A DNA stretch of 59,393 nt from Haloferacaceae archaeon B1-Br10_E2g22 (lineage in GTDB: Archaea; Halobacteriota; Halobacteria; Halobacteriales; Haloferacaceae): NCBI GenBank assembly GCA_001563795.1, contig LKML01000004.1, forward strand, positions 1 through 59,393, given 5' to 3'. Positions within the stretch are counted from its first letter, which is position 1. Every line of letters begins with the position of its first letter. Below the pieces are notes generated by a model. That model saw nothing but the letters and a program-made list of their open reading frames with translations, was not told where the DNA came from and did not search any database. Shown in pieces: positions 1 through 59,393 of the stretch. Both the position numbers and the translations under genes were made by a program.

Positions 1-680
1 CCTGGGAGACCATCTGGTCGACCTGGAGGACCTTCTGAATCGTCGAGTCCCGGCGGCCCATCATCTCCAGTATCTCCCGTAATGCCGGCACCAGTGACTG
101 CACCATCAACAGTTATGTTGAATTTCGTTGTCCGTTTGAACGCACTGTCAGGTTCGTGTGCATCAAGATCAACACTGAGTTGATACTGGTTGTCAACAGG
201 ATCCGGTTCTCCAGGGCCGCCAGCAACGATTGCAGGGTGCTCAGAAATGAGATCAATCCCCTGCTCACCGTTATGGAAGTCATCGATCGAGAACATACTG
301 GTTTCGGTTCCAGTGACTTCCTCTCGGTGAGTACCAAGCTGAGCTGAGAGATCGTCGTCAATCACTTCAGTGTAAATCTCATCGTTTCCGTTGCTCTCTT
401 TGATTTCATCAATATCGACGAATAGACCGAGATTGAGTCTCCCACCGCGACGAACATCAGAGTACTCAATAAGGAACTGATCATCGCCTCCGGTTAGCAG
501 GTAGTTGTCTATTTGTCCTCCTTTCGCATTCACCACAAGCTTGTTATCAGGAACGTCGGTTTGGGCTTTTGCGGCGGCCGAGGCTCCTTTGACAGTCCCC
601 GTACCGACCATTGCTCCCAGGACAGACATTCGCATCAAATCGCGCCGTTCGAGTGATATGAGTGGATCTTTGTTTGACAT
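1..680 (-). CDS. Exported Tat-type protein with collagen-like tail (3' end outside window)
   Basis: The frame is open from the ATG at 680 to the window edge, so at least 226 residues are present and the C-terminus is missing. The N-terminus has a Tat-like signal: ERRDLMRM followed by a short hydrophobic stretch ending in an Ala-rich cleavage region. The middle is an acidic, beta-looking domain that I do not recognise. The last visible residues are Gly-Xaa-Yaa triplets rich in Gly, Pro and Asp (GDT, GDD, GPP, GLD, GPP, GRP), a collagen-like pattern. It lies 13 nt after the pilin-like gene on the same strand, so the two are probably co-transcribed. The signal supports export to the cell surface. 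The function is unknown. Confidence 0.75.
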   Translation of the reverse strand, partial: MSNKDPLISLERRDLMRMSVLGAMVGTGTVKGASAAAKAQTDVPDNKLVVNAKGGQIDNYLLTGGDDQFLIEYSDVRRGGRLNLGLFVDIDEIKESNGNDEIYTEVIDDDLSAQLGTHREEVTGTETSMFSIDDFHNGEQGIDLISEHPAIVAGGPGEPDPVDNQYQLSVDLDAHEPDSAFKRTTKFNITVDGAVTGAGITGDTGDDGPPGLDDSEGPPGRPDGLP

Positions 681-693
681 ATATAATCACCGT

Positions 694-1233
694 TTAGCAA
701 TCTGAATCACCGATGCCGCAAACAGTACTGCTGACATTATCTGCAGTCGTGTTTAAATTGCCGTCACCACCGTGGTTCATTCCCGACACATTCTCATCAG
801 GAATGTACATCTCTTCGACTACTTCGGACTCACCGTTCGTCCGTTCCCACACGATCTCGATTGTTGAATCTGGTTCAATCCCATACCCAGCCGCTTCCTC
901 AGGTGTTACAAGCGGCTCACCAGGTTTTAGGTCATAATCTCTACTGTCGTTGTACACTGTGTGTGATACATTTCCATCATGAATGCGGATTTCCTCAGTT
1001 TCATCGTAATGGCTCAGTAGTGGCCCATCTTCGTACTCAATACTGATGTCTCCGTCTTCGACAGTCTCGAAGTCCGGTTGATCTACCTGTTCGCTCGTGT
1101 CTGCTGTTGTGCTGTTTGCGAGCGTAATTCCTGCTGCTCCGACCGCAACGACGGATGCAGTAAGCAAGGCAATAAATAGAATCTCAGCATTAGCCCTTGT
1201 ATTACCACCAAATAACCCACGCTCACGTATCAT
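694..1233 (-). CDS. Pilin-like secreted or membrane-anchored protein
   Basis: 179 residues. A short basic N-terminus (RERGLFGGNTRANAE) is followed by one hydrophobic helix at about residues 17-39, then an acidic Asn/Ser/Thr-rich exported domain ending in two cysteines (CGIGDSDC). A basic stretch, a Glu near the start of the helix and a single N-terminal helix recall archaeal type IV pilin-like precursors, but I cannot place a prepilin peptidase site with certainty. It could instead be an N-terminally anchored surface protein. The next gene, 13 nt downstream, encodes the collagen-tailed exported protein, which suggests a joint cell-surface role. Confidence 0.7.
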   Translation of the reverse strand: MIRERGLFGGNTRANAEILFIALLTASVVAVGAAGITLANSTTADTSEQVDQPDFETVEDGDISIEYEDGPLLSHYDETEEIRIHDGNVSHTVYNDSRDYDLKPGEPLVTPEEAAGYGIEPDSTIEIVWERTNGESEVVEEMYIPDENVSGMNHGGDGNLNTTADNVSSTVCGIGDSDC

Positions 1234-1416
1234 GTTAGAATATCAAACACGTATCTATAATAATTCTTTCCCTCTAACTGAATGTCTCGCCACAACGAAT
1301 TTTAAGTGTGTATAAGTACCTGCGTATCACGCAGCCACAATAGCGCTGTGAGTCAACTAAAACAGCGGAAGTCACAAGACTGTTTTTAGACGATGAGAAA
1401 CACAAACACAAACACC

Positions 1417-1614
1417 TCATTCAGTAGCAGTTTCTTTCTCAATATCAGTCTCTTCATCAACTTCTTTGTGACCGCGCCGGAACTCTCCGATTGCTTCTCC
1501 AGTCGAACGAGCAAGCTTTGGGATTCGGTTTGCGCCAAACAGCAGTATAATAATCAAAAGGATAATTAGTACCTCTGGGCCGACTGGGCCGAACAGTAGC
1601 GTGTGTTCGTACAT
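1417..1614 (-). CDS. tatA: Sec-independent translocase subunit TatA
   Basis: 65 residues, the usual size for TatA. There is a short N-terminal segment, a hydrophobic helix (about 12-26) and the family hinge FGANRIPKLARS, which leads into an amphipathic helix and a charged acidic tail. TatA forms the pore-type assembly of the twin-arginine pathway, which haloarchaea use to export most secreted proteins already folded. No tatC lies nearby, so this is a separate TatA gene. A probable Tat substrate lies within 1 kb at the window start, but both genes have their own flanking sequence. Confidence 0.92.
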   Translation of the reverse strand: MYEHTLLFGPVGPEVLIILLIIILLFGANRIPKLARSTGEAIGEFRRGHKEVDEETDIEKETATE

Positions 1615-1906
1615 ACATAACGGTCATATGTAAAAGACAATAATTGTTATGTTTTCACAGTAGCCTCTGTTGGCATCGTACCAGAGGTGAAGTTCAGTAA
1701 GCAGTATCCAAGAGTTATTACTGGCAAACTTGTGTCAGAAGACGATAGATGGAATTACAGGCAAACGGGGTGAATCTACACTAACGCTGTTGAGATACGA
1801 CTATGATTGCTGTGGGATTATGTTACAACAATCCTGCTGTACTCACTTCCTATACAAAAAGAGACATACAACGTGTCTTTGACGAATCAGTCCAGAACTA
1901 CCTGTC

Positions 1907-2092
1907 TCAGACTGCGCGGCCGTCTTCGCTGGTGCCAAACAGATACGTGCCAACAGTCAACAGTAGTGCTGCGATTACCAGTGAAACAAACACCATACTG
2001 CTCGAGCCGGGCATCACGCCAGGAATAAAAAGTAACGTGCCGACGATCATTAATCCGGCACCAACTGCTGCTTGATTCGGTACGTGTACCAT
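1907..2092 (-). CDS. Small two-helix membrane protein
   Basis: 61 residues from the ATG at 2092. A longer frame begins at 2116, but the sequence from MVHVPNQ reads as a natural start. Two hydrophobic helices (about 8-27 and 33-54) are separated by a short PGSSS loop. The C-terminus is short and acidic. It resembles small conserved haloarchaeal membrane proteins of unknown function. The 292 bases between this gene and tatA contain no gene I can support. Confidence 0.65.
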   Translation of the reverse strand: MVHVPNQAAVGAGLMIVGTLLFIPGVMPGSSSMVFVSLVIAALLLTVGTYLFGTSEDGRAV

Positions 2093-2153
2093 ACACCTGT
2101 GATCGAACTGACCCATATTGAGCCTTCTCCTTCAGCCCTCACGGTGAGTCGGC

Positions 2154-2741
2154 TCAGTCGACAATTGTTTCGGGCGGTGTTTTCTCACCGGCAGGCACAA
2201 CTACCTCGAGCCAGTTTTCTTCAGGAGCCAACGGACAGGCGAACGTCTCGGTATACGCACAAAACGGGTTGTAGGCGAGATTGAAATCCAACGTGACAAC
2301 GTCACCATTGACAAGTGCTTCGTCGGGTTCCATCTCCATGTACCGGCCGCGGTGGTAGGTCTGTTGGCCAGTTGTTTTGTCACGAAACGGAATGAATATC
2401 GTTCGGTCGTCGGCTGACTCCTGTCGGTAGCCAGCCAGTTGGATTCGCTCGCCACGGAGTTCGAACTCGAAGATTACAGCCCGAAGATACCGAATCGGCG
2501 CACCCGCAGTCACATCCAACTCGAGTGGATCGGGATTGCCGTACACGCGCACGCGAGCAGGCACACGAAAGTTAGGGTCTGGATCGAAGTAGGCCAGTCC
2601 CTCGAAGTCATCGCGATACTCCGGTTTAATCGGTGACTGTGGATGGTCGATGAAAAACTGGTCTTTGTCTGCCCGCATCTGTTTGACTTCGGTTCGCCAA
2701 CGGTCGATATCCTCGGGGTTGCCGTGGGCTGTGTCTGTCAT
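2154..2741 (-). CDS. DUF1684 family protein
   Basis: 195 residues from the ATG at 2741; the frame can be extended to 2765, but MTDTAHG is the more natural start. The order of elements fits DUF1684: an N-terminal helix with WRTEVKQMRADKDQFF, then HPQSPI and FEGLAYFDPDPNFRVPAR, and a C-terminal core with YHRGRYMEME, DFNLAYNPFCAY and CPLAPEENW. This family is widespread in haloarchaea and actinobacteria and has no established enzymatic role. The conserved NPFCAY and CP.P.EN motifs are present, so the protein appears intact. It is predicted to be cytoplasmic, with no signal peptide. Confidence 0.85.
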   Translation of the reverse strand: MTDTAHGNPEDIDRWRTEVKQMRADKDQFFIDHPQSPIKPEYRDDFEGLAYFDPDPNFRVPARVRVYGNPDPLELDVTAGAPIRYLRAVIFEFELRGERIQLAGYRQESADDRTIFIPFRDKTTGQQTYHRGRYMEMEPDEALVNGDVVTLDFNLAYNPFCAYTETFACPLAPEENWLEVVVPAGEKTPPETIVD

Positions 2742-2810
2742 ACATCGTTGTGTGTGCCGAGGCATCCTAACCCCATTGAAACAGTCCGCAGCGTTCGGAC
2801 TGCTCAGGGG

Positions 2811-3062
2811 TTATTGCCGGTAAGAATGACCAACAAGCAGTGCAACAATGTTAATACCCATCAAGAACACGAAAGCGCGGAACGAAAACTCGACCATCTC
2901 GAGGGTAAACAATGGGAGGTAGCTGAACGGAAGGGCGATGGCCGTCCAGAAGGCAAGCCCACGGGTCGACCGAAGGAAGTGTCTTGTCGATACGGCGAGC
3001 GTCTCGAACAGTCGACTGAGGAGGCTGGCTGAGGGCGGGAGCGACATCTGTGGAACCACCAA
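2811..3062 (-). CDS. Small membrane protein
   Basis: 83 residues, with an alternative start at 3047 (MSLPPSAS). Two hydrophobic helices are seen, at about 36-52 and 58-77, after a basic amphipathic N-terminus. No family is recognised. It lies 69 nt upstream of the DUF1684 gene on the same strand and may share its transcript. Confidence 0.55.
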   Translation of the reverse strand: MVVPQMSLPPSASLLSRLFETLAVSTRHFLRSTRGLAFWTAIALPFSYLPLFTLEMVEFSFRAFVFLMGINIVALLVGHSYRQ

Positions 3063-3251
3063 TCAATGTGTCGGCGGCGGAGCATAAATACCCCACAGAG
3101 CGTTTTCAAGTGTCTCTGACTGTTTTACCGGTAGTAGGCTGTTACTACGTACTACGCAGACCATACCGGACGCCCCCTGTGGTCACCGGTTTGGTAGCAA
3201 CACACTGGCCGAACCGAGAGTGTTTATTCGAGCCGATACCAACCATCCGGT

Positions 3252-3536
3252 ATGGCTGATCTCAACCCGATCGCAAAGCGAATACACAACGTGACACCAG
3301 ATCCAGTTCGGTTGACGCTCGATGATGGCACCGAAGCCGTCTTCGAGTTGTCGTGGACTGAGTTTTTCCAACAGGAGTTTCAAGCCGAAGGCAGCCGTAC
3401 CGACGACGACGCCGACTACCGGCTGATCTCCAGCGAAGACAACGACTCGATTCTTGTCGGCCGCAGCGGCCCTGACGACAATGGATGGTCGATGGTTGGC
3501 TCAGTTGTTAGTGCCGAGGCGGCTGAAGGCCACTAA
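3252..3536 (+). CDS. Conserved haloarchaeal small acidic protein
   Basis: 94 residues, acidic, with no membrane segment. A short beta-rich N-terminal part (VRLTLDDGTEAVFEL) is followed by an acidic middle and a second beta part (ADYRLISSEDNDSILVGR). The shape suggests a small beta-barrel fold, but I do not recognise the family. A TATA-like tttatt lies about 27 nt before the ATG, so the transcript is probably leaderless. It is transcribed divergently from the 2811-3062 gene. Confidence 0.6.
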   Translation: MADLNPIAKRIHNVTPDPVRLTLDDGTEAVFELSWTEFFQQEFQAEGSRTDDDADYRLISSEDNDSILVGRSGPDDNGWSMVGSVVSAEAAEGH

Positions 3537-3660
3537 ATAGTACGACACTGGACACCCGTGGCCGAACCAACCACAGTCTGAACCGAGTTCCACAGTTGAG
3601 AGAGCTATTCGAAAACAGCCAGCGATAGGCACTCACCAGATTCCCGGAGTCTCAGACGGT

Positions 3661-4131
3661 TCAGTGTTTGTTGACCGCTTCGACAAGGTTGAACGCGCAC
3701 GTGATTTTCTTTTGGGCTGTCGAGAGATGTTCGGCCAGTAGACCCTCGGAGATCCCCAACAACTCTGCAGCACGCTGAGCCTCGAGTCCAGAGATGCGAC
3801 ACAGCGCGTAGGCCTCTTCCTGTCTGAGAGAGAGAATACGAACATCTCCGAATGAGGCGACGTTTCGGAGAAACTCTCCGAGTTGATTCAGAGACCACAG
3901 AGAGCCATCACGCTCGGTTTGATGGATGAACTCACCGACCGTCTCATGAGACAGCCGGTGGATAGTGGCTTTTTCCGGAGCAATTTCCGGGCTGTCGGTG
4001 ATGAGGATTTCGTTTGTTTGAACATACCAGTAGGCATCCTGGTCGTTCTGCGAACCGATCCGCAACGCCCCCGCAAACTCCCCTCTCGAGATGCGTCCTG
4101 GCGTCGCACGTTGGGGACTGCGCTCACCCAT
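3661..4131 (-). CDS. Helix-turn-helix protein, sigma-70 region 4-like
   Basis: 156 residues. The N-terminal 80 residues form an uncharacterised domain beginning SRGEFAGALRIG. The C-terminus (about 95-150) has a helix-turn-helix like that of sigma-70 region 4: LSLRQEEAYALCRISGL, then AQRAAELLGISEGLLAEHL. Such proteins in haloarchaea are usually DNA-binding regulators of unknown target. It lies 51 nt after the malic enzyme gene on the same strand but has its own TATA box (4155-4163), so it can be transcribed alone. Confidence 0.75.
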   Translation of the reverse strand: MGERSPQRATPGRISRGEFAGALRIGSQNDQDAYWYVQTNEILITDSPEIAPEKATIHRLSHETVGEFIHQTERDGSLWSLNQLGEFLRNVASFGDVRILSLRQEEAYALCRISGLEAQRAAELLGISEGLLAEHLSTAQKKITCAFNLVEAVNKH

Positions 4132-4154
4132 ACAACACGGTTATTTCGGCTTTC

Positions 4155-4163
4155 AATATAAAT
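4155..4163 (-). promoter_or_regulatory. TATA box of the HTH gene
   Basis: On the minus strand an AT-rich element (atttatatt) is centred about 28 nt upstream of the ATG at 4131. This is the distance expected for a leaderless archaeal transcript. Confidence 0.6.
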
Positions 4164-4182
4164 ACATGTGGACAGAAAGACA

Positions 4183-6432
4183 CTACTCAGTTTGGGCATC
4201 GACAACTGCCACACCGGCTAGGTTCACGATGTCTTTGACCTCGTCACCACGCTGGATGACGTGAACCGGTTTATCCATGCCCACCAACATCGGGCCGATG
4301 GCTTCCGCACCGCCGAGCCGCTGGAGCAGTTTGTAGCCGATGTTACCTGCCTCAAGGTTCGGGAATATCAACACGTTCGCCGGCCCATCCAGTGCCGAAA
4401 AGCCGTAAGTACCATCTAAGATCTCCTCGACGACTGCGGTATCGGCCTGCATTTCGCCGTCGACGGCGAAATCGACGGTTGGATGGTCATGTAGCTCAGA
4501 AACAGCCTGTCGAATCGTCGCCGTCGAGTTGTTTTTCACGCTGCCAAAGTTCGAATACGACAGCATCGCCGCCCGCGGTTCGACGTTGAACCGACGGGCC
4601 AACTCCGCGGTGTGTTTGGTTACTTCGGCCAGCACCTCCGAGTTCGGCTCCTGGTTGACAGTCGTATCCGCACAGAAGACGACCTGGTTTTTGAACGTCA
4701 GCAGATAGACACCGGCAGCGTAGTTTGCGTCGTCGGCCGTCCCGATCACCTGCAGCGGCGGTCGCAGCGCCGAGGGGTAGTGGTGTGTCAAGCCGGTCAG
4801 CATGGCATCTGCATCGCCCATCTCGACCATGACACTCCCCAGATAGTTGGTATCTCGTTCGACGAGATCGCTCGCCTCACTCCGAGTGATTCCTTTTCGC
4901 TGTCGGAGTTCATACAACCGCTCGGCGTACGCCTCGAGGCTTCGTTCGGCGGGATCGACAACTTCGGGATCAAACGAGAGGCCGAGGTCGGCGGCGATCC
5001 GGCTGATCGCTTCGTGGTCGCCCAACAGGATCGGTTCGGCGATGCCCTCCTCTTGGAGCTGGTAGGCCGCTCGAATCATCTTTTCGTCGGTTCCTTCCGC
5101 CAGCGCAACCCGTTTGGGATCGCTTTTGGCCTTGTTGAGGACGACCCGCATCATCTCGCGGGATTTGCCGAGTCTGGCTTCAAGCGTCTCGGCGTAGTCT
5201 TCGGCATCAATCGTTGTTCTGGCGACACCGCTTTCGACGGCCGCCTCGGCGACTGCAGGCGCGACCTCGAACAACACGCGTGGATCTAGCGGTTTCGGAA
5301 TAACATAGTCAGGACCAAACTGCAGCGGCTGGTCGCCGTAGGCTTTGACTACCGCGTCGGGTACATCCTGTTTAGCCAGGTCGGCGAGCGCCATTGCGGC
5401 GGCGCGTTTCATCTCTTCGTTGATATCGGTCGCACGGACATCGAGTGCGCCACGGAAGATGAACGGAAAGCCCAAGACGTTGTTGACCATGTTGGGATAA
5501 TCCGAACGACCGGTAGCGACGATTACGTCGTCCTCGCGGGCGGCTTTGGCCTCCTCGTAGCCGATCTCGGGGTCTGGGTTCGCCATTGCGAAAATAATCG
5601 GGTTGTCGGCCATCGACCGAACCATCTCTCCGGTAACGATTCCACCGACCGACAGGCCGACAAACACGTCTGCTCCCTCGAGAGCATCCGCGAGACTCCC
5701 GTCGTCGACATCCCGTGCGAACTGCTGTTTGTACTCATTGAGGTCGTCGGCTCTGTCAGCAGTAATGATTCCCGACGAATCACACATCGTGATTTTCGCG
5801 GGGTCAGCACCTAACGAGACATAGAACTGGGCAGTCGCGATGGCGGACGCACCGGCACCCGAAAAGACAATCTCGAGTTCGTCGAGCGATTTGCCCGTGA
5901 GTTCGGCGGCGTTCAACAGTGCAGCCCCCGAAATAATCGCTGTCCCGTGTTGGTCGTCGTGAAACACAGGGATATCAAGTCGTTCGCCAAGCCGACGTTC
6001 GATCTCGAAACATTCGGGGGCTTTGATGTCCTCGAGGTTGATCCCGCCGAACGTTGGCTCCATGGCTGCAATCGTCTCAACGAGCGCATCCGCGTCGTCG
6101 AGATCCAACTCAATATCGAAGACGTCGATATCCGCAAACCGCTTGAAAAGGACTCCCTTGCCCTCCATCACCGGCTTTGAGGCTTGGGCACCAATAGATC
6201 CAAGCCCTAAGACGGCCGTGCCGTTCGAGACAACGCCTACAAGATTAGATTTGGCCGTGTATCTGTAGGCGTCCTCGGGATTCGTATTGATATCTCGGCA
6301 TGGGGCTGCAACTCCCGGCGAGTAGGCGAGACTCAGATCACGCTGTGTGTTGGTCGGTTTTGTCGTCGCGATTTCGATTTTCCCCGGCGGCTCACGCTCA
6401 TGATACTCGCGTGCGTCGTCATCAAGTCCCAT
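4183..6432 (-). CDS. maeB: NADP-dependent malic enzyme with phosphotransacetylase-like domain
   Basis: 749 residues, the usual length of the MaeB fusion. Residues about 1-410 are the malic enzyme: [15 protein letters not shown], then [26 protein letters not shown], the Rossmann motif [10 protein letters not shown], and [10 protein letters not shown]. Residues about 425-749 match phosphate acetyltransferase ([15 protein letters not shown], then NFGSVKN, and [19 protein letters not shown]). It oxidatively decarboxylates malate to pyruvate, giving NAD(P)H. In MaeB proteins the C-terminal domain is regulatory, binding acetyl-CoA, and is not known to act as a transacetylase. Both halves look intact. 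Confidence 0.95.
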
Positions 6433-6542
6433 ACAAGTCGGTTTGCTGGCCGGTAAAAAAAGGTATGTATACTGTAGGGGTACTGGACGCCCACCGCCGG
6501 TTTGTACGATGAACGTACGGTCGAATCACCAGTAGAAAGTGG

Positions 6543-7583
6543 CTATACGGCGGGCGTTGGCTCGGTGTCGTCTTCAGTAGGCTCGGGGAACAACTGGAAG
6601 TCGTCGTCAGCACTCTCGAGAACCGAGACCTCATAGCTGACAACGTAGGTGAGCACGACGATACTGACAGGCAGATAGACGACAAACGCCACCAGAAGCG
6701 TCAGCACAACCACCGAAGCGAGCGCGAGTACTCCCGCTGTTGAGGCGACTGCAGCACCCAGCCCACCAAACACGCCGAAGACAACAACCAGACCGACCAG
6801 CGCACCGATGGTACCGACAATGCCGAAAACGAGCGCGCCAACGATCGACTGGCCAATGCCAATAGCCAACAGCAACAGGAAATGGATGAGGATGTAGACG
6901 ACAAACTGGGCTGGCTGTGTTCTGACAACTGGCCAAAACCGCCGCCAGCCGTCTCGTACGCCACAGTCCGAGACTACCATCAGTGGCACGACGAACTCGT
7001 CTGTCCCGCGAATAATAAGAGAATATGTGATGAACGCGGCGACGGCAGTGGCTGCACCGACGACAGCACCCACAAACAGCCACGTCTCACCGAGCGAATC
7101 GAGACCAATTGTCCACAACACCACACCAGCGACGGCAAACGGAACGGTGAACGCGAGTCCTACGAGCAGTTTGAAGCCGAACAGACGGACTGCCTGGCCA
7201 ACTCGACGACGCGCCGGCTTGCGAAGCCGGACGGTCTGGGTGCGGAGGGCGTCATAAAAGACGAACCGAAGTGTTTCGGCAAGAAGTGTCAGTACAAGCC
7301 CAACGAGCACCGCAAAGACAACGACAACACCAACGACCCACAGCTCGACTGGAAGAGCTGCCGGAATCCCTTGGGCTACTCCGTTTTCGGTGGCTTCAGG
7401 AGGGAGACTCCCCGGAAGGTTGGCGACGTTCGTCACTGTCGAGATGCCGCCACCGCCCACACCGACAAAAATCGCTATGAGCGCAAGTTTGAGCCATGCA
7501 CCGATCTCAACGGGAAACAGAAACGAGCGGGTCGCATCGATTGCGTCGTCGACGCTCTCGATTGCATACCAAGACATACCCAT
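6543..7583 (-). CDS. Polytopic membrane protein (haloarchaeal conserved)
   Basis: 346 residues with about six to seven hydrophobic segments: near 28-50 (LKLALIAIFVGVGGGG), 75-100, 130-165, 170-190 and three C-terminal segments rich in Gly, Val and Ala. The N-terminus MSWYAIESVDDAIDATRSFLFP is typical of a haloarchaeal membrane family of unknown function. The tail is acidic (ESADDDFQLFPEPTEDD). A second ATG at 7577 is equally possible. It starts 33 nt after the M24-like gene ends on the same strand, so the two are probably an operon. Confidence 0.75.
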   Translation of the reverse strand: MGMSWYAIESVDDAIDATRSFLFPVEIGAWLKLALIAIFVGVGGGGISTVTNVANLPGSLPPEATENGVAQGIPAALPVELWVVGVVVVFAVLVGLVLTLLAETLRFVFYDALRTQTVRLRKPARRRVGQAVRLFGFKLLVGLAFTVPFAVAGVVLWTIGLDSLGETWLFVGAVVGAATAVAAFITYSLIIRGTDEFVVPLMVVSDCGVRDGWRRFWPVVRTQPAQFVVYILIHFLLLLAIGIGQSIVGALVFGIVGTIGALVGLVVVFGVFGGLGAAVASTAGVLALASVVVLTLLVAFVVYLPVSIVVLTYVVSYEVSVLESADDDFQLFPEPTEDDTEPTPAV

Positions 7584-7616
7584 CGTTTCAGTGCAGCGAA
7601 AAAATAGGTTGGTGGT

Positions 7617-8744
7617 TCAAACCGAAAGCGGTGCGGGTCGCTCGATACGTCGGTGGTCAGTTGGCTCAGTAGGTGACACCGATACGGTGGGCCATGACTC
7701 ACTCAGTGTGAGTGGCTCGAGACCGGCCGCAGTGACAAGCACTGTTCCCTCACTTTTGGCCCCCTGAACGGTTGGATTCCATGCATACGCCTGTGGAACA
7801 TGCACACGCCTCGTACAGTCCGGCGTGGCGATCCACTCACGGCCCGCAAAGCCTGCAGCCCCACCTTGGTGGTGAGACTGCCACTCCTCAGACCACCCCA
7901 CTGCCTCGTAGGCCCGCTGGATCGCCTCGAAAACTGCTCGTGCGGGTGCTCCATCGCGACCAGCCCGCTGTGTGGCCGCAAGCGCGGTCGCCTCGACACT
8001 CGCAGCGGCGTGGAATCGTTCGTCGAGCCATGCCGGTTTCTCGAAGACGACCGTCCGAGTGAGACTCGTATACAGTCCGCCACGCTGGGCAGTCACCGAC
8101 ACGAGCGCATAGTCACCGAGTTCAGCAGTCGTCGGTGTGTAATGCCGATACTGTTGGGTACGATTGGCGCTGCCGACAAGTACGACAGGCGCGGTGATCC
8201 CACGAGCCTCGAGTGCGCTGCGAACCTCGGTTGCGGCCGCACGTTCGGTGTGGGCTGTAGATAGCCCACGACAGACACGTTCGACGGCAGTGGTCGTCTC
8301 GGAGCCAAACGCTCTGTATCGCTCGAGGTCTTCAGTACTTAGTGGCTGTCTAAGTGCCGAACAATCGACCTCGCTGAGTCCCTCGACTGCGAAATCGGCT
8401 GCCGCAGGAGTTGGTGATTCCGAAACAATAGCCTCGGCCAGCGAGTCGGTATACCACTCGAGGGCGGTGACCGAAAACTCGGCTGGGAGTTCCTCATCAC
8501 GGAGCCTGTCGGCTTCAATCGAGTTTGTGAGCACTCGAAACCCACCGTCTCGCTGGTAGCCGGCGGCTGCCACGCCGATTGGTGAATCACGACTAACGAC
8601 GTTCGAGCCGCCAGTGAGCCACGCGAAATTGTTCGGGCGAGCAACCCAGATCGCCTCGAGGTCGTTGCTCTCGAGAAACGACGAGAGCCGACGGCGGCGC
8701 ACAGCGAGTTCTGTGGGCGTACGCAACGTCGGGAGTTCGGACAT
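7617..8744 (-). CDS. M24 (creatinase/aminopeptidase P)-like protein lacking metal ligands
   Basis: 375 residues with the two-domain plan of aminopeptidase P and creatinase. The N-terminal domain is about 1-150 (RRRRLSSFLESNDLEAIWV, NFAWLTGGSN). The C-terminal pita-bread domain is about 155-355. In active M24 metallopeptidases the dinuclear metal is held by Asp, Asp, His, Glu and Glu. Here the segment that should carry the two Asp reads ALVSVTAQRGGLYTSLTRT, with Ser in place of Asp, and the usual HGIGH reads SHHQGGAAGF. A metalloprotease activity is therefore unlikely. It may be a metal-independent creatinase-like enzyme or a binding protein. It probably leads an operon with the following membrane protein. 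Confidence 0.75.
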   Translation of the reverse strand: MSELPTLRTPTELAVRRRRLSSFLESNDLEAIWVARPNNFAWLTGGSNVVSRDSPIGVAAAGYQRDGGFRVLTNSIEADRLRDEELPAEFSVTALEWYTDSLAEAIVSESPTPAAADFAVEGLSEVDCSALRQPLSTEDLERYRAFGSETTTAVERVCRGLSTAHTERAAATEVRSALEARGITAPVVLVGSANRTQQYRHYTPTTAELGDYALVSVTAQRGGLYTSLTRTVVFEKPAWLDERFHAAASVEATALAATQRAGRDGAPARAVFEAIQRAYEAVGWSEEWQSHHQGGAAGFAGREWIATPDCTRRVHVPQAYAWNPTVQGAKSEGTVLVTAAGLEPLTLSESWPTVSVSPTEPTDHRRIERPAPLSV

Positions 8745-8849
8745 ACAGCTGGATACAAGCGCAGGCTACTTGAATCCGAACAGTAGTTCGGAACCAGCCG
8801 GAATCACCAGCGAGAGCCGACAGCCATGCTGGTAAGCACTGGCTACTGG

Positions 8850-8868
8850 GTGTAGTCACTGACTACAC
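8850..8868. promoter_or_regulatory. Perfect inverted repeat upstream of padR-ctaA
   Basis: The sequence gtgtagtcactgactacac is an 8-bp perfect palindrome with a 3-nt centre. It lies between the divergent M24-like gene and the PadR gene, about 140 bp from the PadR start. A second inverted repeat, ccgaac-N4-gttcgg, is at 8776-8791. Either could be an operator, but no regulator is assigned to them. Confidence 0.35.
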
Positions 8869-9009
8869 AGTCGGACGGAAGGAGTCCCAAAGGAGAGACA
8901 ACGACAACAGTTTGAAACAGTATAGGAACAAGTAAGCAGCCGAGTTATTCTCCGAGTATCCATTTTTTCCACCGACTAACAATACAGGGGGACACAGTAA
9001 TTCGGTTGT

Positions 9010-9306
9010 ATGACACAGATATTCGAGTTGACTGGCTTCCAGCGTGACCTCCTGTATGTGATTGCAGGTTCGGAGAAACCATCAGGACAGACGATTCGTC
9101 GAGAGATGGAACAACATGTCGACAACGTCAACCACGGGCGGTTGTATCCGAATCTCGACGCACTGGTTGAACAGTCGCTTGTCGAGAAAGGCAGCCAAGA
9201 CCAGCGGACGAACTACTATGAACTCACACAGAAGGGCCAAGACCTCATCGAAGACCGTCGACGGTGGGAACAGCAGTACGTCTCGCCCCAACAGCACGCA
9301 CAATAG
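9010..9306 (+). CDS. PadR family transcriptional regulator
   Basis: 98 residues, a minimal PadR winged helix. The pattern FQRDLLYVIAGSEKPSGQTI, then GRLYPNLDALVEQSLVEKG and NYYELTQKGQDLIEDRR, covers the recognition helix and wing of this family. It has no C-terminal dimerisation extension, as in other short haloarchaeal PadR proteins. It lies 69 nt upstream of the heme A synthase gene on the same strand, so it may be co-transcribed with that gene or control it. PadR proteins often control their own gene; the palindrome at 8850-8868 is a candidate site. Confidence 0.88.
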   Translation: MTQIFELTGFQRDLLYVIAGSEKPSGQTIRREMEQHVDNVNHGRLYPNLDALVEQSLVEKGSQDQRTNYYELTQKGQDLIEDRRRWEQQYVSPQQHAQ

Positions 9307-9375
9307 TCGAACTGACAGCCTGTTTTCCGATGGAGTTGGATAGGGATAAATAGCCAGAGCCCGAAGGCCACGGTA

Positions 9376-10242
9376 ATGACGAGACGCCCCGACTGGCTGT
9401 CGTTTCGGCGTTTTGCGGCGGTTACGACTGCACTGACACTATCGCTTATCAGCATTGGTGTCTACACCTCAGCGACGGGGTCGGGGCTGGCCTGTGAGGC
9501 CCAATGGCCACTGTGTTCGGATCAACTCGTGCCCGCGTTAGCTATCAACCCCGACTTCATCGAGTGGTTCCACCGTGTTTTTGCGATGTTTACCGGCTTT
9601 TTGATTCTCGGTACCGCAGGGTGGGCCTGGCGGCTGGGTGATCGAAAAACAATGTTCGCCTCGACACTTGCGGTTGTGCTGTTGCCGTTGCAGATCAGTA
9701 TCGGTGCGGTGACGGTGACGATCGGTGGGCTCATTCCCGGTGGTTACTCGCTGCCAACGCATGCGGCCCATCTGTTGGTCGCGCTCACGATTTTTACGCT
9801 GCTGAGTTTGACCACGCTGTTTGCCTACCGGAACAACCACCGCCGACCACCACGTGAGCGCGGTCGGCTTGGCTTCGGCCTTGCACTCGGCGCGCTAGTT
9901 GTCAGTGGATTGTTCAGTCGTGGTGTGCCGCTTTTGAGCTACTCAACAGGTGCCCAGGCATGGTTTTATGCGGTCTCACTGGTTGCGTTCTTCGGGCTGT
10001 TGGCAGCAGTCGTCTGGCTTGACGGTGCCGACCGAATCGGCCGGTGGCTGGCTGCCAGCGCACTCGGAGTGTTATTCGTCACACTGCTGTTGGGTCGTGA
10101 CCTCGTGATGTACACTGGGACGATCCGGCAGCTCAACTTCGGGCTGTATCTCCTCTGTATTGGACTCACCGTCGCCGGCTTCTGGCGACTCAAAACGCCG
10201 TCAGAACAACCGGTTTCGCAGCGATCAACCCACAGCGACTGA
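9376..10242 (+). CDS. ctaA: COX15/CtaA-type heme A synthase
   Basis: 288 residues with eight predicted membrane helices. It has the family features: TSATGSGLACEAQWPLC after helix 1, EWFHRVFAMFTGF carrying a heme-ligand His, and THAAHLLVALTIF carrying another. It converts heme O to heme A for terminal oxidases. The loop with two Cys (GLACEAQWPLC) matches the extracellular disulfide-type loop of prokaryotic CtaA. The preceding PadR gene may regulate it. Proteins for the earlier heme steps are encoded at 46138-51602. Confidence 0.92.
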   Translation: MTRRPDWLSFRRFAAVTTALTLSLISIGVYTSATGSGLACEAQWPLCSDQLVPALAINPDFIEWFHRVFAMFTGFLILGTAGWAWRLGDRKTMFASTLAVVLLPLQISIGAVTVTIGGLIPGGYSLPTHAAHLLVALTIFTLLSLTTLFAYRNNHRRPPRERGRLGFGLALGALVVSGLFSRGVPLLSYSTGAQAWFYAVSLVAFFGLLAAVVWLDGADRIGRWLAASALGVLFVTLLLGRDLVMYTGTIRQLNFGLYLLCIGLTVAGFWRLKTPSEQPVSQRSTHSD

Positions 10243-10243
10243 G

Positions 10244-10426
10244 TTAGTCAAACCGCTCGCGAACCGTTACTGTTGCCGTACAGTTTGGACACAGATACAC
10301 ATCAGCATCGGGCTTGTGATGGACGACCCACGAACCGTCGAGTGGTGCGGTATACTCACAGCCGTGACAAAACAGGATAGTCTTGCGGCTGATTGTGGTC
10401 TGTTTGATGGAGGGCTGTTCGTTCAT
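10244..10426 (-). CDS. Small zinc-ribbon protein
   Basis: 60 residues from the ATG at 10426. The frame stays open to 10606, but the upstream part looks non-coding. Two CxxC pairs, CHGC and CPNC, 27 residues apart, form a zinc-ribbon of the type common in small haloarchaeal proteins. Function is unknown. It is convergent with the heme A synthase gene, with the two stop codons only 1 nt apart. Confidence 0.7.
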   Translation of the reverse strand: MNEQPSIKQTTISRKTILFCHGCEYTAPLDGSWVVHHKPDADVYLCPNCTATVTVRERFD

Positions 10427-10775
10427 ACTCGGTGTAGCAACTCGGTAGGCATAACCCTGTTTGCGATGATAATTCTGTTTGTTTTTACAATTCAGTAGAT
10501 TTGTGGGTAGTACGTGGTTTGTATCATCACATCCACATTTGTTCGCGAGAAACCGTTGTCGGCTGGTGGGTTCAACTGAGAACCATCCAACGGTATGAGG
10601 AACCATCCTGCGCTATGAGAACGCACCACGCACAGCTAGCAACCCGAAGCCGTTAAACGACTCTCCGAAGTATTCACACCAACTCGCTGGCAAACGGGCC
10701 ACCAGTGGGCACCCGGTTCGCCGGGACGAAATGTGGTCGACTCCTCGACTGAATCGCAAGCGCCCGAGGATAACA
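10427..10775. other. Non-coding region before rpl15e, with short tandem repeat
   Basis: I find no gene here. At 10577-10620 there are two tandem copies plus a partial third of a 19-20 base unit (tgagaaccatcc then tgaggaaccatcc then tgagaac). Near 10709-10724 is a small hairpin (cccggttcgccggg). A TATA-like element for rpl15e is not obvious; the AT-richest point is ccgttaaacg near 10650. Confidence 0.4.
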
Positions 10776-11366
10776 ATGGCAAAAAGCGCATACTCGCACA
10801 TTCGAGACGCATGGAAGAACCCCGGCGAGGGCAAACTCGCCGAACTGCAGTGGCAACGAAAACAGGAGTGGCGAAAACAGGGCGCGATCGAACGTATCGA
10901 TCGGCCAACTCGCCTCGACAAAGCTCGCTCGCAGGGATACAAAGCGAAACAGGGTATCGTCGTTGCCCGCGTCGCCGTCCGCAAAGGTGGCGCACGCAAA
11001 GAGCGACACAAAGCCGGCCGACGAACCAAACGTCAGGGTGTCAACCGTATTGGCCGCCGAAAATCAATCCAGCGCATCGCCGAGGAGCGAGCCTCCCGCA
11101 AGTTCCCCAATCTTCGGGTACTCAACTCCTACTGGGTTGGCGAAGACGGATCACAAAAGTGGCACGAAGTGATTCTGGTCGATCCAGAACATCCAGCAAT
11201 CGAGAACGACGACGATCTCAACTGGATCTGTGAATCCCAGCACAACGGTCGGGCCTTCCGCGGGCTCACTGGTGCTGGCGACAAAGGCCGCGGCATGAAG
11301 AAACGCGGTAAGGGTACCGAACACGTCCGACCAAGCATCAACAGCGACCGCGGTCGCGGCAAATAG
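10776..11366 (+). CDS. rpl15e: 50S ribosomal protein L15e
   Basis: 196 residues from the ATG at 10776 ([14 protein letters not shown]); the longer frame from 10731 is rejected. The sequence follows archaeal/eukaryotic L15e throughout: [57 protein letters not shown], and the Gly/Arg-rich tail ending in SDRGRGK. L15e binds 23S rRNA in the large subunit. No other ribosomal genes are adjacent. It is highly basic, unlike nearly all its neighbours. Confidence 0.97.
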
Positions 11367-11450
11367 GTCGCTCGCAGTCGTCGGAGACTATTCTCAGTAG
11401 CTGATAATCATTGCGGTAGATTATTAGTATATGTTGTTATCACGCTAGAT

Positions 11451-13295
<1,845 letters not shown>

Positions 13296-13358
13296 GACGG
13301 ACTGCTGTAGACTGCACTGAGACCACATTCTTATTCTCCGAGCCGCCCAAGCGAGCCT

Positions 13359-14189
13359 ATGAGCCTTGCTTTGGATGCGACCCAACTGGATCGCTACTCG
13401 CGGCATATCATCATGGACGAAATCGGCCCCGAAGGCCAGGCCGGACTGCTCGAGGGCCGCGTGCTCGTCGTCGGAGCCGGTGGGTTGGGCGCGCCCGTCC
13501 TGCAGTATCTCGCCGCAGCAGGCGTTGGCACACTCGGTGTTGTTGATGACGATACCGTCGAACGCTCGAACCTCCAGCGACAAGTGATTCATGCCGACAG
13601 CGACGTTGGCACACCGAAAGTCGACAGCGCGAAAGCGTTTATCAACAGCCTCAATCCCGACATCACCGTTGAAACCTACGAAACCCGGCTTTCGAAAGAA
13701 AATACCGACAAGATCCTCGAGAGCTATGATTTGGTCGTTGATGCCACTGATAATTTTCCGACCCGGTTTTTACTCAACGACGTCTGTCGGCTGGCCGAGA
13801 TTCCAGTCGTACACGGAGCCATTTATAAATTCGAAGGACAGGTGACGACGCTAGTTCCCGAAGGGCCGTGCTATCGGTGCCTGTTTCCCGAAGCACCCGA
13901 GCCGGGAACCGTTCCCGACTGTGCGACAACCGGTGTGTTGGGCGTACTGCCGGGGACAGTGGGCTGTCTGCAGGCAACCGAAGCCGTAAAACTCCTCATA
14001 GAGGTGGGCGAGCCACTCGTCGGCGAGATGCTGTGTTACGATGCGATGGATCTCTCAGTCGAGCGTGTGGCCTACCGACAGCGAGATGAGTGTCCGATCT
14101 GCGGCGACGACCCGATTGAGTCGGTTACAGACATCGAGTACACCGATAGCTGTGCAGTTGGTCTCGGCTCCGAACAGCCCACCCACTGA
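13359..14189 (+). CDS. ubaA: E1-like SAMP-activating enzyme (ThiF/MoeB family)
   Basis: 276 residues. The adenylation domain has GAGGLGAPVLQYLAAAGVG for nucleotide binding, NLQRQVIH, and VDATDNFPTRFLLND. A catalytic Cys follows in CATTGVLGVLPG. Zinc Cys pairs are CYRC and CPIC. In Haloferax volcanii the single E1 enzyme UbaA activates ubiquitin-like SAMP proteins both for protein conjugation and for sulfur transfer to tRNA and molybdopterin. This protein has the same size and motifs. It is not preceded by a samp gene here. Confidence 0.92.
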   Translation: MSLALDATQLDRYSRHIIMDEIGPEGQAGLLEGRVLVVGAGGLGAPVLQYLAAAGVGTLGVVDDDTVERSNLQRQVIHADSDVGTPKVDSAKAFINSLNPDITVETYETRLSKENTDKILESYDLVVDATDNFPTRFLLNDVCRLAEIPVVHGAIYKFEGQVTTLVPEGPCYRCLFPEAPEPGTVPDCATTGVLGVLPGTVGCLQATEAVKLLIEVGEPLVGEMLCYDAMDLSVERVAYRQRDECPICGDDPIESVTDIEYTDSCAVGLGSEQPTH

Positions 14190-14250
14190 GTGGTTCTGTC
14201 GGAGGTTTGAACATGAGAGTATTCAAGTAATCGCCTGATATTATCCAGCC

Positions 14251-14424
14251 ATGGCCAAGATCAGCGTTGAAGTACCGGACGAACTGTTAGAAGACCTCGA
14301 CCGCCACGTTGGCGAGGGCAAAAAGTTCGTCAACCGAAGCGAAGCCGTCCGCGCGTCGATCAGAAAAACACTTGATATGCTCGATGACATCGACACGCGG
14401 CGGGGTCGGTTGGATGAGGAGTGA
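14251..14424 (+). CDS. Ribbon-helix-helix (CopG-type) DNA-binding protein
   Basis: 57 residues. The beginning MAKISVEVPDELLEDLDRHV gives the ribbon strand and first helix. NRSEAVRASIRKTLDML gives the second helix of an RHH fold. Such proteins dimerise and bind short palindromes; many are autoregulators or antitoxins. Its last 11 bases overlap the start of the YhhQ-type transporter (ATG at 14414), which implies translational coupling. No toxin-like gene is paired with it, so a regulator of the transporter is the simplest reading. Confidence 0.88.
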   Translation: MAKISVEVPDELLEDLDRHVGEGKKFVNRSEAVRASIRKTLDMLDDIDTRRGRLDEE

Positions 14425-15154
14425 GCAGGTCGCACCGGGTCGCTCGAGTGACCGGCTTGCTATCGGCCAAATCTCGCTTATTGGGCTGTTTGTCACCGCG
14501 CTGGTGACTGCCCAACTGACCGCTGCGAAACTGCTGGCGCTTTCGCTTCCGGCGGAGTTACCGACTGTCGGTGCCGAAATCGTCCTGCCGGGGGCTGCGT
14601 TGGCCTACGCGCTGACGTTTTTTGCATCGGACTGCTATGCGGAGTTGTACGGCCGCCGGGCGGCCCAGGTGATGGTCAACGTTGCCTTCGGGCTGAACTT
14701 CGTCGTCCTCGCGCTGGTATGGTCGACTCTGCAGGCTCCTGCGGTCGATCCCGAGTTTGCGGCGACGTTCGAGGCCGCACTTGCACCGAGTGCGAACATC
14801 GTCCTAGGGAGTCTGCTGGCGTATCTCGTCAGTCAAAACTGGGACGTCTATGTCTTTCACTGGATTCGAGACTACACCGCCGGAAAGTATCTCTGGGTTC
14901 GAAATTTGGCCTCAACGGCCACTAGCCAGTGGATCGACACCGTCATTTTCGTCTCCGTTGGGTTTGTCGTCGCTCCCTCACTGCTGGGAATCGGCGAGGC
15001 CATGCCAACCGAGGTCGTCTTCAGTTTGATTGTTGGCCAGTATCTGCTCAAAGTCCTGATCGCCGTGGTCGATACACCCTTTGTCTACCTTATCGTTCGG
15101 TTCCTCCGACCAGACGCGCCAGACCCCCAGAGCGGCTATGGGGTCGAAACCTAA
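14414..15154 (+). CDS. yhhQ: YhhQ-type queuosine/archaeosine precursor transporter
   Basis: 246 residues from the ATG at 14414; a longer frame from 14309 overlaps the whole RHH gene and is rejected. Six or seven membrane helices are seen. The family core is VTAQLTAAKLLAL, FFASDCYAELYGRRAA, LVSQNWDVYVFHWIRDYT and TSQWIDTVIF. YhhQ imports 7-deazaguanine precursors such as preQ0. In archaea these feed archaeosine in tRNA. The assignment to the family is firm; the substrate is inferred. Confidence 0.9.
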   Translation: MRSEQVAPGRSSDRLAIGQISLIGLFVTALVTAQLTAAKLLALSLPAELPTVGAEIVLPGAALAYALTFFASDCYAELYGRRAAQVMVNVAFGLNFVVLALVWSTLQAPAVDPEFAATFEAALAPSANIVLGSLLAYLVSQNWDVYVFHWIRDYTAGKYLWVRNLASTATSQWIDTVIFVSVGFVVAPSLLGIGEAMPTEVVFSLIVGQYLLKVLIAVVDTPFVYLIVRFLRPDAPDPQSGYGVET

Positions 15155-15161
15155 ACCGTTC

Positions 15162-15404
15162 TTACAGGTTATCGGTTCGAATTCGTGTTTTCAGTGTCAT
15201 CGCAGAGGTTCGAACGAACGACGAGACCTCCTCGAGTTCACTGATCTCGTCGGCAATCTCGAGTGCCTCCTGTTCGGTGTAGCGTTGTTTGTCCGCTACG
15301 CCAGCGTTGGCTGCGGCTGTCGTCACGAACTCGTCGGCTTTTCCTTCTCCGATGCTGTCTTTGAACGCGTTGACGATCTGCTGAATATTAATGGTCTCTG
15401 ACAT
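15162..15404 (-). CDS. Small acidic helical protein paired with FIST gene
   Basis: 80 residues from the ATG at 15404. A GTG at 15413 that overlaps the stop of the preceding gene is the alternative. It is a compact, acidic, probably all-helical protein (NIQQIVNAFKDSIGEGKADE, YTEQEALEIADEISELEEVS) with no membrane segment. No family is recognised. It follows the FIST gene with 5 nt between stop and ATG, so they are almost certainly co-translated and may form one signalling unit. Confidence 0.7.
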   Translation of the reverse strand: MSETINIQQIVNAFKDSIGEGKADEFVTTAAANAGVADKQRYTEQEALEIADEISELEEVSSFVRTSAMTLKTRIRTDNL

Positions 15405-15409
15405 AAGAA

Positions 15410-16588
15410 TCACTCCGGTAGAAGCAGTACCGATGACGTCGTGTTGTGGTAGCCTCGCATCTCGCCTTCTTGCATACAGATCTCGCCGTACGTCTGGAAT
15501 CCTGCCAGTGGGACGCCGAGTGCCTCGACCATTTCGTCGACTGACTCACCGAACTGCTCGCCTAGGATCGCTCCCTGGCAAGCACAGTCGAACACCAACG
15601 CGCCGGCCATCTCGCCGGCCATCGCCTCACGAGCGTCTTCGGCACTTTTGCGGGCAGCCTCGAGTTGGTTCTCGCGCGAGCTGTCCATGACTGTCAGTTC
15701 GGTGCCAACCGGAATCGTCGTCGCAAACGCCAGCGGCCCGTCGGTGTTCGGTGTCGGACCGGCCCACCGCACTTTGTAGTCGTCGCCGCCGGATTTGATG
15801 CCGAACTGGAATCTGGTTAGGAGTTCAGTAAACTCCTTGCTGCCGGCTTCGACCGCATGGGGATCAATGCCGTAACGCCGCTGGGCCACATCGGCGATCG
15901 CATCGGCAAACGCCTCGAAGGCCGGTCGTCCCTCGAGTTCTGAGACTGTGCTCGCCTCGGCGTCGGTGACCGCCAGCGGTTCGGAGACCGGCTCGTGGCC
16001 GTGTGCGACTCCAAGTGCGAACGGTGTCTCGGAGGCCAACACCGCCAGGACGATACTGTCGGTTGCGACCTCGTCGTTATGGAACACGAAGGTTTCTTCG
16101 AGTGTGATATCGTCGCCCGCCGACCCGCCGCTGAACGGAATCGGGAACTGCTGGTAGGCCAGCATAGCGATCTCCTCGCCGCGGCCGGTCAGTCCGTCGT
16201 GGAGATTGATCCCGACCCGGTGTGGGTACTCGGCTTGCTCGTCGGGAATCTGGGCGGCAGCCTCCGCGACGGCCCCCTGGAGATCATCGCTGAGTCCGTG
16301 TCCGATTCCAGTATACAGCTGCATTTCGTCGCTGGCGATGGCTGTGACCGCGATTCCACCCTCACCGGCTTGCGTTTCAGTAAACTCGCCGGCCGTCGAG
16401 GCACCAATCAGCGGTGCGTCGCCGGTTGCGGCTCGGATCGTCTCGACGACAGCATCGTACTCGTAGGCTGACGAACAAAAGACCATCACGAAATCAGCCC
16501 CTCGGTCAAGTCCCTCGAGTGCCGAGGCTGCGGCCGTTGAAGCCGCATCCTCGCCGCTTCCGAAGCCCGTTGAAAACTGTGTTACCAT
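15410..16588 (-). CDS. FIST domain signal transduction protein
   Basis: 392 residues from the ATG at 16588 (MVTQFSTGFGSGEDA); the frame extends upstream to 16621 through hydrophobic residues that are probably not translated. The FIST N domain (about 1-200) has DFVMVFCSSAYEYDAVVETI, APLIGASTAGEFT and GGSAGDD. The FIST C domain (about 210-390) has VFDCACQGAILGEQFGESVD and FQTYGEI. FIST domains are sensory modules thought to bind small ligands, possibly amino acids. No kinase or transducer domain is attached, so it probably passes its signal to a partner. The next gene is a candidate. Confidence 0.88.
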   Translation of the reverse strand: MVTQFSTGFGSGEDAASTAAASALEGLDRGADFVMVFCSSAYEYDAVVETIRAATGDAPLIGASTAGEFTETQAGEGGIAVTAIASDEMQLYTGIGHGLSDDLQGAVAEAAAQIPDEQAEYPHRVGINLHDGLTGRGEEIAMLAYQQFPIPFSGGSAGDDITLEETFVFHNDEVATDSIVLAVLASETPFALGVAHGHEPVSEPLAVTDAEASTVSELEGRPAFEAFADAIADVAQRRYGIDPHAVEAGSKEFTELLTRFQFGIKSGGDDYKVRWAGPTPNTDGPLAFATTIPVGTELTVMDSSRENQLEAARKSAEDAREAMAGEMAGALVFDCACQGAILGEQFGESVDEMVEALGVPLAGFQTYGEICMQEGEMRGYHNTTSSVLLLPE

Positions 16589-16708
16589 TGCAAAGATAAG
16601 TAGACGAAACAGCGGTATCAACCCAATGTGCCGATTATTAGGTTTGATTTTTTGGGTCGCCTCGCAGAGAGGAAAGTCGTGTACTCACCGCCTGCTGAAG
16701 CAGAAAAC

Positions 16709-16779
16709 TGCGCCGTCCGGGAATTGAACCCGGGCTAGAGCCTTGGGAAGGCTCTGTCCTACCACTGGACCAACGGCGC
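16709..16779 (-). tRNA. tRNA-Gly(CCC)
   Basis: 71 nt. The acceptor pair is GCGCCGU with ACGGCGC (7 bp) and the discriminator base is A. The D arm holds GGUCCAGUGGUAGGAC. The anticodon stem is GAGCC with GGCUC and the loop is UUCCCAA, giving anticodon CCC. The T arm is CCGGG-UUCAAUU-CCCGG. No intron and no encoded CCA are seen. Confidence 0.95.
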
Positions 16780-16873
16780 GCACCTGAAACGATGGTGTCG
16801 ATCTCAATAAACCACACCATTCGACCGGCGTCGATAGGTGTTATACACACCAGCCGGTAGTACACGCATGTGA

Positions 16874-17121
16874 ATGTTTGTCAGTGTTGAGCTGCCACCC
16901 AAGTTCACCAAGCCACTCGATGATCTCCAAAGCGAGTTCAGCGAGGCTCCCGGAATCCGACTGACCGATCCTCGCAAGCGCATTTCACACTCGAATTTCT
17001 CGGAGAGATTGACCCCGAGCGCGTTGGCGAGATACAACAGGTCATCAAGCGGGCAATTGACGAAAGCACACTCACCGACAAGGGGCCAGTCTATGAGACA
17101 ATCAATGTGTTCAATATGTAG
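16874..17121 (+). pseudogene. thpR: Degraded RNA 2',3'-cyclic phosphodiesterase (thpR) remnant
   Basis: Frame 1 from 16874 reads MFVSVELPPKFTKPLDDLQ and continues to LTDPRK, which matches the start of the archaeal ThpR/LigT (2H phosphoesterase) family. The match then jumps to the next frame at 16978, which reads AHFTLEFLGEIDPERVGEIQ and so carries the first HxT motif. It stops at 17121. Restoring one A near 16976-16978 would join the frames as PRKAHFTLEF. Even joined, only about 83 residues remain of a usual 185 or so, and the second HxT motif is gone. The gene is therefore both frameshifted and truncated. Confidence 0.78.
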
Positions 17122-17185
17122 CTTACAGCACCGCCTCGATATTCCGGGGAATAATTAAGTAGACAGGCTGGGTTCACACAGTCAG

Positions 17186-18310
17186 ATGTCCGACGATCCC
17201 GAAGCTATGCTGTCGTGGGACGAGACCGTCTTTCGTGACGAACACGTCTTCGAGATCGACTATCTGCCGGATGCGTTTCGGCACCGCGAGAGCCAACTCG
17301 AGAGCCTCAAATACGCCCTTCGGCCTGCCGTCCGCGGCTCTCGACCACTCAATACGATGATTCAGGGCCCGCCAGGGACGGGCAAAACCACCGCCGTCCA
17401 GAAACTGTTTGGCGAACTCGGCGGCCAGACGGATATCCAGACCGTCCGTGTGAACTGTCAGGTCGATGCCACACGCTATGCAGTCTTTTCGCGGATTTTC
17501 CAGGGCATTTTCGACTACGAGCCGCCGTCTTCGGGAATTTCGTTCAAAAAGCTCTTTGGGCAACTCACCGAGCGCCTGGTTGACGACGAAAACGTACTGG
17601 TGGTCGCACTCGACGATGTGAACTACCTGTGTTACGAAAACGAAGCCAGCGACACCCTTGGGTCGCTGTTGCGAGCCCACGAGACGCATTCAGGCGTCAA
17701 AATCGGTGTTATCGTCGTCTCGTCGGATCTCTCATTGGATCTGATCGACGAACTCGATACGCGCGTCCAGAGCGTCTTCCGACCTGAGGAGATCTTTTTC
17801 CCCAGATATGCGGTCGATGAGATCCGCTCGATTCTCGAAGAACGCGCCGACCGCGGCTTTCATGATGGCGTTATCGGTCACTCGGGTCTCGAGCGCGTCG
17901 CCGAGTTGACCGCCGACAGCGGTGATCTTCGCGTTGGAATTGACCTGCTTCGGCGTGCCGGGATGCAAGCCGAAATACGAGCCTCTCGAGTCATCGCCAC
18001 CGAAGACATCGAGACGGCCTACGAGAAATCCAAACACGTCCATCTCTCCCGGAGTCTTCGGGGGCTTTCGGCCTCCGAGCGCGCACTGCTTGAGGTGCTG
18101 GTCAATCACGATGGAGAGCGTGCAGGAGCGGTCTACGAGGCGTTCGAAGCCAAGACGGGATTGGGGTATACACGCTACAGCGAACTGGTCAACAAACTCG
18201 ACCAACTCGAGATCATCGAAGCGCGATACGCCGACGTTGAGGGCCGCGGACGCTCACGGGAGTTGTCGCTCGAATACGAACCACAGGCGATTCTCGACCG
18301 ACTCGAGTAA
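17186..18310 (+). CDS. Orc1/Cdc6-like AAA+ replication initiator family protein
   Basis: 374 residues. The AAA+ domain has Walker A GPPGTGKTT (about 57-65), Walker B VVALDDVNYL with Asp in place of the usual Glu, sensor 1 VIVVSSDLSL, and sensor 2 near GDLRVGIDLLRRAG. A C-terminal winged helix (about 285-374) contains YTRYSELVNKLDQLEIIEAR. Orc1/Cdc6 proteins bind origin boxes and load MCM. I see no origin-type repeats in the short upstream region, so it is probably one of several accessory copies found in haloarchaea. It follows the thpR remnant and tRNA-Gly. An ataattaag TATA-like element lies about 31 nt before the ATG. Confidence 0.88.
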   Translation: MSDDPEAMLSWDETVFRDEHVFEIDYLPDAFRHRESQLESLKYALRPAVRGSRPLNTMIQGPPGTGKTTAVQKLFGELGGQTDIQTVRVNCQVDATRYAVFSRIFQGIFDYEPPSSGISFKKLFGQLTERLVDDENVLVVALDDVNYLCYENEASDTLGSLLRAHETHSGVKIGVIVVSSDLSLDLIDELDTRVQSVFRPEEIFFPRYAVDEIRSILEERADRGFHDGVIGHSGLERVAELTADSGDLRVGIDLLRRAGMQAEIRASRVIATEDIETAYEKSKHVHLSRSLRGLSASERALLEVLVNHDGERAGAVYEAFEAKTGLGYTRYSELVNKLDQLEIIEARYADVEGRGRSRELSLEYEPQAILDRLE

Positions 18311-18354
18311 GCAAATTCGGTAGCTGTTTGAACCCGCCCAACACACGAGGCTGT

Positions 18355-19047
18355 ATGAAATCGACCGCAGGAAGCGACGCCGCCAAACAGCGGGCTGGCG
18401 AGGCTGCTGCCGAAGAAGTAACAGACGGTATGGTCGTCGGCCTCGGCACTGGAAGCACCACAGCCTACGCAATCAAAGCCCTCGGCGAGCGCGTCGACAG
18501 CGGCCTTGATGTCGCAGGAGTGCCAACCTCATTCGGTGCTCGCCAGTTGGCTATCGACCAGGGAATCGACCTTGTGGGTCTCGATGAGGTAGACCGGATC
18601 GACCTTGCTATCGATGGGGCCGACCAGTTTGTCGTCGAAACCGGCGACTGTATTAAAGGCGGCGGGGCAGCCCACACCCGCGAGAAGATCGTCGCCGCGG
18701 CAGCCGACGACTTCGCCGTCGTTGTCGACGAAACCAAACTCGCCGATGAACTCGAGTATCCGGTCGCACTCGAGGTGATACCAGCCGCCCAACCCGGTGT
18801 CGAAACGGCGGTCGAAACAGCAGGCGGAACGCCGAGACTCAGACAGGCAGCCAACAAGGACGGCCCGGTCGTTACAGACAACGGCAATCTGGTCATCGAC
18901 TGTGCGTTCGGCCCAATTACAGACCCAAAGACGGTGGCACTCGAACTCGTAGAGATACCAGGTGTCGTCGAACACGGCCTGTTTGTCGGGCGGACGACCA
19001 CGGCGTACGTTGGCACCGAAGACGGCCTGAACGTACACCGCTATTAA
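18355..19047 (+). CDS. rpiA: Ribose-5-phosphate isomerase A
   Basis: 230 residues from the ATG at 18355; an upstream in-frame start at 18328 adds nine unlikely residues. The RpiA motifs are present in order: GLGTGSTTAYAIKAL, DLAIDGADQ, KGGGAAHTREKIVA, VDETKL and DNGNLVIDCAF. It interconverts ribose 5-phosphate and ribulose 5-phosphate, supplying PRPP for the purine and tryptophan genes found elsewhere in the window. It is read in the same direction as the orc gene, with 44 nt between them. Confidence 0.96.
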   Translation: MKSTAGSDAAKQRAGEAAAEEVTDGMVVGLGTGSTTAYAIKALGERVDSGLDVAGVPTSFGARQLAIDQGIDLVGLDEVDRIDLAIDGADQFVVETGDCIKGGGAAHTREKIVAAAADDFAVVVDETKLADELEYPVALEVIPAAQPGVETAVETAGGTPRLRQAANKDGPVVTDNGNLVIDCAFGPITDPKTVALELVEIPGVVEHGLFVGRTTTAYVGTEDGLNVHRY

Positions 19048-19125
19048 GATGGGCTCCAGCGGTGGCTACCGAACGACGCTATCGCTGGGAGACGAACACT
19101 AAAAAAACAGAAGTCAGAACTGACC

Positions 19126-19293
19126 TTACAGGTCGCGGGGCTGGACCGTCTTCCGGTCGTTGTCTTCGGCTCGGCGGGCTGCGTCTTCGAGAAGCTCTTC
19201 GACTTCCGCATCGAGAGCGTCATAGAAATCCGAAGCTACGTTTTTGTCGCTCAGCGCTTCCTTAACGGCTGCTTTGACGATAAGATCTGCCAT
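19126..19293 (-). CDS. Small histone-fold protein (DUF1931-like)
   Basis: 55 residues: MADLIVKAAVKEAL at the start, VASDFYDALDAEVEELLEDA in the middle and RKTVQPRDL at the end. The short helix, long helix and TVQPRDL end match the histone-fold pattern of DUF1931-type proteins, where TVxPxD begins the last element. Haloarchaea carry this protein as a single, very short copy. It could be a chromatin-associated protein; this is inferred from the fold alone. It is convergent with rpiA, with 78 nt between them. Confidence 0.82.
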   Translation of the reverse strand: MADLIVKAAVKEALSDKNVASDFYDALDAEVEELLEDAARRAEDNDRKTVQPRDL

Positions 19294-19456
19294 GCACCCT
19301 GTCGTACCGAGTCCTCTCTAATAAGGGTTGTTATGTGATTCGCAGGCAAACGCCACTGACGGTGGGTACGACGCCTGTATAACCCAAACCCTGACTGTCG
19401 ACGACCACCGGTTTCGCCACTATTAAATACGCTGACCGAACGACAGCTACGACTCG

Positions 19457-20233
19457 ATGGAACACAGTAGTACGTTCATGAAAGAAACACTACAAGCGGT
19501 CGCGGACGGCGAGTTATCAGTGTCAGCCGCTGAGGCGCGGCTCTCTGGATACGCCACGACAGCCGCCGGGCGGTTTGATGCCGCCCGTCAACAGCGACGC
19601 GGGATTCCCGAAGCGATCCTCGCAGAGGGCAAACCTCCCGAGGCGGTTGTCGATCTAGCCGAAACTGCCATCGAAACCACTGGCCGGGCGCTGCTAACCA
19701 GAACCGACACCGCAACCCGCGAGGCCCTCGAGGCGGCCTTTCAGGAACGCTCGACGACGAGACTCAAAGAGCGAGGCGAGACAGTCATCATCACTGATGA
19801 TGGGTTCGACCAACCGACGTTGGACGCCACGGTGTGTATCGTCACCGGCGGCACCGCCGACGCCCCTGTGGCACAGGAGGCCGCTGCAGTCATCGAGACA
19901 GTGGGTGCCGACTGCACCGTTATCGAGGACATCGGCGTCGCTAACATCGACCGGCTGTTCGACCAACTCGAGACGATTCGAACAGCGGATGTCGTCATTG
20001 CAGTCGCCGGCCGCGAGGGCGCATTGCCAACTGTTGTCGCCGGCCAACTCAACTGTCCTGTCATCGGGGTTCCGGTGTCATCGGGCTACGGCCACGGCGG
20101 CGACGGCGAGGCCGCCCTGCATGGACTCTTGCAGTCCTGTACCGTGCTATCGGTGGTCAACATTGATGCCGGGTTTGTTGCGGGAGCCCAGGCGAGCCTG
20201 ATCGCTCGAGCCGTCGATCACGCCAGCGGGTAG
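19457..20233 (+). CDS. larB: LarB-type carboxylase (nickel pincer cofactor pathway)
   Basis: 258 residues, the usual LarB length. The N-terminal region (1-115) includes FDAARQQRRGIPEAILAEGK, a LarB hallmark. The C-terminal PurE-like domain (about 115-258) has VCIVTGGTADAPVAQEA, GREGALPTVVAG and GVPVSSGYGHGGDGEAAL. LarB carboxylates and hydrolyses nicotinic acid adenine dinucleotide in the synthesis of the nickel pincer nucleotide of lactate racemase-like enzymes. No larC, larE or larA is in this window. A second possible start is the Met at residue 8. A tattaaata TATA-like box is about 32 nt upstream. Confidence 0.9.
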   Translation: MEHSSTFMKETLQAVADGELSVSAAEARLSGYATTAAGRFDAARQQRRGIPEAILAEGKPPEAVVDLAETAIETTGRALLTRTDTATREALEAAFQERSTTRLKERGETVIITDDGFDQPTLDATVCIVTGGTADAPVAQEAAAVIETVGADCTVIEDIGVANIDRLFDQLETIRTADVVIAVAGREGALPTVVAGQLNCPVIGVPVSSGYGHGGDGEAALHGLLQSCTVLSVVNIDAGFVAGAQASLIARAVDHASG

Positions 20234-20349
20234 CCACTGCATACGTGTTAGTATCTGGGTAGTATCTGTTGGTATCAAGCAGTTATACAGCCGTATTTTT
20301 TATATAATCAAAAGAAGCGTATATACTGACCCAGATCCTATAGGTTTCA

Positions 20350-20369
20350 CCGGCTATCAGTAGAGCCGG
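20350..20369 (+). promoter_or_regulatory. Hairpin just before the zinc-finger gene
   Basis: The inverted repeat ccggct-N8-agccgg ends 6 nt before the ATG at 20376. An AT-rich promoter-like stretch (tttttatataatc) is upstream near 20297-20309. If transcribed, the hairpin would sit at the translation start and could affect initiation. Confidence 0.35.
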
Positions 20370-20375
20370 CAATCA

Positions 20376-20522
20376 ATGTCACGTTGTGACCATTGTGGGT
20401 CTCACGTTTCGGATCGCTTTGCGCGGGTGTTTGCCGACGAGTTCGGACGGCTGTTTGCCTGTCCGTCCTGTTCGGCCAACGCCGGCATTGCTGAGGCTGC
20501 CCGAAACCGAACCCGCAGCTAA
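20376..20522 (+). CDS. Small zinc-finger protein
   Basis: 48 residues with two Cys pairs, CDHC and CPSC, 24 residues apart. The sequence pattern (CxxC, VSDRFARVFADEFG, CPSC) matches a very common haloarchaeal small zinc-finger family (DUF7563-like). These proteins are often present in many copies and their role is largely unknown. The hairpin at 20350-20369 lies directly upstream. Confidence 0.78.
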   Translation: MSRCDHCGSHVSDRFARVFADEFGRLFACPSCSANAGIAEAARNRTRS

Positions 20523-20623
20523 CTCGGGGGATCGCGAACCGTCCACAGACTATCTACTCGGCCATATGGGGGAACAGTGAACTGGCCGAGACTCGCCGGG
20601 ACCGAGAACGATTTGGCCCCGGC

Positions 20624-20908
20624 ATGCCGTTTTTCGCTGTGAGCGACCACTACGTCTACATGGTTCGGTGTGTTGACGATACGCTGTATACGGGATACAC
20701 CACCGACCCACAGCGACGCGTTGCCGAACACAACAGCGGCGAAGGTGCAAAATATACCCGTGGCCGAACGCCGGTGAGGCTCGTTTTTCTCGAGGAACAC
20801 GACACACAATCGACTGCAATGAGCCGAGAGTACGAACTCAAACAGCTCTCGCGGCCACAAAAGAGCCGACTTATCGAACGGAACCCACCGGCAGACATCC
20901 TCGAGTGA
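20624..20908 (+). CDS. GIY-YIG nuclease-like protein (UPF0213 family)
   Basis: 94 residues as drawn from the ATG at 20624. A GTG at 20639 (giving MSDHYVYMVRC) is an equally good start and matches the usual family N-terminus. The domain is YVYMVRCVDDTLYTGYTTD, then RVAEHNSGEGAKYTRGRTP and a Glu-containing helix (SREYELKQL). The GIY-YIG motif is YVY with YTG, and the Arg, His and Glu positions are present. These single-domain proteins may act on DNA structures, but no clear cellular role is known. Confidence 0.9.
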   Translation: MPFFAVSDHYVYMVRCVDDTLYTGYTTDPQRRVAEHNSGEGAKYTRGRTPVRLVFLEEHDTQSTAMSREYELKQLSRPQKSRLIERNPPADILE

Positions 20909-20958
20909 GCCTACAGCCCACCTCACACATTTTTATCAGTTGCGACAGCAGATAGCGT

Positions 20959-22332
20959 ATGGACAAAATTGCCTTTGGCACCGATGGCTGGCGTGCAACG
21001 CTCGATACCTTCACTGACGAGCGGGTTCGAATCGTGGGCGAAGCCGTCGCCCGGTACCTCGAGGATGAAGGCTACACCGACCCTGTGATCGTCGGGTATG
21101 ATGCTCGAGAAACCTCGCCCGGTTTCGCCGAAAGCCTCGCAGAGGTGTTGGCAGGCCACGGCTTTGATGTGTTGTTGCCCGAACGGGACTGTCCAACACC
21201 CGTAATTGCATATGCAATCGTCGACCGCGGGCTTTCCTGTGCGCTGATGGTTACGGCCTCGCACAACCCCCCGGAGTACAACGGTGTCAAGTTCATTCCC
21301 GAAGACGGCGCACCCGCACTGCCCGAGCGCACCGAAAAAATCGTCGAGAACCTCGCCGAACCCGAACTGCTGCCGGAAGACGAGTGGGGCGAAATCACGA
21401 ACATCGATCCGATTCCGAATCACGCTGAGCACGCAAGCAGTCTCGTTGCGGCTGATTTGTCGGATCTCACGATTGTGTACGACGCACTGTACGGCAGTGG
21501 CCAAGGAGTCACTGACCTCCTCTTAGAGTCCGCAGGCGCAGAGGTTATCCGCCGACGCTGTGAGAAAGACCCCACTTTCGGTGGTGGCGAACCCGAACCC
21601 TCACCGAGCAATCTCCAAGAACTCGCAGATGCTGTCGATGAACACGACGCTGATCTCGGGATCGCCAACGACGGCGATGCAGACCGGATCGCCATCTGTA
21701 CGCCTGATCGGGGCTATCTCGATGAGAACCTCTTTTTCGCAGCAGTCTACGACTACCTGCTCGAGTCTGATTCCGGGCCTGCAGTTCGGTCAGTCTCGAC
21801 GACTTTCCTGATCGACCGCATTGCCGAAGCAAACGGCCAAAGCGTCGTCGAAGTCCCAGTTGGGTTCAAATGGGTCGGCAAAGCAATGGGCGAACACAAC
21901 GCACTCATTGGTGGCGAAGAATCTGGTGGCTTTTCGGTTCGTGGACACATCCGCGAAAAAGACGGCGTGTTGATGGCACTTCTTGCAGGGGCAGTAACTG
22001 CGGCCAAACCGCTTGATGAGCGTGTGGACGCACTGCTCGAGGAGTTCGGTGAGATCCACGCCAGCAAACGAAGTGTCGTCTGCCCGGACGACCAGAAAGA
22101 CCGCGTACTGTCGGCTCTCGAAGACCACATCCCGGAGTCGGTCGCCGGCTCGGCGGTCAAAAACACCGTCACTCTCGATGGATTCAAACTGCTGTTGGAA
22201 GACGGCTCGTGGCTCCTGATTCGGCCCAGCGGCACTGAACCAAAACTGCGAGTCTACGGCGAAGCCGGCTCGCCCGCCCGACTCGAACGGCTGTTGGACG
22301 AGGGCGTCGACATTGTCGAGCCGGTAGTCTAA
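20959..22332 (+). CDS. Phosphohexomutase (phosphoglucomutase/phosphomannomutase family)
   Basis: 457 residues with the four domains of the alpha-D-phosphohexomutase family. The phosphoserine loop is VTASHNPPEYNG, the metal loop DGDADR, the sugar-binding loop GGEESGGF, and the phosphate-binding loop RPSGTEPKLRVY. The N-terminus KIAFGTDGWRA is standard. It moves phosphate between C6 and C1 of a hexose or hexosamine and supplies nucleotide-sugar precursors for surface glycans. Which sugar is used cannot be told from sequence. A ttttatcag element precedes the ATG by about 24 nt. Confidence 0.92.
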   Translation: MDKIAFGTDGWRATLDTFTDERVRIVGEAVARYLEDEGYTDPVIVGYDARETSPGFAESLAEVLAGHGFDVLLPERDCPTPVIAYAIVDRGLSCALMVTASHNPPEYNGVKFIPEDGAPALPERTEKIVENLAEPELLPEDEWGEITNIDPIPNHAEHASSLVAADLSDLTIVYDALYGSGQGVTDLLLESAGAEVIRRRCEKDPTFGGGEPEPSPSNLQELADAVDEHDADLGIANDGDADRIAICTPDRGYLDENLFFAAVYDYLLESDSGPAVRSVSTTFLIDRIAEANGQSVVEVPVGFKWVGKAMGEHNALIGGEESGGFSVRGHIREKDGVLMALLAGAVTAAKPLDERVDALLEEFGEIHASKRSVVCPDDQKDRVLSALEDHIPESVAGSAVKNTVTLDGFKLLLEDGSWLLIRPSGTEPKLRVYGEAGSPARLERLLDEGVDIVEPVV

Positions 22333-22423
22333 CCGCCTGCTTGCGGTTGCTTTTGAGTGGCCCAGGAGACCGTGTTCTGCTCGGTTGCATTGTTCAAGCC
22401 GTCTCGAAACGTACCTGCGTCGG

Positions 22424-24160
22424 TTACTCGAGTTCCTCGACGAGATCAGCCGGCAGTGTGAGCCGAACGCGGGTTCCAGTCTCGTCGGTGTCAAACGTCA
22501 CAGAGCCGCCAATGCTGTCGGTTCCCCACTTGACGAGCCACAGCCCGAGTCCGCTGCCGTGTTCGAGATCAGTCTCTTGGGCGTTGTCGAGAACAGTGAT
22601 TTCGTGGCCAGGAATACCCGAACCTTCATCCACAACAGAAAGCGTTGTCGTGGCCTCATCGTAGCTGATTGTGATCTCCGAGTCGGTGTGTCTAGCGGCG
22701 TTTTCGACTAACTCCTGGATAATCGAACCGAGAACGGTTGGATTGATGCGAACCACAACGGCGGCTGGAACCGACCCTGAAACAGGAATAGCGCCGTAGT
22801 CGGCTCTGACCGCCTCGAGTGCGTCTGTGATGATCTCGCCGAGTTGAATCGGTGTCTCCGCAAGCGGGTCGGCCTCGAGTACGTTCTCAGCGCGCTGGGC
22901 CTTTTTGCCGATCGTCACCAGATCATCGAGAATCGATTCGACTTTTTGTTGGTAGATGTCGGATTCGGTGCCGCCGTCGGCCATCACGCCGACATAGCCT
23001 TTGGCCGCATTGAGGTCGTTGCGGAGATTGTGTCTGAGAATCCGGTTTAGCACTTGGATGCGCTGTTGGCGGCGGCGTTCGGCAGTAATGTCCGTAAAGA
23101 CGACTGTCCGGCCGATTGGAGTATCGCTGTTGTCGGTTGCAGTCGTCATCACCGCCTCGATAATCGTCTCACTGTTCGGCATTCGGAAGACAACCGGTTC
23201 GGACTCACGAAGGTCGCTCGGTGCGATTCTGTCGGGAAGAATCGTATCGAACGGCGCACCAATGGTCTCGAGTGTAGAGACCGAAAACAACTCGCTGGCC
23301 GCCGGGTTGAGATCCGAGATGCTGTTTTTTCTGTTGACGACGACGATCGCGGTATCCGAAGCATCGAAAGCCGTCTGCCGGCCGACTGTTCTCGAGGCCG
23401 GCAGTTGGTCGAACAGGTCGTATTTCGTTGTCGTAACCCAGAGTCCAGCAAGGCCAACCGAAAGCCCGACGATTCGAAAGCCGCTGAGCAACTGGAAATC
23501 GGTGAGCAGTCCGAACTGGTACAGATACCCAATCAGCCACGGAAAGACGACCGGCACCGAGAGGCCGACAACTGCAGCCATCCGGAACGGCCGGTGGTTG
23601 GTTGCGGTCGTATACAACAATCCGACACCAACGCCGATGGCAGCACCAGTTCCAAGCACCTCAATGACTGCACCGAACTGATGGAGGCTGCTCCGAACCG
23701 TAGAGTGGATGCTAATGAGCCCGAAGGTGTCGGTTGCGCCGACAAGTCCGTTTATCATGACGACCGTGAACGTGGCCCCACCGATTGTGGTCAGTGTGAG
23801 TTTCTCACGCCGGCCAATCCGTTGGGTATAGCGCAGCACAAACCAGAGCCACATGAAAATGCCACTCACGACTAATAGCTCTGAAAGCAGATCCATGCTG
23901 ACAAACATTGCTTGCACTCCAGTCGGGACGACTGACTCGAGATGGATGAGTTGTGCCCCATCAGTGATTCCGTAGGTTCCAAACGCATAGATGAGCATCG
24001 ACTGGGCGACAAAGCTACTGCCCCACAGAATCGAAAACGTCGCCAGACTGTCGAGGCCAATCTCGTCGTACCGTCTGAACAGATAGCCACCGAACGCAAC
24101 GTAGCCCAGACTCACCCCGCCAGCGAGTATCGCCAACTGAACAGACGACAGTACCGTCAC
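22424..24160 (-). CDS. Sensor histidine kinase with 7TM and PAS domains
   Basis: 578 residues. Seven membrane helices (about 1-225) form a histidine kinase N-terminal 7TM region. A PAS domain follows (about 240-350; AFDASDTAIVVVNRKNSI). The H box is in RILRHNLRNDLNAAKGYVG. The ATP-binding domain has the N box ELVENAARHT, G1 box DEGSGIPG and G2 box GSGLGLWLVKW. It is a membrane histidine kinase of the common haloarchaeal type. No response regulator gene is adjacent. It is convergent with the phosphohexomutase gene and divergent from pcnA, with the hairpin array between. Confidence 0.92.
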   Translation of the reverse strand: MTVLSSVQLAILAGGVSLGYVAFGGYLFRRYDEIGLDSLATFSILWGSSFVAQSMLIYAFGTYGITDGAQLIHLESVVPTGVQAMFVSMDLLSELLVVSGIFMWLWFVLRYTQRIGRREKLTLTTIGGATFTVVMINGLVGATDTFGLISIHSTVRSSLHQFGAVIEVLGTGAAIGVGVGLLYTTATNHRPFRMAAVVGLSVPVVFPWLIGYLYQFGLLTDFQLLSGFRIVGLSVGLAGLWVTTTKYDLFDQLPASRTVGRQTAFDASDTAIVVVNRKNSISDLNPAASELFSVSTLETIGAPFDTILPDRIAPSDLRESEPVVFRMPNSETIIEAVMTTATDNSDTPIGRTVVFTDITAERRRQQRIQVLNRILRHNLRNDLNAAKGYVGVMADGGTESDIYQQKVESILDDLVTIGKKAQRAENVLEADPLAETPIQLGEIITDALEAVRADYGAIPVSGSVPAAVVVRINPTVLGSIIQELVENAARHTDSEITISYDEATTTLSVVDEGSGIPGHEITVLDNAQETDLEHGSGLGLWLVKWGTDSIGGSVTFDTDETGTRVRLTLPADLVEELE

Positions 24161-24275
24161 TGCTCACAATCAGTATACAACTGATAAATAAGTTGCTGGT
24201 GGCCACCGTATGCCCAGATCAGCGCCCAAATGTTTGCTTTTTGCCGACAGGCCACCTAAGACAGCGAGGGAGTCC

Positions 24276-24391
24276 CGGCGTTCACGCCGTTGACGAGACC
24301 TACGGTCTCGTTTGCACATCAGAACGCTCAGCGTTCTGAGGACGTTACCAGAACGCAGGCGTTCTGGTTGCCCACCAGACGCAGTCTGGTG
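24276..24391 (-). repeat. Array of five perfect hairpins (possible IS200/IS605-type orphan end or ncRNA)
   Basis: In order on the plus strand: cggcg-ttca-cgccg (24276-24289), cgagacc-tac-ggtctcg (24294-24310), tcagaacgc-tca-gcgttctga (24319-24339), ccagaacgc-ag-gcgttctgg (24348-24367) and caccagac-gca-gtctggtg (24373-24391). Stems are 5-9 bp and perfect, with loops of 2-4 nt. The third and fourth are near duplicates. On the minus strand the array is preceded by a TATA box near 24461. Dense short hairpins of this kind are known at the ends of IS200/IS605-family elements and their guide RNAs, but no transposase gene is present. That origin is inferred. Confidence 0.6.
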
Positions 24392-24456
24392 ACCGGGCGG
24401 GAATCGCGCCATGAGCAACATCCAACCGCATAACATCGCGCTATCCAACTCCCCAA

Positions 24457-24466
24457 TATTATAAAT
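24457..24466 (-). promoter_or_regulatory. TATA-like box reading into the hairpin array
   Basis: On the minus strand the sequence is atttataatatt, a strong archaeal TATA match. Initiation 25-28 nt downstream would start an RNA near 24434, which would then run through all five hairpins. It is about 150 nt from pcnA, so it is less likely to serve that gene. Confidence 0.45.
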
Positions 24467-24583
24467 ACATATCACCACTTTACGCCGGGTGTAGGTGATG
24501 CAGTCTTCGGTATCAGATTGGTGGGCTGTTCGAGGGCCTCGGGCACACAGTAGACAACAGCCACAGTATGTTGAACCGGATGC

Positions 24584-24592
24584 CTTTTTATC
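24584..24592 (+). promoter_or_regulatory. TATA-like box of pcnA
   Basis: ctttttatc is centred about 29 nt before the ATG at 24617 and only 20 nt before the in-frame ATG at 24608. A start site 25-28 nt downstream would fall at the second ATG. This supports 24617 as the true start and a leaderless mRNA. Confidence 0.5.
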
Positions 24593-24616
24593 GGGGCCGT
24601 TCGTACGATGAGCTAT

Positions 24617-25360
24617 ATGTTCAAGGCCATCGTGAGTGCTGAGACGCTCAAGGATGCACTCGATTCGGTGAGCGTGCTGGTAGACGAGTGTAAAATCCGG
24701 CTCAACGAAGAAGCGCTGTCGATTCGCGCCGTCGATCCGGCCAACGTCGGGATGGTCGATCTCTCCTTAGAGGCTGCAGCCTTCGAGTCCTACGAGGCCG
24801 ACGGCGGCGTCATCGGGGTGAATCTCGGACGGCTTGAGGATATCGCCGGTATGGCAAACAGCGGCGATCTGATCCAACTCGAGCTCAACGAAGAGACCCG
24901 GAAACTCCACATCCAGATCGAGGGGTTATCGTATACGCTTGCTTTGATCGATCCCGATTCAATCCGCCAAGAGCCGGACATCCCGGATCTCGATTTGCCC
25001 GCACAGGTCGTCCTCGAGGGCAGCCAGCTCAACCGCGGGATCACCGCCGCGGATATGGTCTCGGATCACATCTCACTGCGCGTTGATGAAAGCCAAGCGG
25101 CGTTTTACATCGAAGCCGAAGGCGATACCGACGATGTCGATCTAAAACTACCCAGCGACGACCTCATTGCGCTGACTGCTGGGCCGGCCAACTCACTGTT
25201 CTCGCTGGATTATCTCAAAGACATGAACAAAGCGATTCCAAAGGCGACCGAGGTCACTGTTGATCTCGGCGAGGAGTTCCCCGTCAAACTCCATTATGAG
25301 TTCGCCGAAGGGATGGGCCATGTCACCTACATGCTCGCCCCACGAATCCAGAGCGACTGA
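24617..25360 (+). CDS. pcnA: DNA polymerase sliding clamp (PCNA)
   Basis: 247 residues from the ATG at 24617 ([15 protein letters not shown]). This length equals the known haloarchaeal PCNA; an ATG three codons upstream is rejected because of the promoter position. It has the two-domain clamp fold, with [15 protein letters not shown], the interdomain linker near [14 protein letters not shown], and the C-terminal strand [13 protein letters not shown]. The homotrimer encircles DNA and tethers polymerases, FEN1 and ligase. It is a single gene, flanked on both sides by non-coding hairpin arrays. Confidence 0.97.
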
Positions 25361-25429
25361 GACTCGAGACGTCCTCCTGTTCGGCTGTTGCTTTCTCGAG
25401 TGCGTTTCAACCAATCAGACCGACTGGTT

Positions 25430-25469
25430 CGATAGGATATAAAACAACTGTTTCGAACAGAACCTATCG
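25430..25469 (+). repeat. Nested palindrome with TATA-like core after pcnA
   Basis: The outer arms cgatagg (25430-25436) and cctatcg (25463-25469) are perfect complements. Inside is a second hairpin, ctgtt-tcg-aacag (25448-25460), and an AT-rich ggatataaaac at 25435-25445. It may end the pcnA transcript or act as a promoter into the downstream array. Confidence 0.45.
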
Positions 25470-25483
25470 TACCGGATCAGAGT

Positions 25484-25904
25484 GTGTTCGCTCCGTTCAC
25501 TCGCGGGTAAACTACCCCACCCTACTCCCTCGGCGCAGACGCGCCTCGGTCCTTGAGGGTAGCGTGGGACTGTGTCCCACGGACCATGCGAACGGGCGCG
25601 TAGCGCCCGTGCGCAGATGGGGCCACCGATAGAGCGACGCTCTATCGAGGCCTCGAAAGGCTTCGCCTTTCGGTGGCTTTGATGTGGACTCCCGGTGATC
25701 AGTCGCCAGCAATAGGCTGGTGACTCTCACCGTTCAACGTCCCACCATTCAAACGCACGTCTACTTGTGCGTCTCCGCTCGTCGACTTGGGCGACTGTAA
25801 CTGCTGAAATCGCGTGCGTTCAGGCCGTTTATTCGCGGAGTTCCGTCAGTTTTCAGTTCGTTCAGTCGTGACGGAAATAGGGCGTGTTCACTCCGTTCAC
25901 ACGC
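25484..25904. mobile_element. Possible non-autonomous (MITE-like) element bounded by 21-bp direct repeats
   Basis: The 21-base blocks at 25484-25504 and 25884-25904 differ at two positions and are each partly self-complementary (gtgttc and gttcac arms). Between them lie perfect hairpins: ggcgc-agac-gcgcc (25532-25545), gtgggac-tgt-gtcccac (25564-25580), acgggcgc-gta-gcgcccgt (25592-25610), gatagagc-gac-gctctatc (25628-25646) and cgaaaggc-ttc-gcctttcg (25654-25672). The last two are enclosed by gccacc with ggtggc. A longer imperfect hairpin lies at 25693-25732. There is no transposase gene. The element call is inferred from structure. Confidence 0.45.
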
Positions 25905-25946
25905 TGACTTCCGGCACTCCTTCGCTATGCTCAGTCGTGACGGAAA
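25862..25946. repeat. 16-bp direct repeat duplicating the purH 3' end
   Basis: tcagtcgtgacggaaa occurs at 25862-25877 and again at 25931-25946, a period of 69 bases. The second copy contains the purH stop codon and its last codons (FRHD). The segment between holds a palindrome (gcgtgt and cacacgc arms), which suggests a small insertion or slippage at the end of the gene. Confidence 0.65.
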
Positions 25947-27514
25947 CACCGCATCCCGGTAAAGACCATCGCCATTCCGTGTTCGTCGGCCGCCTCAATT
26001 ACATCCTCATCGTTGACAGAGCCACCGGGTTGGATAACAGCCTCGATTCCGGCCTCGGCGGCAGCCTCAATGCCATCCGGGAACGGGAAGAAAGCATCCG
26101 AGCCCATCACAGCACCGTCTGCGGTTTTGCCTTCGGCATCACGCTCAGATTTCTTGTCAGCGAGTTCGACCGCATCGACACGCGAGACCTGTCCAACACC
26201 TAAGCCGACTGTCTCGGTGCCCGTTGCAAAGACGATCCCGTTGGATTTGACGTGTTTGAGCGTTTTCCAGGCGAACAGCATCGCCTCGAGTTCCGCATCA
26301 GTTGGATCGCGTTCGGTGACGACCTCGAGATCCTCGACCGACGGCGAGGCGAGATCACGCTCTTGGACGAGTCGACCGCCGACAATCGGCTTTTCAGTGA
26401 GTCGCTCGCTGTGTTCGCCGAGTTCGCCAACCTCGAGCACCCGGAGGTTGTTTTTTTCGGTCAGAACATCAACGGCGGCCTCAGTGTAGCCCGGGGCGAC
26501 GACGACTTCTTTGAACGATTCGACGATCTGTTCGGCCGTTTCGGCATCACACTCGCTGTTGAGTGCGACAACACCGCCAAAGGCGCTTTTCGGGTCGGTT
26601 CGCAGGGCTTTGTCGTAGGCCGCAGCCAACGAGTCGGCGGTCGCACAGCCTGCGGGGTTGGTGTGTTTGATAACAGCAGCGGCGGGTTCGTCGAACTCTT
26701 TGATGAGGTTCAACGCGCCGTCGGCGTCGTTGTAGTTGTTGTACGACAGGGCTTTTGCACCCTCGTTGAGTTGTGGCGCCGAGACCACACTTGCCTCTTG
26801 GCAGGCGGCATCAGCGTAGACGGCGGCATCCTGGTGTGGGTTTTCGCCGTACCGAAGCGTACTGTCGAGGTCATCCGAGACGAGTCGTCGCTGAGGGAAC
26901 TCTCCTCCGGTATCGCCGTCGATCTCGACGGTTTCGGCTGCGTGATCAACCGTCAGGCGATCCTCCGCAAACCACCGGACTGCCCGTGGATAGGCCGTAA
27001 ATTCGGCCTCGTACAGCACTCGGTTTTTCAGGCTAGCGGTGTCGTCATCCTCGTAGACGGGGACGGCCTCCTGGGTGACGATTGGGCCAGCATCGACTTG
27101 CTCGGTGACGACATGAACCGTACAGCCAGTCATCCGAACGCCCGATTCGAGAACCTGCTCGTGGGCATCCATCCCCGGAAACGCAGGGAGAAGAGAGGGA
27201 TGAATGTTGAGCGTTGTCGGGGCGTTGTCAATGAATTCGTCAGTCAGCACGCGCATGTAGCCGTCCAGACAGACGATATCGAAATCATATCCCTCGAGAG
27301 TCTCCAAAATACGCTGTTCGTGTGAGCTGCGGGATTCACCCTCCTTGCGCGTGACGACTTCGGTCGGAATGCCGCGTTCGGAGGCTCCTTCGATGATGGG
27401 CGCGCCGTCTTCGTTCGTGAGGACGATAGAAAGCGTTGCGCCTCCTGGTGTTCGGTCGGCGATATGCAGCAGATTTCGACCGCGATTGCTCGCTAAGCCG
27501 GCGATTTTGACCAT
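25931..27514 (-). CDS. purH: PurN-like GAR transformylase fused to AICAR transformylase
   Basis: 527 residues. Residues about 1-185 are a formyltransferase of the PurN type: VKIAGLASNRGRNLL, the NIHPSLLPAFPG active-site segment, and VTEQVDAGPIV. Residues about 205-527 are the AICAR transformylase half of PurH: LRYGENPHQDAAVY, IKHTNPAGCATADSL, QPGGSVNDEDVIEAA and FTGMRCFRHD. The usual N-terminal IMP cyclohydrolase half of bacterial PurH is absent and replaced by the PurN domain. In archaea IMP cyclisation is done by PurO. The protein would supply both formyl transfers of purine synthesis. purB is divergent, 165 nt away. Confidence 0.93.
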   Translation of the reverse strand: MVKIAGLASNRGRNLLHIADRTPGGATLSIVLTNEDGAPIIEGASERGIPTEVVTRKEGESRSSHEQRILETLEGYDFDIVCLDGYMRVLTDEFIDNAPTTLNIHPSLLPAFPGMDAHEQVLESGVRMTGCTVHVVTEQVDAGPIVTQEAVPVYEDDDTASLKNRVLYEAEFTAYPRAVRWFAEDRLTVDHAAETVEIDGDTGGEFPQRRLVSDDLDSTLRYGENPHQDAAVYADAACQEASVVSAPQLNEGAKALSYNNYNDADGALNLIKEFDEPAAAVIKHTNPAGCATADSLAAAYDKALRTDPKSAFGGVVALNSECDAETAEQIVESFKEVVVAPGYTEAAVDVLTEKNNLRVLEVGELGEHSERLTEKPIVGGRLVQERDLASPSVEDLEVVTERDPTDAELEAMLFAWKTLKHVKSNGIVFATGTETVGLGVGQVSRVDAVELADKKSERDAEGKTADGAVMGSDAFFPFPDGIEAAAEAGIEAVIQPGGSVNDEDVIEAADEHGMAMVFTGMRCFRHD

Positions 27515-27679
27515 ACGTGAGCCATCCGTGGCGACCGAAAAACAGTTGCGGTCGACTTCGGGAGTTATGCACGTTCACGGATAGATAGCCGGTCGAAGGC
27601 CACCGACTGCGAGAATGTATACACGGAACTGAGGGTTTCTTTCGACATTCTTTTCCGAGTACCCAGACCAGACACAGCC

Positions 27680-29095
27680 ATGAGTGAACTTCCACGATCC
27701 GACCCGCTGGCGGCGGTTTCGCCGCTTGATGGTCGGTACGCCCGCCGGACTGCCTCCTTATCGCCGTATGCCAGCGAATCCGGGCTCATGCGCACTCGAG
27801 TCCACGTCGAGGCTGCGTATCTGCTCGCGCTCAGTGGGTTGGATGCAGTCCCACTCGAGTTGACCGAGGCCGAATCCAACGTGCTTTGTGAGACCTACGA
27901 GACGTTCGATGCCGAAGACGCTCGGCTGATAAAGCAACTCGAGGTCGATGGCGCGGCCGGTTATTCGGCGACCAACCATGACGTCAAGGCCGTCGAATAC
28001 TTTCTGCGAATCAAACTGGACGACTCCGAGGCCGTCGACGATGCCGAACGCCTCTATCCATGGATTCATTTCGGGTTGACCAGCGAGGATGTCAACAACC
28101 TTGCACACCGCTTGCTGGTCAAACCCGCCGTCGAGACGGTGTTGGTGCCAGCCCTGCAGGAACTCCGCGATGAACTGGTCGGCCTCGCCCACGAGTACAG
28201 CGAACTGTCGATGCTCGCCCGAACCCACGGCCAGCCTGCAACGCCCACCACCTTCGGCAAGGAGATGGCAGTCTACGCCTCACGGCTCGGCAAAGCAATC
28301 GGACGCCTCGAGGCTGCAAGCGGCGAGCTGTCGGGTAAACTCGCCGGTGCCTCCGGCACCTACGCTGCCCATCATGCGGCCTATCCCGATGTCGATTGGC
28401 AATCGTTTTCGAAGGCGTTTGTTGCCGACCTCGGCCTCGAACACACCTCAGTGGCCACGCAGGTCAACCCCTGTGATGATCTCGCGGCCGTCTTCGACAC
28501 GCTGTGTGGGGTCAACAACATCCTGATCGATATGAACCGAGACATGTGGCTCTACATCTCAGATCGGTATCTCGGCCAACAAACCGTCGAAGGCGAAACC
28601 GGTTCTTCGACGATGCCACACAAAGTCAACCCCATTGATTTCGAAAACAGCGAAGGCAACCTCTCGAAAGCCAACTCTGATCTCAGCTTCCTTGGTGAGT
28701 ACATCACGACCTCGAGACTCCAGCGTGATCTCTCTGATTCGACGGTCAAACGCAACATCGGTGCGGCGTTCGGCCACTGTCTGATCGGCTACCGGAAAAC
28801 ACAGGCCGGCCTCGGTAAAATCGTACCCAACAAGCAGGTGATGGCCGACGAGTTGGAAGCAACACCCGAAATCATCGGCGAGGCCGTCCAGACGATCCTG
28901 CGGCGAGAAGGCGACACTGAGGCCTACGAACGGGTCAAAGCACTAACTCGGGGCAAACAGGTGACACTCGAAGACTTCTATGAACTGTTTGAATCCTTAG
29001 ATGTCGATGAGTCGGTTCGCAAAGAACTGCTCGCGTTGACCCCGAGTGGCTACACGGGGCTTGCCGAGGAGTTGGCCCACACACTCGAGACCTAA
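27680..29095 (+). CDS. purB: Adenylosuccinate lyase
   Basis: 471 residues with the fumarase/aspartase superfamily fold. Landmarks are LDGRYARRT, HFGLTSEDVNN, RTHGQPATPTTFGKEMA, and the signature GSSTMPHKVNPIDFEN with the catalytic Ser loop. It cleaves adenylosuccinate and SAICAR, acting twice in purine synthesis. It is divergent from the PurN-AICAR transformylase gene, so both purine genes may share one control region (27515-27679). Confidence 0.96.
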   Translation: MSELPRSDPLAAVSPLDGRYARRTASLSPYASESGLMRTRVHVEAAYLLALSGLDAVPLELTEAESNVLCETYETFDAEDARLIKQLEVDGAAGYSATNHDVKAVEYFLRIKLDDSEAVDDAERLYPWIHFGLTSEDVNNLAHRLLVKPAVETVLVPALQELRDELVGLAHEYSELSMLARTHGQPATPTTFGKEMAVYASRLGKAIGRLEAASGELSGKLAGASGTYAAHHAAYPDVDWQSFSKAFVADLGLEHTSVATQVNPCDDLAAVFDTLCGVNNILIDMNRDMWLYISDRYLGQQTVEGETGSSTMPHKVNPIDFENSEGNLSKANSDLSFLGEYITTSRLQRDLSDSTVKRNIGAAFGHCLIGYRKTQAGLGKIVPNKQVMADELEATPEIIGEAVQTILRREGDTEAYERVKALTRGKQVTLEDFYELFESLDVDESVRKELLALTPSGYTGLAEELAHTLET

Positions 29096-29111
29096 TCAGT
29101 GCTTGGGGCCG

Positions 29112-29918
29112 CTATGGAGAGTGCTGAGAGTGTGCAACGATGACAGGTGAGTCGGCTTCGCGTTGAACCTGTTTGGTGGTCGAACCGAACACAAAGCGTT
29201 TCAGCGGGCTGTCGGTTGGTGCTCCCATCACTGTGAGATCATAGTAGTTCGACTGCTCGGTGATGGCGTCTGTGGCACCCGGCGTTTCATAGAGCCAGGT
29301 GTCGATTCGATCCCGTTTTTCAGGGGCAACTGTCGCCACTAACTCCTCGAGTAGCTGTTGGCCCGCAGCTTTCGCCTCGTCAGTGTCAGCTTCGAGTACA
29401 TGAAACAGATCGACAGCAGCATCGTTGGCCTGGGCGATCGCAACTGCAGACTCGATGGCCAACTGGCTGTGGTCGCCGCCAGCAACCGGTACCAGAATCG
29501 AAGCGATACGGTCGGCATCACCACGGCCGTCAACGGTCAGTACGTCGGTTTTCCGTGAGAGTCGTTCGGCACGATCCAAAAACAACTCATCGATCAGATG
29601 CTGTTCGGTATGTCGTTTAATAACCAGCGCCGAAGGATCATGTTGGGTAACAACCGGATCGAGTGTCGCTTCTCGATCGAGGTTACTCGTCACCGAACAG
29701 TACCCCGAGCGGTGACTTTCGGGAAGCCTCTCGGAGAGATCAGCAACATCCTCTCCGTTAGTGCTCACGAGGAGTTCGGTATCCCGGCTCGCTGCGAGTG
29801 CGTGGGCAACTGAGCCAGCACGTCTCAGGGCCGTCTCATTGCTGATCGGGCCAAGCAAACACGGGCCAATCGCGCGAGCGCCATCAGCGACTGGCTGGGT
29901 ATCGGAGACCCCGATCAT
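29112..29918 (-). CDS. Universal stress protein with two Usp domains
   Basis: 268 residues in two Usp-like halves. The first (about 12-125) is divergent and lacks a clear ATP motif. The second (about 136-266) has the ATP-binding pattern in VMGAPTDSPLKRFVFGSTTK, which is G-x2-G-like, then GST. SILVPVAGGDHSQLAIESA begins the second half. It is predicted to be cytoplasmic. It is convergent with purB, with 16 nt between. Confidence 0.85.
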   Translation of the reverse strand: MIGVSDTQPVADGARAIGPCLLGPISNETALRRAGSVAHALAASRDTELLVSTNGEDVADLSERLPESHRSGYCSVTSNLDREATLDPVVTQHDPSALVIKRHTEQHLIDELFLDRAERLSRKTDVLTVDGRGDADRIASILVPVAGGDHSQLAIESAVAIAQANDAAVDLFHVLEADTDEAKAAGQQLLEELVATVAPEKRDRIDTWLYETPGATDAITEQSNYYDLTVMGAPTDSPLKRFVFGSTTKQVQREADSPVIVAHSQHSP

Positions 29919-29987
29919 TGTACAGTTAACTGTTGGGCCAACTACGTATAAAGTGCAGTGATCTTTGTCTGAGTGGTAACAAAAACG

Positions 29988-31151
29988 TTATTTTTCGATA
30001 ATACTTTCTTCGACAGCTTCGCCGAAGTGCCGGGCGACATCCTCATAGTAGACCAACATTTCGTCGCCGGCCTCGAGATCAGTGACAGCTTTGCGACCTG
30101 TGCTCGTGGCGACTTTGATCGTCTCGGCGTTCTGCAACAGCGTCTCGATCCGGTCGCCATCCACATCGAGTTCAACGCGGAACATCGGCCGCTTTTCGAT
30201 CTTCACGCGGCCCACAATGGCTTCGCGCGTGTTGCCTGCAGTGTCGACGACTTGAACCTCGTCGCCGCTTTTGAGTTCGGCGAGATACTTGGTGCCACCG
30301 GCGGGCGTGCGGACGTAGGCGTGGACTGCCCCGGCGTTGACCCGGAACGGCCGGGAGGCGACATACGGAGATTCGGCAGTCTCGGCATGGACGAAAAAGA
30401 GGCCTCGAGACATCGAACCGATAAGCATCCCTTCGTCGTGATCCATGAGATTCCCCGTATCGATACAGACCCGGTCGGCCATTCCGGTGCGTTCGACCGC
30501 TAGGACGTCGCCGTACTGAAGCTCCAAGCTCTCGCGTTCGGCTGCATCGCGTACCTCGACAGTCTCTCTGATCTCGTCTGGGTTATCCGAATCCAGCAGG
30601 ACACCGTCCGCGCCGAGCTCGAGCGTCTCGAAGGCCGTTTGGGCTTCTTCGGCACTGGTCACACCAGCCAACAGATCAGTTTCCTCGCCGATGCGGGCGA
30701 TAAGGTTTTCCAGTGGGATGATCGTCCAGTCTTCGCCGACGACAATCGTGTAGTCGGCATCGTGGGCGGCAGATTCAGCGAACGCTTCGTAGTCCTGATC
30801 AATGATTCGAATATATGCGCCCTGTGCGCGGTCGTCGCTGTGTCGAAGCGTGGTCAGATCCGCAGACCCCGAGAAATCAGAGGGTAGCTCGACGGTTCCG
30901 TCGCCTTCGCCGTCTTTGCCGACGAAGTAGGCGTCGGCTACGGTATCGTCCGTCTCTGTGGCATCGACGATATCGGTATCCGACCGAAAAGCGGCCACTT
31001 GGATGTCACCCAGTTCTCGAACGCGGGCCACATCGGCTTCGTCTACCAGCACCCAGTCGACGCCGGCTTCGATGGCAGTCGTAATCCGTTTCTTGCGTGT
31101 CTCCCACTCGCCGACTGAATCGTCGGCTTTCAGCCAAACCGTTCGCGTCAT
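29988..31151 (-). CDS. aroB': 3-dehydroquinate synthase II
   Basis: 387 residues, full length for the archaeal type II enzyme. Recognisable segments are TVWLKADDSVGEWETRK, VVGEDWTIIPLENLIARI, LELGADGVLLDSDNP, DTGNLMDHDEGMLIGSMSRG and RPFRVNAGAVHAYV. It converts 2-amino-3,7-dideoxy-D-threo-hept-6-ulosonate to 3-dehydroquinate by oxidative deamination and cyclisation, replacing the bacterial DAHP route. The gene name aroB' is informal. It follows the ADTH synthase gene by 103 nt on the same strand, so the two pathway steps are adjacent. Confidence 0.95.
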   Translation of the reverse strand: MTRTVWLKADDSVGEWETRKKRITTAIEAGVDWVLVDEADVARVRELGDIQVAAFRSDTDIVDATETDDTVADAYFVGKDGEGDGTVELPSDFSGSADLTTLRHSDDRAQGAYIRIIDQDYEAFAESAAHDADYTIVVGEDWTIIPLENLIARIGEETDLLAGVTSAEEAQTAFETLELGADGVLLDSDNPDEIRETVEVRDAAERESLELQYGDVLAVERTGMADRVCIDTGNLMDHDEGMLIGSMSRGLFFVHAETAESPYVASRPFRVNAGAVHAYVRTPAGGTKYLAELKSGDEVQVVDTAGNTREAIVGRVKIEKRPMFRVELDVDGDRIETLLQNAETIKVATSTGRKAVTDLEAGDEMLVYYEDVARHFGEAVEESIIEK

Positions 31152-31254
31152 TACCTGTTATGTAAAGCCCGAGGGTTTGAACGTGACGGAAGATGCACGT
31201 AGTCTGCGGGCCGTCGTACGGAGGCTCGAACAGCCAACTCACAACGACAGGGCC

Positions 31255-32049
31255 TCAGGCTTCGACAGTCAGGCCCGCAGCAGCCAGGGCGTCTTCGGTA
31301 TCGTGGTCGTCGTGCACAATCGCCGAGACGGCTTGGGTGATCGCTTCAGGATCGCTGTGCTGGAAAATAGACCGTCCCATCGAAACCCCTGCTGCGCCGG
31401 CGTCCATCGCCCCACGAACCATTGCGGCGGTCTCGAGATCTGTTCCACGAGAGCCACCTGCAATGACAATCGGCAGGTTCGTTGATTCACAGACGTGCTG
31501 GAAGCTTTCGGCATCCCCACTGTAGCCGGTTTTGACAATATCTGCTCCCAACTCTTCGGCAAGCCGAACAGCATGACCGAGATACTCAGGCTCGTCGCCC
31601 TGAATCCCCGGCCCACGAGCGTAGGCCATCGCAAGGACAGGCAGTCCGTAGCGACCGGCCTCACCAGTGAGTGCGGCGAGATCTTCGATCTGTCTCGGTT
31701 CGTAGTTCGAGCCGACGTTGATGTGGAACGAGACGGCGTCGGCTCCCGCGCGAATCGCCTCTTCGACGGTGCACGTTAGGCGCTTGTCGTTTTCGTCCGG
31801 GCCAATGGCAGTCGAACCGTTCATATGAACGATGTAGCCGCTGCCGTTTTTCTGCGGGTGAACCCGGTCGGCAACACCTTTCTGGGTGAGCACCGCGTCG
31901 GCTCCGCCGGCAGTAATACTGTCGACGGTACCCTCGAGGTCTTTGAGCCCCTGGACGGCTCCGATTGTGATTCCGTGATCCATGGGGACAACCAGGTAGC
32001 GTCCGTCTGTCGAGATGCGTTCGAGTCGTGCGCTGAGTCCTGCGGACAT
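31255..32049 (-). CDS. aroA': 2-amino-3,7-dideoxy-D-threo-hept-6-ulosonate (ADTH) synthase
   Basis: 264 residues, a class I aldolase of the DhnA/FbaB family. The sequence has YLVVPMDHGITIGAV, AVLTQKGVADRVHP, FHINVGSNYEP, the Schiff-base Lys region DIVKTGYSGD and VIAGGSRGTDLE. In archaea this enzyme joins L-aspartate semialdehyde with a 6-deoxy-5-ketofructose phosphate as the first step of the aromatic amino acid pathway. Its neighbours (dehydroquinate synthase II downstream, trpA upstream at 56 nt) support this role rather than fructose-bisphosphate aldolase. Confidence 0.93.
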   Translation of the reverse strand: MSAGLSARLERISTDGRYLVVPMDHGITIGAVQGLKDLEGTVDSITAGGADAVLTQKGVADRVHPQKNGSGYIVHMNGSTAIGPDENDKRLTCTVEEAIRAGADAVSFHINVGSNYEPRQIEDLAALTGEAGRYGLPVLAMAYARGPGIQGDEPEYLGHAVRLAEELGADIVKTGYSGDAESFQHVCESTNLPIVIAGGSRGTDLETAAMVRGAMDAGAAGVSMGRSIFQHSDPEAITQAVSAIVHDDHDTEDALAAAGLTVEA

Positions 32050-32105
32050 TGTTGTTGTGTCACTCTCTGTCAGTAGTGGGCTATGTAGCTTGCGACTCTC
32101 CGAGA

Positions 32106-32972
32106 TCAGGCGTGGTCAGCCTCGGGCGTCTCGGCCAACCGCTGTTTGTGGCCTGCGGCCGTCCCTTCGGCGAGTTCGCGGGCTTTGGCCTGAAGTTTCT
32201 CGGCAGTCTCGGCGATCGGTTCGTCGGCGTTGGCTCCTTCGGCGACGATATCGACGAGCGCGCTGCCGACGATAATGCCGTCTGCGCCGTTGGCGACGAT
32301 TCGCTCGGCTTGCTCGCCCGAAGAAATCCCAAAGCCGACAGCCTTCGGAACGTCCCACTCGGCGAGTCGCTGGAGACTCTGGGTTGTCCGGTCGGATACG
32401 TCGGCTTTCGCGCCGGTGGTTCCGAGGCGGGCCTGAACGTAGACGTATCCTGAGACGCGCTCCATCATGCTGCGGAGTCGGTCGCCTTCTGTGGTTGGGG
32501 CGACAATAAAGACCAAATCCAGGCCGTGTTCATCACATGCCTCGCGCAGGGGGTCGGCCTCTTCGGCCGGTAGATCTGGAACAACAAATCCCGAGATTCC
32601 AACCTCCGCAGCGCGTTCGACAAACGCTTCCGGGCCGGCCTCGCCACCTCGTGAACGACCATACTGGTAAATGAGGTTATAGTAGGTCATACAGACGAGT
32701 GGCACTGCAACGTCCAGTTCCTCGACGAACGCGAAGAACGTCTCCGGTGTCATCCCGCCCTCGAGGGCGCGAACAATCGCGTTCTGGATGGTCGGGCCCT
32801 CGGCAATCGGCTCAGAAAAGGGAAGTCCGAGTTCGATAATGTCTGCACCACCCTCGGCGAGTGCCTCGACATAGGCTTTCGAGGCCTCATACGATGGATC
32901 ACCAACCGCCAGATACGGGATGAACGCAGGGCCGTCGGCGAACGCGTGGGCAATGGCTTTGTTTTCGGCCAT
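32106..32972 (-). CDS. trpA: Tryptophan synthase alpha subunit
   Basis: 288 residues. The TIM barrel has [20 protein letters not shown], the catalytic Glu in [34 protein letters not shown], and the phosphate-binding GFGISSGEQ. It cleaves indole-3-glycerol phosphate to indole for TrpB. Its ATG directly abuts the trpB stop codon (32973), which indicates coupled translation in the trpCBA operon. Confidence 0.97.
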
Positions 32973-34211
32973 TTAGATACCCTCCGAAAACATCGACATA
33001 TCCGGTGCGTTCGGAATGTTTCGAGCATCAGTCTCTTCGATCGCCGACTGGAGGTCTTTGTCACCGCGTCCTGAGACATTGAGGATTACGCTTCCTGAAA
33101 GCTCCTCGTAGTGTTCTTCGAGATACCCGAACGCATGGGCAGTCTCGAGGGCCGGAATAATCCCCTCGGTCTGGGAGAGTCGGTGAAAGCCCTCGAGGGC
33201 AACGTCGTCATCAACCGTGACGGGAGTAACGCGATCAGTATCAACTAAGTAGGCCAACTCGGGGCCGACGCCTGCATAATCCAGTCCCGAGGAGATGCTG
33301 TGAGACTCCATGATCTGCCCGTAGGAATCCTGTAGTAGTTTGGTGCGCGCACCGTGAAGCACTCCTTCGTCGCCAGTCGAAAGCGACGCAGAGTTAGGTG
33401 CGACACCTGCGTCTTCGTCGACCGCGAGCGAAGAGCCGCCGGCTTCGACCGCATACAGGGCAACTGAGTCCTCAGCAACGAAGTTCGCAAACATCCCCAT
33501 CGTGTTCGAGCCGCCGCCCGCACATGCGATGACGTTGTCCGGCAGCCCACCGATTTTCTCTTGGGCCTGCTCGCGCGCCTCCTCTGAGATGACCGCATGA
33601 AAGTCTCGAACCATCACCGGGAACGGATGTGGACCGACGATGCTGCCGATTACATAATGGGTCGACTCGACAGTGGCGGCCCAATCTCGCATCGTCTCCG
33701 AGATCGCCTCTTTGAGCGTGCCGCGGCCCGCGGTGACGGGTTTGACATCCGAGCCGTTGAGTTTCATCCGGAAGACGTTGGGTCGCTGGCGGTTGATATC
33801 GCGTTCGCCCATATAGATCGTACAGGGCATATCCAGGTGCGCCGCAGCCATTGCGGTTGCAGTGCCGTGTTGACCCGCGCCGGTTTCGGCGATGATCCGG
33901 TCTTTGCCCATGTACTTTGCCAGCAAAACCTGTCCGAGGGCGTTGTTGAGTTTGTGCGCCCCGCCGTGAAGCAGATCCTCACGTTTCAGATACACCTCAA
34001 GGTCGTACCGCTCAGACAGCCGGTCGGCCCGCTGGAGTGGAGTGGGCCGACCGCCGAAATCCGCCAGCCGCTGGCGAAACTCGTCCATAAAGCCATCCTC
34101 GTTTTCGATTACATACCGCTGGTAGGCATCGTCCAGCTCCTCGATTGCTGGCATCAGTGCCTCGGGTACGTACTGTCCGCCATAGTCGCCGAATTTGCCG
34201 TCAGTGCTCAT
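32973..34211 (-). CDS. trpB: Tryptophan synthase beta subunit
   Basis: 412 residues from the ATG at 34211 ([19 protein letters not shown]); a longer frame to 34292 lies wholly within trpC and is rejected. The PLP Lys is in [12 protein letters not shown], and the phosphate-binding loop is [25 protein letters not shown] and the C-terminal SGRGDKD are also conserved. It is a TrpB1-type beta subunit, to pair with TrpA. Its first 11 bases overlap the end of trpC. Confidence 0.97.
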
Positions 34212-34971
34212 TGTGTACTCCTGTAAACCGCTGGGTGTTCGTCTGTGGGTTGCCGTCCATGATGGCAGTTCCGATGAGCAGTCCATCGGCACCCGCCTGA
34301 CGCATTCGTGCTACGTCTTCGAGCGTCGAGACGCCACTTTCTGCAATCAGTAGCACGTCGTCGGGCGCGTTGGGTGCCAACTGCTCGAAGGTCGCGAGAT
34401 CGACCTCGAGTTTTCCCAGATCCCGGTTGTTGATCCCGATAAGTGAGGCTCCTGCATCGACGGCCGCCTCGAGTTCGTCCGCAGTGTGAACTTCGATAAG
34501 TACCTGAAAGCCACGAGCTTCGGCCGCCTGGAGCAACGCCTCGAGGTCATCACCGACAAAACGGGCGATAAGCAAGATCACGTCGCTTTCGACCGTATCG
34601 AGCTGGGCCTCACGGAGGATGAAATCCTTGCGTAAGACGGGCACCTCGAGCGCCGCGCGAATCCGCTCGAGGTTCTCGACTGAACCGCCGAAGTGCTCGG
34701 GTTCTGTAAGAACCGACAGCGCGGCTGCACCGCCGTCGACCATCGCTCGAGCCAGTTCAACCGGATCGTCCGTGTTCGTGCCGTCTGTTGTTGGACTCGT
34801 GGGCTTGACCTCCGCGATAATTGGCGTTCGGCCCTCACGTTCGGCAGCCGAAAACGCCTCAGCCAGCGAGCGCGCCGAAACCGACAGCCGCTCGGTGCCT
34901 CCTGGACGGGCCGCAGCCGAGGAGAGGATCTCCTGGACGGGCGGTGCCAACTCATCTACAGTGTCGTTCAT
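34201..34971 (-). CDS. trpC: Indole-3-glycerol phosphate synthase
   Basis: 256 residues. Key parts are [52 protein letters not shown] and [16 protein letters not shown]. It closes the indole ring. It is the first gene of the trpCBA operon, and TGTAC-type elements lie just before its start. The other tryptophan genes (trpD, trpE, trpG, trpF) are not in this window. Confidence 0.96.
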
Positions 34972-34974
34972 CTA

Positions 34975-34990
34975 TGTACACTAATGTACG
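34975..34990 (-). promoter_or_regulatory. Candidate trp operator (two TGTAC elements)
   Basis: A palindromic tgtaca at 34975-34980 and a related tgtacg at 34985-34990, 10 bases apart (one helical turn), lie 4-19 nt upstream of the trpC ATG. They cover the expected transcription start. TGTACA is the known TRP box of the methanogen regulator TrpY; use by a haloarchaeal regulator is inferred. Confidence 0.5.
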
Positions 34991-34997
34991 TATGTGT

Positions 34998-35006
34998 TCA
35001 TAATAC
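34998..35006 (-). promoter_or_regulatory. TATA-like box of the trp operon
   Basis: gtattatga on the minus strand lies about 31 nt from the trpC ATG. Initiation would fall within the TGTAC elements, so a bound regulator would block it. Confidence 0.45.
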
Positions 35007-35057
35007 TTGCGCCCTAAGGCGGAACCCTTGAACACATCGAGGGCATCGGCTCACATA

Positions 35058-35510
35058 ATGACATCCGCAGGTATTTTCGCGCGGTACTTTGAGCCGCTCG
35101 ATGCAGTCGTGCAACTCGGTGTTGCAGGCGGTCGGGCGATCAACGTCTCATTTCCTGAGAAGATTCCTGACGACGCCGAGGCCGACCACGAACTGCTTGA
35201 TGCCATCGAGGAGTATCTTGCCGGCGAGCCGGCCGCGGTCGAACACGCAGAGATCGGCCTGACCGTCCCGACCGAACACAGAGCGGTGCTTGAGGCACTC
35301 GATTCGGTCTCGGCAGGCAACACCGTCACCGTCTCACGGCTGGCCCGCGTCGCCGGATTCGACCCCAGCGACGAGGCGTCTCTCGGAACCGTTCGAGATG
35401 CGCTTCGTGAGAATCCCGTTCCGATCTTCTTGCCAGACCATCGCATACGGGATGGCCAGGGTTCGACACCACCGAGAATCGCGGCTGCACTCCGGCGTCT
35501 CGAGCAGTAG
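35058..35510 (+). CDS. Alkyltransferase-like protein (MGMT fold, reactive Cys replaced)
   Basis: 150 residues from the ATG at 35058; a frame extending to 35007 adds unlikely residues. The C-terminal half matches the DNA-binding and active-site domain of O6-alkylguanine-DNA alkyltransferase: SAGNTVTVSRLARVAGF, then GTVRDALRENPVPIFLPDHRI. In active enzymes the last part reads PCHR; here Cys is Asp (PDHR), so suicidal alkyl transfer is not possible. Alkyltransferase-like proteins without Cys bind O6-alkylguanine lesions and hand them to nucleotide excision repair. The MGMT fold is clear; the repair role is inferred. It is divergent from the trp operon. Confidence 0.82.
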   Translation: MTSAGIFARYFEPLDAVVQLGVAGGRAINVSFPEKIPDDAEADHELLDAIEEYLAGEPAAVEHAEIGLTVPTEHRAVLEALDSVSAGNTVTVSRLARVAGFDPSDEASLGTVRDALRENPVPIFLPDHRIRDGQGSTPPRIAAALRRLEQ

Positions 35511-35556
35511 TCCGACTCGCCGACATCAGTGTGAAACAGACACTGTACGGTTGCGG

Positions 35557-35898
35557 TTACTCATCGAGGTGCCGTGCCAAGACGATCGCACCGAACAAAA
35601 ACAGGGCCGCCCCAATCGGGCCGTCGAATCCGAACGTCAACGCAAACTCGATGCTGACGAGTGCGCTGCCGAGTATCATGCTAACTGCGCCGCCGAGCAC
35701 CCACCGTGTGACTGGCTGAATCCGTTCGACAGTGAGTATGACAAACGCAATCGTCCCGCCGACGACCAGCACAGAAACAAGCAGATGGCCATCACCGAGG
35801 CCGCTAATAAGCAGCACACAGCCGACCGCGATCAACCCCGTCGCAATAAGCAACGGGATGTCATCGGGATCAACAGCAAACAGTTCCTCGGCGCTCAT
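35557..35898 (-). CDS. Small membrane protein after CPBP protease
   Basis: 113 residues from the ATG at 35898 (MSAEELFAVDPDDIP); the frame stays open to 35964. Four hydrophobic helices with a LISGLGDGHLL loop are seen. No family is recognised. It lies 98 nt after the CPBP protease gene, on the same strand. Confidence 0.6.
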   Translation of the reverse strand: MSAEELFAVDPDDIPLLIATGLIAVGCVLLISGLGDGHLLVSVLVVGGTIAFVILTVERIQPVTRWVLGGAVSMILGSALVSIEFALTFGFDGPIGAALFLFGAIVLARHLDE

Positions 35899-35996
35899 AG
35901 CTCCAACAATGCAGGCTGTCGTCTTGAATCCGCGGATCAAATTGCCACCTGTAACCGACTTCACTCTTCTCGGCTCGTATACCTCCTTGAGTCTGC

Positions 35997-36893
35997 TCAG
36001 CCGCGTTCGTGGACGACGAACTCGAGGGCGTTGATGACGTAGTGGGCAACAATCACGACGACCAGGCTCTCAGACCAGACGAACACGCCGGCCAGTCCCA
36101 CCCCAAGCAGGCCAGTTACGACCATTCCAGTCCGTCCCTGGGCGCTGTGGCCGAGTCCGAACGTAACCGACGAGACGATGACCAACAGCCACACCGGTAG
36201 GTCGAAGCCAACACTGAGTGCGCCGATCATCGCACCGCGAAACAACAGCTCTTCGAAAACAGCGATCACCGGCAGGACGACCAACAGCAAGACAGCCCAG
36301 CCGCCCGGCGTCTCAGCAGCAAGTGCCTCTCTGAGTGCAGTCGGAGGCTCGGTTCCCAGCCGTCCGAGCCCACGAACAGAAAGTTCGCTGAGCCCATACA
36401 AGGCGACACCGACAGCAAGCCCACTGGCCACTGCCGTCGCCGAGAGTGCCTCGAGAGCCAGCCCAAAGGCGGCTGCCGGAACGCCCGTCTGCCAGGCGAT
36501 CACAGCAAGCAGGAGGCCAAAGAGACCCTGGGTGAACACAACGTTGGCCCACAGCGAGCGCGTCGTCAGCGATAGCTCCGGTTGGTCTGTGCGAGTAGAA
36601 CCACCAGCCGACGGTCGGGTTGTCGGTGGCTGTGTGTGCGATGGCTGTTCGGTCGCCGAATCGCCCATCTCTGGTGGCACTGGGTCATCCAGACCAACTG
36701 GTGTCTCTTGTGTCTCTGCGGCGGGCAAATAGTTCGAATCAGCAGTCCTCGAAACCGGCTGGGAGTCGGCTGTGCCGCTTTGTGATGCCGAACCGACTGC
36801 CTCCTGTAGAACCTGCGTCGAGATATGCGTTAATACAAGGAGGATACCGACCAGCGCTGAGACTGTGATCAAAAACAGATCCCACGAAGCCAT
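35997..36893 (-). CDS. CPBP family intramembrane metalloprotease
   Basis: 298 residues. One N-terminal helix is followed by an acidic Pro/Thr-rich loop (about 35-90) and then about seven helices. The Abi/CAAX motifs are EELLFRGAMIGAL (motif 1, EExxxR) and VTFGLGHSAQG with its His (motif 2). These proteases act in the membrane on prenylated or peptide substrates, or in peptide immunity. The gene follows lonB after 15 nt, so two membrane proteases share an operon. Confidence 0.88.
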   Translation of the reverse strand: MASWDLFLITVSALVGILLVLTHISTQVLQEAVGSASQSGTADSQPVSRTADSNYLPAAETQETPVGLDDPVPPEMGDSATEQPSHTQPPTTRPSAGGSTRTDQPELSLTTRSLWANVVFTQGLFGLLLAVIAWQTGVPAAAFGLALEALSATAVASGLAVGVALYGLSELSVRGLGRLGTEPPTALREALAAETPGGWAVLLLVVLPVIAVFEELLFRGAMIGALSVGFDLPVWLLVIVSSVTFGLGHSAQGRTGMVVTGLLGVGLAGVFVWSESLVVVIVAHYVINALEFVVHERG

Positions 36894-36908
36894 ACAGACA
36901 CCGATGGG

Positions 36909-39173
36909 TTACTGTGGACTTGGACTCGACGGGCCGGCGACGCTACCGTCTTGTAGTGCCGAGCCGGTGATGGATTTCAGGCGAGCCACAAGCGAGTCCT
37001 TCTCGCCTTCGCCCTCGAGGGCGACATCCAAGACCTCCGAAATGTGGCTGACTGGGATGATCTCGATCATCTCTTTGTACTCGTCTTCGATCATCACGTC
37101 CTGTTCGTTGGCTTTCGGGATAATCACGCGCTTGCAGCCGGCTTTGGCGGCGGCCTCGATTTTGTGAGTCACCCCACCGACCGGCAGCACGTCGCCGCGA
37201 ACCGAAAGCGAGCCAGTCATCGCCAGATTCTGGCTGACACCGACGTCCTCGAGCGCGGAGATGACGGCAGTGGCGACCGTAATCGAGGCCGAATCGCCGT
37301 CGACGCCCGACTGGCCGGCCTGGACGAACTGGATGTGAACGTCCTTTTCTGAGAGGTTCTGATCGGAGAACTTCTTGATAATCGCCGAAACGTTCTGTAC
37401 CGACTCTTCGGCCATCTCTTTGAGTTGGCCGGTCGCAATCACCTGACCGCCGCCCTGCGAGGGCGTTACTTCGGCCATCACGGGTAGCATGATACCGGAG
37501 TCTTCGCCCATCACTGCAAGGCCGTTGACACGGCCGACCTGGAAGCCGTCCGAGACCTGCAGTTCGTAGTCCTTGCGGCGTTCGATGAACTCATCAGCTA
37601 ACTGCTGTTCGATCGACCGGGAGCGTTCTTTCGCCTGCAAGACGTGATCGCGTGTCGTATACTCGGCGTCCTCGCCACGGGCAATGTCGCCCGCAACGCG
37701 AACCAGTCCACCGAGGTTCCGGAAGTGCAACGTTAGATGGCCTTTCCGGCCGGCCCGGCGGCGGGCCTCGAGGATAACTTCCTCGATTGCATCCGCATCG
37801 AACGGTGGGAGCCGACCGTCGTTGGCGACCTCTTGGGCGACGAACCGAACGTATTTCCGGCGCGTCTCGGGAGTGTCCTCGATTGTATCTTCCATGTACA
37901 CCTCATAGCCGTAGCCTTTGATCCGCGAGCGGAGCGCAGGATGCATGTTCTCCATCGCATCGAGGTTCCCTGCGGCGATCATGATGAAATCAGTCGGGAC
38001 GGGCTCGGTTTGGACCATCGCACCCGAAGAGCGCTCGGACTGACCAGTAATCGAGAACTCGCCTTCCTGAATTGCAGTCATCAGGTGCTGTTGTGAGCGA
38101 ATATCGAGCGTGTTGATTTCGTCGATGAACAACACACCTTTGTTGGCTTTGTGAATCGCACCGGGTTCGACGCGGTCGTGGCTCGGAGTCTCCATGCCAC
38201 CCGACTGGAACGGATCGTGCCGCACGTCACCGAGTAGTGCGCCTGCGTGGCCACCGGTGGCATCACGGAACGGCGCAGTGGTGGTATCGGCGTTGTTGAC
38301 CAACAGATTGGGCACCATCGCATCGCTGCCTCGAGAGGCGTATTTGAACGCGAGATAGATAATACCCGCCGCGAGAATGCCAAGCAGGATCTGGCCGGCA
38401 ATAATCAGCGCATACCCCAAGACGACGGCGATGATGATCCACATCAAAAACGTCCGCATCTGGTTGCGCTTGCGAGCTTCTTCTTTGTGGGCATCGACGA
38501 TCTGTTCGCCCTTGCCGGCTGGGACGGTTCGAACCTTTGGCTTGTTGCCGTCGTCAGGGTTGTGGTAGACTAAGACGTCCTGAAGTTCCTCTTTCGGGAG
38601 AAGTTCGGTCATTGCCTTGGCCAGCATCGATTTGCCAGTTCCGGGCGAGCCGATCATCATCACGTGCCGTCGTTGTTTGGCCGCTTTGATGATCACATCG
38701 CGAGCGTGTTCCTGGCCAATGACCTGATCGACCAGCCGCTCGGGGATTTTCAGTTCCTCGCTGCTATCGATCAACAGCCCGCCCAACAGGTCGTCGTCAT
38801 CGACATCGTCGGCGATGGGTGCATCAACCTCGACCTCACTGCCAAGTTCTTCGATCGATGGCGGCTCCTCGTCAGTTGAGTCGGCCGGCTCGTTGCCTCG
38901 AGACCGCGAGCCGGTTTCGACTTCGGCTGGCTCGAAAGGGTCGTCGGTCAACGCAGGTTCGTCCGATGTCGAGTGGTCTGCGGCCGCTGTTGGCTGGTCG
39001 TCGCTCGGTTGCTCGTCGGCTGCTGGCGGTCGCTGGTCGGCAGCCGACTCTCCGTTTGTCGCCGGGGTTTCGACAGTCGCCTGCCCGTTTTCGGGCGACT
39101 CTGAGTCGTCGGTTGGCTCGTCGTTACCCCCGGAATCAGGGGGGCCGTCGTCAGTGTCCGTAGGGTTGCTCAT
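36909..39173 (-). CDS. lonB: Archaeal membrane Lon protease (LonB)
   Basis: 754 residues. An N-terminal extension (1-125) is low-complexity and rich in Asp, Glu, Ser and Pro. The AAA+ domain has Walker A GSPGTGKS and Walker B GVLFIDEIN. Two membrane helices (about 240-280; ALIIAGQILLGILAAGIIYL) are inserted between these motifs, as in LonB. The protease domain has catalytic Ser628 in DGDSAS and Lys671 in VTHKIEAA, 43 residues apart as in other Lon proteases. It degrades unfolded and regulatory proteins at the inner membrane face. In Haloferax volcanii LonB is essential and controls carotenoid and lipid content. Confidence 0.96.
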   Translation of the reverse strand: MSNPTDTDDGPPDSGGNDEPTDDSESPENGQATVETPATNGESAADQRPPAADEQPSDDQPTAAADHSTSDEPALTDDPFEPAEVETGSRSRGNEPADSTDEEPPSIEELGSEVEVDAPIADDVDDDDLLGGLLIDSSEELKIPERLVDQVIGQEHARDVIIKAAKQRRHVMMIGSPGTGKSMLAKAMTELLPKEELQDVLVYHNPDDGNKPKVRTVPAGKGEQIVDAHKEEARKRNQMRTFLMWIIIAVVLGYALIIAGQILLGILAAGIIYLAFKYASRGSDAMVPNLLVNNADTTTAPFRDATGGHAGALLGDVRHDPFQSGGMETPSHDRVEPGAIHKANKGVLFIDEINTLDIRSQQHLMTAIQEGEFSITGQSERSSGAMVQTEPVPTDFIMIAAGNLDAMENMHPALRSRIKGYGYEVYMEDTIEDTPETRRKYVRFVAQEVANDGRLPPFDADAIEEVILEARRRAGRKGHLTLHFRNLGGLVRVAGDIARGEDAEYTTRDHVLQAKERSRSIEQQLADEFIERRKDYELQVSDGFQVGRVNGLAVMGEDSGIMLPVMAEVTPSQGGGQVIATGQLKEMAEESVQNVSAIIKKFSDQNLSEKDVHIQFVQAGQSGVDGDSASITVATAVISALEDVGVSQNLAMTGSLSVRGDVLPVGGVTHKIEAAAKAGCKRVIIPKANEQDVMIEDEYKEMIEIIPVSHISEVLDVALEGEGEKDSLVARLKSITGSALQDGSVAGPSSPSPQ

Positions 39174-39310
39174 AGAACGTTTTCGCTGTCAGAAAAGACG
39201 AACTGGCGATTGATATACTTTCTCCCATTCACCAACACTGCCACTACACCATAAACACGCCCGAACAGCCGTCTACGGGCTGTTTCGCTGATCCGCAGCG
39301 ACTCGCCGAC

Positions 39311-39320
39311 TTTATAAATC
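39311..39320 (+). promoter_or_regulatory. TATA box of the nadM operon
   Basis: tttataaatc lies about 26 nt before the nadM ATG at 39341, so the mRNA is probably leaderless. It is the clearest TATA element in the window. Confidence 0.7.
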
Positions 39321-39340
39321 GAGCCGTGGTACGAGCCAGT

Positions 39341-39865
39341 ATGCGAGGGTTCTACATTGGCCGGTTCCAGCCCTATCACGACGGCCATCACCATATGGTC
39401 GAAGAAATCGCCGACCAAGTCGACGAACTCGTTCTCGGCATTGGCAGCGCCGGGGACTCTCACAGCCGACGGAACCCCTTTACGGCCGGCGAGCGGGTGA
39501 TGATGGTGACCAAATCGGTCGCCGAGTTCGATATTCCAACCTACGTCGTCCCCATCGAAGACCTCGAGCGTAACTCCGTGTGGGTCAGCCACGTCCAAAG
39601 CATGTCGCCAGCGTTCGATGTCGCCTTCTCGAACAACCCACTGGTGATTCGGCTGTTCGAGGAAGCCGGCGTCGAGGTTCGACAGTCGCCGATGTTTCAT
39701 CGCGAAGTCCTCGAGGGTACCGAACTCCGCGAGCGAATGATTGCCGGCGACGACTGGCAGTCGCTCGTTCCGGGGCCCGCAGCCGAAGTAATCAACGAAT
39801 GCGGCGGCGTCGAGCGAATCCGTGAGGTCACCAGTTCGGACGGCTCGAGCCAGATCAGCGAATGA
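39341..39865 (+). CDS. nadM: Nicotinamide-nucleotide adenylyltransferase
   Basis: 174 residues from the ATG at 39341 (MRGFYIGRFQPYHDGHHHM). The start is fixed by the TATA box 26 nt upstream; a GTG-type start at 39326 is rejected. GRFQPYHDGHHHMV and LVLGIGSAGDSHSRRNPFTAGERVMM are the nucleotidyltransferase signatures. It joins NMN (or NaMN) and ATP to form NAD. The last 4 bases (ATGA) overlap the next gene. Confidence 0.95.
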   Translation: MRGFYIGRFQPYHDGHHHMVEEIADQVDELVLGIGSAGDSHSRRNPFTAGERVMMVTKSVAEFDIPTYVVPIEDLERNSVWVSHVQSMSPAFDVAFSNNPLVIRLFEEAGVEVRQSPMFHREVLEGTELRERMIAGDDWQSLVPGPAAEVINECGGVERIREVTSSDGSSQISE

Positions 39866-40638
39866 TTACGCTTGCATCGGATTTCGGCTCGCCGTACCCG
39901 GCGGCGATGAAAGGTGTAATGCTCTCTGAGACGGACGCCCAACTGCACGATATTGCGCATGATCTGCCCCGACAGAACATCCGTGCGGCCGCCTTCTGGC
40001 TTCGTGAGACGATCCCGTATTTCCCGCCAGCAGTCCATCTCGCGGTCGTCGATCCCGGTGTCGGTACGGATCGCCGCGCCCTCGTCGTCCGTGTCGGCGA
40101 ACACGCGGTCGTCGCCCCCGACAACGGCCTGGCTCGGCCGGTAGTTCGGCGGCTCGCCGACCAGCAGTCGAAGCCGACTGTTTCGGCCTTCGAGATCACC
40201 AGCGCAACCCCCGAGTCTGCGACGTTCCACGGCCGGGACGTGTTCGCGCCTGCTGCCGCAGCGGTTCACCAACAGGACCACAGTCGGCTGGCTGACCTCG
40301 AGATACTCGAACCGATTGCCCTCGAAGGCTGTGTCGATCTCACGTTTCCCGACCCAACAGTTGACGGTGAGACGATCCACGGCGAGGTGATAGTCGTCGA
40401 CGGGTTTGGCAACGTGATTACGAACGTTCCGGGAGAACATATCGCCGGGGCCGAATGGGCCACTCTCGAGGGGCGTTCGACACCGGTCGTCGAGACGTTT
40501 GCGGCGGTCAAATCCGGCGAGCGACTGCTGACAGTCGGCAGCCACGGCTACGTTGAATGTGATGTCAATCGGGGCCGCGGCGATGACGCCTTCGGGCTGT
40601 CGGCCGGCGAGAGGTTCGAACTCGTCGTCGAACGCTAA
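39862..40638 (+). CDS. SAM hydrolase (adenosine-forming), DUF62 family
   Basis: 258 residues, full length. The N-terminal domain starts ITLASDFGSPYPAAMKGVML. The catalytic segments include HLAVVDPGVGTDRRALVV and APDNGLARPV. The C-terminal barrel has VDGFGNVITNVPGEH. These enzymes hydrolyse S-adenosylmethionine to adenosine and methionine using water activated by an Asp-Arg-His set. The ATG overlaps the nadM stop (ATGA), so the two are translated together. This suggests a shared role in adenylate-cofactor turnover. Confidence 0.92.
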   Translation: MITLASDFGSPYPAAMKGVMLSETDAQLHDIAHDLPRQNIRAAAFWLRETIPYFPPAVHLAVVDPGVGTDRRALVVRVGEHAVVAPDNGLARPVVRRLADQQSKPTVSAFEITSATPESATFHGRDVFAPAAAAVHQQDHSRLADLEILEPIALEGCVDLTFPDPTVDGETIHGEVIVVDGFGNVITNVPGEHIAGAEWATLEGRSTPVVETFAAVKSGERLLTVGSHGYVECDVNRGRGDDAFGLSAGERFELVVER

Positions 40639-40689
40639 GCAACGCACCGCCAGCGGCACGTTCTTTCGGCTGGCGACCCAACAGCGAAC

Positions 40690-41850
40690 ATGCACGTTGT
40701 TGTCCTCGGCGCTGGCTACGCTGGCGTGACGCTCACACAAAAACTCGAGTCTGTGCTGCCCGAGTCGGTCGAACTCACACTCATCGATGCATCCGAGACG
40801 CATCTTGTCCAACACGAACTACACCGAGCAATTAGACGGCCGTCGATCACCGACGCGATTGAGATCCCACTTTCCTCACTGTTCGACCGCGCTACTATTG
40901 TCACCGACCGGATCACCGAGATCGACACCGAAACAAACCAGGTGTCCCTCGAGTCCGGCGACACACTGGAGTATGCGTACGCCGCGGTCTGTCTGGGTGC
41001 TGAGACCGCCTACTACGGATTGGCAGGTCTCAAAGAGTACGGACGGCCACTGAAATCGGTCAGCGATGCCGAAGCCATCCGAACGGAGGCGTTGGCCGCC
41101 ATCGATTCGGGCAACCCGGCCCGGTTTGTCGTTGGTGGTGCAGGGCTCTCGGGTGTGCAGGTCGCCGGCGAACTCGCAACGCTCGCGGCTGAAAAAGACG
41201 CCACAGACCGTCTTGACATTGTCATTGTAGAGCAACTCGAGTCCGTCGCCCCGGCGTTTCCCGAGGCGTTTCAGACGGCTCTCGAAAGCGAACTCACCGA
41301 GCGTGGAATCGAAATTCGAACCGAGACAACCATCAGACGCGCCACCGAATCAACAATCGAAACCACTCACGACCCAACCGACGAAGAACACACGACTGAT
41401 TACGAACTGTTCGTCTGGACCGGCGGCATCGGTGGCTCGCCGCCCATGGCTGGAGACCGCCCGGCAGTCCAAAGCGACCTTCGATTAACTGACTCGACGT
41501 TTGGACTAGGTGATGCGGTTCGCATCGTCGACGCAGACGGCCAAGCCGTTCCAGCCAGTGCCTCGGCCGCGATTCGGTCGGCACGCGTCGCTGCCAACAA
41601 CATCCGTTCGCTTCTCGAGTGGAATCTCGAGGGACGCAAGGGGTTCGAACCGCGCCTCGAGCAGTTCAGATTCGACGTGCCGGGCTGGATCGTCTCGGTC
41701 GGCGACGGCGCAGTCGCACAGGTTGGCCCGAAAGTCCTCACCGGGCCGGCGGCCAAAACGCTCAAAGCCAGCGTTGGGGCCGGCTATCTGAGTTCAGTGC
41801 GGGCAATTGGGCAGGCCACCGAGCTAGTGAGCGAAGAACTGCAAATTTGA
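40690..41850 (+). CDS. NAD(P)/FAD-dependent oxidoreductase (type II NADH dehydrogenase-like)
   Basis: 386 residues. The N-terminal FAD site is VVVLGAGYAGVTLTQKL, the second Rossmann motif is FVVGGAGLSGVQVAGEL, and the C-terminal FAD contact is FGLGDAVRI. The length, the absence of a redox CxxxxC and the order of motifs fit NDH-2 enzymes, which pass electrons from NADH to quinone at the membrane without pumping protons. A related sulfide:quinone or rubredoxin-type reductase cannot be excluded. It follows the SAM hydrolase gene by 51 nt on the same strand. Confidence 0.88.
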   Translation: MHVVVLGAGYAGVTLTQKLESVLPESVELTLIDASETHLVQHELHRAIRRPSITDAIEIPLSSLFDRATIVTDRITEIDTETNQVSLESGDTLEYAYAAVCLGAETAYYGLAGLKEYGRPLKSVSDAEAIRTEALAAIDSGNPARFVVGGAGLSGVQVAGELATLAAEKDATDRLDIVIVEQLESVAPAFPEAFQTALESELTERGIEIRTETTIRRATESTIETTHDPTDEEHTTDYELFVWTGGIGGSPPMAGDRPAVQSDLRLTDSTFGLGDAVRIVDADGQAVPASASAAIRSARVAANNIRSLLEWNLEGRKGFEPRLEQFRFDVPGWIVSVGDGAVAQVGPKVLTGPAAKTLKASVGAGYLSSVRAIGQATELVSEELQI

Positions 41851-41909
41851 ACAGACTCTCTCCTAATGCTGACCGATAATTTCATTATGATCCGTTACGG
41901 TGTTAGAGT

Positions 41910-42170
41910 ATGAAGACACAGCGGACAAAACCACACGAATACAGAGTACTGAGGGAGATGAACAACAAAAATGCAATAAACGTGATCGCACCGTCCGCAA
42001 ATCGTGTCTATCAGATCGTTGAGTACGAGGACGACCAAATTCGCGATGAACTCGCAACGCTTGATCCAGGCAAGTTGGTCACACTCGAGTTAGACCGCAT
42101 CGGCAAGCGGTCGAACGTCTGGCGGGCCAACTGGCCCGAGGGCGTCAAGTCGTTGGTTTCGACCAGCTAA
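41910..42170 (+). CDS. Small conserved haloarchaeal protein
   Basis: 86 residues from the ATG at 41910. A TATA-like taatttcatta about 28 nt upstream favours this start; an ATG at 41958 is the alternative. The core (INVIAPSANRVYQIVEYEDD, DELATLDPGKLVTLELDRIG, SNVWRAN) looks beta-rich. No membrane segment is seen and no family is recognised. Confidence 0.6.
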   Translation: MKTQRTKPHEYRVLREMNNKNAINVIAPSANRVYQIVEYEDDQIRDELATLDPGKLVTLELDRIGKRSNVWRANWPEGVKSLVSTS

Positions 42171-42295
42171 CGGGCTGTGTGGTTGTGACTAGAGTGCCGC
42201 TGTGTGGGCTGTTGTTCGATCCTGCTGTCGGCTCGTGTTCGTCTGTGTGACTGTCGGCGAGAAGCCTTAGGTACTGGTTCGTGGTAGCACCGCCC

Positions 42296-42859
42296 ATGAC
42301 ACTCGAGACTGCTACCGAAAAGATGCTCCGCAAAACGGTACGTGCCGACGACAGCCTTCCTGCGCGTTCCCGCAGGATTCACGCCGTTGTCGCTGGAGTA
42401 CGTGGACTGCAGGCTGGGTTTGTGGCGACACTGATTATGACCGCCTTCCGGCTGCCGATTATGCGTTCGCTCCCACCGTCGGCAAACTTCTGGTCGGCGT
42501 ACGTTGGTAGCAGCGAGCCCGAAGCGTACCCTGTCGTTGGCCTGCTGTTGCATCTGCTGTATGGGACGCTCGGTGGGGCTGTCTTCGGTACCATCTTTGG
42601 ACTACTGTCTGCCGAACGATCCATCGAGCCCGAACAGCGCGGGATCGCCTGGGGTGCAGTCTTTGGGATGGCCTCCTCGGCCTTCGGCAACCAGATCATG
42701 CTTGACGGGCTGCTTGATATCCAACTCGAGGCAGACGAACTCACACTGTTTCACGCAGGACATCTCGTCTATGGCATCGCACTCGGAGCATGGGTTGGCT
42801 CTCGAACGGAGGGTGTCGAAAACCCAGAGACCGAGTACGACTACGACGCCTCGAGTTGA
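42296..42859 (+). CDS. Membrane protein (DUF6789/DUF1440-like)
   Basis: 187 residues from the ATG at 42296. Four hydrophobic helices are seen: GLQAGFVATLIMTAFRLPIM, VVGLLLHLLYGTLGGAVFG, the segment near GIAWGAVFGMASSAFG, and a C-terminal HAGHLVYGIALGAWVGSR. The pattern resembles a widespread archaeal membrane family of unknown function. It lies 56 nt upstream of the XPB helicase gene on the same strand and may be in its transcript. Confidence 0.75.
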   Translation: MTLETATEKMLRKTVRADDSLPARSRRIHAVVAGVRGLQAGFVATLIMTAFRLPIMRSLPPSANFWSAYVGSSEPEAYPVVGLLLHLLYGTLGGAVFGTIFGLLSAERSIEPEQRGIAWGAVFGMASSAFGNQIMLDGLLDIQLEADELTLFHAGHLVYGIALGAWVGSRTEGVENPETEYDYDASS

Positions 42860-42915
42860 GTCTCACCCACCGTGGAGCCGGTGTACATTTATCGCCCGCC
42901 GACCGACTCACCGCT

Positions 42916-44268
42916 GTGACACTCCGGCTTGCGTTCGAAGATGGCACACTCGGCATCGAAAGCGACCGCCAGAGCGACCCACCACTCGAGGGGCTGCCGA
43001 GCGTCGAATACGACCCACGAACCGACAGCGCACGCGCGCCTGCCCATCGGTATGCAGCCATCCGCGATGTGCTCCGGACGCTCGATGCCGACGTTGATGA
43101 TCAGATCGCCCCAACCGACTCACTCACACTGACGACGAGCTACGAACTACGAACGTACCAGCAGGAGGCGCTTTCGGCATGGCACGAGCACAACCGCCGT
43201 GGCGTCCTCGAGCTACCGACTGGGGCGGGCAAGACCGTCATCGCACTGGCGGCGATCGCGGTGCTTGAAGCGCCCACGCTCGTTGTCGTCCCGACGATTG
43301 ATTTACTCGAGCAGTGGCAGGCCGAACTCGAATGTGAATTCGACGTCCCGATTGGCCGACTCGGCGGTGGCCAACAGCGCATTGAAGCGCTGACGGTCGC
43401 AACCTATGATTCGGCGTATCTGCGCGCTGACGACCTCGGCGACCGGTTCAGCTTTGTCGTCTTCGATGAAGTCCACCACCTCGGCGCAGAGGGCTATCAG
43501 GACATCGCCCGCATGCTGGCCGCACCGGATCGCCTCGGACTGACAGCCACCTTCGAGCGACCCGACCGAGCCCACGAGACGATCGCCGAGCTTGTCGGCC
43601 CGCGAGTCTACGAGATCGCAGTCGATGACCTCGCTGGCGACCATCTGGCCCCGTATGAAATCCGGCGAATCGAGGTCGAACTCACGCCCGCCGAGCGCGC
43701 CGAATACGACGAGGCCCAAGGGACGTTCCTCGAGTACGTCCGACAGGCTAACATCACGTTTTCGAGCGGCAGCGACTATCTACAGCTAGTCAAACGCTCG
43801 GGCAACGATCCCAGAGCACGGGAGGCGCTGTTGGCCAAACAGCGGGCCCGCGAGCTCATGATGAATGCCGAAAACAAACACCACCAACTCGGCCGGATTC
43901 TCGAGCGGCACCGCCATGATCGGATTATCGTCTTTACGGCCCACACAGATCTGGTCTATCGCCTTTCGGAGCGCTTTCTGCTGCCGGCGATCACCAGCGA
44001 GACGGCCACAGCCGAACGCCGTGAAATCCTCGAGCGGTTCCGAGACGGAACCTACAGCCGGATCGTTGCCGCGAACGTTCTCGATGAGGGCGTAGACGTT
44101 CCCGACGCCAACGTGGGGGTAGTGCTCTCCGGTAGCGGATCCGAACGTGAGTTCACCCAGCGTCTGGGCCGGATTCTCCGACCTAAAGACGACGGCGGTC
44201 GCGCGGTGCTGTACGAACTCGTCAGTGCCGAAACTGCCGAAGAACGCATCGCCGAACGTCGTCGGTAG
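42916..44268 (+). CDS. XPB/Rad25-type DNA helicase
   Basis: 450 residues from a GTG at 42916 (giving MTLRLAFEDGTLGIES). The frame stays open upstream to 42790, but that part overlaps the previous gene. An N-terminal damage-recognition-like domain precedes the helicase core. Motif I is ELPTGAGKTV (about 99-108), motif II DEVHH (about 184-188), motif III GLTATFERPD, and motif VI QRLGRILRPKD (about 413-423). This is the short archaeal XPB form. The next gene, 52 nt downstream, encodes its Bax1-like nuclease partner, which indicates a nucleotide-excision or repair complex. Confidence 0.93.
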   Translation: MTLRLAFEDGTLGIESDRQSDPPLEGLPSVEYDPRTDSARAPAHRYAAIRDVLRTLDADVDDQIAPTDSLTLTTSYELRTYQQEALSAWHEHNRRGVLELPTGAGKTVIALAAIAVLEAPTLVVVPTIDLLEQWQAELECEFDVPIGRLGGGQQRIEALTVATYDSAYLRADDLGDRFSFVVFDEVHHLGAEGYQDIARMLAAPDRLGLTATFERPDRAHETIAELVGPRVYEIAVDDLAGDHLAPYEIRRIEVELTPAERAEYDEAQGTFLEYVRQANITFSSGSDYLQLVKRSGNDPRAREALLAKQRARELMMNAENKHHQLGRILERHRHDRIIVFTAHTDLVYRLSERFLLPAITSETATAERREILERFRDGTYSRIVAANVLDEGVDVPDANVGVVLSGSGSEREFTQRLGRILRPKDDGGRAVLYELVSAETAEERIAERRR

Positions 44269-44320
44269 CGGAACCGCGCTGTCGGGGTGTTTTTAGCCAC
44301 GTGGTCGCCTACACCAAGCC

Positions 44321-45832
44321 GTGCTGACCAAAGACCTCCTGCGTGTCTCTCGGCGCGGCGGCAGCTATCGGCCGGAGTTCATCGGCCGGGAGGCACAGCC
44401 ACTCGTGGCCGAACTCATCGATACGTACCGAAACAACCTCGAGCGGCCACGCCACGAGGTCGAGACAGCGCTCAAAGCTATCGAAGCCGACCATGAGGAT
44501 TTCAAACTCGTCCGTGGGTTGGCCGCCCTGTTAGATCGGGAGGCGACCTTCGAGACGGTTGCACCACTGCCGCCGGAACGAACTCGCCGACGGGTCTTCG
44601 AGGCCGCCGAGCAGCAAGGGGTTGCCACGGCCGACGAACGCGAGCGGGCCATCAAGCGGGCTGCCGAAGGCTTGGCAGTCGAAACCGACACCGTCGAAAC
44701 CGCGCTGTATGCCGACCGCGGGTGCAACCAGCGACTGACGGCCTTCGAGTGTCGGTGGAGCCCCGAAGCACTCATCGAACAGTACAACCTTTCTGTGGCC
44801 CAAACGGCGCTGTTCGATGCCACCGAAATCCGCCTGACGACCAGCGATCCCCGCAGACTGATCTCGGCAGTCAAACGACTCGGATTGCTCTACGAGATCA
44901 GCCGCGAGCAGGCCGACGGCCAAACAACCCGAACTGTCGTCATCACTGGCCCCGACGGACTGTTTCGCCGGACTCGCCGGTACGGCACGGCCTTTGGTCG
45001 TCTGCTCCGGTCGGTCGCCACCAGCGAGGAGTGGGAACTACAGGCGACCGTCTCTGACCGGGGCACCGAACGTGAGATGGTACTCACACAACGGGACGTC
45101 TCGGTTCCGGGCGTCGATCCTGTCGTCGAACCAAGCTACGACAGCGGCGTCGAACGTGATTTTGCCAGCCGGTTCGAGGCACTCGGTCTTGACTGGGAGC
45201 TTCAGCGCGAGCCTGATCTCTTGGAGACCGACACCAGCGTGATGATCCCGGATTTCGCCTTCGAGTACAACTACGGTGGGTTTCGTGTGTTTTTCGAGGT
45301 GATGGGGTTTTGGACACCCGAGTACGTTGAGAAAAAACTCACACAACTGACGTCGGTCGAAGCTGTAGACCTCATCGTCGCGGTTGATGAGTCGTTAGGC
45401 GTTGGCGAGAAACTCGAGGCAACCGACCACCGAGTGATTCCATACACCAAGACAGTAGGGCTCAAAAACGTGATCGACGTCCTTCGGGAGTACGAATCCG
45501 ACCTCGTCGCCACCTCGAGTATGAGTCTCCCCGAGACGATGAGACCGGAGGAGGATGTGACGACTCTCGAGGCAGTCGCTGCTGCCTACGATGTCCCATG
45601 CGAGGCAGTCGAGAGCCGTGAGTTCCCGGCCCACGAACGATGTGGCCGACACCTAGTTCGGCCCACAGTGCTGTCAGCAATTGACAAGGAGTTAACCGAA
45701 GGGATGTCGCTTGCTGATGTCGAAGCAGTCTTAGAGGAATTTGGGCTATCAGACAGTAGTGCAGTGGTCTCAAGACTCGGGTATCGAGTTGCGTGGGATG
45801 GACTCAGCGGCGGCAGGCTCGAATCGCGGTGA
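44321..45832 (+). CDS. Bax1-like nuclease (DUF790), XPB partner
   Basis: 503 residues from a GTG start (giving MLTKDLLRVSRRGGSYRPEF). DUF790 proteins are encoded beside archaeal XPB and include Bax1, which binds XPB and cuts DNA. The nuclease core (about 295-345) has VMIPDFAFEYNYGGFRVFFE with the conserved Asp and Glu, then MGFWTPEYVEKKL with Lys. The N-terminal half (1-280) is the XPB-binding and DNA-binding region of the family. Being 52 nt downstream of the helicase gene supports a helicase-nuclease pair. Confidence 0.92.
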   Translation: MLTKDLLRVSRRGGSYRPEFIGREAQPLVAELIDTYRNNLERPRHEVETALKAIEADHEDFKLVRGLAALLDREATFETVAPLPPERTRRRVFEAAEQQGVATADERERAIKRAAEGLAVETDTVETALYADRGCNQRLTAFECRWSPEALIEQYNLSVAQTALFDATEIRLTTSDPRRLISAVKRLGLLYEISREQADGQTTRTVVITGPDGLFRRTRRYGTAFGRLLRSVATSEEWELQATVSDRGTEREMVLTQRDVSVPGVDPVVEPSYDSGVERDFASRFEALGLDWELQREPDLLETDTSVMIPDFAFEYNYGGFRVFFEVMGFWTPEYVEKKLTQLTSVEAVDLIVAVDESLGVGEKLEATDHRVIPYTKTVGLKNVIDVLREYESDLVATSSMSLPETMRPEEDVTTLEAVAAAYDVPCEAVESREFPAHERCGRHLVRPTVLSAIDKELTEGMSLADVEAVLEEFGLSDSSAVVSRLGYRVAWDGLSGGRLESR

Positions 45833-45874
45833 GCCGCCACGATACTTTTCAGTTGTCGAGACGAACAAACGGGT

Positions 45875-46114
45875 ATGGTACTCAGAAAGCTGCTTGGCTC
45901 GAAGTGGTCACGTCGGGTTAGTCTCGTCTCAGTTGCACTCAATGGGGTTCGTGCGCTGGTTCGTGGAAACCGTCGTGTCGGCGCACTGCTGATTGGTATT
46001 GCGCTGTTGGCGTACCGGTGGTCACCGCTCGGCATCGCCGTGACGCTGCTGTACTACCGGTACGGCGACCGAATCAGTGCGTTGGCAACAGCCTCAAACG
46101 ATTCTGAGGCGTAG
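45875..46114 (+). CDS. Small basic membrane protein
   Basis: 79 residues. A basic N-terminal helix is followed by two hydrophobic helices (about 36-52 and 55-64), with a YYRYGDRIS turn. It is much more basic than its neighbours. No family is recognised. It lies 42 nt after the bax1-like gene on the same strand. Confidence 0.6.
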   Translation: MVLRKLLGSKWSRRVSLVSVALNGVRALVRGNRRVGALLIGIALLAYRWSPLGIAVTLLYYRYGDRISALATASNDSEA

Positions 46115-46137
46115 TTTCGCCCGTCGAGGCTAACCGC

Positions 46138-47628
46138 TCAAGCCAAAAAGACGTGTCGTGGGCGGTCGGCCAACACGTCACGACCCCATTTGACCGTATC
46201 GCGGAACGCATCCGAGCCGAAAAAGCCCATCGCCGCCTCCTGGGAAACCCACTGGCTGGCGATGAACATGTCGTTTTCATTTTCGTGGTTGATCATGAGA
46301 TCCGTCTCGAGGTGGCCCTCGGTGTCCTCGAGGACGCCACCGACGGTGTCGAACTTCTCGACGAAATCCTCACGCGAGTCTGGTTTGACTGTATAGAACA
46401 TCCCCATCGTGCCGAATCCGGATTCCTCGCCAGCGCGTTCGACGACCTCGGGAAGCTCCGAAAGGAAGCCTGCGGCGGTATCAGCCGCGCTTGCGGTCTC
46501 CCAGATCGAAACGACCGCGCGTCGGCTCTCGTTTTGGGCACCGTAAACGGCGGTTTTGACGTGGCTGTCGTAGTGATCGAAGTTCTTCCGCAGACCGTCG
46601 ACCTCCTCGAACAACTCCTCTTGGTCGGCTTCCGAGTAGAGCACCGTCGCATAGACGTCCTCGCCGTGTGGTTTGCCGGCATAAATATCGAGATCAGCCA
46701 ACTCGCCGCGGATGGATTCTTCGTCGGCTGGATCGTCTTCAGAGGGTGTCGACTCACCGTGAGCATGCTCGTCGCCGTGGCCGTGGCCGTCACCGTGAGC
46801 ATGCTCGTCGCCGTGGCCGTGTGGATGACCACCGTCTTCGCCGGTTGGGACGGCCTCACCGGCGAAGTAGGCCCCCAGATCCTCGAGTGGGAACCGTCGA
46901 CCGATATAAAACGAGCCGAACTCGCCATACTTCGAGGTCGCCTCATCAAAGCGCATCTCGTAGACGACATCCTTGAGATGGATGGCGTCTTCGGCAAACA
47001 GGGTCACGCCCCACTCGTAGTCGTCAAGACCAACAGAGGAGGCGATGACCTGTTTGATTTTGCCAGCATAGCCTTTGCCGGTGCGACCGTGTTCTTTCAT
47101 GAGTTCGGCGCGCTCGTCGAACGGCAGGGTGTACCAGTTGTGTTCGTCGCCGCGACGCTTGCTCATCGGGTAGAAACAGACGTAGTCGTCGTCTGGAATG
47201 TCGGGTTTGAGTTTGCCTTCGATGTAGTTTCGCAGCCCGGCGTTGACCTCTTCGATCTCACCTTTGAAGTAGTCATCCGAGACGTAGCCCGAGACCTCGG
47301 TCACTGAGAGATAGGAGGTTGCCTGAGTCGTAAAATTCGCCAACGGCGTCTGTTCGAACTGCCGTTCGGCCCGCGAGAGGGCATCGAGACTCGAGCGGAA
47401 ATGGACGATCAGAAAGTCGGCCTTGTCGCCGAGAATCGAAAAGATTGCCGTCGCACCCTCACCGTCGTCGACGTCCTCGAGCGATTCGTGGGCCGCGAGA
47501 TACTCCATGCCGGACTCAACTGCCCGTTGGCGTTCGTGATCCGGAGCCGCCCGCCAGTCGTCCCACTCGATCGACCGGAAATCGTGCAGCGAGTACCATC
47601 CTTCGTCTGTCTCTGGGACTTCGACCAT
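46138..47628 (-). CDS. pitA: HemQ/chlorite dismutase-like protein fused to ABM domain (PitA type)
   Basis: 496 residues from the ATG at 47628; the open frame continues to 48060 only through the divergent gene. Residues 1-260 are a chlorite dismutase-fold domain: WYSLHDFRSIEWDDW, VCFYPMSKRR with the Tyr used by coproheme decarboxylases (about 154), and KEHGRTGKGYAGKI with the proximal His (about 180). A His/Asp-rich linker (about 268-292) is followed by an antibiotic monooxygenase-like ferredoxin-fold domain (about 300-496). Such fusions are known in haloarchaea as PitA. The Tyr and the neighbouring hem genes argue for coproheme decarboxylase; chlorite dismutation is unlikely. Confidence 0.88.
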   Translation of the reverse strand: MVEVPETDEGWYSLHDFRSIEWDDWRAAPDHERQRAVESGMEYLAAHESLEDVDDGEGATAIFSILGDKADFLIVHFRSSLDALSRAERQFEQTPLANFTTQATSYLSVTEVSGYVSDDYFKGEIEEVNAGLRNYIEGKLKPDIPDDDYVCFYPMSKRRGDEHNWYTLPFDERAELMKEHGRTGKGYAGKIKQVIASSVGLDDYEWGVTLFAEDAIHLKDVVYEMRFDEATSKYGEFGSFYIGRRFPLEDLGAYFAGEAVPTGEDGGHPHGHGDEHAHGDGHGHGDEHAHGESTPSEDDPADEESIRGELADLDIYAGKPHGEDVYATVLYSEADQEELFEEVDGLRKNFDHYDSHVKTAVYGAQNESRRAVVSIWETASAADTAAGFLSELPEVVERAGEESGFGTMGMFYTVKPDSREDFVEKFDTVGGVLEDTEGHLETDLMINHENENDMFIASQWVSQEAAMGFFGSDAFRDTVKWGRDVLADRPRHVFLA

Positions 47629-47730
47629 ACGTCTCGTTAGGCCGCCGATGATTTGGGGTTTACGTGTCTCCCCAGTCAGTGAGACCGCAACTCGATACAG
47701 TAAACAACGACGAGATACACAGCTAACACG

Positions 47731-48045
47731 ATGGCCATAATCGATCCAGCCGAGTTGCTTCCAGCCGAACGAATCAGACAAAGCGTGTTGGCCGGCAATG
47801 TCACCCAACTCCACCGTGGCGATCAGCATGCCGCCGAAGGCGACCGCTTCGAGATCGAGGGAACAACCTTCGAGGTGACCACTGTCAAAACCGAACGCCT
47901 CGGTGAACTCACTGACGCTGATGCCCGCGCCGAAGGCTCGCCGAATCTCGAGGCCTACAAACGGCGAATCGAACAGACCCACAACACCGAATGGGACGAC
48001 GACAGCGAGGTCGTTCGCCACGAGTTTGAACCAGTCGACGGCTAA
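47731..48045 (+). CDS. ASCH domain protein
   Basis: 104 residues. DPAELLPAERIRQSVLAGNV and FEIEGTTFEVTTVKTERLGEL are typical of ASCH/PUA-like proteins, which have a beta-barrel suited to RNA or nucleotide binding. The ending (WDDDSEVVRHEFEPV) matches the rest of the family. ASCH proteins have been proposed to act in RNA modification or as coactivators; the specific role here is unknown. It is divergent from the HemQ-like gene. Confidence 0.78.
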   Translation: MAIIDPAELLPAERIRQSVLAGNVTQLHRGDQHAAEGDRFEIEGTTFEVTTVKTERLGELTDADARAEGSPNLEAYKRRIEQTHNTEWDDDSEVVRHEFEPVDG

Positions 48046-48168
48046 GCTGCAATCGCCCAAGCAGACCAGACCCAGCCGGACACGGAACCGTTATTCGCCG
48101 CGCGGCGTTAGTCTCAGGTCGATGAATCGAACACGTAGGCGAGCCAGCGCACTCGATGGAGGACACTA

Positions 48169-49440
48169 ATGCGGGTCGGCGTCGTTGGTGCGGGCATCTC
48201 CGGGCTGTCGGTCGTTCACGCGCTGTCGAAACATGACACCGACTGCGAGATCGTTGGCCTCGAGGCCCGCGAGGAGCCGGGCGGTATCGTTCGAAGCCAA
48301 CGCATAGACGGCCACCTTCTCGAGTTGGGCCCCCAACGGCTCCGGCTGACGCCGGGTATTGAATCGCTGGTTGAGGAACTGAACCTTCGCGAGCAGTTGC
48401 AGTTCGGCGACGACGACCAGCCGTTGTACATTTATTACGACGGGAAGCTCCGAGTGGTGCCGCTGTCGGCTCGAGCGGCACTCCGAACGGACTTGCTTTC
48501 TCCGTTCGGCAAACTCCGGATTCTCGCCGAGCCGCTGACCCGACCCGAACAGCCGGGCGAGACCGTCGACGAGTATCTGTCTCGCCGGTTTGGCACCCAG
48601 GCCGCCAGACGGTATATGGGGCCGCTGTACAGCGGGCTGTACGGGACTGACACAGACGAGATGCTCATGGAGTACTCGCTGGGCCGGGCCCTGGAGTCAA
48701 CGGGCGTCGGTCGAAGTCTGCTGGTGTGGGTGATTCGGCGACTGCTCGAGGGACGCGAGACACCACCAATCTGTACGTTCGACGAGGGACTCGGAACGCT
48801 AACGAACGCCCTGTATGAGGCCCACAGCGAGTCAATCAGCCTCTCGAGGCCGGTCGAAAACATCGTCGCTGCAGACGGCGGCTACGAGTTGCAGACGGCC
48901 AACGGAACCGACCACGTCGATCAGGTTGTACTCACAACACCTGCGGCAGCGACCGCAGAGTTGGTCAAAGAACTCGACATCGAATTAGCAGAGACGCTCG
49001 GTCGGTTCAATTACAACCCGATTGGGATGGTATTTCTCCAGTCGACGTTCGACCGCGAGGGAATCGGCGCGCTGGTGCCGCCGGGCGGTGAGTTGCCGAT
49101 CAGCGGCAGTACGTGGAATGCAAGCTTCCTCGACCGTGATGGCGTTTTCACCTGCTACGTTGATCCCAACAGCGACCCCGAAATGCCGAACCGAACCAAC
49201 GACGAACTCGGCGAAGTGGCTGCTGAGGCCTTCGAGAGGCTTACTGGCAGCGAGGCAAGCGTACTCGGCGTCCACCGCTGGAAGCCAGGCATGCCGGCGT
49301 ACGATCGCTCCTGGACCGCAATGGACGATCTGTCGACGCCTACTGGGTTGCATCTGTGTACCAACTACGTCGATCGGGCAGGGATTCCGGGCCGAATTCG
49401 GAGCGCAAAGCGGGTTGTCGAGACAATTCTCGGTACATAG
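48169..49440 (+). CDS. hemG: HemG/HemY-type FAD-dependent porphyrinogen oxidase
   Basis: 423 residues. The FAD-binding motif is VGVVGAGISGLSVVHAL. It is followed by LEAREEPGGIVRSQRIDGHL, ELGPQRLRLTP, and the C-terminal substrate-binding part RWKPGMPAYDRSW. It oxidises coproporphyrinogen III or protoporphyrinogen IX with oxygen. Given the HemQ-type protein beside it, coproporphyrinogen oxidase (CgoX-like) is the better reading, but the sequence alone cannot tell the two substrates apart. It is followed by hemH after 62 nt. Confidence 0.9.
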   Translation: MRVGVVGAGISGLSVVHALSKHDTDCEIVGLEAREEPGGIVRSQRIDGHLLELGPQRLRLTPGIESLVEELNLREQLQFGDDDQPLYIYYDGKLRVVPLSARAALRTDLLSPFGKLRILAEPLTRPEQPGETVDEYLSRRFGTQAARRYMGPLYSGLYGTDTDEMLMEYSLGRALESTGVGRSLLVWVIRRLLEGRETPPICTFDEGLGTLTNALYEAHSESISLSRPVENIVAADGGYELQTANGTDHVDQVVLTTPAAATAELVKELDIELAETLGRFNYNPIGMVFLQSTFDREGIGALVPPGGELPISGSTWNASFLDRDGVFTCYVDPNSDPEMPNRTNDELGEVAAEAFERLTGSEASVLGVHRWKPGMPAYDRSWTAMDDLSTPTGLHLCTNYVDRAGIPGRIRSAKRVVETILGT

Positions 49441-49502
49441 TCTCGACAGACAGTCAGCCGGATGCCGAAGTGCATTTACTGCCGAAGATCCAATGTTCAT
49501 GT

Positions 49503-50570
49503 ATGGAAACCGCAATTGTGCTGTTGAATTTCGGCGAACCAGCAGAACCGGACACAGAGGTCGTTCGTGAGTATCTGACCCGCATTTTCTACGACAACGC
49601 GTCGCTCGAGGACGCCGAAACCGACGAGGAAGCATGGGAACGCTCTCGCGAACTCGCGGGGCGTCGACTCCCTAGTTTGATCGAAGAGTACAACGAAATC
49701 GGCGGCTCGCCGCTGCAGGCACAGGCCGGCCAGCAGGCCGACGCACTCGTCGAAACGCTTGCCGACCGTGGCCACGACATCGAAGTCTACCACGCGATGC
49801 AGTTCATGGAGCCGTTGATTACGAATCTCCCAGAGACGCTGGCGGCCGACGGCATCGAACGCGTCATTGTGGTGCCGATCTACCCACTGTGTGGCCCCTC
49901 AACAACTGTTTCGTCCATTGATTCGCTCGAAAAAGCCATCAACGAGAAATCCGGGTTCGATCCCGACTTTACAGCGATCACCGGCTGGCATCGCGCGCCG
50001 ATATACAACCGGCTTCGATCCGAGGGGATTCAGTCGTTCCTCGAAGAGGAAGGACTCGACCCCAACGACCCAGACACCACGTTCGTCTTTTCGGCCCACG
50101 GCACACCAACTAAATATCTCGAGGAGGGCAGTCGCTACGACCAGTACGTCGAAGAACACGCCCGGGCAGTCGCCGGCATGGTCGGCATTGACGACTACGA
50201 AGTCGGCTATCAGAACCACGCCAACCGCGGCATCGAGTGGACCGATCCCGAAACCGAAGACGTTGTTGTCGGCCTCGAGGGCTCGGCCGACCGCGTCATC
50301 GTCGAACCGATGAGTTTCATGCACGAACAGAGCGAAACCCTGGTCGAACTCGACATTGATCTGGCCGAAGACGCCGCCGAAGTAGACCTCGAGTTGTTCC
50401 GCGTGCCCGTTCCGCACGACGACCCGCGGTTCCCCGAGCTGCTGGCTGATGTCGCCGAACCGTTCCTCTCTGGGTTTGCGCCATCATACTACCAACTCCG
50501 ACAGTGTCAGTGTCGCAACAAAGAAGGTACGTTCTGTTTCAACGCCGAACTGCCGCCACAAACCCAGTAA
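49503..50570 (+). CDS. hemH: Ferrochelatase
   Basis: 355 residues from the ATG at 49503 (METAIVLLNFGEPAEPDTEV); the frame open to 49356 overlaps hemG and is rejected. The catalytic His is in VFSAHGTPTKYLE. A second conserved region is VGLEGSADRVIVEPMSFMHEQ with Glu, Met and His. The C-terminus has CQCRNKEGTFCF, three Cys that resemble the iron-sulfur ligands seen at the C-terminus of some ferrochelatases. It inserts Fe(II) into coproporphyrin III or protoporphyrin IX. Confidence 0.93.
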   Translation: METAIVLLNFGEPAEPDTEVVREYLTRIFYDNASLEDAETDEEAWERSRELAGRRLPSLIEEYNEIGGSPLQAQAGQQADALVETLADRGHDIEVYHAMQFMEPLITNLPETLAADGIERVIVVPIYPLCGPSTTVSSIDSLEKAINEKSGFDPDFTAITGWHRAPIYNRLRSEGIQSFLEEEGLDPNDPDTTFVFSAHGTPTKYLEEGSRYDQYVEEHARAVAGMVGIDDYEVGYQNHANRGIEWTDPETEDVVVGLEGSADRVIVEPMSFMHEQSETLVELDIDLAEDAAEVDLELFRVPVPHDDPRFPELLADVAEPFLSGFAPSYYQLRQCQCRNKEGTFCFNAELPPQTQ

Positions 50571-50594
50571 CAACACCGTACAGAGACACCTTGC

Positions 50595-51602
50595 TCAGTC
50601 GGCGTACTCGTGGACGGCCTCGAAAAAGGCTGCAACGTTTTCGACCGGCGTGTTTCGATCGACGCCATGGCCGAGATTCATGATGTGGCCACTGTCGCCG
50701 GCGGCCTCAATAATCCGTCTGGTGCGTGTTTTGACCTCGCTCGGCTTGCCGTACAGCAACGCCGGATCGAGATTCCCCTGGACGGGCATCTCGCCGAGTT
50801 CGGCTCGTGCGGTCTCCATATCGACAGTCCAATCGAGGCCGACAACATCCGCGCCGCTTTCGGCCAACAACTCGAGATTGCCACCCATATTGCGAGCAAA
50901 CACGATTGTCGGAATCTCGAGTGACTCGAGGATTCGCTGGTGGCGTGGGACGATGAACTCCCGGTAGTCAGCCGGCGAAAGCAGCCCGGCGTAGGTATCG
51001 AACAGCTGCAGGACGTCCGCACCGGCGTCTTCCTGATATTCGACATACTCGACGAGTACGTCAGTAAACGCATCCAGCAGTCGTTCGAAGGCCGCGGGGT
51101 GTTCGGCCCGCAGCCGACGAAGTTGCATAAACGACCGCGAGGATTGGCCCTCACAGACGTAGGCCGCAAGCGTAAACGGTCCGCCTGCAAACCCGAGCAC
51201 AGCGGTCTCAGCGTCGAGTTGCTCGCCCAATCGCTCGATGAGTTCACCGACGTACCACAACTCCTCGCGAACGTCGCCACGCGGGCGATGCGTGTCGTCG
51301 GGTGTGTTAACAGGATTTTCGACGACCGGGCCGACACCGGATTCGAGATGGTACTCGAAGCCAAGCGGCTCGAGGACAGTCAGAATATCCGAATACATGA
51401 CGACGCCGTCGGGGTCGAATCGCTTGTAGGGCTGCAAGGAGATTTCGGTGGCAATTTCGGGCGTCGAAATCGCCTCCAGAAAGGAGTGGTTGTTACGGAT
51501 ATCGCGGTACTCGGGAAGATACCGGCCGGCCTGTCGCATCATCCACACTGGCGGCCGACCGAGCGGTGTGCCCTGAACCGCCTGGTCGAAGAGAGTTGCC
51601 AT
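50595..51602 (-). CDS. hemE: Uroporphyrinogen decarboxylase
   Basis: 335 residues with the HemE barrel. The N-terminus PVWMMRQAGRYLPEYRDIR has the Arg residues that hold the substrate. The Asp used in decarboxylation is in VVMYSDILTVLEPLG. PFTLAAYVCEGQSS and FDTYAGLLSP are also conserved. It removes four carboxyl groups from uroporphyrinogen III to give coproporphyrinogen III, the substrate of the HemY-type oxidase encoded next door. It is convergent with hemH, with 24 nt between them. Confidence 0.96.
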   Translation of the reverse strand: MATLFDQAVQGTPLGRPPVWMMRQAGRYLPEYRDIRNNHSFLEAISTPEIATEISLQPYKRFDPDGVVMYSDILTVLEPLGFEYHLESGVGPVVENPVNTPDDTHRPRGDVREELWYVGELIERLGEQLDAETAVLGFAGGPFTLAAYVCEGQSSRSFMQLRRLRAEHPAAFERLLDAFTDVLVEYVEYQEDAGADVLQLFDTYAGLLSPADYREFIVPRHQRILESLEIPTIVFARNMGGNLELLAESGADVVGLDWTVDMETARAELGEMPVQGNLDPALLYGKPSEVKTRTRRIIEAAGDSGHIMNLGHGVDRNTPVENVAAFFEAVHEYAD

Positions 51603-51656
51603 ACGGAGATGTGGATGAGCGATTGCCTAAGACTTGTGGAGTTTCCCAGCGGGTGA

Positions 51657-53441
51657 TTATCCCAACAGCTGTGGGCCGAAAATCATGAGGATAAGACTCA
51701 CAAGCATAAGCAGGCCGACGCTGGTCGTGATCGCGCGTGTGAGTTGTGGCTTCGACTCAACGGGCAGCCGTGAGACAACCGACTCGGTGGCCGACCGCAA
51801 GATGTGTCCACCGTCAAGCGGGAACGCCGGAATGCAGTTGAACAGCGCGAGGTTGAAATTGATCCAGCCAGTCCAAAACAGGATGTTCGCCAGCAGGAAG
51901 ACACCCCCTTCGCCCAGTCCGGCCAGCGGCCCGACGACTTCATAAAAGCCGGCGTTTGCCTCGACGAAGCCAGCGAAATTAAACCCCATATCGGGGTCGA
52001 TAATCGAGGCGAACGGTAAGATAATCAACAACAAAAGCGTTGCAGCGAGATTATCCCCAGAAGCACCGGTGAGAATCGACAGGAAATTCTCAGCTGGATA
52101 CGACATAATACCGAAGCTGGTAGTTTCGATACCACTCATACCTAGGCTCCCTTCGATGCCGAGAAAGGCCCGGTCGTCTTCGTTGGGATGAGCCTCGAGT
52201 TCGACGCTGTATGTGGTTTCGTCGCCGTCCTCGTAGGTGACAACCTCGACTGTCTCGCCGGGTTCGCGGTCGTCGAGAACCGCAGTCATATCATCGAAAT
52301 CAACGAGTCGTTCACCGTCGATCTCAGTGAGGACTAACGGTTCGTTGGTTGGTGCGCCGGCCGTGGCCAGCGGACCGTCGCCAGCAGCGGTCGATAACAC
52401 GCCGAGTGGCCCCTCTGTGGTCTGTTCTTCGCCTGTCTCGTTGTCAGTAAACGAGAGTTCGACAACGGAGTCGTTTGCGGCTGCGTGTTTGATATCGCGT
52501 TCAGTGGTGACGGCTGTTCCATCGACCGCAGTGATCGTATCGAAATCACTGATTCCGTCCTCGCCAGCAAACGGTGAGTTCGGTGAGATTCCAGAGACGT
52601 ATGCGGCAGGTTCGATTGTCACTGTCCGACCGTCATCGAGTTCGACAGAGACGGTCTCGCTTTCGACATCCGCCAGGATAGCCTCGAGATGCTCACTCGA
52701 GTCGACGGTCTCGCCATCGACTGCAACAATGCGGTCGCCCTGTTGGATGTCGGCGGACTCGGCGGTCGAACCGGGCAAGACGTTGCCGACGCCCGCACCG
52801 GGTGCAACCGCAATCGCACTCCCAACAGGTCCGAAAAGCAGCGCAAACACGAGGGCAGTAACAATGAGGTTGTTAAGCACACCCGCTGCGAACATTCTCG
52901 TTTGGGCCCCCCGGTTTGCCTCTCTCGAGGACTCCTCGTCGGGTTGAACAAAGGCTCCGATGGGGATGAGTGCAAACAGGACGACGCCCATCGAGGTGAT
53001 GTTGATATCCTCAACCCGGCACAGCAGGCCGTGGCCTCCCTCATGGACGACAAGTCCGACGAGGAGGCCGATGATGATCTCAGGGGCGACCGACAGCGGT
53101 AAAAACTCATTGACACCAGGAATGACAAGCGCGTTCCGGGGGCTCTGCAGAACCGTCTCGGTGGGCGGAGAGTTGAGAATCGAGATGCTCTGGACGATTA
53201 ACAACACGAACGTGCCGATCATCGTCACCAGAGCGATGCCGACGCCAACGTTAGCCAGCGCCCGCCAGGCACGTTTTGGCTTCGAAAGGCGGGTAAGGAA
53301 CTCGCGGCCGCGTTTGGTGTGTATCGTCAACAGCGGTCCAGTAATGTTGAAAGACGAGGGCAAAAGCCCACGGCGGTCGAGTGCGACTGCACCGACCGAG
53401 TAGACCAAAATGCCCGTAAGAACCCACAGGAGCGTACTCAT
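51657..53441 (-). CDS. Site-2 protease family protein with tandem PDZ domains
   Basis: 594 residues from the ATG at 53441; the frame can be extended to 53588, but that part overlaps the next gene. The zinc motif is VVHEGGHGLLC (HExxH, about residue 135), and the second metal motif is NCIPAFPLDGGHIL, near the C-terminus. Two PDZ-like domains (about 215-310 and 315-420) lie between. Several membrane helices are at both ends. Such intramembrane proteases release membrane-bound regulators or process signal peptides. The order HExxH - PDZ - PDZ - DGGH fits the haloarchaeal S2P type. Confidence 0.9.
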   Translation of the reverse strand: MSTLLWVLTGILVYSVGAVALDRRGLLPSSFNITGPLLTIHTKRGREFLTRLSKPKRAWRALANVGVGIALVTMIGTFVLLIVQSISILNSPPTETVLQSPRNALVIPGVNEFLPLSVAPEIIIGLLVGLVVHEGGHGLLCRVEDINITSMGVVLFALIPIGAFVQPDEESSREANRGAQTRMFAAGVLNNLIVTALVFALLFGPVGSAIAVAPGAGVGNVLPGSTAESADIQQGDRIVAVDGETVDSSEHLEAILADVESETVSVELDDGRTVTIEPAAYVSGISPNSPFAGEDGISDFDTITAVDGTAVTTERDIKHAAANDSVVELSFTDNETGEEQTTEGPLGVLSTAAGDGPLATAGAPTNEPLVLTEIDGERLVDFDDMTAVLDDREPGETVEVVTYEDGDETTYSVELEAHPNEDDRAFLGIEGSLGMSGIETTSFGIMSYPAENFLSILTGASGDNLAATLLLLIILPFASIIDPDMGFNFAGFVEANAGFYEVVGPLAGLGEGGVFLLANILFWTGWINFNLALFNCIPAFPLDGGHILRSATESVVSRLPVESKPQLTRAITTSVGLLMLVSLILMIFGPQLLG

Positions 53442-53529
53442 TGGATTCAGTTGGGTATCCAGACAGGAAAGCCGTTCGGGTCTGCCGTTCGACCTGAACA
53501 CACAAATACCAGCAGTCCAAACGAGAGGT

Positions 53530-53754
53530 ATGAACGCGTTTGTAGAGTTTGTTCTGCGACTGCTCGGTGATGTCTTGCAGATGCCCATACTGCTCGGAGA
53601 AGTCGCACTTCGAGATCCATTGTCGACGATTATTGTCGCCGTTGGTACCGTCTTTATTACGGCTGCAGTTGGCGTCTTCGGCTACGCGTTGGCTGGCGCG
53701 CTAGGGATCCCACTACCAAACCTGGGCAGTGGCGCTGAAAACCGAATAGAGTAG
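53530..53754 (+). CDS. Small membrane protein
   Basis: 74 residues. Two hydrophobic helices (about 3-12 and 34-58, the second rich in Gly and Ala) are seen with a PLPNLGSG end. It is divergent from the site-2 protease gene, 88 nt away. No family is recognised. Confidence 0.6.
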   Translation: MNAFVEFVLRLLGDVLQMPILLGEVALRDPLSTIIVAVGTVFITAAVGVFGYALAGALGIPLPNLGSGAENRIE

Positions 53755-53826
53755 GTAGGTTCTCAAGCAGTTAGTCGTCAGTTGGTAGTTGTGTTTTCGG
53801 CTGCAGAAGACGATGCTGTCTCCGGC

Positions 53827-54744
53827 TTACGACAAAATAGCAATAATACTACCAATAGTGAGGATGATTGCGGCGGGTAAAAAGTATCTTCTGTCGACTG
53901 CAGCCTGGTTTTTCTCGCCGCGAAAGATTTGAATCATATACCCGAGAATAATTGCTAAAAATGGCCAGAACGCAGTAATAAGTGCGCTTCTGGTTAGTCC
54001 AATTTCGGCAATCGATGAAAAAAATGCCGTATAGCCAATCGCAAAGCTCAAAATTCCGTGCCCGACAAAAAAAACAAGCCATGGCTCGGTGAGGACACGA
54101 GCGTTTGGTGTCCGCATCAGTAGTACCGGAAGTGAAATGATCAGATACACAACTGTTCCAGCGACGAGTGCAACGTACGTCGCAACCAGAGGATCAATTC
54201 CGGCCACCCCAAGAGTCATAAAGCCATCTCCGAGTGCCCATGCGACTGCAGTGGCTGTTCCAAGAACCATTGCGACGTTGCTAAAGCGACCTCGTATCGT
54301 CCCGACCAAGAGTACAGCGAGTCCGACTGTGATGAACACAAGTGCGATGGCGGTTGTCGAAGACAATGACTCACCGACAACGAAGATTCCAAACCCGACT
54401 GCGAACAGTGGCTTTGTTTTGTTGAATTGAGCCGCAAGTTCCGAGCGGTCTTCATACTTCTGTGAGGCATAATAGTAGAGGCCAGTTCCGAATGGAAACG
54501 AAAACACGCCTGCAAGTATCAGAAATACAGACACATCAGCGATACTCACTCGTGGAAGAACAACAAAAGAAAGAAAAAGACACCCAGTGATCAAACTTAC
54601 ATTCAGTCCGACTGCAATCTGATACACTCCGCTACCGGTATCGGGCTTTCGTTTGAGACCTTGATTAATCACGAGCGTCGAGACGACCCACGCAACAGTG
54701 GCGATAAGTGCGTACGTTTCAGGGAAAATTTCAATTATCTTCAT
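53827..54744 (-). CDS. EamA/DMT superfamily transporter
   Basis: 305 residues with ten hydrophobic helices in two repeats, the EamA (drug/metabolite transporter) plan: TYALIATVAWVVSTLVINQG at the start and FWPFLAIILGYMIQIF near the end. The family exports or imports amino acids, nucleosides or drugs; the substrate is not predictable. Its ATG overlaps the last 14 bases of the previous gene. It and its partner use many more A and T bases at third codon positions than the rest of the window, a sign of foreign origin. Confidence 0.85.
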   Translation of the reverse strand: MKIIEIFPETYALIATVAWVVSTLVINQGLKRKPDTGSGVYQIAVGLNVSLITGCLFLSFVVLPRVSIADVSVFLILAGVFSFPFGTGLYYYASQKYEDRSELAAQFNKTKPLFAVGFGIFVVGESLSSTTAIALVFITVGLAVLLVGTIRGRFSNVAMVLGTATAVAWALGDGFMTLGVAGIDPLVATYVALVAGTVVYLIISLPVLLMRTPNARVLTEPWLVFFVGHGILSFAIGYTAFFSSIAEIGLTRSALITAFWPFLAIILGYMIQIFRGEKNQAAVDRRYFLPAAIILTIGSIIAILS

Positions 54745-55537
54745 TTACGTATCCAAACCAGTAGTCGTATCCGAAAAACCCGAACGCGGCCAACCCAACG
54801 ATCGTGACAACCGGAGAGACAACCATCGTTAAAAGAAACAGCGACAAAACAAAGAGGATAAGTCCATTGTAGTATCGCTTGACACCTCGTACGTAGAACG
54901 ATTGTGTGAGTTGATATTTACTCTCGGCCAGCTCGTTGCCATCCGAGAACTCGTTCATTGAGCTATCTAAGGAATCGACACTAATAAGAAATTGGACAAC
55001 AGCCGAAATCTGCAACACCAAAACAACGCTTGTAATAATAAAAAATCGATCCTCAAACGCTGTGAGTACTCCAGCGGTTTGAATCCCACTTTGGGCTGGG
55101 TTCTGCTCGATGAGTGTACTAATTGTAAAAGAAAGAATGAGCAGTGAGATTCCGACGATTGTTCCGACAGTGTTGATTGTGTGGCTTGCTTTCCAACTCA
55201 GTTTTTGTTCTGCCGTCTCACTGCGCAGGCCTCTTGCAGTGTTGAACTCCAAAAACGTTCGAAGTGTTATAATCGATTTGTTCGAAATTTTTTCTCGCCA
55301 CAACATATCACAGTTCTCTTGATACTCATGTGGACACTCCTCGGAGAACTGATAGTAAACAATCCACCATGAAATGAAAAACGAAATTCCATACCAACCA
55401 AGAATCCACTGACTGGAAGAAAAATATACGGACGTCAGTTCAGTGATCACTAACACGACCGCAAAAGCACCCAATAAAACACTCGACAACAGCAGGATAG
55501 CAAATAAGGCGGTGTACGGCTTGGTCGCGGCCTTCAT
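54731..55537 (-). CDS. Uncharacterised membrane protein paired with EamA gene
   Basis: 268 residues. Two hydrophobic helices are near the N-terminus (about 9-32 and 40-60), two are in the middle (about 128-148 and 170-192) and two are at the C-terminus (about 218-260), with a soluble stretch between. No family is recognised. The 3' end overlaps the EamA start by 14 bases, so the two are translated together and probably form one system. The region is AT-rich with Asn, Lys and Ile codons unlike the neighbours. Confidence 0.7.
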   Translation of the reverse strand: MKAATKPYTALFAILLLSSVLLGAFAVVLVITELTSVYFSSSQWILGWYGISFFISWWIVYYQFSEECPHEYQENCDMLWREKISNKSIITLRTFLEFNTARGLRSETAEQKLSWKASHTINTVGTIVGISLLILSFTISTLIEQNPAQSGIQTAGVLTAFEDRFFIITSVVLVLQISAVVQFLISVDSLDSSMNEFSDGNELAESKYQLTQSFYVRGVKRYYNGLILFVLSLFLLTMVVSPVVTIVGLAAFGFFGYDYWFGYVNEDN

Positions 55538-55708
55538 GTCTGTCTACACGTGCGTTGTTCATAAGATTATAAAGATATTCTTCTTCAAGAAGTGAAATAC
55601 GATTCAGAAAAGATACAGCACTGCGGCCACCACACAACAAATGGATAAGCGATTACAACTCAACTGTTCGAGCAGATAATCAGGCTCAGCGACCAACCGA
55701 GCCAGTTG

Positions 55709-56695
55709 CTAGTTGGTTGCCTGGTTGTGGGCCTCTGCTGTGAGATCAACTGCCGCTTCAAGATCCGGCCCGAGCGGCGCACCAACAACGATACTGTCTG
55801 CGTATTCGAGCACCGCAGCCATTCGGTCTGCTACCTCCTCGAGGGTGCCGGCCATACAGAAGGCTTCGATCATCTCGGGGCTCACCAGCCCGAACGCCTC
55901 GGAAAACTTGCCTGCAGATATCTTTTCGCCGATCTCGCGTGCGGTCTGTGTGTCGATACCGTGACGCTCGAGCACAGGCGGGGCGACACCAGCTGTGATA
56001 AACGCAACAGGCGGACGGGCAGCCTCGCGGGCAGCCTCGTGATCTTCGTCGACGCTTACACTCGCGTAGGCTGCGAGATCAAACTCGCCACGAGAGTTGG
56101 GACGGTCGGCCAGACCCTTTTCGGCTTGGTCGCGGGCCCACGCGAGGTCTGTCTGGTGAGACCCGTTAAACAGGAGTCCGTCGGCATGTTTGGCAGCCAT
56201 TCGGCACATGTGTGGGCCCTCACCACCGACGTACACCGGGATGTCGGCTCCCTGAGGTGGTTCGTAGTTGAGTCCGGCATCCGTGGCCTGAAAGGTGCCG
56301 TCGTGGTCTATGCGTTCGCCGGCCCAAAGTTTCTGGGCGGTTTTGAACGCCTCGAGGACAGGCCGGAGCCCGCGAGCATCCGCATACCCGAGGTTGGCCA
56401 GTGTCGAGGGGTCGCCAGGGCCGATACCGAAGACCGCCCGTCCGCCGGTTGCTTCGTCAACTGTGGCGGCTTTTGATGCCAGCGTGACAGGATGGATCTC
56501 GAAAGGATTGGCGACGCCTGGGCCAACTCGAAGGTCGTCGGTTGCTGCGCCGATGTGATGGAGCCCAGCAAACGCATCGCGGTTGTTGTAGTGACACGAC
56601 GAAAACAGCGTGTCATAGCCCGCAGCTTCGGCGCGGACGCCGAGGTCAGTCAGCCGCTCAATCGGGTGTTCTGGCGTGAGTTCGATGCCGAACAT
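55709..56695 (-). CDS. mer: F420-dependent methylenetetrahydromethanopterin reductase (Mer-like)
   Basis: 328 residues, a bacterial-luciferase-like TIM barrel. FGIELTPEHPIERLTDLGVRA, GPGVANPFEIHPV, GIGPGDPSTLANLG and PVYVGGEGPHMC fit Mer. In methanogens it reduces methylene-H4MPT with F420H2. Haloarchaea carry Mer homologues that are thought to act in one-carbon metabolism. The gene starts within the cofE stop (TAATG), so F420 maker and F420 user are translated together. Confidence 0.9.
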   Translation of the reverse strand: MFGIELTPEHPIERLTDLGVRAEAAGYDTLFSSCHYNNRDAFAGLHHIGAATDDLRVGPGVANPFEIHPVTLASKAATVDEATGGRAVFGIGPGDPSTLANLGYADARGLRPVLEAFKTAQKLWAGERIDHDGTFQATDAGLNYEPPQGADIPVYVGGEGPHMCRMAAKHADGLLFNGSHQTDLAWARDQAEKGLADRPNSRGEFDLAAYASVSVDEDHEAAREAARPPVAFITAGVAPPVLERHGIDTQTAREIGEKISAGKFSEAFGLVSPEMIEAFCMAGTLEEVADRMAAVLEYADSIVVGAPLGPDLEAAVDLTAEAHNQATN

Positions 56696-57465
56696 TAGGC
56701 GTTGCCCCCCTGTGGGTTGTACGACCAGCCACGCAAGGCTTGCCGGACGTAGTCGGTCTCGAGATCACGAAAGTGGTTCTGGCTACCCGGCAGGTCGCCG
56801 AACTCAAAGCCACGGATGACGATAACAGGCGTACCGCCGTCTGCTTCGCCAGCGACAAGATTTGCGGCCGCCGCGAGTTCGTCGATCACGTTCTGGACGG
56901 TGACACCGAGTTGCCGTCCGTCGCGGTCGATCGCCCCACGCCAATCGCGGCTGGCAGGCATGCCGTCCCAGCCGATAGCAACGCCGCGTTGACCGTAGCG
57001 GAACGGTCTACCGCAGGTGTCGGTGATAATTACCTGCTCGGCCGGCAGTTCGGTTCGAATGCGGGCCGCGCTCTCGCTGGGACGTTTCGGCAACAAAAGC
57101 AACTCGCCGCCCGGGACGTTCGAGCGGTCGATGCCGGCGTTGACACCAACGTGGCCAAAGCGGGTCTCAGTCAGCAAGAAAGGCGATTCCATGAGTAGTT
57201 CAACGCTTTCTTCTAACACCGCCTGGGCGAAACGAGGGTCTTTTTCGCGGCCGGAAAGCCCAGAGAGGTTCGCGGCGATCTCGCGGGCTCGCGGGCCTGC
57301 TGGATACTCTGCCAACTCAGCAATGCGGCCTTCGGCTTTCGAAACGACAGTGCTGGCGATACAGACGACATCGTCAGCCCGGAGATCAACCCGTGCGTTG
57401 ATTTCGGCGGCGAGATCGTCGCCGGGTTCAATCTCGGGAAGCCCCTCGACAGCGAATAGTTCCAT
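56695..57465 (-). CDS. cofE: Coenzyme F420-0:L-glutamate ligase
   Basis: 256 residues from the ATG at 57465 (MELFAVEGLPEIEPGDDL). Conserved parts are DVVCIASTVVSKAEGRIAEL, NAGIDRSNVPGGELLLLP, DTCGRPFRYGQRGVAIG and ELAAAANLVAGEADGG. It adds gamma-linked glutamates to F420-0 using GTP. The stop overlaps the mer start by 1 nt. Confidence 0.95.
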   Translation of the reverse strand: MELFAVEGLPEIEPGDDLAAEINARVDLRADDVVCIASTVVSKAEGRIAELAEYPAGPRAREIAANLSGLSGREKDPRFAQAVLEESVELLMESPFLLTETRFGHVGVNAGIDRSNVPGGELLLLPKRPSESAARIRTELPAEQVIITDTCGRPFRYGQRGVAIGWDGMPASRDWRGAIDRDGRQLGVTVQNVIDELAAAANLVAGEADGGTPVIVIRGFEFGDLPGSQNHFRDLETDYVRQALRGWSYNPQGGNA

Positions 57466-57553
57466 GCACCGCATACGAACGTTACTTCAAAAAGGTCGAC
57501 GGTAGCGGCCCCGCCAGCCGGTGGCAGTTGTTGATTCGTCAACAGCCCGAACA

Positions 57554-58801
57554 ATGAAAACGGTCGTCATCGTAGAGGACAATAGACGAACGATGTCACC
57601 AATCCTCACCGTGTTCGTCCGAAACCGTGGCGAGTTGCTCCTCACACGTCGAGCCGACGACAGCGAACACGCGGCCGGTCGCTGGGATGGGCTGTCGGCC
57701 CCGCTCGAGGCGAGCGCCGAAACCGTCGATGCCGCCCGGCGGCTTGTTCGCTCGAAAACCAGTCTGTCGCAACTCCGGTTGGCCTACGCTGGCGAGTCGG
57801 TGACCGCTGGTGGGCGGACGATCCACCCTGTGTTGTTCGATTCGCCGAACCGCGAGACCGACATCGAAGGGGTCACTAAGGCCGAGTGGGTTTCGGCGAC
57901 CGCACTGTTGGATCGTCGAACGGTCGAGGGGCTCTGGGAGGCATACGAACAGGTCGCACCATCCGCGACGACTATTAGTGCGGATACGGTTCACGGTGCG
58001 GCCGCGCTGTCGATCCGTGCACTCGAGGCGCTCCGCGATAGCGCTGCGGTCGCCGACGAGTGGGCCGACGTGGCCGACACCGCCTGCGAACTCCGGGAGG
58101 CACGTCCGAGTATGGCGGTGTTGGCCAACCGGATCAACCGGGTGATGAGCAGCGCCGAACGAACGACGCAAGCGGTTCACGACCGGGCGATCAGTGAGAT
58201 TGCAACGGCACTGGATGCCGATGCCAGTGCGGCTGCGACGGCCGCCGAACGCCTCACCGGGCCGATTGCGACGCTGTCGTGGTCTGGAACCGTTAGAGAC
58301 GCCCTAACAGCGCTTGCTGGGAGTGTGACGATTGCCGAGGCCCGCCCTGACTGTGAGGGAATCGAGTTGGCCGAATCGCTGTCAACTGCGGGCCTGGATG
58401 TGACAGTCACCACTGACGCTGCGCTGCCGGCATTGCTGTCCGACCAAGAGTTCGGGGCAGTACTCGTCGGAGCCGATACAGTCCTGCCGAACGGCGATGT
58501 CGTCAACAAGGTCGGTACACGCGCGCTCGCGCTTGCTGCCGACCGAGCGGACGTGCCGGTGTACGTTGCGGCGGCCCGTGATAAGCTCTCGGTTGATGAT
58601 ACGTTCCACCCCGAGGAAGGATCAGAGCAGGCAGTCTACGATGGGCTTGAAGCGATTACGGTCAGAAACCCGGTGTTCGATCTGACACCCGGTGACCTCA
58701 TCGAGGGTGTAGTGACTGAAAATGGATTGCTCGACAGTCGGGGAATTTCGGTTGTGGCTGCCCAACACCGCTCGAACGCCGCCTGGGCCGATGACGACTG
58801 A
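57554..58801 (+). CDS. Nudix-like domain fused to eIF2B/R15P isomerase-like domain
   Basis: 415 residues from the ATG at 57554; starts at 57521 and 57593 are possible. Residues about 14-140 look like a Nudix domain (ILTVFVRNRGELLLTRRADD), but the segment that should hold the Nudix box, LEASAETVDAARRLVRSKT, lacks the REx2EE glutamates, so it is probably inactive. Residues about 150-415 are an eIF2B/ribose-1,5-bisphosphate isomerase-like domain: LSWSGTVRDAL, then VGADTVLPNGDVVNKVGTRA, then VYVAAARDKL. It may act on a sugar phosphate or nucleotide. The fusion is a known haloarchaeal type. Confidence 0.82.
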   Translation: MKTVVIVEDNRRTMSPILTVFVRNRGELLLTRRADDSEHAAGRWDGLSAPLEASAETVDAARRLVRSKTSLSQLRLAYAGESVTAGGRTIHPVLFDSPNRETDIEGVTKAEWVSATALLDRRTVEGLWEAYEQVAPSATTISADTVHGAAALSIRALEALRDSAAVADEWADVADTACELREARPSMAVLANRINRVMSSAERTTQAVHDRAISEIATALDADASAAATAAERLTGPIATLSWSGTVRDALTALAGSVTIAEARPDCEGIELAESLSTAGLDVTVTTDAALPALLSDQEFGAVLVGADTVLPNGDVVNKVGTRALALAADRADVPVYVAAARDKLSVDDTFHPEEGSEQAVYDGLEAITVRNPVFDLTPGDLIEGVVTENGLLDSRGISVVAAQHRSNAAWADDD

Positions 58802-59159
58802 GCCATTGGCGGCCACAGCCCGGAGTAAGCGGTAACTACGACCTCGAGATCACCGAAAGCAACGCTGAACAGCCGTCTGAGTCGTCCGAAGTCAAAAGAC
58901 GGGGAAGAACGGAGAGATTTCGGAACGCTACTTCGAGTACTGCACTCCGGTACAGACGATGGGCTACGAGTGAAAGCCAGAGACGACAACACAACGCCAC
59001 ACTGACCAACAGTTCGTACAGTCGAAACCGCCCGGTAAGCTGAGATACAGAGATGACGAACATCACATGGGTGTTGTTGTCTGTCCGCCGAGAGTATGTT
59101 CGATTATGAGTAGTTGTAGTACGTGATTAACAAAGCACGGTCTCCGAAGACGGTATCGT
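58802..59159. other. Intergenic region before the last ORF
   Basis: No gene is supported in these 358 bases. Open frames on the minus strand (58836-59066 and 58636-58992) have no recognisable features. No hairpin array or clear promoter stands out, apart from an AT-richer stretch near 59098-59135. Confidence 0.4.
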
Positions 59160-59393
59160 ATGTCGACAGATACCGATACCGAAGGAAACTCTGAAACGGA
59201 TTCTCCAGATGACCCTCCGACCGAAGACGCCCCCTCCAGGGACTCTGCAGAAGACACGTCATCTACCCAACCGACTACCGAGTCTCTTTGTTCGGCTGAA
59301 CTCCGGTGTGGCATCTCACTTTCTGCAGACCACGACGACACCGATGAGGTAACTGACACGAGTGACACAGCCGACACGGATGATACAGCCGAC
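59160..59393 (+). CDS. Acidic low-complexity ORF (3' end outside window)
   Basis: 78 residues are visible from the ATG at 59160, with no stop before the window edge. The segment is Asp, Glu, Ser and Thr rich (MSTDTDTEGNSETDSPDD, then repeats such as DTSDTADTDD), with two Cys near 44 and 50 (CSAELRC). It could be the disordered N-terminus of a larger haloarchaeal protein. Nothing more can be said. Confidence 0.5.
   Translation, partial: MSTDTDTEGNSETDSPDDPPTEDAPSRDSAEDTSSTQPTTESLCSAELRCGISLSADHDDTDEVTDTSDTADTDDTAD

Follow-up and report, generated by a model that had tools for sequence, protein, structure and literature searches.

The hairpin array upstream of pcnA in the window, the whole stretch of 59,393 nucleotides analysed here, is very probably nested mobile DNA, consisting of REP-dimer-type units in an orphan IS200/IS605-type end. 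The preliminary description of this DNA had taken it for a single array of five hairpins, and comparison with other haloarchaeal sequences resolves it into what appear to be two mobile units of two hairpins each, lying within a third palindrome. The array spans 116 bases (24276–24391) and holds five perfect hairpins, as first described, with measured stems of 6–10 bp in place of the 5–9 bp originally given. Its parts and neighbouring features are listed below in order of position.

24251–24273: outer flank of the putative orphan end, GCCACCTAAGACAGCGAGGGAGT; outer boundary approximate
24274–24287: left arm and loop of the base palindrome with a portion of its right arm, CCCGGCGT TC ACGC; putative orphan IS200/IS605-type end
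24276–24289: hairpin 1, stem 6 bp, loop 2
24288–24344, minus strand: unit A, putative two-hairpin mobile repeat (24293–24311, 24319–24339), CGTC...AACG
24293–24311: hairpin 2, stem 8 bp, loop 3
24319–24339: hairpin 3, stem 9 bp, loop 3
24343–24395, plus strand: unit B, second copy, inverted (hairpins 24347–24368, 24373–24391)
24347–24368: hairpin 4, stem 10 bp, loop 2
24373–24391: hairpin 5, stem 8 bp, loop 3
24396–24407: remaining right-arm bases (GG) of the putative orphan element end, with its inner flank CGGGAATCGC
about 24457–24466, direction ambiguous: TATA-like box, ATTATAAATA, outside the repeated sequence
24583–24590, plus strand: CCTTTTTATCGGGG, probable core promoter of pcnA, before the leaderless ATG at 24617

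The five-hairpin array is real and does not arise by chance. Four of its hairpins have stems of at least 8 bp and lie within about 100 bases; in 20 simulated windows (first-order Markov, whole window), a 140-nt stretch never contained more than one such hairpin. The close similarity of stems 3 and 4, already noted in the preliminary description, exists because both are the matching CAGAACGC hairpin of two homologous, oppositely oriented units. The immediate surroundings of the array contain no transposase gene, in agreement with the initial reading. A TATA-like box is indeed present where it had been placed; its direction, given at first as pointing into the array from the right, is ambiguous because ATTATAAATA is nearly self-complementary. 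The stretch 24409–24480 gave no repeat matches in the same genome or in relatives, save short chance-like ones.

The two units stand head to head and have one CG in common (24343–24344, a 2-bp overlap), an arrangement that recurs in other tandem copies, where adjoining units likewise meet in a common CG. If both units are removed and one CG is left, the remaining sequence reads CCCGGCGTTCACGC-CG-GG, a perfect palindrome with an 8-bp stem; the joining of 24274–24287, CG and 24396–24397 gives CCCGGCGTTCACGCCGGG. Hairpin 1 is composed of part of this base palindrome and the CG of a unit. An intact homologue of the base palindrome and its flanks, GAGAATCCCGCCGTTTACGGCGGGAGTGAATCCGACAAC, is found in the same genome (L030:2743–2813) upstream of a tnpB gene (L030:1279–2139), and because of this homologue the base palindrome is identified, from sequence comparison, as an orphan IS200/IS605-type element end. 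Both the likeness to IS200/IS605 ends and the term orphan element, which had been proposed at the outset, are borne out in this respect. The base palindrome and its short flanks may also be a complete short element, a terminal-only PATE. The outer flank GCCACCTAAGACAGCGAGGGAGT recurs in L009 (GCCACCTAATCAGCGAGGGAGTCCCG), and other copies have a comparable CTATCTT...GAGAGAATCCCG, while GGGCGKGAATCGC is common to the window, L009, L011, L016 and L050. In other copies of the base palindrome, units occupy this CG or one very close to it (L002, L003, L006, L010–L016), and unit B occurs alone in a palindrome of this kind at L010, L002, L003 and L006. As only unit B is present in L010, a locus of the same genus, the comparison suggests that unit B was inserted before unit A at the window locus.

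The unit is widespread among haloarchaea. A DNA search with the array in its own genome and 98 relatives returned many partial matches, corresponding to hairpins 2 and 3, hairpins 4 and 5, and the left end. The alignment of 17 copies of the block formed by hairpins 2 and 3 contains 27 double changes and few one-sided ones, with 98.6% of its cells paired, and served to build a covariance model, R1. A covariance-model survey of haloarchaea, as suggested in the preliminary description, gave R1 matches in 84 of 99 haloarchaeal genomes (E ≤ 0.01), with 17 matches in the genome of the window at this threshold and up to at least 55 per genome, where both strands of one copy may count and the best 56 candidates per genome were scored. 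Unit A scores 80.2 bits (E 9.7e-23), the window copy being itself among the training sequences of the model, and unit B, whose hairpins 4 and 5 were not used for R1, scores 33.9 bits (E 6.7e-8). Similar arrays are thus found elsewhere in haloarchaea and also near tnpB genes.

Of the 35 genomes matched by R1 in a sample of the whole phylum, 32 belong to the same order. The three weak matches in other lineages of the phylum (G123, G132 and G156; E 2.7e-6 to 8e-5) may be chance or distant relatives. A pattern scan across 84,980 species detected at least 119 stretches, and all 80 named records among the matches listed are haloarchaeal. Haloarchaeal plasmids carry the unit as well; a phage origin was considered and discarded, phage records having given no match. 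The unit is 53–60 nt long (about 57 nt) and consists of two hairpins with tags outside them, its stems being mostly 8–9 bp and its loops mostly 3 nt. Among 136 distinct units, 125 start with CGTC, whereas the other end is CGTT in 121 and CGTC in 7. The first stem pairs are U-A or C-G followed by C-G in one hairpin, and A-U followed by C-G in the other.

Uninterrupted relatives of the occupied sites define how the unit joins its target. For each of 146 copies, a query made of its two flanks with NN between them was compared with all retrieved loci (E ≤ 1e-6), which yielded uninterrupted relatives for 103 copies, some of them other units of an array and so not clean empty sites; the commonest junction letters are exactly CG in 84. 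The empty sites are paralogous or cross-species homologous sites. Examples are CCCACGGCTTTAGC-CG-TGGGAGGA (L089, L140), CCCTACTG-CG-CTACTC (L017, L046, L106) and, in tnpB genes, CCGAATCAA-CG-CCTGTGGAG (L019, L078, L081 and L084, compared with L098 and L154).

Copies are enriched within IS605 palindromes and in tnpB reading frames. At 35 of 145 sites the joined flanks form a perfect stem of 7 bp or more that includes the CG, compared with 20 of 725 control CGs. A tnpB gene surrounds the unit or lies within about 1.5 kb in 54 of 146 copies, which as the higher-scoring ones are a biased sample of contexts, compared with none of the 29 pcnA loci, a small control from a housekeeping locus. Copies that overlap tnpB keep the reading frame: 18 of 19 have a length of 59 nt, which adds a net 57 nt (19 codons), whereas lengths elsewhere are mixed (Fisher P 5e-6). 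In L023 and in Halar_0577 of the halophilic archaeon DL31, a full-length TnpB with both Pfam domains contains the translated unit. Two further groups of copies stand out by their surroundings. In L099, L100, L113, L145 and L021, from several genomes, the unit occupies one identical position of a conserved sequence. In the relative L054 this sequence runs on into what may be, from a weak Pfam match, a DDE transposase gene, so that IS605 elements would not be the sole host of the unit. In L096, L097, L052 and L080, units lie within tandem repeats of the type CACGGCGCGCGACCTGCCGCGACCTCCGTGTCGC...

It could be argued that the unit is not itself mobile and is merely carried along by IS605 transposition, spreading through recombination between transposon ends. 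Many copies do lie in or near IS605-type sequences, some of them near the tnpA of IS605 elements, and the number of units per genome correlates moderately with that of tnpB genes (Spearman 0.36). However, units are found at various points within tnpB elements, as well as in other elements and elsewhere outside IS605 sequences, each with the CG junction and uninterrupted relatives; they also nest in one another and are present in genomes without a detected Y1 transposase or tnpB, which makes passive carriage unlikely. In searches that were shortened, and with some genomes incomplete, a Y1 transposase match is missing in 34 unit-bearing genomes and a tnpB match in 5. The correlation with the number of Y1 genes is weak (0.30), and together with the 34 unit-bearing genomes lacking a Y1 match in these searches it speaks against a dedicated RAYT-like transposase.

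A model in which the unit itself moves draws directly on its dispersal, the exact units, the empty sites, the CG junction, the sharing of CG in nested copies, the enrichment of hairpin targets and the keeping of frame in tnpB. At the window locus, the end of an IS200/IS605-type element, or a remnant consisting of termini only, would have been left upstream of pcnA. Unit B (a repeat of about 55 bp, together with one CG) would then have inserted at the CG in the base palindrome's 3′ arm, followed by unit A at the CG on the edge of unit B, an order deduced from the comparison of copies. The non-autonomous, REP-dimer-type unit may move or be copied as folded single-stranded DNA, with CGT tags outside its hairpins, CGTC on one side and CGTT on the other, that would join to the target CG; CGs within hairpins, such as the palindromes of IS605 ends, and tnpB coding regions would be its preferred targets. 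IS200/IS605 elements insert next to a short motif, which is left at one side. The single net CG observed would follow from such chemistry. Mobilisation would presumably be provided in trans by an HUH-type nuclease, and the interruption of the palindrome may disable the host element.

The array is probably selfish DNA and not a gene for an RNA. Across 130 distinct units the stems comprise 2226 Watson-Crick pairs, 11 G-U pairs and 22 mismatches, and the inner positions vary freely, by compensatory Watson-Crick changes. Because G-U pairs are almost absent, although a selected RNA would tolerate them, this pattern points indirectly to stems that are maintained as DNA palindromes and may act as single-stranded DNA. 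A structured RNA had been put forward in the preliminary description, and in its fullest form this would be a small RNA of about 180 nt, transcribed on the minus strand from the TATA box and possibly acting on pcnA. Predicted folding is strong on the minus strand (z-score −4.1) and the TATA-like box lies at a suitable distance; the plus strand, however, folds equally well (z-score −5.4), the stretch separating the TATA-like box from the array shows no conservation along with the repeat, and the covariation of the stems is of the DNA type described above. Rfam searches, at the gathering threshold over the window and at a permissive E-value over the array, gave the array no match above chance. 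Elsewhere in the window, positions 10712–10760 match the eL15-Euryarchaeota ribosomal protein leader (RF03144) with 48.9 bits.

The pcnA locus itself also weighs against this small RNA. No convincing unit occurs at 29 orthologous pcnA loci, a single weak match lying 2.5 kb into L181, and pcnA has its own conserved promoter: CCTTTTTATCGGGG, with variable last letters, is found at the same distance in three genomes of the same genus that lack the array (G001–G003). With no Rfam match above chance, no array at pcnA in 29 relatives and stems that covary almost without G-U, a regulatory RNA at this locus is highly improbable. A conserved regulatory element of pcnA was likewise ruled out by the absence of the array from the 29 orthologous loci. 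The gap upstream of pcnA measures about 190 bp in G001 and G003, where a kinase gene is also found upstream, compared with 447 bp here. Judging from these loci, the array was inserted here and does not belong to the control of pcnA; it may nevertheless affect the neighbouring genes. In the window, pcnA is separated from a phosphoglucomutase-like gene by a sensor histidine kinase gene (22424–24160); in G002, of the same genus, pcnA directly follows the phosphoglucomutase-like gene, and the kinase gene has therefore been gained or lost within the genus.

The hairpins might also be the omega RNA or sotRNA guide scaffold of a lost TnpB element, a likeness to guide RNAs that had been remarked upon at the outset. 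Omega RNAs are known from haloarchaea (PMC12558985), and many copies of the unit fall in the 3′ part of tnpB or the right-end region, the places that encode omega RNAs. Among 20 loci, of which nearly all are unit-bearing, only tRNAs exceeded the Rfam gathering threshold; RF02656 and RF02657 thus gave no match there, and in the array the haloarchaeal TnpB RNA families gave none above chance. Furthermore, tnpB elements exist both with and without a unit at the same position, units occur outside tnpB elements, including in the five genomes without a tnpB match, and the base palindrome of the window is of the kind found upstream, not downstream, of tnpB. A guide scaffold accordingly has very little to recommend it, and mobile DNA remains the preferred reading.

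The chances appear evenly balanced that the unit represents a class of REP-like two-hairpin elements, spread across the haloarchaea and so far undescribed, which recognises DNA hairpins, inserts at a CG there, parasitises and may silence IS200/IS605 elements, is tolerated in frame in tnpB and is mobilised by a single-strand nuclease. CGTC-tagged REPs have so far been catalogued in bacteria only, without a known mobiliser (PMC3733652). Here, a family in most of the haloarchaeal genomes searched offers a CG junction, a hairpin preference, nested arrays and filled sites, numbering in the hundreds, with empty relatives. Given the defined junction, the hairpin targets and the pairs of filled and empty sites, the movement of such repeats is therefore testable, for example in tractable haloarchaea. 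In addition, nested units provide a simple explanation for hairpin arrays which can be mistaken for structured RNAs, and the translated copies point to TnpB proteins that tolerate insertions of 19 residues.

Several known systems share features with the unit. REP-like palindromes have been reported from archaea in general in a 2025 survey which does not name haloarchaea (PMC12306157). In REPINs, mobilised by RAYT (IS200-like Y1) transposases, two hairpins likewise form one non-autonomous mobile unit, whereas their GTAG tags and dedicated RAYT gene have no counterpart found for the haloarchaeal unit (PMC3116915). The base palindrome of the window with its short flanks, about 52 bp with putative boundaries and mobility, resembles PATEs and other terminal-only IS605 derivatives (PMC3119063), while the units nested in it are a different element. 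SMR-A of Haloquadratum walsbyi is a haloarchaeal, transposase-free element of about 110 bp with inverted terminal repeats, whose insertion sites are the palindromes near the ends of IS605-type transposons and PATEs (Dyall-Smith et al. 2011, PMC3119063). Its target habit, the near-terminal IS605-type palindrome, is that of the unit; its published description nevertheless sets it apart from a unit of 53–60 nt. In G008, inserts of about 110 bp (L212, L218, L220, L226, L227, L228), bounded by GTAG...CTAC or GTACTCC...GGAGTAC, occupy the tips of IS605-type palindromes and fit the published description of SMR-A, without obvious sequence in common with the unit. Identity of the unit with SMR-A was thus rejected, since the targets are alike but length and, for the inserts in G008, sequence differ. 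Units and these inserts lie side by side in G008, in L218 with a ~110-bp insert inside a CGTC unit; the GTAG end of the inserts recalls GTAG-tagged REPs, and the tnpA genes of this genome are disrupted.

CGTC-tagged REPs, which include dRS3 of Neisseria and RPE-4 and RPE-6 of Rickettsia, are bacterial repeats with 8–9 bp stems, head-head dimers and intragenic copies, without a transposase and without archaeal members; in one species they insert in palindromes, and G-T pairing is frequent (Di Nocera et al. 2013, PMC3733652). The haloarchaeal unit agrees with them in the CGTC tag outside the stem, the 8–9 bp stems, the head-head dimers, the insertion into palindromes and genes and, within the Y1 searches described above, the lack of a known transposase, the tag being complete at one side and a variant, usually CGTT, at the other. 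It differs in its loops (mostly 3 nt, compared with 4–5 nt), in stems of different sequence that do not begin with two A-T pairs, in the rarity of G-U pairs, in its archaeal hosts and in host sites that are largely IS605 ends and tnpB. The haloarchaeal unit is hence closest to the bacterial CGTC-tagged REP dimers, being an archaeal variant that differs in its target habit, whether by descent or by convergence.
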